DNA of 64,000 nt, from the NCBI RefSeq assembly GCF_014854695.1, contig NZ_CP027557.1, positions 496,001 to 560,000 on the forward strand, written 5' to 3'. The position numbers were made by a program, and so were the translations under genes. The notes below the pieces were generated by a model. That model was not told the DNA's origin, did no database searches, and saw nothing but the letters and a program-made list of their open reading frames with translations. Shown piece after piece: positions 1-64,000 of this stretch. Source of the DNA: Rhodococcus rhodochrous (GTDB taxonomy: Bacteria; Actinomycetota; Actinomycetes; Mycobacteriales; Mycobacteriaceae). Position 1 is the stretch's first letter. Each line of letters begins with the position of its first letter.

Positions 1-242
1 TCAGCCACGACCTGGCCGTCGTCGAGGTGCTCGCCCGTCGCATCGCCGTGATGCGCGCCGGCAGACTCGTCGAGTTCGACCGGACCGATCGCATCCTGCG
101 TTCGCCGTCGGATCCGTACACCAAGCGACTGCTGGCGGCCGTTCCCGTCCCGGATCCGGCCGAGCAGGCGCGCCGCCGCGAGGCGCGTGCCGCGCTGCTG
201 GCCGCCGAACGCGCCGAGGCCGGAGGCGCGCCGGTGGCCTGA
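1..242 (+). CDS. Peptide ABC transporter ATP-binding protein, C-terminal fragment
   Basis: The reading frame is already open at the window edge (first full codon at base 3), so only the last 79 residues are seen. They begin with SHDLAVVE, the H-loop (switch histidine) of an ABC ATPase. GRLVEF and SPSDPYTKRLLAAVPVPDP follow, the C-terminal extension typical of Opp/Dpp-type oligopeptide importers (OppD/OppF). The protein would hydrolyse ATP at the inner face of the membrane to drive peptide uptake. The Walker A, Q-loop and signature motifs lie outside the window, so the substrate cannot be refined. The next gene is convergent and ends 8 bases beyond this stop. Confidence 0.85.
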   Translation, partial: SHDLAVVEVLARRIAVMRAGRLVEFDRTDRILRSPSDPYTKRLLAAVPVPDPAEQARRREARAALLAAERAEAGGAPVA

Positions 243-249
243 ACCGGCG

Positions 250-2598
250 TCACCCCCCGATCGCAGCGAGGACGGCACCGAGGACGCCGACCGCACCGGC
301 CTTGTCGAGAGGATCGTTGCCGTTCCCGCACTTGGGAGAGTACACGCACGACGGGCATCCGGCGGCGCACTCGCACGCCGCGACCGCATCGCGGGTCGCG
401 GTGAGCCACTTGGTGATCCGGTGGTATCCGCGTTCGGCGAATCCGGCACCGCCGGGCTGTCCGTCGTAGACGAAGACGGTGGGCAGCCCGATGTCGGGGT
501 GCAGGTCGGTGGAGACACCGCCGATGTCGCCGCGATCGCACGTCGCGAGCAGGGGGAGCAGACCGATCGCGGCATGCTCGGCGGCGTGGAGTGCGCCGGG
601 CACGCGATCGGGGGTCACCCCGATCCGGTCGAGCAGGTCGGGGTCGATCGTGTACATCACCGCGCGGGTGTCGAGCGTGTGCTCCGGCATGTCGAGGGGG
701 ATCTGGTCGAGCACCTCCCCGGACGGCAGGCGGCGCAGATAGCCGACCACGCGATGCGTCACCTCGACCCCCACGGACGCGACCGTGACGGGCCCGAACT
801 CGCGGTATTCGTCGACGGAGATGCAGCAGATGTCGGTGATCTCGCGTGCGCTCGTCGACCATTCCGGGTCCTCGGCGTGCACGAGGGCGATGCCGTCGTC
901 GAGATACAACTCGTCGACGACGAAGGTTTCGCCCTGGTGCAGGTGCACCGCCCCGGGGTGAACGGTCGCGGGGGCGCGGGCGGCATCGACGGTGCCGAGC
1001 ATGCGACCGGTGTCGCCCTCGACGATCGAGACCTGGTGGCCGATCCCGCCGCGGATCTCGACATCGCCGTGCGGTTGCGTTCCCGGGGTGACGAACCAGC
1101 CGTGCGGGCGGCGCCGGATCAGTCCCTGCTCCGCGAGGTCCGTGAGGACGTCGAGCGCGCCGAACTCCTCGACCTCGGCATCGTTGAGCGGCAGTTCCGA
1201 TGCAGCGCAGAGGAGTTGGGGTCCGAGCACGTACGGATTGTTCGGATCGGTGACCGTCGCCTCGACCGGCCGGTCGAGCAGTGCCTGCGGATGGTGCACG
1301 AGATAGGTGTCGAGCGGATCGTCCCGCGCGACCAGCACGACGAGCGAACCCTGCCCGCGGCGGCCGGCGCGACCGCCCTGCTGCCGGAAGGACGCGACCG
1401 TGCCCGGGAATCCGGCGACGATCACCGCGTCCAGACCGGCGATGTCCACTCCGAGTTCGAGGGCGTTGGTGCTGGCGACGCCGAGCAGACGGCCGTCGGA
1501 GAGAGCGGCCTCGAGATCGCGCCGATCCTCGGCGAGGTAGCCCGCTCGGTAGGCCGCCACCCGGTCGACGAGATCCGGTGCCGCCTCGGCGAGAAGCCGG
1601 CGTGCACCCATGGCCGTGAGCTCGGCGCCGTGACGCGACCGGACGAACGCCAGGGTGCGGGCACCTTCGACGACGAGGTCGGCGAGAAGACGCGCGGCCT
1701 CGGTCCCGGCGGCCCGCCGCACCGGAGCGCCGTGTTCGCCCGTGAGTTCGCGCAGCAGGGGCGGCTCCCACATCGCGACGGTGCGGGGTCCGTGCGGCGA
1801 ACCGTCCTCGGTGACCTCGCGGCAGGGTGCTCCGATGAGCCGGGACGCCGCCACCCCCGGTTCCGCGGTCGTCGCGGAGGCGAGGACGAAGACGGGATCG
1901 GCGCCGTACCGGCGGGCGACGCGCCGGAGCCGACGCAGGATCAGTGCGACGTGCGAGCCGAACACACCCCGATAGGAGTGGCATTCGTCGACGACGACGT
2001 ACCGCAGGCGTCGCCACAGCCGGGCCCATCGTGCGTGGGCGGGCAACAGCGACAGGTGCAGCATGTCGGGATTGGTGAAGATCCAGCGCGAGTGCCGGCG
2101 CGTCCACTGCCGGATCTCGGTGGAGGTGTCGCCGTCGTAGGCGCACGCGCACACGGTCGACAGGGCGTCGATGTCGGAGGTCAGTTCGGTGACCGCGCGC
2201 AGCTGGTCCGCGCCGAGGGCTTTGGTGGGCGACAGGTACAGGGCGGTGGCCTGCGGGTCGTCGGCGAGCGCGCTCAGGACGGGCAGCTGGTAGGCGACCG
2301 ACTTGCCCGACGCGGTGCCGGTGGACACCACCACGTTCTCCCCGCCGGCCGCGATGTCGGCGGCGCTCGCCTGGTGGTGCCAGGGACGCTCGACGCCCTG
2401 TTCGCGGAAGGCCCGGACGACGTCCTCGTGTGCCCACTGCGGCCAGTCGCTGTGGTGGGCGGGTCGGGCCGGGATCTCTGCGACGTGGGTCAGCGGTGAC
2501 TCGCCCGTCGGGGTGCCGGCGAGCAGCCGGTCGAGCAGCTCACGACCGTAGGTGGGGGCGGTGGCGTCGCCGCTGTGGAGGAAGGGCGAGCCGGTCAC
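250..2598 (-). CDS. DEAD/DEAH-box superfamily II helicase with C-terminal tetracysteine domain (SftH/MrfA type)
   Basis: This 782-residue ATP-dependent 3'-to-5' DNA translocase/helicase has Walker A GTASGKS (about 94-100), the DEAH-type box DECH (204-207) and the motif VI stretch GRAGRRGQ. The C-terminal DUF1998-type region carries the cysteine cluster CECAAGCPSC...PKCGNG, a presumed zinc site. The architecture matches mycobacterial SftH (Rv3649 orthologue), and the family includes Bacillus MrfA, linked to mitomycin repair, so a genome-maintenance role is likely. The GTG start at 2598 has GGAG six bases upstream on the minus strand. Neighbouring cspA and topA keep the mycobacterial order. Function in this strain is inferred from family membership. 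Confidence 0.93.
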   Translation of the reverse strand: MTGSPFLHSGDATAPTYGRELLDRLLAGTPTGESPLTHVAEIPARPAHHSDWPQWAHEDVVRAFREQGVERPWHHQASAADIAAGGENVVVSTGTASGKSVAYQLPVLSALADDPQATALYLSPTKALGADQLRAVTELTSDIDALSTVCACAYDGDTSTEIRQWTRRHSRWIFTNPDMLHLSLLPAHARWARLWRRLRYVVVDECHSYRGVFGSHVALILRRLRRVARRYGADPVFVLASATTAEPGVAASRLIGAPCREVTEDGSPHGPRTVAMWEPPLLRELTGEHGAPVRRAAGTEAARLLADLVVEGARTLAFVRSRHGAELTAMGARRLLAEAAPDLVDRVAAYRAGYLAEDRRDLEAALSDGRLLGVASTNALELGVDIAGLDAVIVAGFPGTVASFRQQGGRAGRRGQGSLVVLVARDDPLDTYLVHHPQALLDRPVEATVTDPNNPYVLGPQLLCAASELPLNDAEVEEFGALDVLTDLAEQGLIRRRPHGWFVTPGTQPHGDVEIRGGIGHQVSIVEGDTGRMLGTVDAARAPATVHPGAVHLHQGETFVVDELYLDDGIALVHAEDPEWSTSAREITDICCISVDEYREFGPVTVASVGVEVTHRVVGYLRRLPSGEVLDQIPLDMPEHTLDTRAVMYTIDPDLLDRIGVTPDRVPGALHAAEHAAIGLLPLLATCDRGDIGGVSTDLHPDIGLPTVFVYDGQPGGAGFAERGYHRITKWLTATRDAVAACECAAGCPSCVYSPKCGNGNDPLDKAGAVGVLGAVLAAIGG

Positions 2599-3032
2599 GC
2601 AGTACTCCGCTGGGTCGGACGAGGTGTCTGTCGGAAACGTCTGTCGATAGGAGTGTGTCGGATACGGGGAGGCTGTGTCGGATACGGGAGACCCGGGTCC
2701 GGGACGAGTGGGGCCACAGTGGCTTCCCGTAACATGGGAGCAACAGCTACCCGTGGGTAATGCTACCGAGACATGAACAAGATCAGGGAATTGGCACGTT
2801 TGTGCCCATTCCTACTGTTGCGCGTGCCCAGAACGTGGTTGACTGACACCCGGTCGCAGCTTCTGTGTTCGTAGACTTGGAAAAGTGCACGCTCGCAGGA
2901 TCGATGGTTGCGAGCGCGGTGCTTTAGCTCTTCCAACGGGGGACTCGAGAAGTACAGCGGTCGGAACCGGGACCTGGCGGATCGCGTACCCGGCGGTTCG
3001 TCGAATCCGGTGTTAGAAAGAGAAGGAAAAGC
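2599..3032. promoter_or_regulatory. Divergent helicase/cspA intergenic region with long cspA leader
   Basis: This gene-free stretch separates the divergent helicase and cspA. It holds four imperfect copies of a TGTCGGATACGG-like element (starting near 2629, 2642, 2656 and 2676). It also holds a perfect palindrome TACCCGTGGGTA (2748-2759). A TAGACT hexamer at 2872-2877 is a possible cspA -10 box without a convincing -35, which would leave a 5' UTR of about 150 nt, common for cold-shock mRNAs. No coding sequence or cold box could be recognised. Confidence 0.4.
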
Positions 3033-3236
3033 ATGGCACAGGGCACTGTGAAGTGGTTCAACGCGGAGAAGGGCTTCGGCTTCATCGCTCCTGAGGACGG
3101 CTCCGCCGACGTGTTCGTTCACTACTCCGAGATCCAGGGTTCCGGCTTCCGCACCCTCGAGGAGAACCAGCGAGTCGAGTTCGAGGTCGGTCAGGGCACC
3201 AAGGGCCCGCAGGCCACCGGCGTGCGCGCACTCTGA
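3033..3236 (+). CDS. cspA: Cold-shock protein CspA
   Basis: This 67-residue single cold-shock domain (OB fold) binds single-stranded nucleic acid and acts as an RNA chaperone in the cytoplasm. It starts [18 protein letters not shown], carrying RNP1 (KGFGFI), and RNP2 (VFVHY) follows near residue 30. Length and sequence match the actinobacterial CspA family and the Rv3648c position next to topA. An RBS (GAAGGA) lies just before the ATG, and a long untranslated leader precedes it. A hairpin terminator follows. Confidence 0.97.
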
Positions 3237-3283
3237 TCCACCCGCTCGAGCGAGCAACCGGGCAAGGTCAACCACCTCGCCCG

Positions 3284-3318
3284 ATCGTCCCCCGTCGCCT
3301 CAGGTGATGGGGGACGAT
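3284..3318 (+). terminator. Intrinsic terminator after cspA
   Basis: A 10-bp perfect stem (ATCGTCCCCC / GGGGGACGAT) with a 15-nt loop is followed within 4 nt by a short T run (3322-3325). It lies 48 nt after the cspA stop and would end the cspA transcript. Confidence 0.6.
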
Positions 3319-3399
3319 GCATTTTCCGGGACGTGTGCGCGAACCGGTCGCGGAACCTCGCCGCCTCGTCGCGCTCACGGAGCCGGGAGAGGAGGACCC

Positions 3400-4005
3400 G
3401 TGAGTCAACTGTCCTTCTTCGGGGCCGACACGATGCCGCCGGCCCTGGCCGACCTGAGCGGCCTGCTCGCGGCACACGGACGTGCGCGTCTCACCGACGA
3501 CGGCGCAGTGCTGACCGTGGAGGTCGACGCCGAATGGCGCGCCCGTGCGATCGTGCAGCTCGTGACCGACACGGGAGTCGAGGCGGACATCGCCGTCGAC
3601 GGTGAGCTGTTCACCGTCAGCACGTCCACCGACTCCGCTCTCGTCCCGCTCGCGACCCAGTGGAACAGCAGCGACGGCAAGACGGTCCCGACCGGCTGGG
3701 TTCCGTCCTCGCGGGCCCAGCGGGCGTGGTTCCTCGCGTCCGGTCGCATGGAGGTCGAGGGAGCACAGTATGTTCTCGGTCTGGATCCGACGGCTCCCGA
3801 CACCCATGCAGTTCTGGCGCAGGCGCTCATGCGCGCCGGCATCGCACCGACCCTGATCGGTACGCACGGCACCGGTGGGCCGGGGTTGAGGATCTCCGGC
3901 CGGAGGCGTCTGACGAGGCTCGTCGAGAACATCGGTGCACCTCCGGACGCCGACGCGGCACGACGGATCTGGCCGCACGTGGAACCGGGTGATCATCACT
4001 TGTGA
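3400..4005 (+). CDS. Conserved actinobacterial protein of unknown function (Rv3647c-like)
   Basis: This 201-residue soluble protein has no motif I recognise. The GTG at 3400 is chosen because GGAGG lies 5 nt upstream; longer in-frame extensions lack an RBS and run into the cspA terminator. Its place between cspA and topA is the same as Rv3647c in M. tuberculosis, and that conserved position is the main evidence that it is a real gene. No membrane segment or signal peptide is visible. No function is proposed. Confidence 0.8.
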   Translation: MSQLSFFGADTMPPALADLSGLLAAHGRARLTDDGAVLTVEVDAEWRARAIVQLVTDTGVEADIAVDGELFTVSTSTDSALVPLATQWNSSDGKTVPTGWVPSSRAQRAWFLASGRMEVEGAQYVLGLDPTAPDTHAVLAQALMRAGIAPTLIGTHGTGGPGLRISGRRRLTRLVENIGAPPDADAARRIWPHVEPGDHHL

Positions 4006-4064
4006 AGAGCCGTTCCCCGAGGATGTGCGACCCTGTGTGTGGCCGCGTCTGGGGAACGGGTCGG

Positions 4065-4070
4065 TATACA
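4065..4070 (+). promoter_or_regulatory. Candidate topA -10 box (TATACA)
   Basis: TATACA inside the short cspA-side gap is the best -10 hexamer before topA; no good -35 lies 17 nt upstream. Transcription would begin near 4077-4079, which rules out topA starts upstream of that point. Confidence 0.4.
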
Positions 4071-4122
4071 TGTCTTCGAACAAGACGACATGTCGGCAAT
4101 GAGGGAAGGTGCGGGCGGCACG

Positions 4123-7065
4123 GTGGCAGCACGGGAGAAGAGCACTGCGGGCGGTTCGTCGGGCACGCGTCGGCTCGTGATCGTCGAGTCCCCGACCAAG
4201 GCGAGGAAGATCGCTCCCTACCTCGGTCGCGACTACGTCGTCGAGGCATCGGTCGGTCACATCCGCGACCTGCCGCGCGGTGCCGCGGACGTCCCCGCCA
4301 AGTACAAGGGCGAGTCGTGGGCGCGCCTCGGTGTCGACGTCGATCACGACTTCGAACCCCTCTACGTCGTCAGCGCCGACAAGAAGACCAAGGTCTCGGA
4401 GCTGAAGAGCCTGCTCAAGGACGCCGACGAGCTCTACCTCGCCACCGACCCCGACCGTGAGGGCGAGGCCATCGCCTGGCATCTGCTCGAGACCCTCAAG
4501 CCCAAGGTGCCGGTCCGGCGCATGGTCTTCCACGAGATCACCGAGCCCGCCATCCGCGCGGCCGCCGAGAACACCCGCGATCTCGACAACGACCTGGTCG
4601 ACGCGCAGGAGACCCGCCGCATCCTCGACCGTCTGTACGGCTACGAGGTCAGCCCCGTGCTGTGGAAGAAGGTCATGCCCCGTCTGTCGGCGGGTCGTGT
4701 GCAGTCGGTGGCGACCCGCGTGATCGTGCAGCGCGAACGCGAGCGCATGGCGTTCAAGTCCGCCGAGTACTGGGACATCGCGGCCACGATGGACGCCGGC
4801 GCCGATGCGAGCCCCCGTTCGTTCGGTGCCCGCCTGGTCAACGTCGACGGTTCCCGTGTCGCCTCGGGTCGCGACTTCGGGCCCGACGGGAACCTGAAGT
4901 CGAACGGTGTCGTCGTCCTCGACGAGGACCGTGCACGCCGCCTCGCGGAGGCACTCGCCGGTGTCGCGCTGACGGTGTCGTCGGCCGAGAGCAAGCCGTA
5001 CACCCGCAAGCCCTACGCGCCGTTCATGACGTCGACGCTGCAGCAGGAGGCGGGCCGCAAGCTGCGGTTCTCGTCCGAGCGCACCATGCGCACCGCGCAG
5101 CGTCTGTACGAGAACGGCTACATCACCTACATGCGTACCGACTCGACGACGCTGTCCGAGTCGGCGATCGCGGCGGCCCGCGCACAGGCCACCCAGCTGT
5201 ACGGTGCCGAGTTCGTCCATCCGACGCCGCGCCAGTACACCCGCAAGGTCAAGAACGCGCAGGAAGCACACGAGGCGATCCGTCCCGCCGGCGACGTCTT
5301 CGCCACCCCCGGCGAGCTGCACGCGCGCCTCGACGGCGACGAGTTCAAGCTCTACGAGCTCATCTGGCAGCGCACCGTCGCCTCGCAGATGGCCGACGCG
5401 CGGGGCACGACGCTGACGCTGCGCATCACCGGCACCGCGGGCAGCGGCGAGGAGTGCACCTTCTCGTCGTCGGGCCGCACCATCACGTTCCCGGGCTTCC
5501 TCAAGGCGTACGTCGAGAGTGTCGACGAGGAGGCCGGTGGTCAGTCGGACGACGCGGAGTCGCGTCTGCCGAACCTGTCCGAGGGCGCGTCGGTCACCGC
5601 GACGAAGCTCGATCCGGACGGTCACTCCACCAACCCGCCCGCCCGGTACACCGAGGCGAGCCTGATCAAGACGCTCGAAGAGCTCGGGATCGGCCGGCCC
5701 TCGACCTACGCGTCGATCATCAAGACCATCCTCGACCGCGGCTACGTCTACAAGCGTGGCAGCGCGCTCGTCCCGTCGTGGGTGGCGTTCGCCGTCATCG
5801 GCCTGCTCGAAGCGCACTTCGCCCAGCTCGTCGACTACGACTTCACGGCCGGGATGGAGGACGATCTCGACGAGATCGCCTCCGGTCACCGGCAGCGCAC
5901 CGACTGGCTGACGCGGTTCTACTTCGGCAGCGACGACGGTCACGAGGAGTCGGTCGCGCGCAAGGGCGGCCTGAAGAAGCTGGTGGGGGAGAACCTCGAG
6001 GACATCGATGCCCGCGAGATCAACTCCATCCGCCTGTTCGACGACTCCGAGGGTCGTGAGATCCACGTGCGTGTGGGTCGCTTCGGTCCGTACCTCGAAC
6101 GGATGGTCACCGACCCCGACAACCCCGACGCCGAGCCGACCTCGCAGCGGGCGAACCTGCCTGACGACCTGCCGCCGGACGAGCTCACCCTCGAGTACGC
6201 CGAGAAGCTCTTCTCGACGCCGCAGGAGGGACGCGTCCTCGGTGTCGATCCGTCGACCGGCTACGAGATCGTCGCGCGGGAGGGTCGCTTCGGTCCCTAC
6301 GTGACCGAGTTGATCCCCGATCCCGAACCCGAGCCCGAACCGGAGCCGGACGTCACGCCCATCCCCGTCGAGGAACTCGGCTCGGAGGGAGAGGGCGGCA
6401 CGAAGACCGCCACCAAGAAGGCCGTCGCCAAGAAGGCAGCGAAGAAGGCTCCCGCGAAGAAGGCCGCGAAGAAGACCGGCCCGAAGCCTCGCACGGGTTC
6501 GCTGTTCAAGACGATGGACCTGTCCACGGTCACCCTGGAAGACGCCCTGAAACTGCTGTCGTTGCCGCGCGTGGTGGGTGTCGATCCGGAGTCCGGCGAC
6601 GAGATCACCGCTCAGAACGGCCGCTACGGTCCGTACCTGAAGAAGGGCACCGACTCGCGGTCGCTCGCGAACGAGGAGCAGATCTTCACCGTCACCCTCG
6701 AGGAGGCGTTGAAGATCTACGCGGAGCCGAAGCGCCGCGGCCGGCAGGCCGCCGCCACGCCGCCGCTGCGCGAGCTGGGCACCGACCCGGTCAGCGGCAA
6801 GCCGATGGTGATCAAGGACGGCCGGTTCGGTCCGTACGTCACCGACGGTGAGACGAACGCGAGCCTGCGCAAGGGCGACGAGGTCGAGTCCATCACCGAC
6901 GAGCGGGCATCCGAACTGCTCGCCGACCGTCGGGCACGCGGTCCGGCCAAGAAGACCGCGAAGAAGACTGCGGCGAAGAAGACTGCCGCCAAGAAGACCA
7001 CCGCCAAGAAGACGGCGGCGAAGAAGACGACGAAGAAGGCCGCCGCGAAGAAGACGACGGACTGA
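4123..7065 (+). CDS. topA: DNA topoisomerase I (type IA)
   Basis: About 980 residues. The enzyme relaxes negatively supercoiled DNA through a covalent 5'-phosphotyrosine intermediate. The N-terminal TOPRIM domain starts RRLVIVESPTKARKI and holds ATDPDREGEAIAWH. The catalytic tyrosine is Tyr336 in GYITYMRTDSTT. As in mycobacteria, the C-terminal region lacks zinc fingers. It consists of repeated RFGPY-containing domains, a lysine-rich linker near residues 765-790, and a tail of (A/T)AKKT repeats (bases about 6946-7060) that aids DNA binding and processivity. The GTG at 4123 matches the mycobacterial N-terminal length; ATG 4090 and ATG 4099 are alternatives. Confidence 0.96.
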   Translation: MAAREKSTAGGSSGTRRLVIVESPTKARKIAPYLGRDYVVEASVGHIRDLPRGAADVPAKYKGESWARLGVDVDHDFEPLYVVSADKKTKVSELKSLLKDADELYLATDPDREGEAIAWHLLETLKPKVPVRRMVFHEITEPAIRAAAENTRDLDNDLVDAQETRRILDRLYGYEVSPVLWKKVMPRLSAGRVQSVATRVIVQRERERMAFKSAEYWDIAATMDAGADASPRSFGARLVNVDGSRVASGRDFGPDGNLKSNGVVVLDEDRARRLAEALAGVALTVSSAESKPYTRKPYAPFMTSTLQQEAGRKLRFSSERTMRTAQRLYENGYITYMRTDSTTLSESAIAAARAQATQLYGAEFVHPTPRQYTRKVKNAQEAHEAIRPAGDVFATPGELHARLDGDEFKLYELIWQRTVASQMADARGTTLTLRITGTAGSGEECTFSSSGRTITFPGFLKAYVESVDEEAGGQSDDAESRLPNLSEGASVTATKLDPDGHSTNPPARYTEASLIKTLEELGIGRPSTYASIIKTILDRGYVYKRGSALVPSWVAFAVIGLLEAHFAQLVDYDFTAGMEDDLDEIASGHRQRTDWLTRFYFGSDDGHEESVARKGGLKKLVGENLEDIDAREINSIRLFDDSEGREIHVRVGRFGPYLERMVTDPDNPDAEPTSQRANLPDDLPPDELTLEYAEKLFSTPQEGRVLGVDPSTGYEIVAREGRFGPYVTELIPDPEPEPEPEPDVTPIPVEELGSEGEGGTKTATKKAVAKKAAKKAPAKKAAKKTGPKPRTGSLFKTMDLSTVTLEDALKLLSLPRVVGVDPESGDEITAQNGRYGPYLKKGTDSRSLANEEQIFTVTLEEALKIYAEPKRRGRQAAATPPLRELGTDPVSGKPMVIKDGRFGPYVTDGETNASLRKGDEVESITDERASELLADRRARGPAKKTAKKTAAKKTAAKKTTAKKTAAKKTTKKAAAKKTTD

Positions 7066-7089
7066 CGGGTCCCCGTCGGGGTACGCGGA

Positions 7090-7095
7090 TAGCCT
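7090..7095 (+). promoter_or_regulatory. -10 box of a leaderless promoter (TAGCCT)
   Basis: TAGCCT lies exactly 6 nt before the GTG start at 7102, so the transcript is predicted to begin at the start codon. Confidence 0.55.
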
Positions 7096-7101
7096 CACGG
7101 T

Positions 7102-7836
7102 GTGTACCGCGAACTGCCGACGGGGATCCGCAGCGTCACACTGTGGCGGTCCGAGCCGTCCGGTGCCCGCGTAGGCGGAACCCATGTGCTGCCGGACGGT
7201 TGCATGGACCTCATCCGGCACGCCGGCGGCTTCCTCGTCGCCGGCCCGGACACGACGTCCCAGTTCTCCGATCTGGCGGCGGACCGACCGCTGACGGCCG
7301 TCCGGTTCGAGCCCGGCCTGGGGGCGCGGTTCTTCGGCGTCGACGCGAGCGAGCTGACCGATCGACGGGTTCCGCTCGACGATCTGTGGCCGTCACGTCG
7401 TGTGCGTCTCCTCGCGGTTCGAGCCGAGGACGATCCCGTCGCTGCGCTGGTCGACGCCGTGCGGGGCGCGATCGACGAACACGATCCGATGGCCGACCTC
7501 GCGCGGACGCTGGCCGCCGGTGCGGCCGTCACGGAAGTCGCCGCGACCCTCGGCTGGAGCGACAGGACCCTGCGTCGTCGCTCGGCCCGGGCCTACGGAT
7601 ACGGACCGAAGACGTTGTCGCGGGTACTGCGCTTCCGTCGGGCGGTCGCGCGTGCCCGGGCCGGTGACGACTTCGCCCGGGTCGCGGCCGACTGCGGGTA
7701 CAGCGACCAGGCGCATATGGCCCGGGACGTTCGTGCGCTGTCGGGTGTCACCCTCGGTGAGCTCGTCCGGAGTCATCCCGGGAGCGCGGCGAACAGGTCG
7801 AGGCTGTGGCCGTCGGGATCGATCGCACTCGCGTAG
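7102..7836 (+). CDS. AraC-family transcriptional regulator
   Basis: A 244-residue protein with an N-terminal sensory half related to DUF6597 (GTHVLPDGCMDLI) and a C-terminal double helix-turn-helix of the AraC/XylS type. The region from about residue 135 (LAAGAAVTEVAATLGWSDRT) to 225 (VAADCGYSDQAHMARDVRAL) shows both helix-turn-helix segments. It probably regulates nearby metabolic genes; no ligand can be inferred. The GTG start follows a -10 box by 6 nt and has no Shine-Dalgarno, so the mRNA should be leaderless. Its 3' end overlaps the convergent VOC gene by 64 bp. In M. tuberculosis an adenylate cyclase gene (Rv3645) occupies this spot. Confidence 0.85.
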   Translation: MYRELPTGIRSVTLWRSEPSGARVGGTHVLPDGCMDLIRHAGGFLVAGPDTTSQFSDLAADRPLTAVRFEPGLGARFFGVDASELTDRRVPLDDLWPSRRVRLLAVRAEDDPVAALVDAVRGAIDEHDPMADLARTLAAGAAVTEVAATLGWSDRTLRRRSARAYGYGPKTLSRVLRFRRAVARARAGDDFARVAADCGYSDQAHMARDVRALSGVTLGELVRSHPGSAANRSRLWPSGSIALA

Positions 7837-8165
7837 CGCTGTCCCCAGCATGCGTCCCAGGGCGCCTTCGTCGACGTGCACCCCGCCTCGATCAACGCTG
7901 CAAGTGCCTCGTCGACCGCCTCTGGGGAACCACAGTCGAAGGCGAGCGCCGCCCCGCCTCCGGACGACGGCTCGAACTCCGGATCGAAGCTGCGGACGGA
8001 CTCGACGGTGTCCCACATCAGGCGCAGACCACCGGGGAGAGTGACCTCGAAGTGCGGTACCTCGGGTGCTTCGGTGGGCAGGTCGAGGCCGAGCACGCGA
8101 TAGCACGCGAAGGAGCGATCGAGATCGGCGACGACGAGCCCCACTGCGGAGAAATGAATGGTCAT
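7773..8165 (-). CDS. VOC-family (glyoxalase/bleomycin-resistance fold) protein
   Basis: A 130-residue single vicinal-oxygen-chelate domain with paired beta-alpha-beta-beta-beta modules, starting MTIHFSAVGLVVADLDRS and ending with YASAIDPDGHSLDLF. Members are small metal-dependent dioxygenases, lyases or drug-binding proteins. The histidine/glutamate pattern here is too thin to assign a substrate. The ATG at 8165 sits 6 nt after TACCGT, indicating a leaderless transcript; the in-frame upstream ATG (8216) would lie outside it. It is divergent from the delta' gene and convergent with the AraC gene. Confidence 0.8.
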   Translation of the reverse strand: MTIHFSAVGLVVADLDRSFACYRVLGLDLPTEAPEVPHFEVTLPGGLRLMWDTVESVRSFDPEFEPSSGGGAALAFDCGSPEAVDEALAALIEAGCTSTKAPWDACWGQRYASAIDPDGHSLDLFAALPG

Positions 8166-8171
8166 GGTCCG

Positions 8172-8177
8172 ACGGTA
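8172..8177 (-). promoter_or_regulatory. -10 box of a leaderless promoter (TACCGT) for the VOC gene
   Basis: On the minus strand TACCGT is followed by six bases and then the ATG at 8165. It is back-to-back with the leaderless promoter of the delta' gene. Confidence 0.5.
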
Positions 8178-8244
8178 GGGCCGTGGACGTGCGGCCGTCT
8201 TGAACGTTTCGGACACGTGATCCGGACCCGTCGGACCCGGTCGT

Positions 8245-8250
8245 TAGGCT
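8245..8250 (+). promoter_or_regulatory. -10 box of a leaderless promoter (TAGGCT) for the delta' gene
   Basis: TAGGCT is followed by six bases and the ATG at 8257; no Shine-Dalgarno is present. Confidence 0.55.
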
Positions 8251-8256
8251 GAGCGC

Positions 8257-9444
8257 ATGCCCGGGGTCTTCGATCGTCTCGTCGGTCAACGCGATGTCGA
8301 GACCGAACTCGTCGCGGCCGCGGTAGCTGCCCGTCGGGGCGACACCGGGTCGGCGATGACGCACTCGTGGCTGTTCACAGGTCCTCCCGGGTCCGGTCGC
8401 TCGGTCGCGGCGCTGTGTTTCGCCGCCGCCCTGCAGTGCACCGACGAGGAGACTCCCGGCTGCGGGCGATGCCACGCCTGCACCACCACGATGGCCGGCA
8501 CCCACGGCGACGTACGGCGGGTCGTGCCCGAGGGACTGACGATCAGCGTCAAGTCGATGCGCGACATCGTGCAGGTCGCGTCGCGGCGTCCCAGCACGGG
8601 GCGATGGCAGGTCGTGGTGATCGAGGACGCCGACCGTCTCACCGAAGGCGCCGCGAACGCGCTGCTGAAGGTGGTCGAGGAACCGCCGCAGCGAACGGTT
8701 TTCCTCCTGTGTGCGCCGTCGGTCGATCCCGAGGACATCTCGGTGACGCTGCGCTCGCGCTGCCGTCACATCGGGTTGGTCACCCCCAGCGCCGACGCCA
8801 TCGCGCGCGTCCTCGAAGCCACCGACGGCATCGATCCGAAGACGGCGCAGTGGGCTGCATCCGTCAGCGCAGGCCACGTCGGCCGGGCCCGACGGCTGGC
8901 CATCGACGAGGGCGCCCGCGACAACCGGGCACGTGCGCTCGCTGTCGCCGGCGCGGTCCTGCGCCCCGCCACCACCTACTCCGCAGCCGACGACCTCGGC
9001 CGCAGCGCCGAGACCGAGGCGAAGGAGATCAGTGCGGAGCGCGACGAGCGCGAGACCGAAGAGCTGAGGACCGCTCTCGGTGCCGGCGGTACCGGCAAGG
9101 GAGCTGCGGGTGCGCTTCGCGGTTCGGCCGGGGTCCTCAAGGAACTCGAACGCACCCAGAAGTCGCGGAAGACGCGGACCGAGCGCGACATCATGGACCG
9201 AGCCTTGATCGATCTCGCCGGCCTGTACCGGGACGCACTGGTGCATGCCTTCGGATCGCAGGTCACGCTCAACCATCCGGACATGTCGGATCGCGCGGCC
9301 GACCTCGCGTCGAGGACCCGGCCGGAGTCGCTGCTCGAGTGCATCGAAGCCATCCTCGACTGCCGGGAGGCGCTCGCCCAGAACGTCAAACCCCGCTTCG
9401 CTCTCGCGGCGCTCGCAGCCCGGTTGAGCTCGGCGTTCCGGTAG
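8257..9444 (+). CDS. holB: DNA polymerase III subunit delta' (clamp loader)
   Basis: A 395-residue AAA+ subunit of the clamp loader that places the sliding clamp on DNA during replication. The P-loop is GPPGSGRS (42-49), with Arg in place of the usual Lys, in keeping with the non-catalytic delta' role. A zinc-binding cysteine set follows (C61, C69, C72, C75), then VIEDADRLTEGAANALLKVVEEPP, the typical AAA+ segment of the family. The position matches Rv3644c. The ATG follows a -10 box by 6 nt, so the mRNA is probably leaderless. A tRNA-Thr gene lies 62 bp downstream, as I recall for mycobacteria. Confidence 0.93.
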   Translation: MPGVFDRLVGQRDVETELVAAAVAARRGDTGSAMTHSWLFTGPPGSGRSVAALCFAAALQCTDEETPGCGRCHACTTTMAGTHGDVRRVVPEGLTISVKSMRDIVQVASRRPSTGRWQVVVIEDADRLTEGAANALLKVVEEPPQRTVFLLCAPSVDPEDISVTLRSRCRHIGLVTPSADAIARVLEATDGIDPKTAQWAASVSAGHVGRARRLAIDEGARDNRARALAVAGAVLRPATTYSAADDLGRSAETEAKEISAERDERETEELRTALGAGGTGKGAAGALRGSAGVLKELERTQKSRKTRTERDIMDRALIDLAGLYRDALVHAFGSQVTLNHPDMSDRAADLASRTRPESLLECIEAILDCREALAQNVKPRFALAALAARLSSAFR

Positions 9445-9457
9445 CCGAAGTGCCGGT

Positions 9458-9488
9458 TTGCGTCGGGGTGGGGGTAGTCCGCTAGACT
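9458..9488 (+). promoter_or_regulatory. Candidate promoter of tRNA-Thr
   Basis: TTGCGT (9458-9463) and TAGACT (9483-9488) are separated by 19 nt and lie 18 nt before the mature tRNA. Confidence 0.45.
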
Positions 9489-9506
9489 TCGGACGCCGAA
9501 AGGCTC

Positions 9507-9579
9507 GCTGCCTTAGCTCAGTCGGTAGAGCATTTCACTCGTAATGAAAAGGTCGTCGGTTCGATTCCGACAGGCAGCT
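9507..9579 (+). tRNA. tRNA-Thr (anticodon CGT)
   Basis: A complete 73-nt cloverleaf. The acceptor GCTGCCT pairs with AGGCAGC, the D-loop has AGCTCAGTCGGTAGAGC, the anticodon arm reads TTTCACTCGTAATGAAA, and the T-loop is GGTTCGATTCC. The anticodon CGT reads ACG (Thr). The CCA end is encoded (9580-9582). Confidence 0.96.
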
Positions 9580-9582
9580 CCA

Positions 9583-9614
9583 CGAAGGCCCCTCACCACG
9601 GTGAGGGGCCTTCG
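9583..9614 (+). terminator. Terminator hairpin after tRNA-Thr
   Basis: A 15-bp inverted repeat (CGAAGGCCCCTCACC and its complement) separated by two bases begins directly after the encoded CCA end. There is no strong T run. Confidence 0.65.
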
Positions 9615-9655
9615 ACGTTTCTGCGCGCTGTGCGATTCGCACGGATGATGGAGAC

Positions 9656-9751
9656 ATGTTGATGGAACTGTTCTCCTTGGTCCTGATCATCGGCGCTCTC
9701 GCCGTGGTGCTGCCCATGGCCGTCCGGGTCTTCCGGGACAAGGACCGTTGA
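9656..9751 (+). CDS. Possible 31-residue single-pass membrane microprotein
   Basis: This short frame encodes MLMELFSLVLIIGALAVVL followed by PMAVRVFRDKDR. It has one hydrophobic helix of about 17 residues and a basic cytoplasmic tail, a shape common in real bacterial microproteins. GGAG lies only 2-3 nt before the ATG, so initiation is uncertain. It lies between tRNA-Thr and the small gene at 9848. There is no homology evidence, only composition and charge pattern. Confidence 0.35.
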   Translation: MLMELFSLVLIIGALAVVLPMAVRVFRDKDR

Positions 9752-9835
9752 CGCGAAGCGACCGCGACTATCGGCGCGCACGAGAGCGGTCTCGGACACG
9801 GCTGCGAAATCCTCGACAACCCGGTCACCGCGCAG

Positions 9836-9841
9836 CATGCT
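9836..9841 (+). promoter_or_regulatory. -10 box of a leaderless promoter (CATGCT)
   Basis: CATGCT precedes the ATG at 9848 by six bases, the same geometry as the other leaderless starts here. Confidence 0.4.
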
Positions 9842-9847
9842 TCTCTC

Positions 9848-10045
9848 ATGGCTGAGTCGTTGAAGGACCGGGTTCGGGAGAAGATCCTGCGGCAGCGCGC
9901 CGAGGACGGGGGCCGGCCGATCGGCGACGCGGAAGGGGACGACCCTCGCCTCATGGATCTCCGCAGCGACCTCGCGATGCTGGAGCAGGCCGGCGAGGAC
10001 GATCCGATCGTTCAGCACCTCGCAGCGAAGTACTGGGTCCCCTGA
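9848..10045 (+). CDS. Small acidic hypothetical protein
   Basis: A 65-residue soluble, charged protein starting MAESLKDRVREKILRQRAED and ending IVQHLAAKYWVP. The first 30 residues look helical and amphipathic. No known domain is recognised. Support for a real gene comes from a -10-like hexamer 6 nt before the ATG and from the absence of a competing frame. The function is unknown. Confidence 0.55.
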   Translation: MAESLKDRVREKILRQRAEDGGRPIGDAEGDDPRLMDLRSDLAMLEQAGEDDPIVQHLAAKYWVP

Positions 10046-10539
10046 ACACCCTCACAACGACGCTCCGTAAGTCGATAAACCCGCTCTGAGCTGGCGATTT
10101 GGTGTTCTCGGAGATGTTCGCGTAACTTATTCCAGGTCAGAGCGACACGGACACCGACCCGGGCCGAGAGGAACGGGACAACGAGGTTGGACGAAGGCGC
10201 CTGCAGATTTCACTGGTTCGAAACCTTCTGGTAAGGTTTGGAGCCGTGCCCGAGAGCCGGAAGGCCCTCGGATGAACAGTCACCCCGGAGTGAACGAACC
10301 GGAAGGTTCGGGATCGATGGTGTGTGCGTGTTCTTTGAGAACTCAACAGTGTGCCGATGAATGTCAGTGCCAAATAATATTTGGTGCGACCACTTCACTT
10401 TTTGTGGGTGGTTGTCGCTGGACATCGCATTCTTCCGTCTGCGGTGGTCCAGTGTTTTATAGCTAGTTTGAGTTTGTATGCTAGTGATTTGACTCGATGT
10501 CTTTGACTGATTGCCCCTTTTCGGGGTGATTGTGAGTCT
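10046..10539 (+). promoter_or_regulatory. rRNA operon promoter and antitermination leader
   Basis: This stretch has no coding gene. Two tandem promoter candidates are seen: TTGGTG-18 nt-TAACTT (10099-10128) and TTTCAC-18 nt-TAAGGT (10208-10237). Downstream, GTTCTTTGAGAACTCAACAGTGTG (near 10330) resembles the boxB/boxA/boxC antitermination block of mycobacterial rrn leaders. A related copy, GTTGTTTGAGAACTGCACAGTG, recurs in the 16S-23S spacer near 12320. The remaining leader would contain the 16S processing stem. Confidence 0.55.
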
Positions 10540-15490
<4,951 letters not shown>

Positions 15491-15599
15491 GAAGATGTTA
15501 CGCGTCCACTGTGCGGTATCTGAAACAACACACACAGATCCGAAGAATCCTGCAGCTGCAGGTGATTCGAAGAATCTGCGTGGAATATTGTTTCATAGA

Positions 15600-15717
15600 G
15601 TTACGGCGGCCATAGCGACAGGGAAACGCCCGGTCCCATTCCGAACCCGGAAGCTAAGCCTGTCTGCGCCGATGGTACTGCACTCGACAGGGTGTGGGAG
15701 AGTAGGACACCGCCGAA
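15600..15717 (+). rRNA. rrf: 5S ribosomal RNA
   Basis: A 118-nt 5S rRNA with the helix I pair TTACGGCGG / CCGCCGAAC and conserved loops (CCATTCCGAACCCGGAAGCTAAG). It lies 109 nt after 23S and completes the operon. Confidence 0.95.
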
Positions 15718-15726
15718 CACCCGTTA

Positions 15727-15796
15727 CCGAAGACCCCCAACATCGTTGGGGGTCTTCGGCTTTGAGAAGGGGACCCGCTTTCGCGGGTCCCCTTTT
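15727..15796 (+). terminator. Tandem rRNA operon terminators
   Basis: Two strong hairpins follow 5S. The first is a 15-bp stem (CCGAAGACCCCCAAC, 15727-15741, with its complement 15745-15759; loop ATC). The second is a 12-bp stem (AAGGGGACCCGC, 15767-15778, with 15783-15794; loop TTTC) followed by T residues. Confidence 0.85.
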
Positions 15797-15821
15797 CTCG
15801 TATGCGGACATCCGGTCGACC

Positions 15822-15827
15822 TATGCT
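15822..15827 (+). promoter_or_regulatory. -10 box of a leaderless promoter (TATGCT)
   Basis: TATGCT lies 7 nt before the GTG at 15835 that opens the frameshifted immunity-like gene. Confidence 0.45.
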
Positions 15828-15834
15828 CGGAGAT

Positions 15835-16393
15835 GTGGGACGGATCGAGCCGGCGACAAGCGTATTCGGTGATTTCGAACTCACCATGGACGAACTACGG
15901 GCGGTCGCCCGATACGTGGCGGAGAGTGCACAGGCCGTGCTCCCCCGTCTTCGAGGAGTCCGTGCCCGACGACCGTCGTCCACGTGCAGCACTCGACGCG
16001 GCCCGGGAATTCGTCGACGGTGCGCGACGAACGAGACTCCAGCGGGTCACCGCCCTGGATGCCCACCGAGCTGCGAAGGACGCACCGACCGAGGAGGCTT
16101 CCCTTGCCGCACGGTGCGCCGGCGATGCTGCAGCGGCTGCCTATCTGCACCCGATCGTGAAGGCGACCCAGGTCGGGCATATCCTGCGTGCCGCCGCGAG
16201 TGCCGCTCGCATCGCCGAACTCCGGGCTGACGGCGACCCGGGAGCAACGGAGGACGCGCTCGACGACGCCCGGCGACGCGCGACTCCCGTGGTGGTCGAC
16301 GTCCTCTCCCGTTATCCGCTCGCCCCCACCTCGAGAACTCGGGTCGGAGAGTTGATGAACGCACTGGATGCGTCTCTGCGTCGCGCGAACTAG
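15835..16393 (+). pseudogene. Immunity-protein-like gene interrupted by a +1 frameshift
   Basis: Two adjacent frames together encode one protein of about 185 residues. The first runs from GTG 15835 through FELTMDELRAVARYVAESAQ to AVLP. The second continues VFEESVPDDRRPRAALDAAR and later KATQVGHILRAAASAARIAEL. The joined product resembles the helical 'putative immunity protein' (Imm5-like) family common in actinobacteria, whose members read smoothly through this point. The break coincides with a run of five C at 15942-15946, where four would restore the frame. It may be a true mutation, phase variation or a sequence error. If only the downstream part is translated, it could start at GTG 15962. 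Confidence 0.65.
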
Positions 16394-16400
16394 GCAACGT

Positions 16401-16435
16401 CCGGAGGGGGACCCGGTGTTCGGGTCCCCCTCCGG
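16401..16435. terminator. Bidirectional terminator between convergent genes
   Basis: A 15-bp inverted repeat (CCGGAGGGGGACCCG / CGGGTCCCCCTCCGG, loop GTGTT) lies 7 nt after the immunity-like stop and before the end of the convergent SDR gene. Confidence 0.7.
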
Positions 16436-16492
16436 ATCTCCATCCCCCGCGACCGGTGCCCATCTCACCGGTCGCCGTCCGGAAGATCACGC

Positions 16493-17260
16493 CTACAGGT
16501 ACCACCCGCCGTTGACGCCGATGGCCTGCCCTGTGATGAAGCCGGCGTCGTCCGTGCACAGGAAGGCAGCCGCCGCGGCCACGTCGTGCGGCGTGCCGGT
16601 GCGGCGCACCGGAGTCATGTTCGCCAGCACGTCCAGGTCGATCAACTGACCGGGCTGTTCCTCGGCCCGCGCCATCGGTGTGTCGATGATCGACGGTGGA
16701 ATCGTGTTGGCGGTGATGCCCTTCGGGGACAGCTCGAATGCCAGCGCCTTCGTCAGCGCGATGACACCGCCCTTGGATGCGACGTAGTGTGCGCGATCCG
16801 GTGCGCCGGACTGCGCGCTCGACGATGAGATCGTCACGATGCGGCCCCATCCTGCTTCGAGGAGGTCGGGCAGTGCCGACTGGATCGTGTTGAAGGTGCC
16901 GGTGAGATTGACGTCGAGGGTCCGCTGCCACGACTCCGCGGTGATTTCACCGAACGGTGCGCTTTCCTGGATGCCGGCACTCGTGACGATGATCGAGATC
17001 GGGCCGAGTTCGGCGCGTGCCTTCTCGACGGCCGCGTCGACGCTCGCCCGATCCGAGACGTCCACCTCGAGCCCGATCACCCGAGCTCCGTCGTTCGCCA
17101 GTTCGTCCGCTGCGGCCCGGACGGCGTCGCCGCTGCGGTCGAGCAGAGCGACGGGGTGGTTGCGTCCGGCAAGTTCTCCGGCGATCGCTCGTCCGATGCC
17201 GGATGCGGCGCCCGAGACGATGGCCACCCGATCTGCTGCCGTGCTGTTCTCAGTGGACAT
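16493..17260 (-). CDS. SDR-family NAD(P)-dependent oxidoreductase
   Basis: A 255-residue classical short-chain dehydrogenase/reductase that interconverts an alcohol and a ketone. The Rossmann glycine motif is SGAASGIG (about 16-23), followed by TSAGI in place of NAAG/NSAG. The catalytic Ser lies in ISSSSAQSG, with Tyr/Lys in YVASK, and the C-terminus is INGGWYL-like (GVNGGWYL). It resembles FabG-type 3-oxoacyl reductases and secondary alcohol dehydrogenases; the substrate is unknown. Its ATG overlaps the end of the upstream P450 gene by 11 bp, so the two are co-translated and may act sequentially (hydroxylation, then oxidation). Confidence 0.92.
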   Translation of the reverse strand: MSTENSTAADRVAIVSGAASGIGRAIAGELAGRNHPVALLDRSGDAVRAAADELANDGARVIGLEVDVSDRASVDAAVEKARAELGPISIIVTSAGIQESAPFGEITAESWQRTLDVNLTGTFNTIQSALPDLLEAGWGRIVTISSSSAQSGAPDRAHYVASKGGVIALTKALAFELSPKGITANTIPPSIIDTPMARAEEQPGQLIDLDVLANMTPVRRTGTPHDVAAAAAFLCTDDAGFITGQAIGVNGGWYL

Positions 17261-18545
17261 GGGCGCTTCCTTCCGCGACGGAGACGGGAGTGAACTCGAG
17301 ATGGATCTCGGTCAGTCCGCGGAGGATGTAGGTCGGTTCGTAGGCGAAGTGCCGGTCGTCGGCGGGTCCGTGCTTCTCTTCCGAGATCCGAATGTCGCCG
17401 AGTCGGTCCAGCAGCCGCTCGACGGTGACACGTGCTTCCACGCGCGCCAGCGGACCGCCGGGGCACGAGTGGACACCGCGCCCGAAGGCGATGTGCTCGC
17501 GGGAGTTCTCCCGATCGATCCGGAACTCGTGGGGATCGGTGAATCTGCGGGGATCGCGGTTGCCCGCCGGCAGGGACACCATGACGGTGGTGCCCGCCGG
17601 TATCTCGACGCCCCCGAGGTTCGTCTTCTTCCTGGTCAGTCGGAAGTCGCTCTTGACCGGACCTTCCAACCGGAGCGCTTCCTCCACGAACTGCGGTACG
17701 AGACTGCGATCCTCGCGGAGTTGCTTCTGCAGGTCGGGGTTCTCGGCGATGAGCCGGAAGGCTGCCGTGATCAGGCGTGCGGTGGTGTCCTGCCCGGCAC
17801 CGAACAGGAAGGTGGCGAGCCGGACGAGATCGACGACCTCGGGAGTATCGCCGTCCGCGTAGGTGGATCCGGCGAGGATCGACAGGACGTCCTTCCCCGG
17901 GTTCTTCCGCCGGTCCTCGATGTAGGCCGAGAACTTCGAATCCAGGAACTCCAGCGGATTGGTCCCGAGGGCGCCGTCCTCGGCCATCGCCCCGGGTGTC
18001 TGCGTCGACAGGTGCGCGACGAAGGCGGCGTGGTCTTCCTCCGGTACGCCGAGGAGATCGGCGATGGTGAGCAACGCGAAGGGCTGCGCGTACTGGTGGA
18101 GCAGCTCGACCTTGCCGGACTCGTGGAAGGTGTCGATCAGGCGATCCGCGAGCCGCCACATGAAGTCCTCGTTCTCGGCGAGACGTCGCGGGGTGAACAA
18201 TCCGCCGAGCAGTCGCCGGACACGGGTGTGCTGGGGCGGATCCATCGTCACGAGGTGCTCGTTCAGCGGGATCTCGGGACGATGACGTTCGATCTGTTCG
18301 CCGATGTCGTCGCCCTCGGGTTCGAACGGCATGCCGGGGAACGGTCCCGTCGCGGCGTTGATGTTCGAGTACGTCGCCGTATCGCGAAGTACGGCAAGGC
18401 ATTCCTCGAATCCGGTCACCGCGACCACGTTGCGTGGACCGGTGAACCGCACCGGGCATTCCGAACGGAGGTGATCGAAGTAGGGATGCGGGTCGGGGAT
18501 GAAGGACGGATCCGTGAAGAAATCCTTGGAATCGAAGTCGTTCAC
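17250..18545 (-). CDS. Cytochrome P450
   Basis: A 431-residue soluble bacterial class I P450 monooxygenase. The I-helix oxygen-binding motif is AGQDTTAR, the K-helix ExxR is in EEALRLEGPV, and the heme loop is FGRGVHSCPGGPLAR with the thiolate ligand Cys361. The GTG at 18545 is chosen because AGGAG lies 5-6 nt upstream. No ferredoxin or ferredoxin reductase gene is adjacent, so electrons must come from elsewhere. The substrate is unknown. It forms a two-gene operon with the SDR gene, and a TetR regulator is divergently encoded. Confidence 0.94.
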   Translation of the reverse strand: MNDFDSKDFFTDPSFIPDPHPYFDHLRSECPVRFTGPRNVVAVTGFEECLAVLRDTATYSNINAATGPFPGMPFEPEGDDIGEQIERHRPEIPLNEHLVTMDPPQHTRVRRLLGGLFTPRRLAENEDFMWRLADRLIDTFHESGKVELLHQYAQPFALLTIADLLGVPEEDHAAFVAHLSTQTPGAMAEDGALGTNPLEFLDSKFSAYIEDRRKNPGKDVLSILAGSTYADGDTPEVVDLVRLATFLFGAGQDTTARLITAAFRLIAENPDLQKQLREDRSLVPQFVEEALRLEGPVKSDFRLTRKKTNLGGVEIPAGTTVMVSLPAGNRDPRRFTDPHEFRIDRENSREHIAFGRGVHSCPGGPLARVEARVTVERLLDRLGDIRISEEKHGPADDRHFAYEPTYILRGLTEIHLEFTPVSVAEGSAHVH

Positions 18546-18772
18546 TCGGGCTCCTGACGTCGTGCGCACACGAGGTGCGCAACTGCGGTGTTTTCCGATG
18601 AGAACGCCAGCCTCGCCCGATGCTGAGCGCCTGCCTAGCAGTGCTGGTTACATGGATAGCACGGGGGCCGAATGTGGTCAAGAGCACACTCGCCGGTGTG
18701 GTTACGATGAGCACGCATCGGTGCGCCGCACCGGCCGCGCGAAGCGGACGCCGACGACCACGGAGGTAGGGG
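18546..18772. promoter_or_regulatory. Divergent P450/TetR intergenic region
   Basis: This 227-bp divergent gap presumably carries both promoters and the TetR operator. The segment around 18630-18660 (CCTAGCAGTGCTGG ... GATAGCAC) has short AGCA/TGCT symmetry but no convincing long palindrome. Confidence 0.3.
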
Positions 18773-19402
18773 ATGACGTCGTCGAGGCGGATCGGCTCAC
18801 CGGATGCGAAGAACAGGACCGTTCTGCTCGACGCGGCCGAGCAGTTGATGATCGAAAAAGGCTACGCAGCAGTTACTTCGAGACGTGTCGCCGAACGTGC
18901 CGGACTCAAGCCGCAACTCGTGCACTACTACTTCCGGACCATGGACGATCTCTTCCTCGAGATGTTCCGCCGGCGCGCCGAAGAGGGCCTGGCGGTCCAG
19001 GCCGAAGTGGCGAAGTCCCCCAACCCTCTTCGGGCCCTCTGGGAGTTCAGTACCGATCCCGCCGCGGTGGCCGTGACGATGGAGTTCATCGCGATGGCGC
19101 GTCATCGCGACGCGCTCCGCTCCGAGATCGCGCGCTATTCGGAGCTGTTCCGCGTCGGGCAGCGGGATGCCGCGCGCGCCGCTCTCGCACGGTCCGGATA
19201 CGACCTGGCGCGGATTCCCCCCGTGGTGCTGTCGGTGCTGATGACGAGCATCTCGCGAGTGCTCGTGATGGAGGAGTCCCTCGGTCTGACGGCGGGTCAT
19301 GCCGAGACCTACGAACTCGTCGAGTGGTGCCTGTCGATGCTCGAAGGTGGTGCCGACAGCGGCGGAACGGAATCTGCTTTCCAACGCCGTGACCTGGCCT
19401 GA
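18773..19402 (+). CDS. TetR/AcrR-family transcriptional regulator
   Basis: A 209-residue protein with an N-terminal TetR helix-turn-helix (AAEQLMIEKGYAAVTSRRVAERAGLKPQLVHYYF, about residues 18-52) and a helical ligand-binding domain. GGAGG lies 6 nt before the ATG. It is divergent from the P450-SDR pair and upstream of the mce operon, so it may repress either; the divergent layout favours the P450 operon. The ligand is unknown. Confidence 0.9.
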   Translation: MTSSRRIGSPDAKNRTVLLDAAEQLMIEKGYAAVTSRRVAERAGLKPQLVHYYFRTMDDLFLEMFRRRAEEGLAVQAEVAKSPNPLRALWEFSTDPAAVAVTMEFIAMARHRDALRSEIARYSELFRVGQRDAARAALARSGYDLARIPPVVLSVLMTSISRVLVMEESLGLTAGHAETYELVEWCLSMLEGGADSGGTESAFQRRDLA

Positions 19403-19720
19403 TGCGCCGCGGTAGGGGTCGGAGATCGAAGTCGTCCGAAATCGTGTATTGCAACTACGAGAATAGTATTCTACTTTTGGCTCGGGCAGACAGCCCGGCT
19501 TCGGCACCCGATCGCCCGCGGGTCGCCGAGGCGCTGCGCCACCGTGCGTGACCCGGCATCGGCCGGTCCCGCCCGTGCGCTCCGGCCGGCGATGCGCTCG
19601 TCGTGCCGGATCTCGAAAAAATTCTCGAAAAGTCTGCGAACACAGTCTGTTTCGGCGATGCTTGCGACCGTTCGATGGTCGGCGTCGTCCACGCTCATCT
19701 ACTCCTGGAGGGGAGCAGCC
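19403..19720 (+). promoter_or_regulatory. mce operon upstream region with palindromic operator candidate
   Basis: A gene-free stretch before the mce operon. It holds a perfect 6-bp-arm palindrome AGAATAGTATTCT (19460-19472), strikingly AT-rich for this GC-rich sequence and typical of a TetR- or GntR-type operator. It also holds a short direct repeat TCTCGAAAA (near 19610 and 19622). The operon promoter itself is not clear. Confidence 0.45.
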
Positions 19721-19786
19721 GTGACACCTGCGAGGTGGGGGTCGTCGAGACGGTGGTGTGTGCTCGATGTCGGATCGGTGCGGTAG
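19721..19786 (+). CDS. Possible 21-codon upstream ORF of the mce operon
   Basis: A GTG start at 19721 follows a strong purine-rich site GGAGGGGAG (19707-19715). It encodes a 21-residue basic peptide ending 6 nt before the first permease start. The geometry suggests translational coupling that carries ribosomes into the permease gene, which has no clear Shine-Dalgarno of its own. It may be only a ribosome-loading site; one Cys codon is not enough to call an attenuator. Confidence 0.3.
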   Translation: MTPARWGSSRRWCVLDVGSVR

Positions 19787-19792
19787 GCCGCG

Positions 19793-20626
19793 ATGAGCAC
19801 GACGGCCACGAAAGAGATCGGCGCGTGGGCCCGCGGCTACCTCCGCCGGCATCCGATGGCGGCGCTCGAAACCGTCGGTGGTCAGTGTGTGCTGGGCATC
19901 CGTGCCCTCCAGTACCTGATCCTCGACATCGCCACCCTCCGGTTCCCGTTCGCCGAGTTCGTCCGCCAGGCGGCCTTCATGGCCTCGGCTTCCGCGCTGC
20001 CCACGATGTTCGTCGCGATCCCGATCGGGGTGACCCTGTCGATCCAGTTCGGGCTGCTCGCCGGTCAGGTCGGCGCGACCTCCCTGGCCGGTGCGGCGAG
20101 CGGTCTCGCGGTCATCAAGCAGGGCGCACCCATGGTGGCAGCCCTGCTCATGGCGTCGGCAGCCGGTTCCGCTGTCTGTGCCGATCTCGGCTCCCGCAAG
20201 ATCCGCGACGAGATCGACGCCATGGAGGTGATGGGCCTGTCGGTCGTCCGACGCCTCGTGGTGCCGCGCCTGGTGGCCGCAGTGGTGGTCGGTCTCGCCC
20301 TCACCGGCCTGGTCTGCTTTGTCGGCTTCCTCTCCGGATACATCTTCAACACCTTCGTGATGAACGGAACGCCAGGCAGTTTCGTCACGACGTTCGCGTC
20401 CTTCGCGACGATCGGTGACTTCGTGCTGACCATGATCAAGGCGGCGGTCTTCGGTGCGATCGTCGCGGTCGTCGCCTGCCACAAGGGTCTGTCGACGCGC
20501 GGCGGACCGGCGGGCGTCGCCGACTCCGTCAATGCGACCGTCGTCGCGTCGATCCTGCTCCTGATGATCGTCAACGTCGCCTTCACGCAGCTGTACGTGC
20601 TGCTCTTCCCGAAGACGGGGTTCTGA
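19793..20626 (+). CDS. yrbEA: MlaE/YrbE-family ABC transporter permease (YrbEA)
   Basis: A 277-residue integral membrane permease with about six hydrophobic segments, the first of two MlaE-domain subunits of an Mce lipid importer. The conserved loop SRKIRDEIDAMEVMGLSVVRRLVVPR is the EExDAM-like region that contacts the MceG ATPase. It acts in the inner membrane with YrbEB; no MceG gene is in the window, as usual. The next gene starts after two bases. Confidence 0.93.
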   Translation: MSTTATKEIGAWARGYLRRHPMAALETVGGQCVLGIRALQYLILDIATLRFPFAEFVRQAAFMASASALPTMFVAIPIGVTLSIQFGLLAGQVGATSLAGAASGLAVIKQGAPMVAALLMASAAGSAVCADLGSRKIRDEIDAMEVMGLSVVRRLVVPRLVAAVVVGLALTGLVCFVGFLSGYIFNTFVMNGTPGSFVTTFASFATIGDFVLTMIKAAVFGAIVAVVACHKGLSTRGGPAGVADSVNATVVASILLLMIVNVAFTQLYVLLFPKTGF

Positions 20627-20628
20627 CG

Positions 20629-21483
20629 ATGGCGTCCCGGTACTTCCCCCCCGGCACCCGGTCGTTCGTCGTCGTCGCGACGGCGCAGGTCCGTTCGGTC
20701 CAGCGTCTCGGCCACATGGTCGTCTTCCTCCTGCGTGCCGTGGCCGCGATCCCGACGACCCTGCGGCACTACCGGAAGGAGTTCCTACGCATCCTCTCCG
20801 ACGTCACCTGGGGCAACGGCTCTCTCGTGGTCGGAGGCGGCACGGCCGGGGTGATCATCGTCCTGGGTGCGTCGGCGGGTGCGATCGTCGCCATCGAGGG
20901 ATACAACGCGCTGCACCTGCTCGGGCTCGAACCCGCGACGGGAATGGTGTCCTCGACCGCCACGACCCGCGAACTCGCGCCCATCATGGCCTCGCTCGCG
21001 TTCGCCGCGCAGGCCGGGTGCCGGTTCACCGCCCAACTCGGTGCGATGCGCATCTCGGAGGAGATCGACGCCATGGAGTCGCTGGCGATCCGGTCGATCC
21101 CGTATCTCGTCACGACCCGGCTGCTCGCCTCGGTGGTCGCGGTGGTGCCGCTGTATCTGGTCTGCCTCACCGTGAACTACGTTGCCGTGCAATCGGTGAT
21201 CGGGCTGACCGGGGGAGTGTCGGCCGGCACCTACGGCCACTACTTCTCCCTCGTGCTCAACGGCACCGACATCGCCTATTCACTGCTCAAGACCGTGGTC
21301 TTCGTCGTCATCACCACCACGATCCAGTGCTACTACGGCTTCTACGCCGCCGGTGGGCCGCAGGGTGTGGGAACGGCGGCCGGCCGCGCCATGCGGGCGA
21401 GCATCTCTGCGATGATCGTGGTCAACCTCCTCATGACCGTCGCCCTCTGGGGTATCGGTTCGGGCGCAAGGCTCGGAGGGTAG
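20629..21483 (+). CDS. yrbEB: MlaE/YrbE-family ABC transporter permease (YrbEB)
   Basis: A 284-residue second permease subunit with the same fold as its neighbour. The coupling loop is RISEEIDAMESLAIRSIPYLVTTR, with a closely packed set of transmembrane helices. The N-terminus carries a basic arm before the first helix. It pairs with YrbEA to form the channel for substrate moved by the MCE proteins. It is separated from the first MCE gene by two bases, so it is in the same operon. Confidence 0.93.
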   Translation: MASRYFPPGTRSFVVVATAQVRSVQRLGHMVVFLLRAVAAIPTTLRHYRKEFLRILSDVTWGNGSLVVGGGTAGVIIVLGASAGAIVAIEGYNALHLLGLEPATGMVSSTATTRELAPIMASLAFAAQAGCRFTAQLGAMRISEEIDAMESLAIRSIPYLVTTRLLASVVAVVPLYLVCLTVNYVAVQSVIGLTGGVSAGTYGHYFSLVLNGTDIAYSLLKTVVFVVITTTIQCYYGFYAAGGPQGVGTAAGRAMRASISAMIVVNLLMTVALWGIGSGARLGG

Positions 21484-21485
21484 GC

Positions 21486-22802
21486 ATGTCCATACTGCTC
21501 GAGAGCGACGTCGGTCGGGCGACCCCCACCAGGCTGTTCGTCGCGGGCGCGGTGGCACTGCTCCTCGGTGTCCTCGGGGTGGGGGCCGTCGTGGCGAAGG
21601 CCGACGGCAGATTCACCCGGACGGTCGATGTGGAGGCCGTGCTCTCGGACATCGGTGACGGCCTCCCGGCGCGCTCGGACGTGAAGTTCCGGGGTGTCCT
21701 GGTCGGTGAGGTCGGCGAGGTCGTCCGTCCGGACGACATGTCCTCCCTCGTCGTGAGGATCACGCTGAAACCTGAACATGCGCACTCGATCCCGAATACC
21801 GTCACCGCGCGGGTCGTGCCGAGCAACGTGTTCGCGGTGTCGTCCGTGCAACTCGTCGACAACGGTCCGGCGCCCGCTGTGGTGGCCGGGGCGACGATTC
21901 CGCAGGACACCGGTCTCGAGACCGTCCAACTGCAGACCGCGCTGACGAAACTCCGCGACATCACCGCGGCGACCGCCCGCGTCGACACCCGGCACACCCT
22001 CGGCATCCTCGCGACCGTGGCCGAGGCGACCGATCGCCGAGGCGCCGACATCGTCGCCGCCGGAGAGAAACTCGACCGGATGGTCCGTGAACTCGGAGCG
22101 GTCCTCACCCCCGACGGCGGGCCCTCGACGCTGGTCGCACTCTCGGATGCCGTGCGCGGGCTGCAAGAATCCGCACCGGATCTGCTCGACGCCGTGAACC
22201 ATGCCGTGGTTCCCATGCGGACCCTGGCGGAGAAGCAGGCGGAGTTCGGGACGTTCCTGACGGCGAGCGCCACCACTCTCGACCACGTGGCGAACGGCTT
22301 CGAGAAGCACATCGACCAGGTCATCGGGGTGACGACCTCCCTCACGCCGGTGCTGGGGGTCATGGCGGACGGAGCCGACGAGTTCCCACGCATCACCACA
22401 CGGATGCGTCGCATCTCCGACAAGTGGTTCGAAACCTTCTGGCCCTACGGCGCACCGCGCGGGATGGGCAAGTTCATCTTCCAGTTCACGCCGCACCGGA
22501 TGTACACGCGTGCCGACTGCCCCCGCTACGGCGACCTCGCCGGCCCGAGTTGCGAGACGGCACCCGAGACCGGGGCACCTCCGGTCTCGTCGCTGAACAC
22601 CGGCCCCCGGAGCGGAACGCAGGTACTCAGCAGCATCCCCTCCGGCGGCAACGTCGGCCCGGTGGGCAGCGACGAGGAGAAGAAGCTGCTCGGTGCCCTC
22701 CTCGGAGGCGATCCGTCGGCCGCCGCCGAAGTACTGCTCGGACCGGTGGCGCGCGGAGCGATGATCTCGATGCTCCCGGACGAGGGGAGCGGACCGAGGT
22801 GA
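21486..22802 (+). CDS. mceA: MCE family protein, MceA type
   Basis: A 438-residue exported protein with an N-terminal membrane anchor (about residues 16-38). The MCE/MlaD beta-barrel domain follows (about 42-120; VLVGEVGEV, VSSVQLVDNG), then a long helical region that builds the periplasmic tube, and a disordered C-terminal tail with paired cysteines near CPRYGDLAGPSC. The ATG at 21486 opens right after the yrbEB stop, and the TGA overlaps the next gene's GTG. Substrates of rhodococcal Mce systems are sterols, fatty acids or other lipids; this one is not assignable from sequence. Confidence 0.92.
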   Translation: MSILLESDVGRATPTRLFVAGAVALLLGVLGVGAVVAKADGRFTRTVDVEAVLSDIGDGLPARSDVKFRGVLVGEVGEVVRPDDMSSLVVRITLKPEHAHSIPNTVTARVVPSNVFAVSSVQLVDNGPAPAVVAGATIPQDTGLETVQLQTALTKLRDITAATARVDTRHTLGILATVAEATDRRGADIVAAGEKLDRMVRELGAVLTPDGGPSTLVALSDAVRGLQESAPDLLDAVNHAVVPMRTLAEKQAEFGTFLTASATTLDHVANGFEKHIDQVIGVTTSLTPVLGVMADGADEFPRITTRMRRISDKWFETFWPYGAPRGMGKFIFQFTPHRMYTRADCPRYGDLAGPSCETAPETGAPPVSSLNTGPRSGTQVLSSIPSGGNVGPVGSDEEKKLLGALLGGDPSAAAEVLLGPVARGAMISMLPDEGSGPR

Positions 22803-23836
22803 GCTATCGCAAGCCCCTGATCGGCCTCGTCCTGTTCTTGGTGCTGGCCCTCGCGGCGACGTGGCCGGTGGTCGTCACCCTCCAGCGGAACGTCCACGGT
22901 GACACGGTCGGCTACAGCGCGGTCTTCAGCGACGTCTCCGGCCTGCGGGTGGGTGACGACGTCCGGATGGCCGGCGTGCGGGTCGGACGCGTCGACGCGA
23001 TCGAACTCGACGGGTCGGTCGCGAGGGTGGCGTTCCGCATCGAGGCGGGGCAGACGATCCACGACGACACCGAGGCCGCGATCACCTATCAGAACATCAT
23101 CGGTCAGCGATATCTGGGACTCTCCCGCGGAGAGGGCGGCTCCGGGGCACCGGCCCCGGAGAACTGGGAGATCCCCCTCGAACGCACCGATCCGTCGTTC
23201 GACATCTCCGTGCTGCTCAACGGATTCGAGCCCTTGTTCAGCGTGCTCGACCCGGAACAGGTCGACCGCATCACGAGCGCGATCATCGCGGCACTGCAGG
23301 GGGACGGTGGTGCCGTCACGGCCCTCGTCGCCGAAACATCGCGTCTCGCAGAGTCGCTCGCCGAACCCGACCGCATCCTCGGTGACATCATCGTCAACCT
23401 GGACGCGGTCATCGGCGACCTCGCGACGCAGAGCGAGGACGTCGACGCCGTCCTGACCAGTGCCCGTGCGATCTTCTCCGAACTGTCGGCGCGGCGCGAC
23501 GAGACGATCGGCTCGCTCGACTCCCTGTCTGCGACCGTCGACCGGATCGCGGCGATGAGCCGGGAGGTGCACCCCGACCTGCATGCGATGATCAGCCGCC
23601 GACCCGGTTTCACCCGGCACTTCCTCGACAACAAGGACAGCTTCGGATATTTCGGGGCGAATCTGCCGGGGCTGCTCAAGGGCCTCGCGCGCGTCAGTCA
23701 GGAGGGCAGTTACCTGAACACCTACCTGTGCAACTTCAACGTCACCCTGATCCCCGAAGTGGGATCGATCATCCCGTCCGTCGTCTCCGAGGTCACGCCC
23801 GAAGGGCGGATCACGCATTCCCCGGTGTGCAGGTGA
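22799..23836 (+). CDS. mceB: MCE family protein, MceB type
   Basis: 345 residues. One N-terminal transmembrane segment (LIGLVLFLVLALAATWPVVV) is followed by an MCE domain (DVSGLRVGDDVRMAGVRVG; NIIGQRYLGLSRG) and a long alpha-helical region ending in a cysteine pair (CNF, PVCR). The GTG start overlaps the mceA stop by four bases. It is one of six non-identical subunits of the hexameric Mce tube. Confidence 0.92.
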   Translation: MSYRKPLIGLVLFLVLALAATWPVVVTLQRNVHGDTVGYSAVFSDVSGLRVGDDVRMAGVRVGRVDAIELDGSVARVAFRIEAGQTIHDDTEAAITYQNIIGQRYLGLSRGEGGSGAPAPENWEIPLERTDPSFDISVLLNGFEPLFSVLDPEQVDRITSAIIAALQGDGGAVTALVAETSRLAESLAEPDRILGDIIVNLDAVIGDLATQSEDVDAVLTSARAIFSELSARRDETIGSLDSLSATVDRIAAMSREVHPDLHAMISRRPGFTRHFLDNKDSFGYFGANLPGLLKGLARVSQEGSYLNTYLCNFNVTLIPEVGSIIPSVVSEVTPEGRITHSPVCR

Positions 23837-23840
23837 GACC

Positions 23841-24863
23841 GTGACGCGGAAACCGACCCTCGAAGATCGCAATCCTCTGGTCATCGGGACCGTGGCGGTC
23901 GTGGTGATCGTCCTCGCGCTGGCCGCCACCGTCGTCGTCTCCCGCATCGGATTCTCCTCCGTGCGTTACGAGGCCGAGTTCGCGCAGGCGGCCCGGATCA
24001 GCGCCGGCGACGCCGTGACGATCGCCGGTGTCCAGGTGGGAACCGTCGAAGGAGCGCGACTCGCCGGGGATCACGTGGTGGTGGCGATGGACATCGACCG
24101 CGACGTCGAACTCGGATCCGGCACCGTGGCGTCGATCAAGCTCACCACACTGCTCGGATCCCGCTATCTAGAACTGCAACCCGCAGGGGGAGAACCCCTG
24201 ACCGACAACAGGATTCCCCTCGAGAACACCGTCGTTCCCTACGACCTGCAGGAGCTGCTCGCGGACGCGACGACCACCTTCGAGCAGGTGGACGCCGAAC
24301 GTCTCGGGGAGACGATGACGCTGATGGCGGACGAACTCCACGGCGTACCCGAGCTTCTCCCGCAGGTCCTGCAGAACATCGAGAGTCTCTCCGGCACCCT
24401 CGCCGACCGACGCAGGCAGATCGGGTCGATCCTCGAGGCGACCGCGTCGATCACCACCATCGTGCGCGCCCAGCAGGACAGTCTCGGTGTCCTCGTCCGC
24501 GACGGGTACAGCATGCTCGCCGAGATCGAGAACCGCCGCAATCTGGTTCAGCGCCTGCTCGATTCGACCACCCAGCTCGTGAACTCCCTGCACTCGGTCG
24601 TCGTGGAGGACCGGACGCACGTCGACGCGATGATCGCCGATCTCGACGAGTTCCTGCAGACCCTCGCGAACAACGACGCGTTGCTCCGCAACATCCTCCA
24701 GATCCTGCCCGTCCCGATCCGGAACTTCACCAACGCGTCGGGGACGGGCAACGAGGTCGACTTCACGGCGCCGGCCGGACCGATGATCGACTCCTGGATG
24801 TGCGCCCTCGTGGGGCAGACCGGCGAGCCGAGCCTGCGCGACTATCTCGGGGAGTGCCGATGA
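23841..24863 (+). CDS. mceC: MCE family protein, MceC type
   Basis: 340 residues with an N-terminal anchor (VIGTVAVVVIVLALAATVVV) and an MCE domain (ARISAGDAVTIAGVQVGTVEG, LLGSRYLELQP). The helical tail (LADRRRQIGSILEAT) is typical of the MceC/D group. GTG at 23841, four bases after the mceB stop. The gene ends in an ATGA overlap with mceD. Confidence 0.92.
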   Translation: MTRKPTLEDRNPLVIGTVAVVVIVLALAATVVVSRIGFSSVRYEAEFAQAARISAGDAVTIAGVQVGTVEGARLAGDHVVVAMDIDRDVELGSGTVASIKLTTLLGSRYLELQPAGGEPLTDNRIPLENTVVPYDLQELLADATTTFEQVDAERLGETMTLMADELHGVPELLPQVLQNIESLSGTLADRRRQIGSILEATASITTIVRAQQDSLGVLVRDGYSMLAEIENRRNLVQRLLDSTTQLVNSLHSVVVEDRTHVDAMIADLDEFLQTLANNDALLRNILQILPVPIRNFTNASGTGNEVDFTAPAGPMIDSWMCALVGQTGEPSLRDYLGECR

Positions 24864-25966
24864 CGGTGAAGACGATGGTGAAGGGGATCGTGCTGGTCGC
24901 GATCGTCGCACTGGCGGGAGCCCTCGTGCTCGACCGGGTCCTGTCACCGGATCGGCCCGTCACCGTCACCGCACGGTTCGACAACGCCGCCGGTCTGTAC
25001 GAGGGAAACGAGGTGTCGATCCTCGGGATACCGGTGGGGCGCGTGCTGACGATCGAACCGCAGGGCACTCACGTCGCGGTCGCGATGGAGATCGACGCCG
25101 GTGTCGAGGTACCTGCCGACGTCCGGGCGGTGGCCGTGTCGACCTCCGTGCTCACCGACCGGCATGTCGAACTGACCCCCGCCTACCAGGGCGGACCGAC
25201 CCTCGCGGACGGCGCGGTGATCGACCTGGACCGGACCCGGACCCCGATCGAATTCGACCGCCTGCTCGCGATGGCCGACACCCTGGCCCTCGAACTCGAG
25301 GGCGACGGGACGGGCGACGGACCGGTGGCACGACTGCTCGATGTCGGAACCGGGATGACGGCAGGCAACGGCGTCGGTATCAGGGCCGCTCTCGGCCGTC
25401 TGTCGGACGCACTGCGGATGAGCGCCGAGAAGGGCGCGGTGACGGGCAACGAGATCACCGCCATCGTCGACAACCTCTCCGCCCTGACGGACATCGCCGC
25501 CGCCAACGACGTCGAGATTCGTGAATTCGGCGAAGCCACGCGAAGACTCAGCACGGTCCTCGCCGACGCCCGGGTCGGAACCGGCGACACCGGAACGAAA
25601 CTCAACGAGATCCTCGCGCACGCCGAGCAACTGCTCGAGACCCACCGCGACGAGGTGCACTCGACGGTGACGAACGCCGAATCGGTCACCCGCGCGCTTG
25701 TCGACTACCGCAACGAGGTCGCCGAATTCCTCGATCTGTCACCGCTTCTCCTCGGCAACGCGTACAACGCGATCGACCAGGAACACGGTGCGGCCCGCGT
25801 CCACGCCCAGCTCGAGAAGGTCTTCTTCGACGGACATCTCGTCTCCCAGGTATGCGCGGCGCTGGAGATGCGCGACCACGGGTGCACCTCCGGAAACCTG
25901 AAGGACTTCGGCCCGGGCTTCGGCATCGCCTCGATGCTCGAGGGGATCGCGGGGTTGCCACGATGA
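24860..25966 (+). CDS. mceD: MCE family protein, MceD type
   Basis: 368 residues. The N-terminal hydrophobic anchor (GIVLVAIVALAGALVLDRVL) precedes an MCE domain (GLYEGNEVSILGIPVGRVLTI; SVLTDRHVELTPAY) and a helical region ending with a cysteine pair. The ATG at 24860 overlaps the mceC stop, and an ATGA overlap leads into the lipoprotein gene. Confidence 0.92.
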   Translation: MTVKTMVKGIVLVAIVALAGALVLDRVLSPDRPVTVTARFDNAAGLYEGNEVSILGIPVGRVLTIEPQGTHVAVAMEIDAGVEVPADVRAVAVSTSVLTDRHVELTPAYQGGPTLADGAVIDLDRTRTPIEFDRLLAMADTLALELEGDGTGDGPVARLLDVGTGMTAGNGVGIRAALGRLSDALRMSAEKGAVTGNEITAIVDNLSALTDIAAANDVEIREFGEATRRLSTVLADARVGTGDTGTKLNEILAHAEQLLETHRDEVHSTVTNAESVTRALVDYRNEVAEFLDLSPLLLGNAYNAIDQEHGAARVHAQLEKVFFDGHLVSQVCAALEMRDHGCTSGNLKDFGPGFGIASMLEGIAGLPR

Positions 25967-27084
25967 GACACCGACACACCACCGGGCGACGACGGACGCG
26001 GGCCGTGGTCGCGATGATCGCCGCGTCGGTTCTCGGCACCACCGCCTGTTCGGTCGGCCTCGAGAGTCTTCCCCTTCCCGAACCGGGCGTGGACGGCGAG
26101 TCCTATCTGCTCCACGCGACCTTCGAGAACGCGCTCAACCTGCCGACGAAGGCCAAGGTGAAGCTCGCGGGTGCGGACGTCGGGGAGGTCGCGTCCATGC
26201 GGGTGGAGGAGTACTCCGCGATCGTGACCATGCGCATCGCCGAGGATGTGTCCGTCCCGGTGGGAACCGCCGCCGAACTGAGATCCGCCACGCCGCTCGG
26301 TGACGTGTTCGTCTCGCTGCAGCCCCCGGTGGATGCGGCCGGTGCCGCGGCCCTCGCTGCGGGGGACACGATCCCGTTGTCGTCGACTGCGGCAGCAGCG
26401 ACCATCGAGGAGGTGCTGTCCACCGCATCGGTTCTCGTCAACGGTGGAGCGCTGCGGAACCTCACGAAGATCGTCGACGGGCTGGGGGAAGCGGTGGGGG
26501 ATCGCGGCGACCGGCTCGGGACGCTCGTCGACGAGTCGACGCGGCTGGCGGGCCTCATCACCGCACGCACCGCCGAGATCGAGGAGTCCCTGACCCGCAC
26601 CGACCGGCTCGTCGCGACCCTTGCGGAGCGTCGGTCGACGATCGACGAGGTGATGCTGGCCGCGCGCCCGGCGCTCGACGTCGTGGCCTCGGATACCGCG
26701 CAGCTGCTCGACCTCGTCGGGCAGGTCGACCGGATCGGGCAACAGATCGGGAAGTTCCCGTCCGTGCAGGGCACCGACACCCGCAGCACCCTCGCGGACC
26801 TCGACCGGATCGCCGAACAGCTGAACGCCGCCGCGACCCATCCGGACGCCAGCCTGAACTCGGTCAACCGGTTGCTCGCACCGATCATGCGGGTCACCAA
26901 CAGCACGTCGGCGAACGTCGACGCCGACCTCGAGCAACTGGTGATCGGCGCTGTTCCCGCGCCCGGACATTCGGGAGACCCGGGCAGTCGCCTGCCCGAC
27001 GAGACCGACTGGCAGGCGTTCGTGGGAACGCTGACGTACACGCTGATGCGATTGCAGCAGCGACTGGACGGAGAGGGTCCGTGA
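25963..27084 (+). CDS. mceE: MCE family lipoprotein, MceE type
   Basis: 373 residues. The signal peptide ends VLGTTACS, so Cys at about residue 27 is the likely lipidated residue. The lipobox is slightly unusual (T-T-A-C rather than L-A/S-G-C). The mature part is an MCE domain (NLPTKAKVKLAGADVGEV) plus helices. The MceE position in the operon is normally a lipoprotein, matching this. The ATG overlaps the mceD stop, and a GTGA overlap leads to mceF. Confidence 0.92.
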   Translation: MRHRHTTGRRRTRAVVAMIAASVLGTTACSVGLESLPLPEPGVDGESYLLHATFENALNLPTKAKVKLAGADVGEVASMRVEEYSAIVTMRIAEDVSVPVGTAAELRSATPLGDVFVSLQPPVDAAGAAALAAGDTIPLSSTAAAATIEEVLSTASVLVNGGALRNLTKIVDGLGEAVGDRGDRLGTLVDESTRLAGLITARTAEIEESLTRTDRLVATLAERRSTIDEVMLAARPALDVVASDTAQLLDLVGQVDRIGQQIGKFPSVQGTDTRSTLADLDRIAEQLNAAATHPDASLNSVNRLLAPIMRVTNSTSANVDADLEQLVIGAVPAPGHSGDPGSRLPDETDWQAFVGTLTYTLMRLQQRLDGEGP

Positions 27085-28343
27085 GCCGCCGCGGCCCCGT
27101 CGAGGTCGCCGCCGGCGGCATCGTCGCGGGGGTACGCTACGGCTACGCGCGTCGGCTGGGACTGTCCGTGGTCGCCCTCGCCACCACCTTCGTCGTCGGG
27201 ATGACGTACCTGGTGTTCGGTGTGTTCGACGCGGACCCGACGGCCGAGACCTACCGGATCCGGGTGCACTTCGACGAGTCGGGCGGCTTGCTGCCCGGCC
27301 GGGACGTCACGCTGCGCGGTGTTCCCGTCGGTACGGTCTCGTCCGTCGACCTGACGGAGGGTGGGGTGGTCGCGGTCGCCGAGATCGATTCGCGGGCACG
27401 GATTCCGGCGGGTGGGGAAATTCGCGTCGCGGGCCTGTCGCTCGCGGGCGAGCAGTATCTCGACCTGCGTCCCGACAGCGACGACGGCCCCTATCTCGAG
27501 GACGGCGCCGAGATCTCGGCCGAGGACACCGCGACACCCGTTCCGCTGTCGACCCTCATGCACGACCTCGACGGCATGCTCGCCCAGATCGACCCCGACT
27601 CGCTGCGGGTGATCGTGGAGGAACTCGGTGTCGGACCGGAGGGTCCGCGCAAACTCACCGACATCGTCGAGGGCGGAACCTTCCTCATCTCGACGCTCGA
27701 CGGGGTTCTGCCGCAGACGGTCTCGTTGTTGCGCTCCGGCAGGATCGTGCTCCGCACACTCGCGGATGCCGCACCCGGACTGCAAGGCATGTCGGGGGAG
27801 ATGTCGACCCTGCTCGGCGGAGTCGAATCGATGGACGAGGGATTCCGCAGTTTCGTCGACAGGACACCCGCGACGATGCACTCCGTCGACGCTCTCCTCG
27901 CGGAGAACTCCCCGACGATGGTGCAACTGCTGGGCAACCTGACGACGGTGGCGCAGATGGCGCACGTGCGTGTCCCCGCCCTGAACGAGTTCTTCTTCCC
28001 GAGCGATCGGGACGGGTCGACGCTCGAAGCGCTCATGACCGCCTTCCGCGACGGCGGCATCTGGGCGCTGGTGAACATCTATCCCCGCAACTCGTGCGAC
28101 TACGACCTGCCGCGACGACCACCGACGATCGCGGATCATCCGGAGCCGTATCTGTACACCTACTGCACCGACCCCGACCCGTCGACGCTCGTGCGCGGCG
28201 CCCGCAACGCGCCGCGTCCTCCCGGTGAGGAGGGCGCCGCGACCATGCCGCCCGGCGTCGATCCGCTCCGTACGTCCGACCCGGCTCCCGTCGGGCCGTA
28301 CAGCGTCCCACTCGACTACGGCGGACCGACAGTGCCGAACTGA
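27081..28343 (+). CDS. mceF: MCE family protein, MceF type
   Basis: 420 residues, the last of the six MCE subunits. The anchor is LGLSVVALATTFVVGMTYLVFGVF. The MCE domain has FDESGGLLPGRDVTLRGVPVG and LAGEQYLDLRP. A long helical part follows, then a proline-rich C-terminal tail. A Cys pair (NSCDYDL and YTYCTDP) may form a disulfide outside the membrane. It overlaps mceE by four bases. Confidence 0.92.
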   Translation: MSRRGPVEVAAGGIVAGVRYGYARRLGLSVVALATTFVVGMTYLVFGVFDADPTAETYRIRVHFDESGGLLPGRDVTLRGVPVGTVSSVDLTEGGVVAVAEIDSRARIPAGGEIRVAGLSLAGEQYLDLRPDSDDGPYLEDGAEISAEDTATPVPLSTLMHDLDGMLAQIDPDSLRVIVEELGVGPEGPRKLTDIVEGGTFLISTLDGVLPQTVSLLRSGRIVLRTLADAAPGLQGMSGEMSTLLGGVESMDEGFRSFVDRTPATMHSVDALLAENSPTMVQLLGNLTTVAQMAHVRVPALNEFFFPSDRDGSTLEALMTAFRDGGIWALVNIYPRNSCDYDLPRRPPTIADHPEPYLYTYCTDPDPSTLVRGARNAPRPPGEEGAATMPPGVDPLRTSDPAPVGPYSVPLDYGGPTVPN

Positions 28344-28382
28344 CCTGTGCCCGACGATCGTGCAGAACCCAGGAGAACCGAC

Positions 28383-28949
28383 ATGAGCACCGACACCGCG
28401 ACCCGCACGGACGGAACCGAGACGACCGACGACACGGATACGGTTGTATCCGAGAAGAATTCGAGAAGAAGGTGGTTCGCGCGGATTCCCCTCCTTCTGC
28501 TCGTGCTCGTCGCGGTGGCGGGACTGGTGGCCGCAGCGGTGCTGGGAACCCAACTCCGGAACGCCCGCGCCGTGGAGGACGCCGCCCGCGCGGCGTCGGA
28601 GGCTGCACGGCAGTTCGCCGTGACGTTGACGTCGGTGGACTCGGCGGACCTCGACGCCGACTTCGCCGCGGTACTCGACGGAGCCACCGGCGAATTCGAG
28701 AAGATGTACGCCGAGTCGAGTGCACAACTCGAACAGGTGCTGATCGACAACCAGGCACGCTCGGAGGGTGTCGTCGTGGAGTCGGGTATCAGGTCCGCGA
28801 CCACGACGAAGGTCGAGGTCCTGTTGTTCGTCGACCAGAGCGTCACGAACACTCTCGTTCCCGAACCGCGACTCGATCGCAGCCGCGTGGTCATGACGAT
28901 GGAACTCGTCGACGGCCGGTGGCTCGCGTCGCAGGTGGATCTGCCCTGA
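28383..28949 (+). CDS. Mce-associated membrane protein (Mam)
   Basis: A 188-residue protein with a charged, Thr/Asp-rich cytoplasmic N-terminus, one transmembrane helix (IPLLLLVLVAVAGLVAAAVL) and a small exported domain of the NTF2-like type seen in Mas/Mam proteins at the end of mce operons. Those proteins stabilise Mce complexes in mycobacteria. The ATG at 28383 follows an AGGAG site. It is 39 bp after mceF and the last gene of the operon; the next gene is convergent, 12 bp away. Confidence 0.85.
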   Translation: MSTDTATRTDGTETTDDTDTVVSEKNSRRRWFARIPLLLLVLVAVAGLVAAAVLGTQLRNARAVEDAARAASEAARQFAVTLTSVDSADLDADFAAVLDGATGEFEKMYAESSAQLEQVLIDNQARSEGVVVESGIRSATTTKVEVLLFVDQSVTNTLVPEPRLDRSRVVMTMELVDGRWLASQVDLP

Positions 28950-28961
28950 GCCGGTGTCGAG

Positions 28962-30311
28962 TCAGGCGGTCGGTGCCGGAGGGAGCTCTCGCGTGCTCAA
29001 CCATGCCTCCCACAGCGGCCGGAGCGAGACTTCCGAGAAGCGTGCGGCGAGATCCTTGAACTGCGCCGTCGTCACGTTGCCGTGCCGGTGTTCCTCGGTC
29101 CACGTCCGCAGGAGGGTGAAGAACGGCTCGTCGCCGAGCTGCAAGCGCAGGGCGTGCAGGGTCAGTGCCCCGCGCTTGTAGATGCGGTCGTCGAACATGT
29201 CCTTCGGGCCCGGATCCTCGAGCAGGATGTCCTGCGGCTTGCGGGCCAGTCCCCGGTGGGCGTCGAGCGCGTGTGCATGCGCCGGTCTGCCGCCCGAGTT
29301 CTCCGACCACAGCCACTCCGCGTAGCACGCGAATCCTTCGTGGAGCCAGATGTCGCACCATCGGTTCAGTGTGAGGCTGTTGCCGAACCACTGGTGCGCC
29401 AACTCGTGTGCGACGAGCCGTTCCTCGCGGCCGGTACCGTCGCAGAAGTTCGCGCCGAAAATCGACAATCCCTGTGCCTCGAGGGGGATCTCGAGGTCGT
29501 CGTCGGTCACCAGAGCGGTGTAGTGCGCGAACGGGTACGGGCCGAACAGGCGTGTGAACAACTCGAGCATCTCGGTCTGGCGAGCGAAGTCCCGATCGAA
29601 CTCCGCGCGCAGGCGAGGCGGGTGTATTCCGTACTGCGGTACGGGTTCCGTTGCGAGGGTGCGTATCTCGTAGTGTCCGGTCTGGACCGTGGCGAGATAG
29701 GTCGCCATCGGTTCGGGTTGCTCGTACACCCGGGTGGTGCGGCTCGCCTTCGTGGTCTTGTGCACCAGCGTGCCGTTCGCGATCGCGACGAACGGAGCGT
29801 CGGTGGTGACCGCGATGCGGTAGGTGGCCTTCGAACCGGGATGGTCGTCGCAGGGGAACCAGGTGGGTGCGCCGTTGGGCTGGCTCGCGACGAGCGACCC
29901 CTCGTCGAGTTCCTCCCAGCCGACCTCACCCCACATGGTCCGCAGCGGGATGGGAGTCCCCGAGTACTGCACACCGAAGACGAGGACCGCCCCGGCGGGC
30001 AGTTTCTCGGCGGGGGTGACGGTGAGCTTGCCACCGCGATGCGCGAACTTGGCGGGACGTCGGCCGTTGACGGTCACCTTCGCGACCCGCATCGATCGCG
30101 CGAGATCGAGCGAGTACTCGGCGCGCACGTCCGTCGTCGTGGCGATGATCTTCGCCCGGCCGTCGAGTCGGTTGGACACGACCTTGTAGGTGAGTTCGAG
30201 TTCGTAGCGGGAGACCCGGTAGCCGCGGTTCCCGCTCTCGGGCAGATAGGGGTCGAGCGGCCGGTCCGCGGCGACCGGCGCGACGGGCTTGGCGGCCTTG
30301 ATGGGCTTCAC
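28962..30311 (-). CDS. M1-family zinc metallopeptidase (aminopeptidase)
   Basis: About 449 residues, the short M1 form without the C-terminal ERAP-like domain. The gluzincin motif HELAH (302-306) is followed 18 residues later by the third zinc ligand in WLHEGFACYAEW. The usual GxMEN exopeptidase motif is replaced by PLEAQG, which still offers a Glu. An N-terminal beta domain precedes. The GTG at 30311 overlaps the stop of the upstream NRPS by four bases (GTGA), predicting coupled translation; an earlier GTG at 30341 is possible. It could process the NRPS product, but that is inference from the overlap only. Confidence 0.85.
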   Translation of the reverse strand: MKPIKAAKPVAPVAADRPLDPYLPESGNRGYRVSRYELELTYKVVSNRLDGRAKIIATTTDVRAEYSLDLARSMRVAKVTVNGRRPAKFAHRGGKLTVTPAEKLPAGAVLVFGVQYSGTPIPLRTMWGEVGWEELDEGSLVASQPNGAPTWFPCDDHPGSKATYRIAVTTDAPFVAIANGTLVHKTTKASRTTRVYEQPEPMATYLATVQTGHYEIRTLATEPVPQYGIHPPRLRAEFDRDFARQTEMLELFTRLFGPYPFAHYTALVTDDDLEIPLEAQGLSIFGANFCDGTGREERLVAHELAHQWFGNSLTLNRWCDIWLHEGFACYAEWLWSENSGGRPAHAHALDAHRGLARKPQDILLEDPGPKDMFDDRIYKRGALTLHALRLQLGDEPFFTLLRTWTEEHRHGNVTTAQFKDLAARFSEVSLRPLWEAWLSTRELPPAPTA

Positions 30312-33300
30312 CGCGGTGACCAGTCGTTCGGCGTGGTCCACGGCGTGATCGGATTGCCCTGCCAGCGAGTGGACGGCGGGACGACGTCACCGCGCATCAC
30401 CAGCGAGGCCGGGCCGACGGTGGCGCCGTCGCCGATGCCCGAGGCGGGCAACGCGACGCATTGGGGGCCGAGCGTGGCGCCGGCGCCGAGGGTCACGGTG
30501 TCCATGGACATGATCCGATCATGGAACAGGTGGGTCTGTACAACACAACCGCGTTCGACGGTCGCACCGTCGCCCAGTGACACCAGGTCGGCCTCGGGCA
30601 ACCAGTAGCTCTCACACCACACACCGCGGCCGATCCTCGACCCCAGCGCGCGCAGCCACAGGTTCATCACGGCGGTGCCCGCCGCGGCCCGGGCGAACCA
30701 CGGTGCCGCGACGGTCTCGACAAAGGTGTCGGAGACCTCGTTGCGCCACACGAACGAACTCCACAGCGGGTGCTCGACGCGTCCGATCCGACCGACGACG
30801 AGCCACTTCGCGATCACGGTCACGAGGCACGCCACGGCTCCGGCCACCATGAGCACGAGACCGCCCAGCAGCGCAGCGGCGAGATAGCCCAGGTGCACGG
30901 CGAGGGTGTTGAGGGCGAAGAGCACACCGAGCCCGATGCCGTAGGTGACGACCATGGGCACGAGCCGGAAAGTCTCCACCGCGCCACGCGCGATCTTGAG
31001 TTTCAGCGGCGGTTCGAAGGTGCGACTCGCGTCGCTGTCGCCGCTCGCGCGCCGCAGGCGCACCGGGGGACTGCCCAGCCACGACGAGCCGGATTTCGCC
31101 TTCTCCGGAGCCGCGGAGAGCACCGCGACGAGCCCGTGCTTCGGGACCCGGCGCCCCGGCGCCGCCATGCCCGAGTTCCCGAGGAAGGCGCGCTTGCCGA
31201 CCTTCGCATGCGAGATGTACAGCCATCCGCCGCCGAGTTCGTAGGAGGCGACCATCGTGTCGTCGGCAAGGAACGCTCCGTCGGCGACCTTCGTGAACTT
31301 GGGGACCATCAGCACGGTCGACGCCTCGACGTCCTTGCCGATGTCGGCGCCGAGCAATCGGAGCCAGATCGGGGTGAGCATCGACGCGTAGAGCGGGAAC
31401 AGGAAGGTGCGCGAGGAATCCATGAGGCGCTCGGTGAACCACACCTGCCAGCCCACGCGGCTGCGCACGGGATGCCAGCCCTCTGTCATCCCGACGGCGA
31501 GCAGCCGCACCGCCATCAGGGTGAGCAGGGCGAAGACGAACATCGTCAGCAGCGCCGCGACGGGCAGCATCGCCAGGGAGTGCACCACGGCGTCGGAGAC
31601 GGTGGGGGTGTCGTGCACCCACCACACGAGCAGCGCGACCCCGGCGGCGATCGAGACGACGGGCAGGCCGCCGAGCAGGATCGACGACAGCGCGTAGACC
31701 GGCACCCACCTGCCGCCCCGCGGCGGAGTCGCGGCGGGCCACGGCCGATCGGCCTTGCCGGCCTTGCGGGCGGGGGAACCCGACCAGTTCTGCCCGGCCT
31801 TCACGCGACCGAACACCGCGGATCCGGCCTCCACTTCGGCGTTCTTACCGATCCGCGCACCGGGGGCCAGGAACGATCGGGCGCCCACCGTGGCACCGGC
31901 ACCGATCCGGATGCTTCCGATGTGGACGACGTCGCCGTCCACCCAGTAGCCACCGAGATCCACCTCCGGCTCGACGGCACAACCGTCGCCGAGTTCGAGG
32001 AGGCCGGTGACGGGCGGAAGACTGTGCAGGTCGACGTCGCGGCCCACCTTCGCTCCCAGCGCCCGCGCGTACTGGCGCATCCAGGGAGCGCTCGAGATGT
32101 TCACGGCACCCACGGCCTCGGACAGTCGCAGGGCCGTCCACAGCCGGAGGTGGACGCTCCCGCCGCGGGGGTAGCTTCCGGGCTTCATGCCGCGCAGGAG
32201 CAGACGCGAACCCGCGACGGAGATCGCCATGCGCCCGACGGGCGTGAGGAACAGCAGGACACCGAACGCGACCCACCACCACGACAGGGTGACGGTCCAC
32301 GGCACGTCCACGACGAACGCGACGACGTTGTTCAGGATCGCCAGCCACGTCACCCACTGCAGTCCGGTGAGGGTGGTGAGGACGGCGGTCACCGCGATCT
32401 GCCCGAGCTGGGCGAGTCGCGGCACCGGCATCACCTCACGCGGTGTCGCCGCTTCCGTCGGCGCGAGTTCGTCGAGATAGACGGCGAGCGATCCGAGCCT
32501 CGGGTGGTCGTACAGTTCCGCGACCGTCATCTCCGGATACCGGCTCCGCAGCGCCGTGACGAGTTGCGCCGCCGCGAGGGAACCACCGCCGAGTTCGAAG
32601 AAGTCGTCGTCGACGCCCTCGATCCGGGCGCCGAGGATGTCGGTCCACAGTTCGGCGACCCATTCGGCGGTGGGATCGAGACCGAGTGCTTCCACCGAGT
32701 CGGCATCGGCGCCGGGCAGCGGCCACGGCAGGGCGTTGCGGTCGACCTTGCCGGACGTGCGGGTGGGCAGTTCGTCGACGAGCGCGAGTCGCGGGACGAG
32801 CGCGGCCGGGAGTTGTTCGGACAGCAGGTCGTGGGCCGACGCGATGTCGAAGTCCGGATCGGTGGAGGCGATGTATCCCACGAGGATCGAATGTCCCGCG
32901 ACCGTCTTGCGGACCGCGCACGCGCCGCCCGCCACACCGGGCAGGTTCTGCAGCGCGTTGTCGACCTCGCCGAGTTCGATGCGGCGGCCACCGATCTTGA
33001 CCTGGTCGTCGGCGCGCCCCTGGAACAGCAGGCCGGCGCGGTCGAGCGTCACGAGATCACCGCTGCGGTAGGCGCGGTCCCAGCCGAGAGTGGGCATGGG
33101 AGCGTACTTCTCGGCGTCCTTCGCCGGATCGAGGTAGCGCGCGAGACCGACACCGCCGATGACGAGTTCACCGGTCGCGCCCTCCTCGACGGGGTTGCCG
33201 TCGGCGTCCACGACGGCGAGATCCCATCCGTCGAGGGGCAGGCCGATGCGGACCGGTCCGGTGCCGTCCATCAGCGACGCGCAGGCCACGACCGTCGCCT

Positions 33301-34213
33301 CGGTGGGTCCGTAGGTGTTCCACACCTCGCGTCCCGGAACGGCGAGACGTTCGACGAGATCGGGTGGGCAGGCCTCGCCACCGAAGATGAGCAGACGCAC
33401 CGCCTCGAGGGCTTCGGCCGGCCACATCGCCGCGAGGGTGGGCACCGTGGAGACGACGTTGATGTTGCGCGAGACGAGCCACGGCCCGAGATCCATGCCG
33501 GAGCGGACCAGCGCGCGGGGCGCCGGAACCAGACAGGCGCCGTGCCGCCACGCGAGCCACATCTCCTCGCACGAGGCGTCGAACGCCACCGACAAGCCGG
33601 CCAGGACCCGGTCGCCGGGACCGAGCGGCGCCCCCTGGCAGAACATCCGTGCTTCCGCGTCGACGAAGGCCGCCGCGTTGCGGTGGGTGACGGCGACACC
33701 CTTCGGTGTCCCGGTCGAACCGGAGGTGAAGATGATCCACGCGTCGTCGTCGAGGTTCGGACCCCGTACCACCGGGGTGCCCGACGGTGCGGCCGTGCCC
33801 GGTCCGATGCCCTCGTCGGTGACGATGGCGGTGACCTGCGCTTCCGAGAACACGAGTTCGGCCCGCTCGTCGGGATCGTCGGCGTCGACGGGGACGTACG
33901 CGGCGCCCGCGGCGAGAATGGAGAGAATCGTCACATACAGGTCGCTGCGCCCGGAGGTCATGCGCACCCCGACCCTGTCGCCGGCCCCGACACCCGCGTC
34001 GTTCAGCGCATACGCACCCGCGATCACCGCCTCGGCCAGTTCGGCGTATTCGAGGACCGTCGAGCCGTCGTCGATCGCGGGGGCGTCGGGATGTGCTTCG
34101 GCAGTGCTCCGCAGCAGGTCGACGAGGGTGCGGGCGGGTGGAGCGTGCGACGCGCGGAGAAACTCGTCCGGGATGGGGGACCGGCCGACGGGGGTCGAGG
34201 TTATGGCTGGCAA
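30308..34213 (-). CDS. Pls/PosA-type membrane-bound non-ribosomal peptide synthetase
   Basis: 1301 residues in one chain. An adenylation domain comes first (about 30-500; FTSGSTGTPKGVAVTH, NTYGPTE, YRSGDLV, KIGGRRIELGEVD, RTSGKVDRNALP). A peptidyl carrier domain has the phosphopantetheine Ser545 in ELGGGSL. A long C-terminal half (about 600-1301) alternates transmembrane helices with hexapeptide left-handed beta-helix modules. There is no condensation or thioesterase domain. This is the architecture of epsilon-poly-L-lysine synthetase and its relatives (TIGR02353-type C-terminus), which make isopeptide homopolymers or amino-acid conjugates at the membrane. The TTG start has AGAAGGA upstream. 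The amino acid used is not read from sequence here. Confidence 0.9.
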   Translation of the reverse strand: MPAITSTPVGRSPIPDEFLRASHAPPARTLVDLLRSTAEAHPDAPAIDDGSTVLEYAELAEAVIAGAYALNDAGVGAGDRVGVRMTSGRSDLYVTILSILAAGAAYVPVDADDPDERAELVFSEAQVTAIVTDEGIGPGTAAPSGTPVVRGPNLDDDAWIIFTSGSTGTPKGVAVTHRNAAAFVDAEARMFCQGAPLGPGDRVLAGLSVAFDASCEEMWLAWRHGACLVPAPRALVRSGMDLGPWLVSRNINVVSTVPTLAAMWPAEALEAVRLLIFGGEACPPDLVERLAVPGREVWNTYGPTEATVVACASLMDGTGPVRIGLPLDGWDLAVVDADGNPVEEGATGELVIGGVGLARYLDPAKDAEKYAPMPTLGWDRAYRSGDLVTLDRAGLLFQGRADDQVKIGGRRIELGEVDNALQNLPGVAGGACAVRKTVAGHSILVGYIASTDPDFDIASAHDLLSEQLPAALVPRLALVDELPTRTSGKVDRNALPWPLPGADADSVEALGLDPTAEWVAELWTDILGARIEGVDDDFFELGGGSLAAAQLVTALRSRYPEMTVAELYDHPRLGSLAVYLDELAPTEAATPREVMPVPRLAQLGQIAVTAVLTTLTGLQWVTWLAILNNVVAFVVDVPWTVTLSWWWVAFGVLLFLTPVGRMAISVAGSRLLLRGMKPGSYPRGGSVHLRLWTALRLSEAVGAVNISSAPWMRQYARALGAKVGRDVDLHSLPPVTGLLELGDGCAVEPEVDLGGYWVDGDVVHIGSIRIGAGATVGARSFLAPGARIGKNAEVEAGSAVFGRVKAGQNWSGSPARKAGKADRPWPAATPPRGGRWVPVYALSSILLGGLPVVSIAAGVALLVWWVHDTPTVSDAVVHSLAMLPVAALLTMFVFALLTLMAVRLLAVGMTEGWHPVRSRVGWQVWFTERLMDSSRTFLFPLYASMLTPIWLRLLGADIGKDVEASTVLMVPKFTKVADGAFLADDTMVASYELGGGWLYISHAKVGKRAFLGNSGMAAPGRRVPKHGLVAVLSAAPEKAKSGSSWLGSPPVRLRRASGDSDASRTFEPPLKLKIARGAVETFRLVPMVVTYGIGLGVLFALNTLAVHLGYLAAALLGGLVLMVAGAVACLVTVIAKWLVVGRIGRVEHPLWSSFVWRNEVSDTFVETVAAPWFARAAAGTAVMNLWLRALGSRIGRGVWCESYWLPEADLVSLGDGATVERGCVVQTHLFHDRIMSMDTVTLGAGATLGPQCVALPASGIGDGATVGPASLVMRGDVVPPSTRWQGNPITPWTTPNDWSPR

Positions 34214-34341
34214 CTCCGCGGGTCCTTCTGCTCGATGGTGCTTCCGGTTATCTCACGTCCGGGTGGACGGCAGGTGAACGTTCGGCGCGCAGAACGCGTG
34301 TCGGCGTCGTGCGGTGCCGGGCGACGCGGAGCGGTGCGGGG
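34214..34341. other. Divergent gap between the NRPS and the riboswitch promoter
   Basis: 128 bp with no gene. It contains the RBS (AGAAGGA, minus strand) of the NRPS and presumably its promoter. No clear operator is seen. With the promoter and riboswitch to its right it forms a 351-bp gene-free region. Confidence 0.3.
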
Positions 34342-34370
34342 TTGACACGGCTCGGTCGTCCTGCCATTCT
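34342..34370 (+). promoter_or_regulatory. Promoter of the SAM-IV riboswitch transcript
   Basis: TTGACA (34342-34347), a 17-nt spacer and CATTCT (34365-34370) make a near-consensus housekeeping promoter. Start near 34377, which is exactly the 5' edge of the aptamer. Confidence 0.8.
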
Positions 34371-34375
34371 CTTCG

Positions 34376-34500
34376 CCAGGTCATGAGTACCAGCGTCAAG
34401 CCCCGGCTAGCTGGTCGGCAACCCTCCAACCGCGGTGGGGTGCTCCGGGTGACGACCGGGCCGTGAATCCACTACCGGACACGGCAAGCGCGGACTCCGC
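34376..34500 (+). ncRNA. SAM-IV riboswitch aptamer
   Basis: The segment starts AGGTCATGAGTACCAGCG and contains the conserved core GTCAAGCCCCGGCT, GGCAACCCTCCAACC and GGGGTGCTCCGGGTGACGACC. A 3' hairpin GCCGTG (34460-34465) / CACGGC (34480-34485) follows. This is the SAM-IV class found in actinobacteria, which binds S-adenosylmethionine and normally turns off sulfur amino-acid genes. A further hairpin at 34504-34522 (CGACGAG / CTCCGTCG) and the RBS GAGGG before 34565 could form the expression platform. Confidence 0.9.
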
Positions 34501-34564
34501 CGGCGACGAGAATTCTCCGTCGTAGGCGTCACCGGCGGGTCCCCGAGTACACGAGGGATTTGTC

Positions 34565-35878
34565 ATGACTGCTGTAGCCGCCACCACCTGCATCGCTCCG
34601 TTCGCCACCGTTTCCGGCTGTGACGTGCAGGTTCCGCTCGTCCAGGGTGGTACCTGCACCTACGCGAACTTCGACTACGCGGCGAGCGCACCGGCGCTGT
34701 CCGCCGTCACCGACCGCATCACGGAGCTGCTGCCCTTCTACGCGAGCGTGCACCGCGGCGCCGGATACGCCTCGCGGATCAGCACCACCGCCTACGAGGA
34801 CGCCCGCACGTCCGTCTCGCGCTTCGTCGGCGCGGCCGACGACCAGGTCGTCGTCTTCACGCGCAACACCACCGATTCGCTGAACCTGCTCGCGAGTGCG
34901 GTGCCCGGCGATGTCGTCGTGCTCGACATCGAGCATCACGCGAATCTGCTGCCCTGGAAGAATTCTCGCATCGTCGAGGCCGCGGACACCGTCTCCGAGA
35001 CGGTGTGGCGCCTCGCGGTCGAACTGCAGCGTGCCCCCGCGGCCCTGCTCGCCGTCACCGGTGCTTCCAACGTCACCGGTGAGGTCCTGCCGATCGCCGA
35101 ACTCGCCGAGCTCGCACACGCTTCCGGCGCCCGGATCCTCGTCGACGGTGCGCAGCTCGTGCCCCACCGCCGTGTCGATCTCGCCGAGCTCGGTGTGGAC
35201 TACCTCGCGTTCTCCGGCCACAAGCTGTACGCGCCGTTCGGTGCGGGAGCGCTCGTCGGCCGCCGAGACTGGCTCGACGCCGCCGAGCCGTATCTCGCCG
35301 GTGGCGGCGCGGTGCGCGAGGTGCGCCTCGATCACACCGAATGGGCCTGCGCCCCTGCACGTCACGAGGCCGGCACCCCCAACGTGCTCGGTGTCGCCGC
35401 TCTTGCCGCCGCGTGCGATGCGCTCGCCGGTTTCGACTCCGACGCGGTGACCCGTCACGAGGAGGCCCTGTGCGCCCTGCTCGTCGACGGTCTGCAGACC
35501 ATCGACGGTGTGGAAGTGCTTCGGCTGTGGAACGATTCGGCCGACAGCGTCGGCATCGTCACCTTCACGGTCGACGGTTACGAGCCCGGCCACGTCGCCT
35601 CCTATCTGTCCGCCGAGCACGGCATCGGCGTCCGTGACGGACGTTTCTGCGCCCACCCGCTGCTCGCGCGGGTCGGTCGCGCCGGCGGTGCCGTCCGGGC
35701 GTCGCTCGGGCTCGGCAGCTCGTCCGCTGACGTCGAGCGGCTCCTCGGAGCGCTCCGGTCGCTGGTCGAGAGCGGGCCGACGTGGGTGCACGCGAAGACC
35801 GACGGCGTGTGGAATCCCTCGCCGGAGACGCGTCCCGGTCTCGGGGCGACCGATGGCGACGCATCTCCGTGCGTCTAG
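34565..35878 (+). CDS. Class V aminotransferase, cysteine-desulfurase-like
   Basis: A 437-residue PLP-dependent fold-type I enzyme. The PLP lysine is in FSGHKLYAPFGAG, the PLP-Asp in ILVDGAQLVPH, and the phosphate loop is near HHANLLPW. GVRDGRFCAHPLL places a Cys where SufS/CsdA desulfurases carry the catalytic cysteine. It would mobilise sulfur from cysteine or act on a related amino acid. Eight Cys residues are present, unlike the sulfur-free gene that follows. Expression should fall when SAM is plentiful because of the upstream SAM-IV riboswitch. The exact substrate is not proven. Confidence 0.88.
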   Translation: MTAVAATTCIAPFATVSGCDVQVPLVQGGTCTYANFDYAASAPALSAVTDRITELLPFYASVHRGAGYASRISTTAYEDARTSVSRFVGAADDQVVVFTRNTTDSLNLLASAVPGDVVVLDIEHHANLLPWKNSRIVEAADTVSETVWRLAVELQRAPAALLAVTGASNVTGEVLPIAELAELAHASGARILVDGAQLVPHRRVDLAELGVDYLAFSGHKLYAPFGAGALVGRRDWLDAAEPYLAGGGAVREVRLDHTEWACAPARHEAGTPNVLGVAALAAACDALAGFDSDAVTRHEEALCALLVDGLQTIDGVEVLRLWNDSADSVGIVTFTVDGYEPGHVASYLSAEHGIGVRDGRFCAHPLLARVGRAGGAVRASLGLGSSSADVERLLGALRSLVESGPTWVHAKTDGVWNPSPETRPGLGATDGDASPCV

Positions 35879-35881
35879 CGG

Positions 35882-35910
35882 TCGACAATTCCCCACAGGA
35901 TAAGTAGGGT
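35882..35910 (+). promoter_or_regulatory. Promoter of the leaderless Cys leader peptide
   Basis: TCGACA (35882-35887), a 17-nt spacer and TAGGGT (35905-35910). The ATG of the leader peptide is 7 nt further on, so the transcript probably begins at that ATG. Confidence 0.6.
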
Positions 35911-35917
35911 AATTCGC

Positions 35918-36007
35918 ATGGAACGGACGAGGGCGATCGCTGCGGCACGCTGGTGCCGTCGCCATGTCGACCTCTGCCGTACGGCATCGGGAATCTGTCC
36001 GGACTGA
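35918..36007 (+). CDS. Sulfur-responsive leader peptide (HVDLCRTA type)
   Basis: A 29-residue leader with three Cys codons and the motif RRHVDLCRTASGICPD at its end. This matches the actinobacterial 'putative leader peptide' group found ahead of sulfur genes. The start is leaderless. The codons for L-C-R-T (CCTCT at 35971-35975 and GTACGG at 35979-35984) can pair with the downstream RBS region (AGAGG 36075-36079 and CCGTAC 36067-36072). A ribosome slowed at the Cys codon would break that pairing and expose the RBS. The regulatory logic follows the known mycobacterial leaderless poly-Cys uORFs; the pairing is read directly here. Confidence 0.8.
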   Translation: MERTRAIAAARWCRRHVDLCRTASGICPD

Positions 36008-36066
36008 AGGTCTTCTCCTCACAGTCTTCCGGCTCACAGGCCGATCCCTCCGTGCCGCTCCGCGGC

Positions 36067-36079
36067 CCGTACCGAGAGG
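36067..36079 (+). promoter_or_regulatory. RBS of the luciferase-like gene, sequestered by the leader
   Basis: AGAGG (36075-36079) six nt before ATG 36086, with CCGTAC (36067-36072) just upstream. Both are complementary to the leader codons at 35971-35984 (5 + 6 bp with a small internal loop). Confidence 0.65.
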
Positions 36080-36085
36080 CATCCC

Positions 36086-36718
36086 ATGTCCGTCGCATCC
36101 ACCGTCACCCCTGGATCAGCAGATCCGGCCACCGCAGACCCGGCCGTCGTCGAGTCCGAAACCGTCCGGCCGTTGCGTGTCGCCGTCGAACTCGCCGGTC
36201 ACTCCGGGCCCGACTACTGGGCCGACCTGACCCTGGGGCGTGCCGGCGACCCGCCGCTCGACCTCAGTGCCGATGCATCCAACGTCGTGCGGGTGCGTGC
36301 CGCCGACCTGCGTGAGGCCGGGAAACTGCGCGACCGCATCCGCGCGGAGGCCGCCGGGGAGGGGCGCGATCCCGATTCGGTCACGGTGCTCGTCGACGTC
36401 GAGGTCGTCCTCGCCTCCGATGCCCGCACCGCCCGCACCCGGCGCACCCGCCCGGAATCGACTCGCGGGGAGGCCGGCACGCTGTCTTATGTCGGAACGC
36501 CGCACGGTCTCGCCGGGTTGATCGCCGACATCCATGCCGTGCAGGTCGCCGACGGCGTCACGCTGATCCCGCTCGCCGCGCCGTTCACCGTCGAGCATCT
36601 CGTCGACGGAACGCTGCCGTGGCTGGAGTCGCGCGGCCTCATCGAGGTCTCACCGACCGTCGTCGAGGTCCTGCGCCGGTTCGGTGAAGGTGCCCAGGCG
36701 TCCGTGCGCGCTTCCTGA
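36086..36718 (+). CDS. Truncated luciferase-like (FMN monooxygenase C-terminal) protein
   Basis: 210 residues. From about residue 65 the sequence (AGKLRDRIRAEAAGEGRDPDSVTVLVDVEVV) and especially GTPHGLAGLIADIHAVQ and ADGVTLIPLAAPFTVEHLVD match the C-terminal part of NtaA/DszA-type luciferase-family monooxygenases. The N-terminal TIM-barrel half that binds FMN is missing, so catalysis is doubtful and the protein may be regulatory or a partner subunit. It contains no cysteine and no methionine except the start. It sits behind the Cys leader peptide and next to the SAM-IV-controlled gene, pointing to a role in sulfur scavenging. Confidence 0.75.
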   Translation: MSVASTVTPGSADPATADPAVVESETVRPLRVAVELAGHSGPDYWADLTLGRAGDPPLDLSADASNVVRVRAADLREAGKLRDRIRAEAAGEGRDPDSVTVLVDVEVVLASDARTARTRRTRPESTRGEAGTLSYVGTPHGLAGLIADIHAVQVADGVTLIPLAAPFTVEHLVDGTLPWLESRGLIEVSPTVVEVLRRFGEGAQASVRAS

Positions 36719-36733
36719 CATCGGTCGGTATCA

Positions 36734-36772
36734 CGAAGGAGGGGCAGGTGTTCGACTCCTGCCCCTCCTTCG
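36734..36772. terminator. Bidirectional terminator
   Basis: A 15-bp stem (CGAAGGAGGGGCAGG / CCTGCCCCTCCTTCG, 9-nt loop) lies between the luciferase-like gene and the convergent winged-helix gene. Confidence 0.75.
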
Positions 36773-36779
36773 CATGCGT

Positions 36780-37310
36780 TCACGCCGTGCGGCGGTCGAG
36801 TACTTCGACGACGTGCACGCGCGGATCGGGATCGAACCGGTAACCCGAACCACGCACGGTCGTGATGATGTTGCCGAAACGTCCCAGCTTGGAACGGATC
36901 CGGGAGACGTGGACGTCGACACTGCGGTTGCCGCGGTCGCTGTCGACGTCGTCGTTCTCGGAGTAACCGGCGCCGAGCGGCCGCAGCGCCGCGCGGGACA
37001 CCACGACGCGGGGCCGGCGAACCAGATGCGCGAGGATCTCGAACTCGCTGTGACTCAACTCGACCCGCTGATTGTCGAGCACCAGTCCGCGGGCCGGCAG
37101 ATCGATCACCAGAGGGGTCGGGCCGGGACTGAGGAGGGTGTGGGTGCGCGCACCCGGGAGCAGATCGAGCGCGGTCTCCCGCAGGGCGTCGGCAAGGGCT
37201 GCGAGATCGCCCGCCGATCCGGCGTTCGTGTCCGAGATCTGCACGATGAGAACGAGTTCGGGGGAATCGACCGAGCTGCCGGCCGGGTTCTCGATGGAGG
37301 ACGTGGTCAT
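36780..37310 (-). CDS. Winged-helix (OmpR/PhoB-type effector domain) DNA-binding protein
   Basis: 176 residues. The C-terminal half (about 85-170; LSHSEFEILAHLVRRPRVVVSRAAL, NRSVDVHVSRIRSKLG, ITTVRGSGYRFD) is a complete Trans_reg_C winged helix, but there is no receiver domain with a phospho-acceptor Asp. It is therefore an orphan regulator rather than a normal two-component response regulator. The ATG at 37310 has GGAG 8 nt upstream; a longer in-frame extension to 37355 lacks support. Its target is unknown, though the nearby sulfur cluster is a candidate. Confidence 0.85.
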   Translation of the reverse strand: MTTSSIENPAGSSVDSPELVLIVQISDTNAGSAGDLAALADALRETALDLLPGARTHTLLSPGPTPLVIDLPARGLVLDNQRVELSHSEFEILAHLVRRPRVVVSRAALRPLGAGYSENDDVDSDRGNRSVDVHVSRIRSKLGRFGNIITTVRGSGYRFDPDPRVHVVEVLDRRTA

Positions 37311-37529
37311 GGAAGGGCTCCGCTGGTCGGAAGGTGAACGGCGCCGGGCAGGCAACTACCCGCAGCAGTGCGGCGCCGGGAAAGAGGAAGGGATGGTGCG
37401 GATCTCAGAACGCACAGAGGCACGAGCGGGTACGGCACAGGTCGACATGCCTGCGGCTCCACGCTCGGACTGTCACGACGGAGAGTGTACCCGGGTGGAG
37501 ATGCCGGCGGTACCGGTAGGTGGACGGTC

Positions 37530-38003
37530 TCAGTCCACGTCGACGTCGATCGCTGCGGTGATGCGCATGAGCTCCGAATAGACGGTCCGGAACAGTGTGT
37601 TCGGGCACCCACCCGATGCCCACAGATCCGGATAGTGCTGCAGCGCACGGTCGATGTAGGTGGGAAGGTTCGTGGGGTGACCGAGCGGTGCGACGCCACC
37701 GAGTGGCTGACCCGTGACCTCCGTGACCAGATCGGGGGAGGCCGGCACGAGTTCGCCGCCGAGACGCTCGCCGGTCCGTTCGACCGACACGCGGTGCGCG
37801 CCGGACACGAGCAACAGGATCGGATCGTCGTCGAGCAGGAAGACGAGCGACTTCACGATCGCGCCCACCTCCACACCCACCGCGGCAGCGGCCTGCTCGG
37901 CGGTGTGCACGGTCTCCGGCTGCTGGACGATCAGACCGTGATGGCCGCGGGAGATGAGCGTGTCCGACACGCGGTGGGCGTTCGGATGCAGCGACCTGGT
38001 CAT
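37530..38003 (-). CDS. YbaK/EbsC-family aminoacyl-tRNA deacylase-like protein
   Basis: 157 residues, a single YbaK/ProX-type editing domain. The typical segments IVKSLVFLLDDDPILLLVSG and LGHPTNLPTYIDRALQHYPDLWASGG are present, with the conserved Lys at about position 51. Family members hydrolyse mischarged tRNAs such as Cys-tRNA(Pro) or Ala-tRNA(Pro). The ATG at 38003 follows a TACTCT box by 6 nt, so the transcript is predicted leaderless, back-to-back with the leaderless crotonase promoter. Confidence 0.88.
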   Translation of the reverse strand: MTRSLHPNAHRVSDTLISRGHHGLIVQQPETVHTAEQAAAAVGVEVGAIVKSLVFLLDDDPILLLVSGAHRVSVERTGERLGGELVPASPDLVTEVTGQPLGGVAPLGHPTNLPTYIDRALQHYPDLWASGGCPNTLFRTVYSELMRITAAIDVDVD

Positions 38004-38009
38004 GGATCA

Positions 38010-38015
38010 AGAGTA
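38010..38015 (-). promoter_or_regulatory. -10 box of a leaderless promoter (TACTCT) for the YbaK gene
   Basis: Minus-strand TACTCT, six bases, then ATG 38003. The opposite-strand gene uses the same hexamer. Confidence 0.55.
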
Positions 38016-38104
38016 TGAAAATCGCCGCGCGATGGGCGCGGTTCCGAGGACGCGTCGTCGTCGTGTCGTGTCGTGGGGTCGGTGCGAAACGAAGATCCAC
38101 AAGT

Positions 38105-38110
38105 TACTCT
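38105..38110 (+). promoter_or_regulatory. -10 box of a leaderless promoter (TACTCT) for the crotonase gene
   Basis: TACTCT, six bases, then ATG 38117. Confidence 0.55.
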
Positions 38111-38116
38111 TCAGTA

Positions 38117-38947
38117 ATGTCCGATCACTCGCCCTGGAAAGCGTTCACCGTCGAACGCAAGGATCACGTCGCACAGGTCACGCTCATCGGCCCCGGCAAG
38201 GGCAACGCCATGGGTCCCGACTTCTGGGCGGAACTGCCCGTCCTCTTCGGTGAGCTCGACGCCGACCCCGAGGTCCGCGCCGTCGTCCTCGCCGGTTCCG
38301 GCCGGAACTTCTCCTACGGCCTCGACCTCGTCGCCATGGGCGGCAGCCTCGGCGCCGTCGTCTCCGGCAAGGCGCTCGCGAAGCCGCGCACGGACTTCCA
38401 CACGTTGATCAAGAACATGCAGGCGGCCATCACGGCCGTCGCCGACTGCCGCAAGCCGGTCGTCGCCGCGGTCCAGGGCTGGTGCATCGGCGGAGCGGTC
38501 GATCTCATCTCCGCCGCCGACATCCGCTATGCGAGCGCCGATGCGAAGTTCAGCGTCCGCGAGGTCAAGGTCGGAATGGTCGCCGACGTCGGTACCCTCG
38601 CCCGGCTCCCGCTCATCATCGGCGACGGTCACGTCCGCGAGCTCGCGCTCACGGGCAAGGACATCGACGCCACCCGCGCCGAGAAGATCGGTCTCGTCAA
38701 CGACGTCCACGACGACGCCGACGCAGTGCTGGCCGCCGCCCACGCGACCGCCGCGGAGATCGCCGCCAACCCGCCGCTCGTCGTCCAGGGCATCAAGAAC
38801 GTCCTCGACCACACGCGCTCGCCGCAGGTCGACGACAGCCTCCGCTACGTCGCGGCGTGGAACGCGGCGTTCCTGCCGTCGGAGGACCTCACCGAGGCGA
38901 TCACCGCCGTCTTCGAGAAGCGCCCGCCGCAGTTCAAGGGCGAGTAG
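38117..38947 (+). CDS. Crotonase-family enzyme, probable dienoyl-CoA isomerase
   Basis: 276 residues, one crotonase fold. The oxyanion-hole region is SYGLDLVAMGG and WCIGGAVDL. Instead of the two-Glu set of enoyl-CoA hydratases, it has Asp129, Glu149 and Asp157 (GAVDL, REVKVG, ADVG). They are spaced 20 and 8 apart, exactly as Asp176/Glu196/Asp204 in mammalian ECH1. That predicts delta3,5-delta2,4-dienoyl-CoA isomerase activity in oxidation of unsaturated acyl chains; mycobacterial EchA21 is a likely relative. The start is leaderless. A perfect 17-bp hairpin separates it from convergent ppa. Confidence 0.88.
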   Translation: MSDHSPWKAFTVERKDHVAQVTLIGPGKGNAMGPDFWAELPVLFGELDADPEVRAVVLAGSGRNFSYGLDLVAMGGSLGAVVSGKALAKPRTDFHTLIKNMQAAITAVADCRKPVVAAVQGWCIGGAVDLISAADIRYASADAKFSVREVKVGMVADVGTLARLPLIIGDGHVRELALTGKDIDATRAEKIGLVNDVHDDADAVLAAAHATAAEIAANPPLVVQGIKNVLDHTRSPQVDDSLRYVAAWNAAFLPSEDLTEAITAVFEKRPPQFKGE

Positions 38948-38960
38948 ACCCCGCATACGA

Positions 38961-38997
38961 CGGATCCCCCGGACGATCACATCGTCCGGGGGATCCG
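38961..38997. terminator. Bidirectional terminator between crotonase and ppa
   Basis: A perfect 17-bp inverted repeat (CGGATCCCCCGGACGAT and complement) around the loop CAC, 13 nt after the crotonase stop and 18 nt before the ppa stop on the other strand. Confidence 0.8.
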
Positions 38998-39015
38998 CGT
39001 TGTGAAGGCTCGGTG

Positions 39016-39507
39016 TCAGTGCCCGCCGTTGTTCTTCAGGCGCTCGACCGACGCGGTCACCTCGGCCTCGGCCTCGGCGCGACCGACCCAGTCGGCGGCC
39101 TCGACGTGCTTGCCCGGCTCGAGATCCTTGTAGTGCACGAAGAAGTGCTTGATCGCGTCGAGCTCGAACTGCGAGACGTCGCTGATGTCCTGGACGTGAT
39201 CCCACCGCGGGTCGCCGGCCGGGACGGCCAGGATCTTGTCGTCGCCACCGGCCTCGTCGACCATCTTGAACATGCCGATGGGGCGGGCCTCGACGATCAC
39301 GCCGGGGAAGACCGACTCGGGCAGCAGGACCATGCAGTCGAGCGGATCGCCGTCCTCACCGAGGGTGTTCTCGATGTAGCCGTAATCGGCCGGGTAGCCG
39401 AACGAGGTGTACAGGTAACGATCGAGCTTGACGCGTCCGGTCTCGTGATCGACCTCGTACTTGTTCCGCTGTCCCTTGGGGATCTCGATGGTGACCTCGA
39501 ACTCCAC
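39016..39507 (-). CDS. ppa: Inorganic pyrophosphatase
   Basis: 163 residues, a family I soluble pyrophosphatase that hydrolyses PPi to drive biosynthesis. It begins (M)[19 protein letters not shown]. The metal-binding signature is [12 protein letters not shown], with the acidic residues of the active site present. The GTG at 39507 with GAGG upstream gives the same length as Rv3628 (162 aa). Confidence 0.96.
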
Positions 39508-39706
39508 GCCTTGCCTCACTTCGTCGGTGTTTTTCCGGCGGATACGACATCCGTATCTGCGGTGATGGTCCGCAGAGAGGATAACGGTCGCGGCGCTAGG
39601 CTGGAGGTGCAGGTACCGGGGCCCCGAGTGCGTCACAGCAGTATGCGGCCGGCAGCGGGAAGTGCGGGTGGCTGGTCGACCAGTGTGTGCAGGATGCAGC
39701 GGAGGC

Positions 39707-41113
39707 GTGTTGACGGGGCAGGGTGGCAACAAGAAGCAGGGTTCACTGGCAACCAGGCGACGACGGAACATGAAGATCCTCTTCGGGATCTGGGGTGCGG
39801 GTTTCCTCGCTCTCGTCGTGGGCGGGGCCTTCGCGATCTACGACGTGCGGGCGTCCGCCGGCGCGGTCGTACTCCCCGCCCCGGCGCCGGTGGTCGCGAC
39901 CCCCGCGGTCGCCGCGGTCTCGCCCGACGCTCCGATGCCCGACCCCACCTCGCTGGCGGCGGCACTCGACCGGGCCGTGAACAATCCCGGCCTCGGTGAC
40001 TTCGCCGGGTCGATCACCGACCCCACGACCGGCACGGTCCTGTGGTCGAAGGACGCCGATCGCGCGCTGATCCCGGCTTCCACGACGAAGATCCTCACCG
40101 CCGCGGCGGCCATGCTCGTGCTGCCCTCCGACCATCGGATCACCACGCGCGTCGTCGAGGGTTCGAAGCCGGGGGAGATCGTCCTCATCGCCGGTGGCGA
40201 CCCCACCCTCTCGGCGATGCCGCCCGGACAGGAAAGCTTCTACCCGGGTGGCCCCCGCGTCGCCGACCTCGCCGAACAGATCCGGCGCAGCGGCGCGACG
40301 GTCGAGACCGTCCTCGTCGACACGAGCCTGTACAGCGGAGATCCGCTCGCGCCGGGCTGGTTCCCGCAGGACGTCGGCGACGGCTACGTCGCGCCCATCG
40401 AACCCGTGATGCTCGACGGCGGCCGGTCGAACCCGCTCGAGGACGAATCGCCCCGCAGTGCGACGCCCGCTCTGGACGCCGGACGCGCACTGGCGACCGC
40501 GCTCGGCGCCGATCCGGCGCGGGTCGCGCCCGGGTCCGCCTCGCCGGGCGCGGCGCCCATGGCGTCGGTCCAGTCGGCGCCGCTCACCGTGCGTCTCGGC
40601 CAGATGCTGCGCCGATCCGACAACGTCCTCGCGGAGACGATCGGACGAGAGGTCGCGGTCGCGACCGGCAACGAGCACTCGTTCGAGGGCACGACGAAGG
40701 CTGTGACCGGTACCCTGCAGCAAGCGGGTCTGGACGTCACCGGAGTGACGTTGCGCGACGTCAGCGGGCTCTCGGTCGAGAACCGGATCCCCGCTCGCAC
40801 GCTCGATCGCGTGATCTCGGAGGCGGCCGGACCGGACAGGACGGAGCTGCGGCCCATGCTCGACTATCTTCCCGTCGCCGGAGCGACCGGCACGCTCGCC
40901 GATCGCTACGGCACCACGACCCGTGCCGGAGCCGGATGGGTGCGCGCGAAGACCGGCACGCTGACCGAGGTCAACGGACTCACCGGATACGTGGTCGACT
41001 CCGACGGCCGCGTGCTGTCGTTCGCGCTGCTCTCCAACGGCAGGTCCCCGAGCGAGGCCCGGCCCGCCCTCGACGCCGTGGCGTCGGTACTCCGTGAGTG
41101 CGGTTGCCGATGA
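39707..41113 (+). CDS. dacB: D-alanyl-D-alanine carboxypeptidase/endopeptidase (PBP4 type)
   Basis: About 468 residues, an S13-family penicillin-binding protein acting on peptidoglycan outside the membrane. The active-site SxxK is Ser125 in IPASTTKIL, SxN is in RRSDNVLAE, and KTG is in [11 protein letters not shown]. One N-terminal membrane segment (about 23-43; [20 protein letters not shown]) anchors it. The start is uncertain: GTG 39707 and TTG 39710 follow GGAGG closely, and ATG 39770 is a shorter option. TAGGCT (39597-39602) is a possible -10. Rv3627c position; the next gene overlaps by four bases. Confidence 0.92.
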
Positions 41114-42159
41114 CCGGCAAGGAGCGGGCACTCGGCGACGCGATCGACTGGTCGTTCGCGGCCGGGGTCGGCGTGCGCCTCACCCGCTCCGAACCCGCGA
41201 TGTCGCGGTACACCCGCGACGCGGTGCAGGACGAGTTGTTCTCGGCCGCCGCGCGCGCCGAGGGACCGGTGCGCGAGCACACACGTCTCGACGACGGAAC
41301 CGAGCCGCCGCCCGCGCAGGTCGTCGACCGGCCGGGCTGGGTGCGTGCGGCCGCAGCGTCGATGGCCGACCTCACCGCGACATCGGGCGACGATCCGGCC
41401 GGCTCCTCCCGGCGCTGGGTGGGCAAACCGGCGGGCGCGCAGGCCGGCGCCATGCTCGCCTACCTGTCGTCCGCGGTGCTCGGACAGTACGACCCGTTCT
41501 CCCGTTCGCTGCTGCTCGTCGCGCCCAATGTCGTCGCGGTCGAACGCGCCCTGAAGGTGCCGCCCGCCGACTTCCGGCTGTGGGTGTGCCTGCACGAGGT
41601 GACCCACCGCGTGCAGTTCGCACAGGCACCGTGGATGGCCGAGCTGATGCGCGAGGCCGCCGCCGACCTCGCCACCGCGGTCGAGGAACCGATGGGCGAC
41701 GTCGCGACCCGCGTGGTGTCCGCGGTGAAGGACCTACGCACTCCCGGCGACAAGCCGATGTCGGAGCGGGGCATGCTCGGTGTCGTGCGGGCGCTGCAAG
41801 CACAGTCTCAGCGCGAGTCGTTCGACCGGATCCTCGCGCTCGGAACGCTGCTCGAAGGACACGCCGATCATGTGATGGACGGTGTCGGCCCGGCCGTGGT
41901 CCCGTCGGTCGCGCGGATCCGGCGCGCGTTCGACAACCGGCGGCACCGCAACAGCAGCCCGGTGCATCGCCTCATCCGGCTCGTCCTCGGCATGGACGCC
42001 AAGATGGCCCAGTACGTGCACGGCAAGAAGTTCGTCGACGCCGTCGTCGCGAAGGTCGGCATGGACGACTTCAACGCCGTGTGGTCCGGTCCGGACGCCC
42101 TGCCCACCCTGACCGAGATCGACCATCCCGACGCGTGGATCGCGCGGGTGCTGAGCTGA
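41110..42159 (+). CDS. Zinc-dependent metalloprotease-like protein (Rv3626c type, 'F420-associated')
   Basis: 349 residues with a zincin motif HEVTHRVQF (about residues 162-170) and a conserved downstream Glu in a helical protein. The family is called a coenzyme F420 biosynthesis-associated uncharacterised protein, but no F420 gene is adjacent and its substrate is unknown. The ATG at 41110 overlaps the dacB stop (ATGA). Order dacB - this gene - tilS - hpt is conserved with mycobacteria. Confidence 0.88.
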   Translation: MTGKERALGDAIDWSFAAGVGVRLTRSEPAMSRYTRDAVQDELFSAAARAEGPVREHTRLDDGTEPPPAQVVDRPGWVRAAAASMADLTATSGDDPAGSSRRWVGKPAGAQAGAMLAYLSSAVLGQYDPFSRSLLLVAPNVVAVERALKVPPADFRLWVCLHEVTHRVQFAQAPWMAELMREAAADLATAVEEPMGDVATRVVSAVKDLRTPGDKPMSERGMLGVVRALQAQSQRESFDRILALGTLLEGHADHVMDGVGPAVVPSVARIRRAFDNRRHRNSSPVHRLIRLVLGMDAKMAQYVHGKKFVDAVVAKVGMDDFNAVWSGPDALPTLTEIDHPDAWIARVLS

Positions 42160-42161
42160 TC

Positions 42162-43214
42162 GTGGCTTCACCGTCGGCCGATCGTCCGCTGCTGCCCGAG
42201 GCCCCGGCGATCCACGAGGTGCGACTCGCCGTGCGGGCCTGGCTGGGCGCGCACCCGACCGCTGCGGTGACCGTCGCGCTGTCGGGTGGGGCCGATTCCG
42301 CAGCCCTGACCGCCGCGGCCGTCGCGGAGACCGACGCGGTGCACGTCGTCGTCGTCGATCATCGTCTCCAGTCCGGTTCCGAGGTCGTCGCCGCGCGGGC
42401 CGCGGAGTTCGCCCGGGCCCGCGGCTGCGCGACCGTCACGATGGTCGGCGTGGACGTCACCGGCGGGGGAGGCATCGAGGCCGCCGCGCGCGCGGCCCGC
42501 TACCGGGCGCTCGACGAGAACCGCGACGGACGGCCCGTGCTGCTCGGGCACACCCTCGACGACCAGGCCGAGACGGTGCTGCTCGGTCTCGGCCGCGGAT
42601 CGGGTCTGCGTTCGATCCGCGGGATGGCGCCCTTCGACCCGCCGTGGGGCCGGCCGCTGCTCGGCGTGCGCCGCGACACGACCCGCCGGGCGTGCGACGA
42701 ACTCGGCTACCGCCCGTACGAGGATCCGCACAACGCCGACGACCGGTTCACGCGCGTGCGTCTGCGCCGCGAGGTACTGCCGCTGCTCGAGGACGTGCTC
42801 GGTGGCGGCGTCGCCGAAGCCCTCGCGCGCACGGCCGGGCAACTGCAGGACGACGGTCACGCCCTCGATGTCTGGGCCGACGACCTGCTCGTGACGGCGC
42901 GGCGCGAGGACGACCTGCTCGACACCGACGCACTCGCGGCGGCTCCCGCCGCAGTACGACGCAGAGCCCTCCGATCGTGGCTGATCGATCACACCGCCAC
43001 GCCGAACGAGACGATGCTGCGAGCGGTCGACGACCTGGTAGTGGCGTGGCGCGGACAGGGCCCGGTCGCGGTCGGGCGGGGCCCGCGGACGGGGACGAGG
43101 TTGGTGGTGTCGCGTCGGCGTGGCACGCTTGCCGTGGAGTACGTCGACCGGACGAGACCCGGGCGACCGGCAGCAGAAGGTAGGGAAGGACCCCGGTGTA
43201 CGAGAACGACATAG
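42162..43214 (+). CDS. tilS: tRNA(Ile)-lysidine synthase
   Basis: 350 residues. The N-terminal PP-loop ATPase has SGGADS (41-46), with [20 protein letters not shown] later. It adds lysine to C34 of the CAT-anticodon tRNA-Ile so that it decodes AUA. The C-terminal part is short, as in mycobacteria. GTG at 42162 is two bases after the previous stop. The 3' end overlaps hpt by 19 bp. Confidence 0.92.
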
Positions 43215-43750
43215 CGTCGGTGCTGATCTCCGAGGAACAGATCAAGGAGCGGACCGCAGAGCTGGCGCAGTCGATCGCCGAGCGTTACCCGGTGGGTGCG
43301 CCGGAAGGCGATCTGCTGCTCATCGGGGTGCTCAAGGGCGCCATCTTCTTCATGACCGACTTCGCGCGCGCTCTGCCGATCCCGACGCAGATGGAGTTCA
43401 TGGCCGTCAGCTCGTACGGGTCGTCGACCTCGTCCTCGGGTGTCGTGCGCATCCTCAAGGACCTCGACAAGGACATCGCCGGTCGCAACGTCCTCATCGT
43501 CGAGGACATCATCGACTCGGGTCTGACGCTGTCGTGGCTGCTCAAGAACCTCTCGACGCGCAACCCCGCGTCGCTCGAGGTCGTCACGCTGCTCCGCAAG
43601 CCGGAGGCCGTGAAGATCGACGTCGAGGTCAAGGACGTCGGATTCGACATCCCGGACGAGTTCGTCGTCGGTTACGGCCTCGACTACGACGAGCGCTACC
43701 GCGACCTGCCCTACATCGGCACGCTGGATCCCAAGGTCTACAGCAGCTGA
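43196..43750 (+). CDS. hpt: Hypoxanthine phosphoribosyltransferase
   Basis: 184 residues; salvages hypoxanthine/guanine with PRPP in the cytoplasm. The PRPP-binding loop is [13 protein letters not shown], and the flexible-loop segment is [12 protein letters not shown]. The GTG at 43196 has GGAAGGA upstream inside the end of tilS. The length equals typical bacterial Hpt. A hairpin follows. Confidence 0.94.
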
Positions 43751-43771
43751 CCTCCGGTCGAGCCGGGTGGT

Positions 43772-43794
43772 GAGTTCCCCGGCCCGGGGAACTC
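43772..43794 (+). terminator. Hairpin after hpt
   Basis: An 11-bp inverted repeat (GAGTTCCCCGG / CCGGGGAACTC) 21 nt after the hpt stop. No T run is present, so it is a GC-type terminator candidate. Confidence 0.55.
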
Positions 43795-43880
43795 CGGTTC
43801 CGTCCCGATCGTTGTCGATTACGACGTCTTCCCGGTGTCGGCTCCGGCCGGTGCCGGGGCGACTGCTCGTTGCTACGCGG

Positions 43881-43886
43881 TAACCT
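43881..43886 (+). promoter_or_regulatory. Candidate ftsH -10 box (TAACCT)
   Basis: TAACCT in the 251-bp hpt-ftsH gap; predicted start near 43893 gives a leader of about 110 nt. No clear -35. Confidence 0.35.
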
Positions 43887-44001
43887 TGCGTTGCCTGGTC
43901 AGTGACCGTTGCGGCATGCGGCCACCCCGGGCGCGAAGCGCCGCGACTGCGAGACCCCGACGAACTCGATCGAAAGGACCGGCCGCTCGGGCCGAACCTG
44001 T

Positions 44002-46557
44002 ATGAACCGCAAGACAGTGTTCCGTAATCTGGCGATCGTCGCCGGCATTCTGCTGGTGATCTACGCCTTCAGTTACTTCGGCGACGACACGCGCGGTTTC
44101 ACTCAGGTGGACACGTCCGTCGCGGTGGCTCAACTCGAATCGCAGAACGTCAGTGAAGCCCGCATCGACGACCGCGAGCAGCAGGTGCGCTTGTGGCTCG
44201 AGAACGGCAACGACGCGACCGAGGGCAGCACCGAGATCATCGCGAAGTACCCCGCGTCGGCCTCCGAGCAGATCTTCGACCTCGTCGCCGCGTCGGGCGC
44301 GGAGAAGTACGACACGAACGTCACCCAGGAGAGCTGGCTGACGTCGATCCTTCTGTTCGTCCTGCCGATGATCATCCTGCTCGGCGTGTTCTTCTTCGTG
44401 ATGAGCCGCATGCAGGGCGGTGGCCGCGGCGGCATGATGGGCTTCGGCAAGTCGAAGGCCAAGCAGCTGTCGAAGGACATGCCCAAGACGACCTTCGCCG
44501 ATGTCGCCGGCGCCAACGAGGCCGTCGAGGAGCTCTACGAGATCAAGGACTTCCTGCAGAACCCGGCGCGCTACCAGGCACTCGGCGCGAAGATCCCCAA
44601 GGGCGTGCTGCTCTACGGCCCTCCCGGCACCGGTAAGACCCTCCTCGCACGCGCCGTCGCCGGCGAGGCGGGCGTCCCGTTCTTCACGATCTCCGGTTCG
44701 GACTTCGTCGAGATGTTCGTCGGTGTCGGCGCCTCCCGCGTGCGCGACCTGTTCGAGCAGGCCAAGCAGAACGCCCCCTGCATCATCTTCGTCGACGAGA
44801 TCGACGCGGTCGGCCGCCAGCGCGGCGCCGGCCTCGGCGGTGGGCACGACGAGCGCGAGCAGACCCTCAACCAGCTCCTCGTCGAGATGGACGGCTTCGG
44901 CGACCGCTCCGGCATCATCGTGATGGCCGCGACGAACCGCCCCGACATCCTCGACCCGGCGCTGCTGCGTCCCGGCCGGTTCGACCGTCAGATCCCGGTC
45001 ACGAACCCCGACCTCGCCGGTCGCCGGGCGATCCTCGCCGTGCACTCGAAGGGCAAGCCGATCGATCCCAATGCGGATCTCGGTGCGCTCGCCAAGCGCA
45101 CGGTGGGCATGTCCGGCGCCGACCTCGCGAACGTCGTCAACGAGGCCGCCCTGCTCACCGCCCGTGAGAACGGCACGGTGATCACCGAGGCGATCCTCGA
45201 GGAATCGGTCGACCGCGTCATCGGCGGTCCCCGCCGCAAGAGCCGCATCATCAGCGAGCACGAGAAGAAGATCACGGCCTACCACGAGGGCGGTCACACC
45301 CTCGCCGCGTGGGCGATGCCCGACATCGAGCCCGTCTACAAGGTCACCATCCTCGCCCGCGGCCGCACCGGCGGTCACGCGATGACGGTGCCCGAGGACG
45401 ACAAGGGCCTGATGACGCGTTCGGAGATGATCGCGCGCCTCGTCATGGCGATGGGTGGTCGTGCCGCGGAGGAGCTCGTCTTCCGCGAGCCCACCACCGG
45501 CGCCTCGTCCGACATCGACCTGGCCACGAAGATCGCGCGTGCGATGGTCACCGAGTACGGCATGAGCGCGAGGCTCGGCGCCGTCCGCTACGGCCAGGAA
45601 CAGGGCGACCCCTTCCTCGGCCGGTCGATGGGGGTGCAGTCCGACTACTCGCACGAGGTGGCACGCGAGATCGACGAGGAGGTCCGCAACCTCATCGAGG
45701 CCGCGCACACCGAGGCGTGGGCGATCCTCAACGACTACCGCGACGCCCTCGACGTGCTGGCGGCCGAGCTGCTCGAGCACGAGACGCTGACCCGCAAGGA
45801 CCTCGACCGGATCCTGGCCGACGTGAAGAAGCGTCCGCGGATCACGACCTTCAACGATTTCGGTGATCGGGTCCCGTCCGACAAGCCGCCGATCAAGACA
45901 CCCGCCGAGCTCGCGGCCGAGCGTGGCGAGCCGTGGCCGCCGGAACCGCCGTCGCTGACGAAGCCGGCGCATCAGCATCCGCAGTATCCGGGCCAGGGCG
46001 AGGTGCCCGCTCCCGCCGGTTACCAGCCGGGCGCGCAGCCGCAGTACCAACCTGCGAACGGCTACCCCCAGCCACAGACGCAGGCACAGCCCCAACCGCA
46101 GTCGCAGCCGGTCCCGGCCTCCGAGCCGCTTCCGGGCTTCCAGCCGGCGGCTCCGTACCCGGGTGGTCCACGGCACGCGACGCGGCCCGACTACGGCGCT
46201 CCCGCCGGATGGTCGGCTCCCGGCTGGCCGCCGCGCGAGCAGACCCCGCAGGAACAGCAGGGGCACGGGCCGCAGGGCTCCGGACAACCGCAGGGTTACG
46301 GGTATCCGCAGGGACCTCAGGGTCAGAACCCCCAGAGCTACGGACAACCCAGCTACGGACAGGCCCAGGAAACGCAGAGTTTCGGGCGTCCGCAGGAGCC
46401 GCAGGACGCCGACCGTCCGTCGGACTCCGGCGACAACGGTGCGGGAGATGCGCACCGCGGGGAGAACCACGTGGGAGACTCGCAACCGCGCGATGGTTAC
46501 GGCACTCCCGAGCCTCCTCCCACACAACGGTGGGAAGGCCCGGCCGGCCGGCACTGA
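44002..46557 (+). CDS. ftsH: ATP-dependent zinc metalloprotease FtsH
   Basis: 851 residues. An inner-membrane AAA+ protease that degrades unstable membrane and cytosolic proteins. Two transmembrane segments (about 10-27 and 113-133) flank the extracytoplasmic domain. Walker A is GPPGTGKT (206-213), and the zinc site is HEGGH (428-432). After about residue 640 there is a long Pro/Gln/Gly-rich disordered tail ([14 protein letters not shown] and similar) ending at a conserved WEGPAGRH. This tail is longer and more Gln-rich than in mycobacteria. The ATG matches the Mtb N-terminus MNRK. folE follows after 86 bp. Confidence 0.96.
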
Positions 46558-46643
46558 TCCGTGTCGGTGAGTCCGGTACCGGGCGCACATCGGGACCGTC
46601 GGTTCCGATGGAGACGAGTGAGCGAAGAGTGGAGGGCGAGCGG

Positions 46644-47294
46644 GTGTCGGTGAACCACCTGAAATCGGATACGGGTTCCGACCCGGAGGACGTGACGACC
46701 CACGAGTTGAGCGTGGACGCGGGACGTACGTTCGACCGGGCCCGAGCCGAAGCGGCCGTGCGCGAACTGCTGATCGCGGTGGGTGAGGATCCGGACCGCG
46801 AGGGTCTGCGCGACACCCCGTCCCGGGTGGCCCGCGCCTACCGTGAGGTGTTCGGGGGACTGTTCACGGACCCGGACGAGGTCCTCGACACGACCTTCGA
46901 CGAAGGTCACCAGGAACTCGTCCTCGTGCGCGACATCCCGATGTACTCGACGTGCGAGCACCACCTCGTGTCGTTCCACGGGGTCGCCCACGTGGGCTAC
47001 ATCCCGGGCCCGACGGGACGCGTCACCGGCTTGTCGAAGCTGGCGCGTCTCGTGGACCTCTACGCCAAGCGCCCGCAGGTCCAGGAACGCCTCACCAGCC
47101 AGATCGCCGATGCCATGATGCGCAAGCTGCAGCCGCGCGGTGTGATCGTCGTGGTCGAGGCCGAGCACCTGTGTATGGCGATGCGCGGCATCCGCAAGCC
47201 CGGCGCCAGCACCACCACCTCCGCCGTGCGCGGGTTGTTCCAGACCAGTTCGGCGTCGCGTGCCGAGGCCCTGGATCTGATCCTGCGCCGGTGA
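46644..47294 (+). CDS. folE: GTP cyclohydrolase I
   Basis: 216 residues; converts GTP to 7,8-dihydroneopterin triphosphate, the first step of folate synthesis. The zinc ligands are in [12 protein letters not shown] and [11 protein letters not shown]. The conserved [20 protein letters not shown] lies between. The GTG at 46644 has GGAGG 8 nt upstream; an upstream ATG (46609) is in frame but without RBS. Ends in a GTGA overlap with folP. Confidence 0.95.
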
Positions 47295-48148
47295 CCGTCT
47301 TCCCCGCAGAACAGTGGCCCGTCGTGATGGGCGTACTGAACGTCACCAGTGATTCCTTCTCCGACGGCGGTCGCTATCTGGACCGCGAGACCGCGATAGC
47401 CCGCGGCTTCGAGCTGCGCGAGCTCGGCGTCGACATCGTCGACGTGGGTGGCGAGTCCACCCGGCCGGGCGCGGTGCGCGTCGACCCGGAGGTCGAGGCG
47501 TCCCGGGTGGCGCCGGTCATCGCGGCCCTGTCGGAGGCGGGTATCCCCACAAGTGTCGACACGATGCGTGCCTCGGTCGCCGAGGCGGCGATCGAGGCCG
47601 GGGTGACGATGATCAACGACGTCTCGGGTGGGCGTGCCGACACCGACATGGCCGCGGTGGTCGCCGAGGCCGGGGTGCCGTGGATCCTCATGCACTGGCG
47701 TCCCCTCGGCGAATTCGTCCACGCGGGCGGTTCGACGCACTACGACGACGTCGTCCGCGATGTCCGCGACGAGCTGCTCACACAGGTCGACATCGCGGTG
47801 GCCGCAGGCGTGGACTCCGAGAAGATCGTGCTCGATCCCGGTCTGGGCTTCGTGAAGGAACCCGACCACAACTGGCAGTTGCTGCAGCGTCTGCCCGAGC
47901 TCACCGACCTGGGTTTCCCGGTGCTGATCGGGGCGTCCCGGAAGCGGTTCCTCGGGTCGCTGCTCGCGGCGCCCGACGGCACGGTCCGCCCGCCCGCGGG
48001 TCGCGAGGTCGCCACGGCGGTCGTCTCGGCGCTCGCCGCCACCCACGGCGCGTGGGGTGTACGCGTCCACGACGTGCAGGCATCCCGCGACGCGCTCGCG
48101 GTGGTGCGTGCCTGGCAGCGCGGCAGCGCGGAAGGAGTGCACGCGTGA
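47291..48148 (+). CDS. folP: Dihydropteroate synthase
   Basis: 285 residues; joins p-aminobenzoate to dihydropterin pyrophosphate (sulfonamide target). Motifs: [34 protein letters not shown], and the pABA/pterin loop GASRKRFLG. The start overlaps folE and the end overlaps folB, each by four bases. Confidence 0.95.
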
Positions 48149-48528
48149 GCGACCGCATCGAACTACGGGGACTGACGGTCCGCGGCAACCACGGCGTCTT
48201 CGAGCACGAGAAGCGGGACGGTCAGGACTTCGTCGTCGACATCGTCGTGTGGCTCGATCTCGCACCGGCCGCGGCGTCCGACGAACTCACCGACACCCTG
48301 CACTACGGCGAACTCGCCGAGCATGCTGCGGCGATCATCGCCGGTCCGGGTCGCGATCTCATCGAGACGGTCGCCGGTGAGATCGCCGACGAGGTACTCA
48401 CCGACCCGCGTGTTGCCCGGGTGGAGGTCACGCTCCACAAGCCGTCGGCACCGATCCCGCTGACCTTCGGCGACGTCGCCGTGGTGATCGACCGCTCCCG
48501 CAGCGACGCGACGGGGAACGCCTCATGA
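48145..48528 (+). CDS. folB: Dihydroneopterin aldolase
   Basis: 127 residues; cleaves dihydroneopterin to 6-hydroxymethyl-dihydropterin. The family segments [22 protein letters not shown] and [13 protein letters not shown], with the catalytic Lys, are present. It is in the middle of the fol run with overlaps on both sides. Confidence 0.94.
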
Positions 48529-49049
48529 GTCGTGCCGTGCTGTCCATCGGATCGAACATCGGCGACCGGCTCGCGCACCTGCGGTCGGTCGTCGACGCAT
48601 TGGGCGAGCGCGCCGTCGCCGTCTCGGCGGTGTACTCGACGGCACCGTGGGGCGGGGTCGAGCAGGAGGACTTCCTCAACGCCGTCGTCGTCGCGGAGGA
48701 CCCCGCGTTCGGTCCGCGCGACTGGCTGCGGTTCGGTCAGGAGCTCGAGGAGGCCGCAGAACGCGTCCGGATCCAGCGCTGGGGTCCGCGCAGCCTCGAC
48801 GTCGACGTCGTGACCTGCGACAGCGGCGACGGTGAGGTGCGCAGCGACGACCCGGAACTGATCCTGCCGCATCCGCGCGCACACCAGCGGGCGTTCGTGC
48901 TCGTCCCGTGGCTCGACGTCGAACCCGGAGCGGTGCTCACCGCCGACGGCCGGCAGTTGAGGATCGGCGAGTGGCTGGGCGAACTCGACGCCGCTGAACG
49001 TGAGGGTGTGCACCGCACCGACCTGACGCTGACCGGGCCGACGGCCTAG
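48525..49049 (+). CDS. folK: 6-hydroxymethyl-7,8-dihydropterin pyrophosphokinase
   Basis: 174 residues; transfers pyrophosphate from ATP to hydroxymethyl-dihydropterin. Motifs: [40 protein letters not shown] and [15 protein letters not shown]. The ATG overlaps the folB stop. It supplies the substrate of FolP two genes upstream. Confidence 0.95.
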
Positions 49050-49060
49050 GGGCGCAGCGA

Positions 49061-49537
49061 GTGCTGAAACAGACCCGAATCCGAGATCTGCTGGCACTGG
49101 CCGTGCTGGCAGCGATCGTCGCGTGGCTGCTCGTCCGCACGATGTACGGCTCGCTGCCGCCCATCCCCGTCTACGCGGGAGCCTCGCTGTATCCCGTTGC
49201 GATCATCGAAGTGGTCCTGGCATTCATGATCCGGTCGCGGGTCGGCAAGCACGAGATCGGTGAGGGCCCAGGCAGGCTGCATCCCATCACCGCGGCGCGT
49301 GCGGTCGCGCTCGCCAAAGCGTCCGCGTTGGTAGGTGCCGCGAGCGCCGGAGTGTGGGCCGGCTTCCTGCTGTATCTCGTGCCGCAGCGCGGAGTCGTGC
49401 AGGCCGCCACCGACGACACCTCGGGTGTGCTCGTCGGAGCCCTCGCCGGTATCGCATTGGCGGCGGCCGCACTGTGGCTCGAATACTGTTGCCGGACACC
49501 GGAAGATCCCGACGAACCGAACGAACCGGCGCTCTGA
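49061..49537 (+). CDS. DUF3180 membrane protein (Rv3605c-like)
   Basis: 158 residues with about four transmembrane helices (near 9-25, 41-57, 82-108 and 122-140) and a charged C-terminal end. It always follows folK in mycobacteria and relatives. The function is unknown. GTG 49061 is 12 nt after the folK stop. Confidence 0.85.
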   Translation: MLKQTRIRDLLALAVLAAIVAWLLVRTMYGSLPPIPVYAGASLYPVAIIEVVLAFMIRSRVGKHEIGEGPGRLHPITAARAVALAKASALVGAASAGVWAGFLLYLVPQRGVVQAATDDTSGVLVGALAGIALAAAALWLEYCCRTPEDPDEPNEPAL

Positions 49538-49598
49538 CCTCGGATTTCGCGGTGGGGCAGGGCGTGTCGTCCGGCTCCGATCGGTGGACCCCTCCAAG

Positions 49599-49604
49599 TA
49601 CCCT
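49599..49604 (+). promoter_or_regulatory. -10 box of a leaderless promoter (TACCCT)
   Basis: TACCCT, seven bases, then ATG 49612. Confidence 0.5.
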
Positions 49605-49611
49605 GATGGTC

Positions 49612-50778
49612 ATGGCAACTTCGGCGCGACCAGACAGGAATCGCCGTCCGTGGCGCAGTACCGGCTCGATGATCGTGGCCGGTCTGCTCGCTCTGGCGAT
49701 GATCGCCTCGCTGCTGTTGATCTTCAGTGAGAGCGTGCAGTTGCTGCGCGTCGCGGTGGTCGTCGCTCTGTGGGCCGCGACCGTCGGAGCCATCGCGATG
49801 AACAAGTACCGCCGCGAATCGGCGCTCGATCGGGCGAAGGCCGACGACCTGAAGACGGTCTACGAGCTGCAGTTGCAGAGGGAGATCGCGGCGCGACGCG
49901 AGTACGAGCTGAGCGTCGAGGAGAAGGTCCGCGCCGATCTGAAGCTCGACGCCGGTGAGATGGCGGCCCTGCGCACCGAACTGGCCACCCTGCGTCGCAC
50001 GCTCGAGATGTTGTTCGACGGCCGGTTACCCGACGACGCCGTCGCCCTCGAAGGTCAGGCCGAGAAGCTGCGTGAGCTGAGCGAGGCGGCGCGGGTGTCC
50101 GCTCCGCGTCCGTCGGGGCCGGCCTTCGCGTCCCCCGACGACGAGCCGGTCACCGCGGAGACCGAATCGGTCGAGGCGGCCATGCGCGCGGCGACGGCGT
50201 CGGAGAAGACGCCCGGAAAGGGTGGCGTCGAAGAACCGCGAACCGAGAAACAGGCGAAGGACAAGGTTGCGACTGGGAAGACGGCGACCGGAAAGACGGC
50301 GACCGGAAAGACGGCGACCGGGAAGGGAACGGCCGAGAAGTCGACGGCGGGGAAGGCGACGGCTGCATCGGCGACCGCAGGACCGGACGTCGAGGACGCC
50401 GAGATCGAGGACGCGGAAGTCGAGGATCCGAAGGCCGTGGACCCAAAGACGGGGGACACGAAGACGGGGGACACGAAGGTCGCGAGCGCCGAGAAGACGG
50501 CGGACGGGATGTCCGAGCCGCAGAAGCCCGGCAAGCACGAGTCCGACTCCGACCCCGACCCGCAAACGGACGCAGACAAGGCCGAAGCGAAGACGAAGGG
50601 CGATGACCCCGCGGAAGGGAAGGACACCGCCGCGAAGGCCGATGGAGCTGCGGAAACGACCGAGGAGAACGACGAGGACGACGACGAGTCGTCCGGACGC
50701 CGCTCCCGGCGTCGTCGCGCCGACGGCGAGGGCCGGACGGTCGCCGAGATCCTCGCGTCGTTGTCCGCCGAGCGCTGA
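49612..50778 (+). CDS. Membrane protein with coiled-coil and Lys/Thr/Glu-rich tail (Rv3604c-like, DUF6779)
   Basis: 388 residues. Two N-terminal transmembrane helices (about 20-38 and 45-62), then a charged helical region (about 70-150) likely to form a coiled coil (ELQLQREIAARREYELSVEEK). A long low-complexity tail has three KTATG repeats (about bases 50275-50325), acidic EDAE and DTKTGDTK repeats, and an end RRRADGEGRTVAEILASLS. Its position matches Rv3604c. Function unknown; perhaps cell-envelope scaffolding. ATG 49606 is an alternative start. Confidence 0.8.
   Translation: MATSARPDRNRRPWRSTGSMIVAGLLALAMIASLLLIFSESVQLLRVAVVVALWAATVGAIAMNKYRRESALDRAKADDLKTVYELQLQREIAARREYELSVEEKVRADLKLDAGEMAALRTELATLRRTLEMLFDGRLPDDAVALEGQAEKLRELSEAARVSAPRPSGPAFASPDDEPVTAETESVEAAMRAATASEKTPGKGGVEEPRTEKQAKDKVATGKTATGKTATGKTATGKGTAEKSTAGKATAASATAGPDVEDAEIEDAEVEDPKAVDPKTGDTKTGDTKVASAEKTADGMSEPQKPGKHESDSDPDPQTDADKAEAKTKGDDPAEGKDTAAKADGAAETTEENDEDDDESSGRRSRRRRADGEGRTVAEILASLSAER
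50275..50335 (+). repeat. Tandem 15-bp repeat encoding KTATG
   Basis: GGAAAGACGGCGACC-type units occur in succession within the Rv3604c-like gene; identical nucleotides, not just residues, suggest recent slippage expansion. Confidence 0.7.
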
Positions 50779-50937
50779 TCGCGGGGCGCCCGCAAGGCAG
50801 GTCACGGCCACCCCACCTCGGTCGATGAGGCGCAGATCACTCGGCCCGACCGTGGCGAGCCCCGGAAAGCGCGCGCTATTGTCGAGCGGAACGTCCGGTA
50901 CCCGCTGAGCGGGACTGGAACGAACGAGAGGACTCCC

Positions 50938-51873
50938 GTGAATTCCTTCGGGATCACCAACGCACCCGCGCCTGCGCGCCTGTCGGTAGGAATCGTGTCC
51001 GCCGGACGGGTCGGCACTGCACTCGGCGCAGCTTTCGAACGCGTCGGTCATGTCGTCGTGGCCTGCTCGGCCGTCTCCGACGTCTCGCGTCACCGTGCCG
51101 CCACCCGCCTGCCGGATTCGCAGATCCTGCCGGTCGACGAGGTTGCCGGCCGCTGCAATCTCCTTCTTCTCGCCGTTCCCGATACCGAACTGTCGTCCCT
51201 GGTCAAGGGCCTTGCAGCCACCGGTTCGGTCGCCGCCGGCACGATCGTCGTCCACGTCTCCGGTGCCCACGGCACCGCGATCCTCGAGCCGCTGACCGAG
51301 CAGGGCGCCGTGCCGCTCGCGATCCATCCCGCAATGACCTTCACCGGCCATGACGAGGACATCGACCGGCTCTCCTCCGCGTGCTTCGGCATCACGGCCG
51401 CCGACGAGATCGGCTACGCCATCGCGCAGTCTCTCGTCCTCGAGATCGGCGGCGAGCCGGTCCGCGTCCCCGAGTCCATGCGCACGACCTACCACGCCGC
51501 GCTCGCGCACGGCAGCAACCACTTGGTCACGCTGGTCGCCGACGCCGTCGAGGCGCTGCGCAGCGCCCTGCAGGGGGAGGAACTGCTCGGCCAGCAACTC
51601 GTCGACGACGCCCCCGGTGGAGTCGCCGAGCGGGTGTTGCAGCCGTTGCTCTCCGCGGCGCTCGACAACGTGCTGCGGCGCGGGCCCTCGGCCCTCACCG
51701 GGCCGGTCGCGCGCGGCGATGCCGACGCCGTGGCCGCGCACCTGCGTGCGCTCGAGGCCGTCGACCCGCAGATCGCCGCCGGGTACCGCGCGCTGTCGCT
51801 GCGATCGGCGCAACGGACCGGGTCGAAGCCGGAACTGATGGCAATTCTCGAAGGAGCTGAATACGGTGAGTGA
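50938..51873 (+). CDS. Rossmann-like/DUF2520 oxidoreductase-like protein (Rv3603c type)
   Basis: 311 residues. The N-terminal NAD-binding-like fold ([22 protein letters not shown]) and the C-terminal helical DUF2520 domain ([27 protein letters not shown]) resemble ketopantoate reductase-like proteins. Together with its fixed place before panC this suggests a role in pantothenate metabolism, though it is unproven. GTG 50938 has GAGAGGA upstream; TATTGT (50877-50882) may be its -10. The stop overlaps panC by 8 bp. Confidence 0.85.
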
Positions 51874-52804
51874 AGCAGGACAGCGCGGATACGTGCGAGG
51901 TGAACTGAGCGTTCACCACGATCCCGCAGGCCTGACCAAGGTCACCCGGGCTCTGCGCGGCGTCGGCCGCACCGTCGCACTCGTGCCGACGATGGGTGCG
52001 CTGCACACCGGTCACCTCGAACTCGTGCGCCAGGCCAAGCTCACCGGTGCCGTTGTGGTCGTGTCGATCTTCGTCAACCCGCTGCAGTTCGGGAAGAACG
52101 AGGACCTCGACGCCTACCCACGCACTCTCGACGCCGACCTCGAATTGCTCCGCGAAGCGGGCGTCGAACTCGCCTTCGTGCCGACGGTCTCGGCGATGTA
52201 CCCGCAGGGCCCGCGCACAACGATCCACCCGGGTCCGCTCGGGTCGGAGCTCGAAGGTGCTTCGCGCCCCGGCCATTTCGCGGGCATGCTGACGGTCGTC
52301 GCGAAGCTGTTCAACATCGTCGGTCCCAACACGGCGTTCTTCGGTGAGAAGGACTACCAGCAGCTCACCCTGATCCGTCAGATGGTCGCCGACCTGAATC
52401 TCGACATCCGCATCCTCGGCGTTCCCACCGTGCGCGAACAGGACGGGCTCGCACTGTCCTCCCGCAACCGCTATCTCGACCCCGAGCAGCGCGAGATCGC
52501 GACCACGCTGTCTGCGGCGCTCGTCGCCGGCGCACACGCCGCAGCAGGCGGATCCGAGGCGATCCTGTCCACGGCACGCGACGTGCTCGCGCAGAGCCCG
52601 CAGATCGAGGTGGACTATCTCGAGGTGCGCGGCGCCGATCTGGGGCCGGCACCCGAACGCGGCGACGGCCGACTGCTCGTCGCCGCACGGCTCGGCTCCA
52701 CACGCCTCATCGACAACGTCGGGGTCGCCGTCGGCACCGGTTTCCTCGAACGAGCCACCGGCCCGGTGGATCCCGACGCCGAAGACAACCTGACGAACCG
52801 CTGA
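51866..52804 (+). CDS. panC: Pantothenate synthetase
   Basis: 312 residues; condenses pantoate and beta-alanine using ATP. The HIGH-like motif is MGALHTGH, and the second motif is LSSRNRYL in place of KMSKS; the Q-containing region [17 protein letters not shown] binds substrate. It overlaps the preceding gene and is followed by panD, which makes its beta-alanine. Confidence 0.96.
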
Positions 52805-52848
52805 CCCACCGATCGAATTCGGAAACGAGAAAGAAACCGAGGACGAGC

Positions 52849-53286
52849 ATGTTCCGCACCATGATGAAGTCGAAGATCCACCGCGCCACGGTCACCCACG
52901 CGGATCTGCACTATGTCGGTTCGGTGACCGTCGACCAGGATTTGATGGACGCCGCGGATCTGCTCGAGGGCGAGCAGGTCTGCATCGTCGACATCGACAA
53001 CGGCGCCCGGCTCGAGACGTACGTCATCGCCGGTGAGCGTGGATCGGGCGTCATCGGGATCAACGGTGCCGCAGCACGTCTCGTCAGCCCCGGCGATCTC
53101 GTCATCCTCATCGCCTACGGCGTGATGAACGAGCAGGAGTGCAAGGACTACAACCCGCGCGTGGTGTTCGTCGACGCCGACAACCGCCAGGTCGAGCTCG
53201 GCAACGATCCCGCCCACGCTCCCGAGGGCTCGGGCCTGATCACGCCGCGGATGCTGTCGACCCTCGACTCGCCGTCCCTGGTCTAG
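52849..53286 (+). CDS. panD: Aspartate 1-decarboxylase
   Basis: 145 residues; makes beta-alanine from aspartate. It self-cleaves between Gly24 and Ser25 (YVGSVTV) to create the pyruvoyl cofactor. The conserved [12 protein letters not shown] is present. 45 nt after panC. Confidence 0.96.
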
Positions 53287-53288
53287 AG

Positions 53289-54122
53289 GTGCTCCTCACC
53301 GTCGACGTCCGCAACACCAATATCGTCCTGGGGGTGTTCGCGGGCAGCGGCTCGCACGCGCGGCTGCTGCGCGACTGGCGCGTCCGTACCGACCCCAGGA
53401 TGACCGCCGATGAGATCGCCCTGCTGTTCCGCGGTCTGCTCGGCGAATCCGCCGAGCAGGTCACCGGGGTGGCGGCGCTGTCGACCGTGCCGTCGGTGCT
53501 GCGCGAGCTGCGCGTCATGCTCGACCGCTACTGGTCGTCGGTGCCGCACGTCGTGGTGGAGCCGGGGGTGCGCACGGGAGTGCCGCTGCTCGTGGACAAC
53601 CCGAAGGAGGTCGGCGCCGACCGCATCGTCAACAGTCTGGCGGCCTACCACTTCTACGGATCCCCGTGCATCGTCGTGGATTTCGGGACGTCCACGTGCG
53701 TCGACGTCGTGTCGGGCAAGGGGGAGTTCCTCGGCGGGTCCATCGCTCCGGGTGTGGAGATCTCGATGGATGCGCTGGCGTCGCGGTCGGCGGCACTGCG
53801 GAAGGTCGAATTGCTCCGTCCCCGAGGTGTTCTGGGCAAGAACACCGTCGAGTGCATGCAGTCCGGGGCCGTCTTCGGGTTCGCCGGGATGGTCGACGGC
53901 ATCGTGCGGCGGATCTGCGCCGAGGTGCCCGGTTTCGACGGTGACGACGTGGTCGTGATCGGCACCGGCGACAGTGCGCCGCTGATCATGCCGGAGTCGC
54001 GCACTCTCGAGCACCACGAGCCGGATCTGACCCTCGAGGGACTGCGTCTGGTGTACGAGCGGAATCAGGTGAGACGAGCGGCACGCGGAACTGCGGGTTC
54101 CGCTGAGCGCCATTCTGTGTAA
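53289..54122 (+). CDS. coaX: Type III pantothenate kinase
   Basis: 277 residues, ASKHA fold; phosphorylates pantothenate in the first step of CoA synthesis. Motifs: [41 protein letters not shown], and GGSIAPG. The N-terminal D-V-R-N-T variation of DVGNT is noted. GTG at 53289 two bases after panD. The stop is two bases before the ATG of the Cys leader peptide. Confidence 0.95.
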
Positions 54123-54124
54123 AA

Positions 54125-54175
54125 ATGTTCTTCGTGATCCGTTGCATGAGCACCCAGGAGTGTTGTCGAGGCTGA
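54125..54175 (+). CDS. Cysteine-responsive leader peptide MFFVIRCMSTQECCRG
   Basis: A 16-residue peptide with three Cys codons (54143, 54161, 54164), two in tandem. CATTCT (54111-54116) lies 8 nt before its ATG, so a leaderless transcript starting at the ATG is likely, though read-through from coaX is possible. The last seven codons form the 5' arm of a stem that closes on the next gene's RBS. Organisation matches the mycobacterial leaderless poly-Cys uORFs that respond to cysteine supply. Confidence 0.75.
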   Translation: MFFVIRCMSTQECCRG

Positions 54176-54208
54176 CCGCCGCCTCGACCGATAACACATT
54201 CCTGGGAG
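54153..54208 (+). promoter_or_regulatory. RBS-sequestering attenuator stem
   Basis: The 5' arm 54153-54172 pairs with the 3' arm 54181-54206. CCCAGGA/TCCTGGG is 7 bp, TGTT/AACA is 4 bp, and GTCGAGGC/GCCTCGAC is 8 bp, with bulges only on the 3' side and between the first two helices. The 3' base of the stem includes part of the Shine-Dalgarno GGGAG (54204-54208). A ribosome stalled at the two Cys codons sits on the 5' arm. Confidence 0.75.
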
Positions 54209-54215
54209 TTTTCTC

Positions 54216-54668
54216 ATGCGCGCTGCGCTTCTTTCCACCACTTCTGTTTCCACCGCTGCTCCGGTCGCCTTCCACCGGCTTGCCGTCGAGCGCACGTACC
54301 CCACCGAACTGTCCGCAGCGGTCGCCCGCGGAGCCGTCGTCGTCGACATCCGCTCGAACGCCGAACGTGCCGCTCAGGGAACACTTCCCGGTGCACTGGC
54401 CATCTCCGTCGATCTCGTCGCCGAGCGACTCGATCCGAGCGGCAAGGGCCGTCTCGCCCTCGCCGTCGACCGCGACGTCGAATGGATCCTCGTCTCGTCC
54501 GACGGCGTGAGCTCGCACGGTGTGGTCACCGAACTGCACGCGCAGGGTCTGCGCAGGGTCACCCACCTCGTCGGAGGCTACGACGCCATCCGCGCGGCCC
54601 GCCTGGTCGGCGCAGTCGCCGAGGCCCAGCACGTCGCGCAGGACGTGGCGCGGGTCACCGCTCACTGA
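54216..54668 (+). CDS. Rhodanese-like domain protein lacking the catalytic cysteine
   Basis: 150 residues, one rhodanese fold ([37 protein letters not shown]). The active-site loop CxxGxRS reads SSDGVSS (94-100), so both the sulfur-carrying Cys and the Arg are replaced by Ser. It is unlikely to be a normal sulfurtransferase and may bind sulfur metabolites or a partner. It has no Cys and no Met beyond the start, suiting expression during sulfur starvation. Translation is predicted to be controlled by the leader peptide just upstream. RBS GGGAG at 54204. Confidence 0.82.
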
Positions 54669-54707
54669 AAGCGCGCATCTGCAGGAATAGTGACCTCGGG
54701 TGTCCGA

Positions 54708-54713
54708 TAGTCT
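54708..54713 (+). promoter_or_regulatory. -10 box of a leaderless promoter (TAGTCT) for lysS
   Basis: TAGTCT, eight bases, then GTG 54722; no Shine-Dalgarno. Confidence 0.55.
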
Positions 54714-54721
54714 GGTTACCC

Positions 54722-56233
54722 GTGAGTGATGCCACCGTTCAGCAGCCCGACGACACCCCCGAGCAGATGCGGGTCCGCCGCGAGAAGCGCGAACGGCTCC
54801 TGGCACAGGGCTCGGACGCCTATCCCGTCGAGATCCCGCGTACCCATACGCTCGCGGAGATCCGCGCCGAGTATCCCGACCTCGAACCCGACACCGCCAC
54901 CGGCACCGTCGTGGGCGTCGCCGGCCGCGTGATGTTCTCGCGCAACACCGGCAAGCTGTGCTTCGCGACGCTGCAGGAGGGCGACGGCACCCAGCTGCAG
55001 GTCATGCTCAGCCTCGCCGGCGTCGGCGAGGAGGCGCTCGCCGCCTGGAAGTCCGAGGTCGACCTCGGCGACATCGTGTTCGTGCACGGCGAGGTCATCA
55101 GCTCCCGGCGAGGTGAGCTCAGCGTCATGGCCGACTCGTGGACCATGGCGTCGAAGGCGCTGCGTCCGCTGCCGGTCGCGCACAAGGAGATGAACGAAGA
55201 GGCACGGGTGCGTCAGCGCTACGTCGACCTCATCGTGCGTCCCGAAGCGCGCCGCAACGCGCGCATGCGTGTCGCGGTGGTGCGCGAGCTACGCAACGCA
55301 CTCGAGCGTCGTGGCTTCCTCGAGGTCGAGACGCCCATGCTGCAGACCCTGCACGGTGGCGCGGCGGCCCGTCCGTTCGTGACGCACTCGAACGCGCTCG
55401 ACATCGATCTGTACCTGCGTATCGCGCCGGAGCTGTTCCTCAAGCGCTGTGTGGTCGGCGGTATCGAGAAGGTCTTCGAGATCAACCGCAATTTCCGTAA
55501 CGAGGGTGCCGACTCGACGCACTCGCCGGAATTCTCGATGCTCGAAACGTACGAGGCGTACGGCACCTACGACGATTCGGCTCGGATGATCCGCGAGATC
55601 ATCCAGGAGGTCGCGTTCGCGGTCTTCGGCAGCCATGTGGTGACGCTCGCCGACGGTACGGAATACGACCTCGGGGGTGAATGGAAAACCCTCGAAATGT
55701 ATCCCTCGCTGTCCGAGGCGATCGGCGCGGACGTGACCCCCGACACGACGCTCGAGGAATTGACGGCTCTCGCGGATCGCGTCGGTCTGGAGATTCCCGA
55801 GGGTAAGGGCTGGGGCCACGGCAAGCTCGTCGAGGAACTCTGGGAGCACATGTGCGGCGACCAGCTGAACGAGCCGACCTTCGTGCGTGATTTCCCCGTC
55901 GAGACGTCGCCGCTGACCCGCGATCACCGCACCGTGCGCGGGGTCACCGAGAAATGGGATCTGTACGTCCGCGGTTTCGAACTCGCCACGGGTTACTCGG
56001 AACTCGTCGATCCGGTGATTCAGCGCGAGCGCTTCGTCGACCAGGCGCGCCTGGCCGCGGAAGGTGACGACGAGGCAATGGTCCTCGACGAGGATTTCCT
56101 CGCCGCGATGGAACAGGGAATGCCGCCGACCACCGGTACCGGAATGGGAATCGACCGTCTGCTGATGGCACTTACCGGTCTGGGAATCCGCGAAACAATC
56201 CTGTTCCCGATTGTCCGACCGAACACCCGTTAA
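54722..56233 (+). CDS. lysS: Lysyl-tRNA synthetase (class II)
   Basis: 503 residues; charges tRNA-Lys. An OB-fold anticodon-binding domain (about 55-165) precedes the class II catalytic core, with motif 2 near [20 protein letters not shown] and motif 3 [11 protein letters not shown]. The GTG at 54722 fits the typical N-terminus ([15 protein letters not shown]) and a leaderless start. The position between coaX and lsr2 matches mycobacteria. Confidence 0.95.
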
Positions 56234-56275
56234 TCGGATTTCGCCGCTCCATATTGCGATGCGTTAATCGGCGGG

Positions 56276-56281
56276 TAGTGT
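56276..56281 (+). promoter_or_regulatory. Candidate lsr2 -10 box (TAGTGT)
   Basis: TAGTGT with predicted start near 56289 leaves a 40-nt leader with AGAGGA before the ATG. Confidence 0.45.
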
Positions 56282-56328
56282 GGTGCCCGTCCCGCGGGGG
56301 GAAGCGCATGCGAGAGGATTTACACCAC

Positions 56329-56688
56329 ATGGCGAAGAAAGTCACTGTCACCCTGATCGACGATGTGGATCAGGAATCGGCGGCGGACGAATCGGTGGAG
56401 TTCGGTCTCGACGGAGTGACGTACGAGATCGACCTTTCCGAGGACAATGCGGCACGGCTGCGCGAGCAGTTGGAATTCTGGATCGAACACGCTCGCAAGG
56501 TCGGCGGCCGTAAGCGGAGCAAGACCGCGGCCGGAACTGCGCCGGCTGCGCGCAAGAGCGGATCCGGAAGTGCGGGTCGCGAGCAGACGGCCGCTATCCG
56601 TGAATGGGCACGGAACAACGATCTGCCGGTTTCGGCGCGTGGCCGAATCTCTGCGGAGATCGTCGAGGCGTACAACAAGGCGCACTGA
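56329..56688 (+). CDS. lsr2: Lsr2 nucleoid-associated protein
   Basis: 119 residues, an H-NS-like xenogeneic silencer that bridges AT-rich DNA. The N-terminal dimerisation domain starts MAKKVTVTLIDDVDQ. The C-terminal DNA-binding domain (REWARNNDLPVSARGRISAEIVEAY) carries the RGR minor-groove motif. AGAGGA precedes the ATG. A GC hairpin (56705-56734) follows. Confidence 0.95.
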   Translation: MAKKVTVTLIDDVDQESAADESVEFGLDGVTYEIDLSEDNAARLREQLEFWIEHARKVGGRKRSKTAAGTAPAARKSGSGSAGREQTAAIREWARNNDLPVSARGRISAEIVEAYNKAH

Positions 56689-56704
56689 CGACATCCTCGT
56701 CCGT

Positions 56705-56734
56705 GGGGCGTCGTCCATCCGTGGACGGCGCCCC
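56705..56734 (+). terminator. Hairpin after lsr2
   Basis: GGGGCGTCGTCC pairs with GGACGGCGCCCC around a 6-nt loop (one T-G wobble), 16 nt after the lsr2 stop. Confidence 0.6.
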
Positions 56735-56826
56735 GCAGTCGTCGGTGGACGGGTTCGGTTGCGACACAGTGGCGCCCGTCACACCACCCGATCGTGCGGT
56801 CGAGCCGGCACGATGCGGTCGGGGAG

Positions 56827-56832
56827 TAGCAT
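56827..56832 (+). promoter_or_regulatory. -10 box of a leaderless promoter (TAGCAT)
   Basis: TAGCAT, six bases, then ATG 56839. Confidence 0.55.
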
Positions 56833-56838
56833 CCGCTC

Positions 56839-58269
56839 ATGGCCGAGACCGTGCTCGAACCTGGTTCCACCTGCTGGCGAATCGCGCGAGCGGAGAGGTT
56901 GACCTGCATAGTCGACGCGGCCGACTATTTCCGTCACGCCAAGTCGGCGATGCTCCGCGCGGAAAAGCGCATCATGCTGATCGGATGGGATTTCGACACC
57001 CGGATCAAGTTCGAACCCGACGGCGCGACTCTCGAGGGACCGAACAAACTCGGTGAATTCCTCGAATGGCTTCCCGAACGACGTCCCGATCTCGATATTT
57101 ATCTCCTCAAGTGGAACATCGGTGCGTTCAGTGCCCTCGCGCGCGGAATGACGCCGGTGTTCGTGCTCGATTGGCTCACCGACCCACGCTTGCACTTCGA
57201 AATAGACGGGGCGCATCCCGTGGGCGCGGCGCATCATCAGAAAATTCTCGTCGTCGACGACAGCATCGCTTTCTGCGGCGGTATCGATATGACCGTCGAC
57301 CGCTGGGACACCCCGGATCATCCCGACCGGAGCAAATACCGGCGCGAGCCGAGCGGTAAACGCTACGGGCCGTGGCACGACGTGACGACCGCTGTCGACG
57401 GTGATGCCGCGCGGGCCCTCGGCGACCAGGCCCGCGCCCGGTGGAAGGCGGCCACGGGGGAGGAAATCGAGCCCGTGCCGGAGCCGGAACCGATCTGGCC
57501 CGACGATCTCGAACCGACCCTCCGCGGTGTCGACGTGGGCATCGCTCGCACCCTGCCCACCTACGACGGGAAGGACGGCGTCCACGAGATCGAGGCGCTG
57601 TACCTGTCGGTGATCGAGAAGGCCCGGCACACCCTCTACCTCGAGAGTCAGTACCTGGCCTCGCGCAGGATCGCGGACGCGCTCGCCGAACGACTGCAGG
57701 AACCGGACGGCCCCGAGATCGTGGTGGTCATCCCGCGCAACGCCGAGGGCTGGCTCGAACGCAAGGCGATGGACGGTGCCCGGCGTGCCCTGCTGCACAT
57801 GCTGTGGGAGGCCGACGTGCACGGCCGATTCGCCGCTTACTATCCCGTCACCGCCGGCGGTGAGCCGATCTACGTGCACGCGAAGGTCGTCGTGATGGAC
57901 GAGACGCTGCTGCGGATCGGGTCGTCGAACCTGAACAATCGTTCGATGGGCTTCGACACCGAATGCGACCTGGCGATCGAAGCCGCCGAACCCGGGGACG
58001 CGGTCGGCCGCGCGGCCGTCGAGCTGCGCAACATCCTGGCGGCGGAACACCTCGACGTCGACCCCGAAGCGATCGCCGAGGCCACGAAGGACGGCGGCTC
58101 GCTCATCTCCACCATCGAACGGTTGCGTGGCCCGGGACGTTCGCTGCGGCCGTTCGAACCGGGTACGGTGTCGGACGAGGACAGTGTCCTCGCAGAAAGT
58201 GCTCTGGCCGATCCCGAACGCGCCTCGCGGAGCCTCGGACGCAGGATCGAGCGATTCTTCGCCCGTTGA
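56839..58269 (+). CDS. Phospholipase D-like protein
   Basis: 476 residues with two HKD motifs: His133-Lys135-Asp140 (HQKILVVD) and His347-Lys349-Asp354 (HAKVVVMD), each followed by the usual G(S/G) turn (IAFCGG, RIGSSN). It would hydrolyse or transfer phosphatidyl groups of phospholipids, with cardiolipin-synthase-type activity also possible. No signal peptide or strong membrane segment, so probably cytoplasmic or peripheral. The start is leaderless. It sits between lsr2 and clpC1, where mycobacteria have no such gene, so it is likely an insertion. Confidence 0.9.
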   Translation: MAETVLEPGSTCWRIARAERLTCIVDAADYFRHAKSAMLRAEKRIMLIGWDFDTRIKFEPDGATLEGPNKLGEFLEWLPERRPDLDIYLLKWNIGAFSALARGMTPVFVLDWLTDPRLHFEIDGAHPVGAAHHQKILVVDDSIAFCGGIDMTVDRWDTPDHPDRSKYRREPSGKRYGPWHDVTTAVDGDAARALGDQARARWKAATGEEIEPVPEPEPIWPDDLEPTLRGVDVGIARTLPTYDGKDGVHEIEALYLSVIEKARHTLYLESQYLASRRIADALAERLQEPDGPEIVVVIPRNAEGWLERKAMDGARRALLHMLWEADVHGRFAAYYPVTAGGEPIYVHAKVVVMDETLLRIGSSNLNNRSMGFDTECDLAIEAAEPGDAVGRAAVELRNILAAEHLDVDPEAIAEATKDGGSLISTIERLRGPGRSLRPFEPGTVSDEDSVLAESALADPERASRSLGRRIERFFAR

Positions 58270-58539
58270 TCTTCCACTGCCGCTGTTCGCTTGTGGCGTA
58301 CAGCTTGCGGAAACGTATCCGCCACGTGCAGCGTTAACTTCTGAAACCGGGTTTTCTCGCCGCCTTCCGAAGGGTAGAGGGAAAGCGAGTCGATACCACG
58401 ACCACTAGAGTGTGGAGTGGGAGCTTGGAACCTCTGAAAGGTTCCGACGAACGACTCGAGTGCCGGAGCTTAAGAGCGGCAGCAGGGTGCGGGACGATCG
58501 GCGTACCGGACCGGCGGCCGGAGAGTGTGAGGGAGTGCG
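58270..58539 (+). promoter_or_regulatory. clpC1 upstream region
   Basis: Holds an inverted repeat GCGGAaacgtaTCCGC (58307-58322), a possible regulator (ClgR-type) site. A -10-like TAGAGT (58406-58411) predicts a start near 58418. The hairpin GGAACC/GGTTCC (58427-58445) lies in the leader. The operator assignment is tentative. Confidence 0.35.
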
Positions 58540-61083
58540 ATGTTCGAAAGGTTCACCGATCGCGCGCGGCGCGTCGTTGTCCTGGCTCAAGAAGAGGCCA
58601 GGATGCTCAACCACAACTACATCGGCACGGAGCACATCCTCCTCGGCCTCATCCACGAGGGTGAGGGTGTGGCGGCGAAGTCGCTCGAGTCGTTGGGTAT
58701 CTCCCTCGAAGGTGTGCGCAGCCAGGTCGAAGAGATCATCGGCCAGGGTCAGCAGGCGCCCTCGGGGCACATTCCCTTCACTCCTCGTGCCAAGAAGGTC
58801 CTCGAGCTGAGCCTTCGCGAAGCGCTCCAGCTCGGACACAACTACATCGGTACCGAACACATCCTGCTCGGTCTCATCCGCGAGGGTGAGGGCGTGGCGG
58901 CGCAGGTGCTCGTCAAGCTCGGCGCCGACCTCAACCGGGTGCGTCAGCAGGTCATCCAGCTGCTGTCCGGTTACCAGGGTAAGGAGCCCGCAGAATCCGG
59001 CACGAGCCGTGGCGAGACCGGCACTCCGTCCACGTCGCTCGTCCTGGACCAGTTCGGCCGCAACCTCACGCAGGCAGCTCTCGAGGGCAAGCTCGACCCG
59101 GTCATCGGCCGGGCGAAGGAGATCGAGCGCGTCATGCAGGTGCTGTCGCGTCGTACGAAGAACAACCCGGTGCTCATCGGCGAGCCGGGTGTCGGTAAGA
59201 CCGCCGTCGTCGAGGGCCTCGCGCAGGCCATCGTCAACGGTGAGGTCCCCGAGACCCTCAAGGACAAGCAGCTCTACACGCTCGACCTGGGCTCGCTCGT
59301 CGCCGGCAGCCGTTACCGCGGCGATTTCGAGGAACGCCTGAAGAAGGTCCTCAAGGAGATCAACAGCCGCGGCGACATCATCCTGTTCATCGACGAGCTG
59401 CACACGCTCGTCGGTGCCGGTGCTGCCGAGGGCGCGATCGACGCCGCGTCGATCCTCAAGCCCAAGCTCGCCCGCGGTGAGCTGCAGACCATCGGTGCGA
59501 CGACCCTCGACGAGTACCGCAAGTACATCGAGAAGGACGCCGCTCTCGAGCGCCGCTTCCAGCCGGTGCAGGTCGGGGAGCCGACGGTGGAGCACACCAT
59601 CGAGATCCTCAAGGGTCTGCGCGACCGCTACGAGGCGCACCACCGCGTCTCGATCACCGACAAGGCGCTCGTCGCGTCGGCCACTCTCGCCGACCGCTAC
59701 ATCAACGACCGCTTCCTGCCGGACAAGGCGATCGACCTCATCGACGAGGCCGGTGCACGCATGCGCATCCGTCGCATGACCGCGCCGCCGGACCTGCGCG
59801 AGTTCGACGACAAGATCGCCGACGCCCGTCGCGAGAAGGAATCGGCGATCGACGCGCAGGACTTCGAGAAGGCCGCGAGCCTGCGCGACAAGGAGAAGCA
59901 GCTCGTCGCGCAGCGTGCCGAGCGCGAGAAGCAGTGGCGTGCGGGCGATCTCGACGTCATCGCCGAGGTCGACGAGGAGCAGATCGCCGAGGTCCTCGCC
60001 AACTGGACCGGTATCCCGGTGTTCAAGCTCACCGAGGAGGAGACCACGCGTCTGCTCCGCATGGAGGACGAGCTGCACAAGCGGATCATCGGCCAGGAGG
60101 ACGCCGTCAAGGCCGTCGCCAAGGCGATCCGTCGTACGCGTGCCGGCCTGAAGGACCCGAAGCGTCCGTCCGGTTCGTTCATCTTCGCCGGCCCGTCCGG
60201 TGTGGGTAAGACGGAGCTGTCCAAGGCGCTCGCGAACTTCCTGTTCGGCGAGGACGACGCGCTCATCCAGATCGACATGGGCGAGTTCCACGACCGCTTC
60301 ACCGCGTCGCGCCTGTTCGGTGCGCCTCCCGGCTACGTCGGATACGAGGAGGGCGGCCAGCTCACCGAGAAGGTGCGCCGCAAGCCGTTCTCCGTGGTTC
60401 TGTTCGACGAGATCGAGAAGGCCCACCAGGAGATCTACAACACCCTCCTGCAGGTCCTCGAGGACGGTCGCCTCACCGACGGTCAGGGACGCACGGTCGA
60501 CTTCAAGAACACCGTGCTGATCTTCACGTCGAACCTGGGCACCGCCGACATCTCGAAGGCCGTCGGGCTCGGCTTCTCGGCCGGAACGGGCGAGCAGTCG
60601 AACTACGAGCGGATGAAGAACAAGGTCCACGACGAGCTGAAGAAGCACTTCCGGCCCGAGTTCCTCAACCGTATCGACGACATCATCGTCTTCCACCAGC
60701 TCACGCAGGATCAGATCATCCAGATGGTCGACCTGATGATCGGACGTGTGGAGACGCAGCTGAAGAACAAGGACATGGGTATCGAGCTCACCGAGAAGGC
60801 GAAGTCGCTGCTCGCCAAGCGCGGCTTCGACCCGGTGCTCGGTGCACGTCCGCTGCGTCGCACGATCCAGCGCGAGATCGAGGATCAGCTCTCCGAGAAG
60901 ATCCTGTTCGGCGAGATCGGCGCGGGCCAGATCGTCCTCGTCGACGTCGAGGGCTGGGACGGCGAGGGCGCCGGCGAGAACGCGAAGTTCACGTTCACGC
61001 CGAGCGAGAAGCCGGCCGAGGTCCCGGACACCCCGGCGGTCGCGCTGGCCAAGTCCAGCGAGGGCGAGTCCGAATCCGGATAA
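58540..61083 (+). CDS. clpC1: Clp protease ATP-binding subunit ClpC1
   Basis: 847 residues, a class I Clp/Hsp100 unfoldase feeding the ClpP1P2 protease. The N-terminal domain has two ClpN repeats ([15 protein letters not shown] and [15 protein letters not shown], about 10-150). Walker A motifs are at 214-221 (GEPGVGKT) and 551-558 (GPSGVGKT), with a coiled M-domain (about 400-470) between. The C-terminus is acidic (SEGESESG). ATG 58540; Rv3596c position. Confidence 0.96.
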
Positions 61084-61089
61084 GCGTCC

Positions 61090-61134
61090 GCTGCCTGTGA
61101 GAGCAGGCACGTGTTGCTGCCTGTGAGAGCAGGC
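61090..61134 (+). repeat. Two identical 19-nt hairpin repeats after clpC1
   Basis: GCTGCCTGTGAGAGCAGGC occurs at 61090-61108 and 61116-61134 (period 26). Each copy forms a 5-bp stem GCCTG/CAGGC with the loop TGAGAG. Confidence 0.85.
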
Positions 61135-61145
61135 GCCTGCTGTAC

Positions 61146-61185
61146 CGAGAGGGGCGGCACCCGCGAGAGGGTGCCGCCCCTCTCG
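61146..61185 (+). terminator. Strong hairpin terminator of clpC1
   Basis: A perfect 17-bp stem CGAGAGGGGCGGCACCC with its complement, loop GCGAGA, 63 nt after the clpC1 stop. Confidence 0.75.
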
Positions 61186-61198
61186 CCGTCCGACGCAC

Positions 61199-61229
61199 TT
61201 GACCTCCAGTCGGCTCGAGGTTGCACGGT
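61199..61229 (+). promoter_or_regulatory. MerR/SoxR-type promoter-operator of the MBL gene
   Basis: TTGACC (-35, 61199-61204) and CACGGT (-10, 61224-61229) are 19 nt apart, the long spacing typical of MerR-family promoters. A dyad ACCTCCAG-TCGG-CTCGAGGT (61202-61221, one mismatch pair) fills the spacer, like the CCTCAAGTTAACTTGAGG box of SoxR. No merR gene is in the window. Confidence 0.6.
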
Positions 61230-61263
61230 GGTGGTGACCGGACGACGACCAGGAGGTATCGCG

Positions 61264-61908
61264 ATGCGGCAAGTACTGCCCGATCTGTGGGAGACACAGG
61301 AGGACAACCCGTTCCCGGGGCTGAGGACGCACGCCTATCTGTGGACCGGGAAGAACAACGTGCTCTTCTATTCGGTTGCCGGTGAGTCCGATTTCGACGC
61401 ACTGGACCGCCTCGGTGGGATCACCGACCAGTACCTGTCCCACCAGGACGAGGCCGGCCCGATGCTCGGCAGGATCGCCGAGCGCTTCGGGTCGAGACTC
61501 CACGCGGCGGCGGCGGAGGCCGATGTGGTCGGCCGGCACGCCCGCATCGACGTCCCGCTGACGGAACGTCACGTGGACGACAACGGGGTGGAGATCGTTC
61601 CGACGCCCGGGCACACGGTGGGGAGCATCTGCTATCTGGTGCCCGGCGCGGACGGGACCCGCTACCTGTTCACCGGCGACACGCTGTACCGCGGTGCTTC
61701 GGGGAAGTGGCGGGCCGGCTACATCGAGGGGATGAGCGACGCCCGTGCGCTCGCCGACAGTCTGCGCCTGCTGGCGACGGCGGAACCCGATGTGGTGATC
61801 TCGAGTGCGTTCGCGGGGGAGTCGGGCGTGCACCGGATCGACCCCCGCGAATGGCCTGCCCACATCGACCAGGCTCTGACCGGGTTGTCTGCCGCGGTGC
61901 AGGGCTGA
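61264..61908 (+). CDS. MBL-fold hydrolase-like protein with degenerate metal site
   Basis: 214 residues with metallo-beta-lactamase-fold features (HAYLWTGKNNVLFYSV, PTPGHTVGSICYLV, LFTGDTLYRG), but the HxHxDH motif is replaced by SHQDEAGP. Zinc binding would be incomplete; it could act as a non-canonical hydrolase or sensor. AGGAGG is 7 nt before the ATG. The upstream MerR/SoxR-like operator suggests induction by redox or metal stress. Convergent with the next TetR gene. Confidence 0.8.
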   Translation: MRQVLPDLWETQEDNPFPGLRTHAYLWTGKNNVLFYSVAGESDFDALDRLGGITDQYLSHQDEAGPMLGRIAERFGSRLHAAAAEADVVGRHARIDVPLTERHVDDNGVEIVPTPGHTVGSICYLVPGADGTRYLFTGDTLYRGASGKWRAGYIEGMSDARALADSLRLLATAEPDVVISSAFAGESGVHRIDPREWPAHIDQALTGLSAAVQG

Positions 61909-61966
61909 GGAGAGCTCTTCCGGACCGTCTGCCCTGCCGCGGGTCGTGGCCGACCTTGCCGCCGGC

Positions 61967-62593
61967 TCATCTGCCGATGGTCGGCATGTGCGCGGTGAGT
62001 GTCGACAGGGTGCTGGCGACGATCTCGGTGAGTTCGTCGGGGCGGATGTCGAGCGTGCCGTCGAGCCAGCCGCGGACGAGCTCGACGGCACCGGCCATGA
62101 CGACCACCGCGCACAGTTCGGCCTGCCGGGAGTCGAGGCGGGTGCCCACCGCGTCGCTCTGCTTGGCGAGTTCGTCGGCGGCGGACCGGATGAACGCGCT
62201 CTTCCGCTCGGCGAGCGGGGGCGCGTCGGAGATGAGGAAGCGACCCTGCTGGGGGTTGCGTTCGACGGCGCCGACGATCGCTCCCACCGCGGCGCGCGCC
62301 TTGGCGTGCAGCTCGTCGGGGGCCGCCGCGATGGCGTCGACGGCGCGTTCGAGCAGGGTCGCGCCGAGCTCGTCGTAGGCGGTGGTGACGAGGTCGGTCA
62401 TGTCGGTGAAACTCTCGTAGAAGAAGCGCGGGCCGACTCCCGCAGTGGCCGCGACCTTCCGTACCGTCGCCGCCGACCAGCCCTCGTCGGCGACGACGTC
62501 GATCACCGCGTTCTGGAGACGCTTGCGGCGTTCGGCGCGCCGGTCGGCCGGGGCGACGCCGCGATACGCGCGGGTGGCTTCGGGCTCGGACAC
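61967..62593 (-). CDS. TetR-family transcriptional regulator
   Basis: 208 residues; N-terminal helix-turn-helix (NAVIDVVADEGWSAATVRKVAATAGVGPRFFYESF) and a larger helical effector domain. GTG 62593 lies 7 nt after CACACT on the minus strand, so probably leaderless. It is divergent from the MpaB-type oxygenase and likely controls it. The ligand is unknown. Confidence 0.9.
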   Translation of the reverse strand: MSEPEATRAYRGVAPADRRAERRKRLQNAVIDVVADEGWSAATVRKVAATAGVGPRFFYESFTDMTDLVTTAYDELGATLLERAVDAIAAAPDELHAKARAAVGAIVGAVERNPQQGRFLISDAPPLAERKSAFIRSAADELAKQSDAVGTRLDSRQAELCAVVVMAGAVELVRGWLDGTLDIRPDELTEIVASTLSTLTAHMPTIGR

Positions 62594-62712
62594 ATCGTCG
62601 AGTGTGGCACAACACCACCGACCTTCAGGAATCGATCAATTCCGGAATCAAGTGTTTACTAATTGTGGAATCCTTGTCATAGTCGATCCCCGAATCCGGA
62701 CGAGGAGGAAAC
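62594..62712. promoter_or_regulatory. Divergent TetR/oxygenase promoter region
   Basis: For the right-hand gene, TTTACT (62655-62660), 17 nt and CATAGT (62678-62683) form a promoter. An inverted repeat GGAATcgatcaATTCC (62628-62643) between the two genes is a candidate TetR operator. The minus-strand CACACT (62601-62606) serves the TetR gene. Confidence 0.5.
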
Positions 62713-64000
62713 GTGACGATCGATGCCCCGTCGACTGCCCACCTGCACGACCGAACCGATCGACTCGCACCGAAGCCGATCCTGCGAGAGGGCGGCCCGC
62801 GTCTGGCGATGTCGTTGCTCGCCGGCGACTCGGTGCGACCGACCCGGGCCCAGGCCCGGGCGTTCGCCAAGTTCGCGCACACCTGCGATCCCGTGGCCGA
62901 CGATCTGGTCGCCGCGATGCGCCGCGACCGGCTCCGCATCCGCACACAGTTCGAGCAGGCACTCGAACACGGCATCGAGACCGTGGACGATCCCGCACCC
63001 GAGGTGGCAGCGTTCATCGCCACCCTCGACGACGTGCCGTTCTGGGTCGACTACGACAAGCTCGATCTCGCTGCGCGGGCAATCGCACGGATGCCGATGA
63101 GCACCCTCATGGCGTTCACCACCGCCATCGCCTTCCCGGCCAGCTACGTCTCCCCGCGCGTCAACGACGTGCTGTTGCGCGGCGGCGACCTCGCGAAACG
63201 CGCCGCGGGTCGGATCGTCGAGACGGTCTCGTGGTCGATGGACTGCACGGCGCCCGGCGGAATGGAGCGCTTCGGAGCGGGGACGAAGAACACCGCCCGT
63301 GTCCGCGTCGTGCACGCCTACATCCGTGCCGGGATCGATCGGGTCGACGACTGGAACACCGACACGCACGGCCGGCCCGTGAACCAGTTGCACTACTGCG
63401 TGACGATGATCCCGATCGCCGGGGTGGCCCTCGCCGTCATGGCGGCCGGGCACTGGTACTCGCGACGTGAGCGCGACGCGATCGTCCACCTCTACCGCTA
63501 CGTCGCCCACACCATGGGCGTGACGGCGGAACTGCAGGTCACGTCCTTCGACGAGCTCCTGCGTCTGATCTGGCTGGCGGTCTGGTCGGAGGTCGACCCC
63601 GACGACTCGTCCGCCGCTCTCACCGAGGCCGCGCTGAAGGCCGTTCCCCGCATCTACGGGGTCGACGGCCCCGGCGCGGCGAACCGCATCAGGAGCTGGG
63701 CGCACTACCACTTCCACGCCGACCTGGCCCGCCTGTCGCTGGGCTCCGGATACGCCGACGCCGTGGGCGTTCCGCGACTGAGCCCGATGGCGGCGCTGTA
63801 TCCGGTGTGGTTCGCGCGCAACCTCCTACGCGACCGCCTGAGTGTCCTGGTGCCCGGTGGTGCCGGACGCGCCGCCCGGCGGGGTCACGCCGAGCGCATG
63901 CGGGAGATCGCCGAGGTGAAGCGGCGGCTCGAAGTACGGCCCTACGAACGGGACGGAGCCGTGCAGTCGATCCGCGAACGCGACCGCGAACTCCGGGCGC
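62713..64000 (+). CDS. MpaB-type (DUF2236) oxygenase, 3' end outside the window
   Basis: 429 codons are visible; the frame is open to the edge. The DUF2236 signature TARVRVVHAYIRAGI places His201 where latex-clearing-protein-type enzymes bind heme, and the Arg/Lys/Thr around it match. The family covers heme-dependent oxygenases and peroxidases, including rubber oxygenase Lcp of Rhodococcus, but no Tat signal is visible, so it may be a cytoplasmic relative. GTG at 62713 has AGGAGG 5 nt upstream. Divergent TetR regulator. Confidence 0.78.
   Translation, partial: MTIDAPSTAHLHDRTDRLAPKPILREGGPRLAMSLLAGDSVRPTRAQARAFAKFAHTCDPVADDLVAAMRRDRLRIRTQFEQALEHGIETVDDPAPEVAAFIATLDDVPFWVDYDKLDLAARAIARMPMSTLMAFTTAIAFPASYVSPRVNDVLLRGGDLAKRAAGRIVETVSWSMDCTAPGGMERFGAGTKNTARVRVVHAYIRAGIDRVDDWNTDTHGRPVNQLHYCVTMIPIAGVALAVMAAGHWYSRRERDAIVHLYRYVAHTMGVTAELQVTSFDELLRLIWLAVWSEVDPDDSSAALTEAALKAVPRIYGVDGPGAANRIRSWAHYHFHADLARLSLGSGYADAVGVPRLSPMAALYPVWFARNLLRDRLSVLVPGGAGRAARRGHAERMREIAEVKRRLEVRPYERDGAVQSIRERDRELRA

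Follow-up and report, generated by a model that had tools for sequence, protein, structure and literature searches.

A candidate cysteine-responsive leader before a rhodanese-like gene of Rhodococcus rhodochrous and related cysteine dioxygenase operons

In the actinobacterium Rhodococcus rhodochrous, a rhodanese-like gene is preceded by a short upstream ORF (uORF) with two adjacent cysteine codons, and the codons of this uORF can pair with both the Shine-Dalgarno (SD) sequence and the start codon of the gene that follows. The leader element is real, and we consider it likely to be a cysteine-responsive translational attenuator of the mycobacterial polycysteine type. In many relatives, the equivalent leader precedes a gene annotated as encoding a cysteine-degrading enzyme. 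Observed features of the element include the geometry of its promoter and start, its hairpin, the co-variation of the hairpin arms, the conservation of its cysteine codons and the identity of its target genes. Here, “the window” refers to the whole stretch of DNA analyzed, 64,000 nt from a genome of 6.1 Mb.

Mycobacteria have polycysteine attenuators that reportedly respond to cysteine and act by freeing the ribosome-binding site (RBS) (Canestrari et al. 2020, Mol Microbiol 114:93). In the accessible part of Shell et al. 2015 (PMC4633059), Cys-rich leaderless uORFs, one of them located before cysA2, are proposed as attenuators. The accessible part of PMC13236596 cites the Canestrari work as a case of translation attenuation acting on M. 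smegmatis cysteine genes.

Promoter, start, and hairpin of the leader

The rhodanese-like gene (150 aa, 54216–54668; Pfam Rhodanese, E 2.9e-7) sits between coaX and lysS. An earlier note had placed upstream of it a 16-residue frame, MFFVIRCMSTQECCRG*, starting at an ATG at 54125 with a −10 box 8 nt upstream. That frame is indeed present at 54125–54175, but the start and its −10 are ruled out by an alignment within the genus and by a promoter profile: the ATG is out of frame in three genomes (L007, L013, and L014) and absent from two (L018 and L019), and the conserved promoter motif is instead an extended −10 at 54118–54126 that overlaps the ATG. At 54134, by contrast, every one of the 18 genomes of the genus (the window's own included) has a start codon, which is GTG except in L009, where it is ATG. 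The following features, all on the forward strand, are referred to throughout.

54118–54126, + strand: extended −10, TG at 54118–54119 and hexamer AAAAAT at 54121–54126, from the profile of 70 of 72 distinct leaders
54134–54175, + strand: putative leaderless uORF of 13 codons, (M)IRCMSTQECCRG*, with start position and QECC kept across genera
54161–54166, + strand: tandem Cys codons TGT TGT (codons 10–11)
54144–54150, + strand: helix 1, 5′ arm GCATGAG, whose partner (54213–54219) includes the start codon
54153–54163, + strand: helix 2 (11 bp), 5′ arm CCCAGGAGTGT, whose partner (54196–54206) includes the 5′ part of the SD
54165–54172, + strand: helix 3 (8 bp), 5′ arm GTCGAGGC, partner 54181–54188
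54181–54219, + strand: 3′ arm of the hairpin (helices 3, 2, and 1)
54204–54208, + strand: SD sequence GGGAG of the rhodanese-like gene
54216–54668, + strand: rhodanese-like protein, 150 aa, with no Cys and Met only as initiator; Ser (SSDG) at the catalytic Cys position
54722–56233, + strand: lysS (lysyl-tRNA synthetase), conserved downstream neighbor; start codon read by eye

The extended −10 shares bases with the coaX stop codon and lies 7 nt upstream of the GTG. When leaders are aligned on their start codons, the most frequent bases in the profile are T−16 (0.90) and G−15 (0.89), then A−12 and T−8 (0.94 and 0.90), and finally C−1 (0.96). This profile took 70 of the 72 distinct leaders, from ten genera, two leaders of genus g95 being excluded for want of an RTG at the expected place. 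A scan with the sigma-70 consensus found no promoter at the leader. Because the extended −10 is at the distance expected for a start at GTG, the leader is most likely leaderless, i.e., the transcript most likely begins at GTG 54134 with the 13-codon uORF. In polycysteine attenuators, the mRNA begins at the start of the uORF; here, the corresponding observation is the extended −10 about 7 nt upstream of the RTG, as seen in the profile. lysS also looks leaderless by eye, with TAGTCT ~8 nt upstream of its GTG start (54700–54724).

The RNA spanning 54125–54225 is predicted to fold into a hairpin of −42.8 kcal/mol, as compared with −28.4 ± 3.4 kcal/mol for shuffled sequences (z = −4.26; 0 of 200 shuffles were as good). 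The advantage over shuffles shrinks when 201 nt of context are folded (z = −1.97; 8 of 200). The earlier description of a 19-bp stem, with the last seven uORF codons as its 5′ arm and the SD of the next gene in its 3′ arm, is correct, the 19 bp being the sum of helices 2 and 3. Helix 1 (7 bp) adds pairing of GCATGAG at 54144–54150 with CTCATGC at 54213–54219, such that the start codon is sequestered as well as the SD. The uORF stop codon, TGA at 54173–54175, falls within the hairpin loop. No terminator-like site was found in a search for intrinsic terminators at the leader, and control at the level of translation is therefore preferred.

An Rfam search returned no curated family at the leader; the five matches in the window that reach the gathering score lie elsewhere. 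A SAM-IV riboswitch at 34379–34496 (110 bits) is a second sulfur-amino-acid control element in the 64-kb window. A phage origin was considered and rejected, the protein having no relatives in viral contigs.

Conservation of the fold and of the cysteine core

The leader and the rhodanese-like gene are present in all 18 genomes of the genus (counting the window's own), and sister records, including R. gordoniae and R. aetherivorans, carry near-identical leaders. A covariance model (R1) built from 19 leaders found matches in 110 of 251 genomes of the family, spread over 11 of 31 genera; none of these 110 genomes belongs to the largest other genus (g2, taken to be Mycobacterium). In a class-wide draw, seven of 296 genomes matched, five of them being family members. 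The remaining two matches (L272 and L273) are weak (E about 0.02) and were dismissed as chance, since they are GC-rich hairpins with no Cys uORF. A scan for the core found at least 119 stretches which, among the matches listed, include Rhodococcus, Nocardia, Rhodococcoides, Prescottella, Williamsia, and Aldersonia. Also among the matches listed, 114 of the 119 have an in-frame ATG or GTG at the expected place. The five others (L167, L211, L246, L255, and L259) look like chance matches. One stretch, L191, is titled Kitasatospora arboriphila and has a Williamsia-like locus, so may be mislabeled; in another, from an actinobacterial metagenome-assembled genome (L176), the leader core all but abuts C-terminal coding sequence for cysteine dioxygenase (CDO), as if the front of the enzyme were missing. 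For detailed comparison, 78 loci were taken, the downstream start being obtained for 77; they contain 72 distinct leaders.

On conservation, the earlier reading held up: several genera keep the Cys codons and the stem, along with the spacing of the promoter and the pairing of the start codon. At least two of the four SD bases pair with the uORF in 71 of the 72 distinct leaders, and the start codon is wholly paired with the uORF in 67 of 72, through AUG/CAU, GUG/CAC, GUG/CGC, or wobble variants. The uORF-to-RBS pairing that characterizes polycysteine attenuators is thus present, with arms that co-vary. In a 19-row alignment (A1), 93.9% of pair cells hold standard pairs, as compared with 35–50% when slid, and four pairs change on both sides versus 0.8 in shuffles; 2 of 500 shuffles reach this value, although shuffles ignore relatedness, and related rows can inflate the signal. 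MAFFT had misplaced the lower stem of L044 and L045 in this alignment, and covariation was therefore also tested without an alignment, by swapping arms. Across 1023 inter-genus pairs of 51 short-type leaders, native arms paired better by a mean of 2.37 kcal/mol, with 82% of differences positive. The native mean was reached in 0 of 2000 permutations of sequences and in 39 of 2000 permutations of genus blocks; the latter is the fairer figure, and the arm-swap signal is modest when relatedness is respected. Helices 2 and 3 show little covariation because the core of the 5′ arm hardly varies. L275, which was found by synteny and not by the model, has changed helix sequences and the same fold. An idea that TGTTG is unpaired in g4 leaders was not borne out by the folds.

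Some leaders are longer. Those of g3 (Nocardia-type; L121–L127 and L142–L147) and g8 (L100, L101, L103, L138, and L139) have ~20–30 extra nt between the stop codon and the SD, and the extra stretch bears further GCCTCGACC / GAGGC repeats, suggesting a second possible pairing switch in these leaders.

The cysteine codons form a cluster near the end of the uORF, as in polycysteine attenuators, consisting of two codons (10–11) with no longer run. All 72 distinct leaders have TGT TGT, and E-C-C-R-G is invariant in the leaders selected by the model, but both figures are circular, the rows for the former having been picked by a pattern that contains TGT TGT. A fair test uses leaders found by their synteny with lysS, in 12 genomes, of which 11 have no model match and the other, G208, is not among the matches listed. 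A rhodanese homologue occurs in the lysS neighborhood in six of the 12. In each of these six, the homologue is preceded by a Cys-Cys uORF, which has QECC in five; the frames are VITRSCQECCRG, VTRMSQECCRSI, VIKSCQECCQG, VMKRCQECCQS, a longer frame ending ACRQECCRG (L279), and MWISKHVACRSWRVDACCPQNCRAL (L282). No QECC frame was seen at the six lysS loci without a rhodanese, two of which show unrelated Cys-rich frames. In five of these synteny leaders, the codons are TGT TGT in four and TGC TGT in the fifth, L282. The longer, different Cys leader of L282 stands before an apparent fused CDO-rhodanese gene (rhodanese by phmmer, CDO by eye).

Three of the synteny leaders (L274, L277, and L281) show no evident stem between uORF and SD, so the Cys core outlasts the stem. 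This is the one observation that a simple attenuator model has no need of, and we therefore kept a second reading, in which, following the logic of TnaC and SpeFL, QECC in the exit tunnel arrests the ribosome when cysteine is in excess, perhaps at the stop codon, and thereby switches catabolism on. Such nascent-peptide arrest would suit the constancy of TGT TGT where the opposing 3′ bases differ among genera, and the retention of QECC in five of six synteny leaders even though the residues that follow it change and some lack an evident stem. The residues preceding QECC vary widely, however, as do the stop codons (TAA in L144; TAG in L275 and L281), and taken with the further evidence given below we judge arrest unlikely.

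Target genes and other Cys-rich leaders

Among 60 relatives' loci that were fetched, the first gene carries the CDO motif HDHAGS in 52, and a rhodanese gene and lysS come after it in most of these 52. One example (L109) matches PF05995 with E 1.9e-11 and PDB cysteine dioxygenases with E 7e-14, with HDH (the HxH iron motif) aligned. By these sequence matches, the relatives' first gene is a CDO, putative as to substrate. The earlier note had overlooked this target, as it had the start-codon helix and the rhodanese's missing catalytic Cys. In the core scan, among the matches listed, the CDO iron motif lies within 1.5 kb downstream in 89 of 119 stretches. Records of R. jostii (L195) and R. erythropolis (L170) are examples with the leader upstream of a CDO. 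Matches to the Pfam families CDO_I and Rhodanese place the targets in sulfur metabolism, as for polycysteine attenuators.

In five of the 60 loci (L106, L107, L128, L129, and L130), the leader is immediately upstream of the rhodanese gene, as in the window's genus. Of 42 rhodaneses encoded after a CDO, 36 have the loop Cys (CSEGYTSS or close), two have SSDG, and four were left unread; of the five directly after the leader, two have the loop Cys and three lack it. The window's protein has SSDGVSS where PDB 2hhg has CAGGLRS, and so lacks the catalytic Cys of an active rhodanese. It contains no sulfur residue except its first Met. There is likewise no Cys in any of the 18 rhodanese-like proteins of the genus or in 49 of the 52 operonic CDOs.

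No CDO is present at the leader locus in the 18 genomes of the window's genus. Sequence comparison suggests that loci without the CDO also tend to have a rhodanese without its catalytic Cys, while the leader stays; to call these absences losses is to infer a direction of change. The switch probably first served a CDO-rhodanese operon, with only the rhodanese-like gene remaining under it in the window's genus. One could go further and regard the element in this genus as the decaying leftover of a lost CDO operon, stranded before a rhodanese made inactive by Ser in place of the catalytic Cys. Since 18 of 18 genomes retain the leader and its start position, together with a rhodanese-like frame that is full-length and free of Cys, we think it very improbable that the element is such a relic.

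Eleven of the 18 genomes encode a separate CDO elsewhere, and a different Cys-rich frame lies upstream of it in all nine in which the upstream region was resolved (the 11 minus L049 and L054). In the window's genome, Cys-rich uORFs with a −10-like match precede an NIR_SIR reductase gene, a two-domain rhodanese gene, and the separate CDO gene, and the genome thus appears, from its sequence, to have a set of Cys leaders. The uORF before the NIR_SIR reductase gene is MTGHGVRLVARRHVDFKRVCASCCLPCAACLCADCL (L286, position 750) and that before the two-domain rhodanese gene is VQNRHELMLTRRRAVDLCRLGGCCCPC (L291, position 283, reverse strand). The Cys-rich leader of the separate CDO gene (G000:C1, about 5337400–5338100; L056) terminates in GGFCGCRACR, and a segment of this leader is predicted to pair with the SD of the CDO gene; the orthologous leaders L048 and L051 have Cys runs of three (CGCCCHC) and six (CGCCCCCC).

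We modeled the cost of opening the RBS for eight of these other CDO leaders, assuming the furthest upstream start. For L048 and L051, placing a ribosome at most of the Cys codons lowers the cost from 16–18 to ~9–11 kcal/mol; with a ribosome at the stop, the cost returns to 15–18 kcal/mol. For L057, it falls from 9.7 to 4–5 kcal/mol, with 7.6 kcal/mol at the stop. The remaining five show a fall of at most about 3 kcal/mol, and one position in L050 shows a rise.

Proposed switch, direction of response, and implications

In the attenuator that we propose, transcription would start at GTG 54134, such that the mRNA would open with the 13-codon uORF. With no ribosome on the uORF, codons 4–13 would pair downstream and mask the rhodanese-like gene's SD and start codon, i.e., the OFF state. 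The ribosome footprint extends ~15 nt to either side of the P site. A ribosome awaiting Cys-tRNA at codons 10–11 would then cover approximately nt 10–43, nearly the whole of the 5′ arm (nt 11–39), and would free the SD and start codon for translation, making cysteine limitation the ON state. Both the stalling and the direction of the response are parts of the model that we infer. The general idea of the earlier note, a leaderless Cys uORF that hides the RBS until a delay at TGT TGT opens it, thus survives, strengthened by conservation but without the start and −10 box originally assigned to it.

Folding models are consistent with opening by a ribosome on the uORF. In 66 leaders of 13 codons (the g95 pair being excluded from both the opening and the masking models), opening the region from the SD to the start codon costs 14.0 kcal/mol when the RNA is free, about 10 kcal/mol with a ribosome at codons 1–2, 6.6–7.6 kcal/mol at codons 3–11, and 8.4 kcal/mol at the last two positions. 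Masking the 5′ arm raises the unpaired probability of the start codon from 0.06 to 0.49, while the SD stays mostly in local pairs (unpaired 0.13, versus 0.27 free); the opening energy was used additionally because the unpaired probability of the SD did not show opening. Any resident ribosome opens the site in these models, so cysteine limitation would alter residence time. The earlier proposal that the stem re-forms once the ribosome reaches the TGA is only weakly discriminated, with 8.4 kcal/mol at the stop and 7.5–7.6 kcal/mol at the Cys codons; in the folding models, stalling at the Cys codons is hardly distinguishable from pausing at the stop. A ribosome arrested by its nascent peptide at the stop would likewise cut the cost of opening, from 14.0 to 8.4 kcal/mol.

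The near-equal cost across codons 3–11 (6.6–7.6 kcal/mol) is also what plain translational coupling would give, in which the hairpin is opened by whatever ribosomes travel along the uORF and the Cys codons sense nothing. Under coupling of this kind, Cys codons should not persist across genera, and they do so as TGT although TGC outnumbers TGT by 64 to 19 in the window's long, high-GC3 frames; nor should Cys-rich leaders recur on other sulfur genes of the genome. We hold this explanation to be quite improbable.

For the proposed attenuator, the identity of the relatives' target raises a difficulty: turning on an enzyme that degrades cysteine when cysteine is short looks like the wrong way round, and induction by excess cysteine would be expected. 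The arrest alternative draws on this point, the first gene being a CDO in 52 of the 60 fetched loci, and on the increase in cdo expression reported, in the accessible part of PMC12763843, for Streptomyces grown on cysteine-rich feather keratin. Against it, Cys clusters vary in length among the unrelated leaders that precede the separate CDO in the same genus (CGCRACR, CGCCCHCLD, and CGCCCCCCHD), which fits sensing of tRNA supply. In addition, according to the accessible part of PMC7661421, sulfate limitation of Gordonia sp. NB4-1Y raises expression of a CDO and four sulfurtransferases, and the oxygenases raised under this limitation are poor in sulfur amino acids. Because of the other Cys leaders in the genome, the Cys-free products, and the Gordonia RNA-seq data, we favor a switch that is ON under cysteine limitation over induction by excess. 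A bolder extension of the arrest alternative would make the element a new class of cysteine leader, conserved across a dozen or more genera related to Rhodococcus and Nocardia, with QECC programming an arrest that reads cysteine through the nascent chain and switches the CDO-rhodanese operon; we see only a small chance that this is so.

Several known systems bear comparison with the proposed attenuator. In ermC and cat translational attenuation, a stalled ribosome on a short leader likewise frees a sequestered RBS; the trigger there is an antibiotic, whereas here it is presumably the supply of Cys-tRNA. TnaC/tna and SpeFL/speF likewise place a short leader peptide before an amino-acid-degrading operon, but TnaC and SpeFL sense an excess metabolite through the nascent chain and act in a Rho-dependent manner, of which there is no direct sign here. 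The closest likeness is to the mycobacterial polycysteine leaderless ORFs, which also have clustered Cys codons in a leaderless uORF before a sulfur gene (in their case including cysA2, which belongs to the rhodanese family), together with uORF-to-RBS pairing that a delayed ribosome is proposed to open. The element would work like these attenuators, and its membership of the group is putative. It differs from them in its Cys codons, of which there are two, in tandem, within a 13-codon frame whose core is QECC, in holding the start codon itself inside the stem, and in its target, a CDO-rhodanese operon or a Cys-free rhodanese-like gene. We found no published account of the element in the open-licence literature, and the comparison suggests a di-Cys subtype that is compact, conserves QECC as its core, and is linked to an enzyme that degrades cysteine.

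If the proposed attenuator is correct, a compact element would extend ribosome-sensed control by cysteine beyond the mycobacteria and would tie it to an enzyme annotated as cysteine-degrading. Either these CDOs serve sulfur scavenging during starvation, as the Gordonia RNA-seq data hint, or the switch is reversed and the leader encodes a new arrest peptide. At this locus of the window, where the CDO and the catalytic Cys of the rhodanese are absent and the switch is kept, the arrangement suggests that a regulatory leader can outlive its enzyme.
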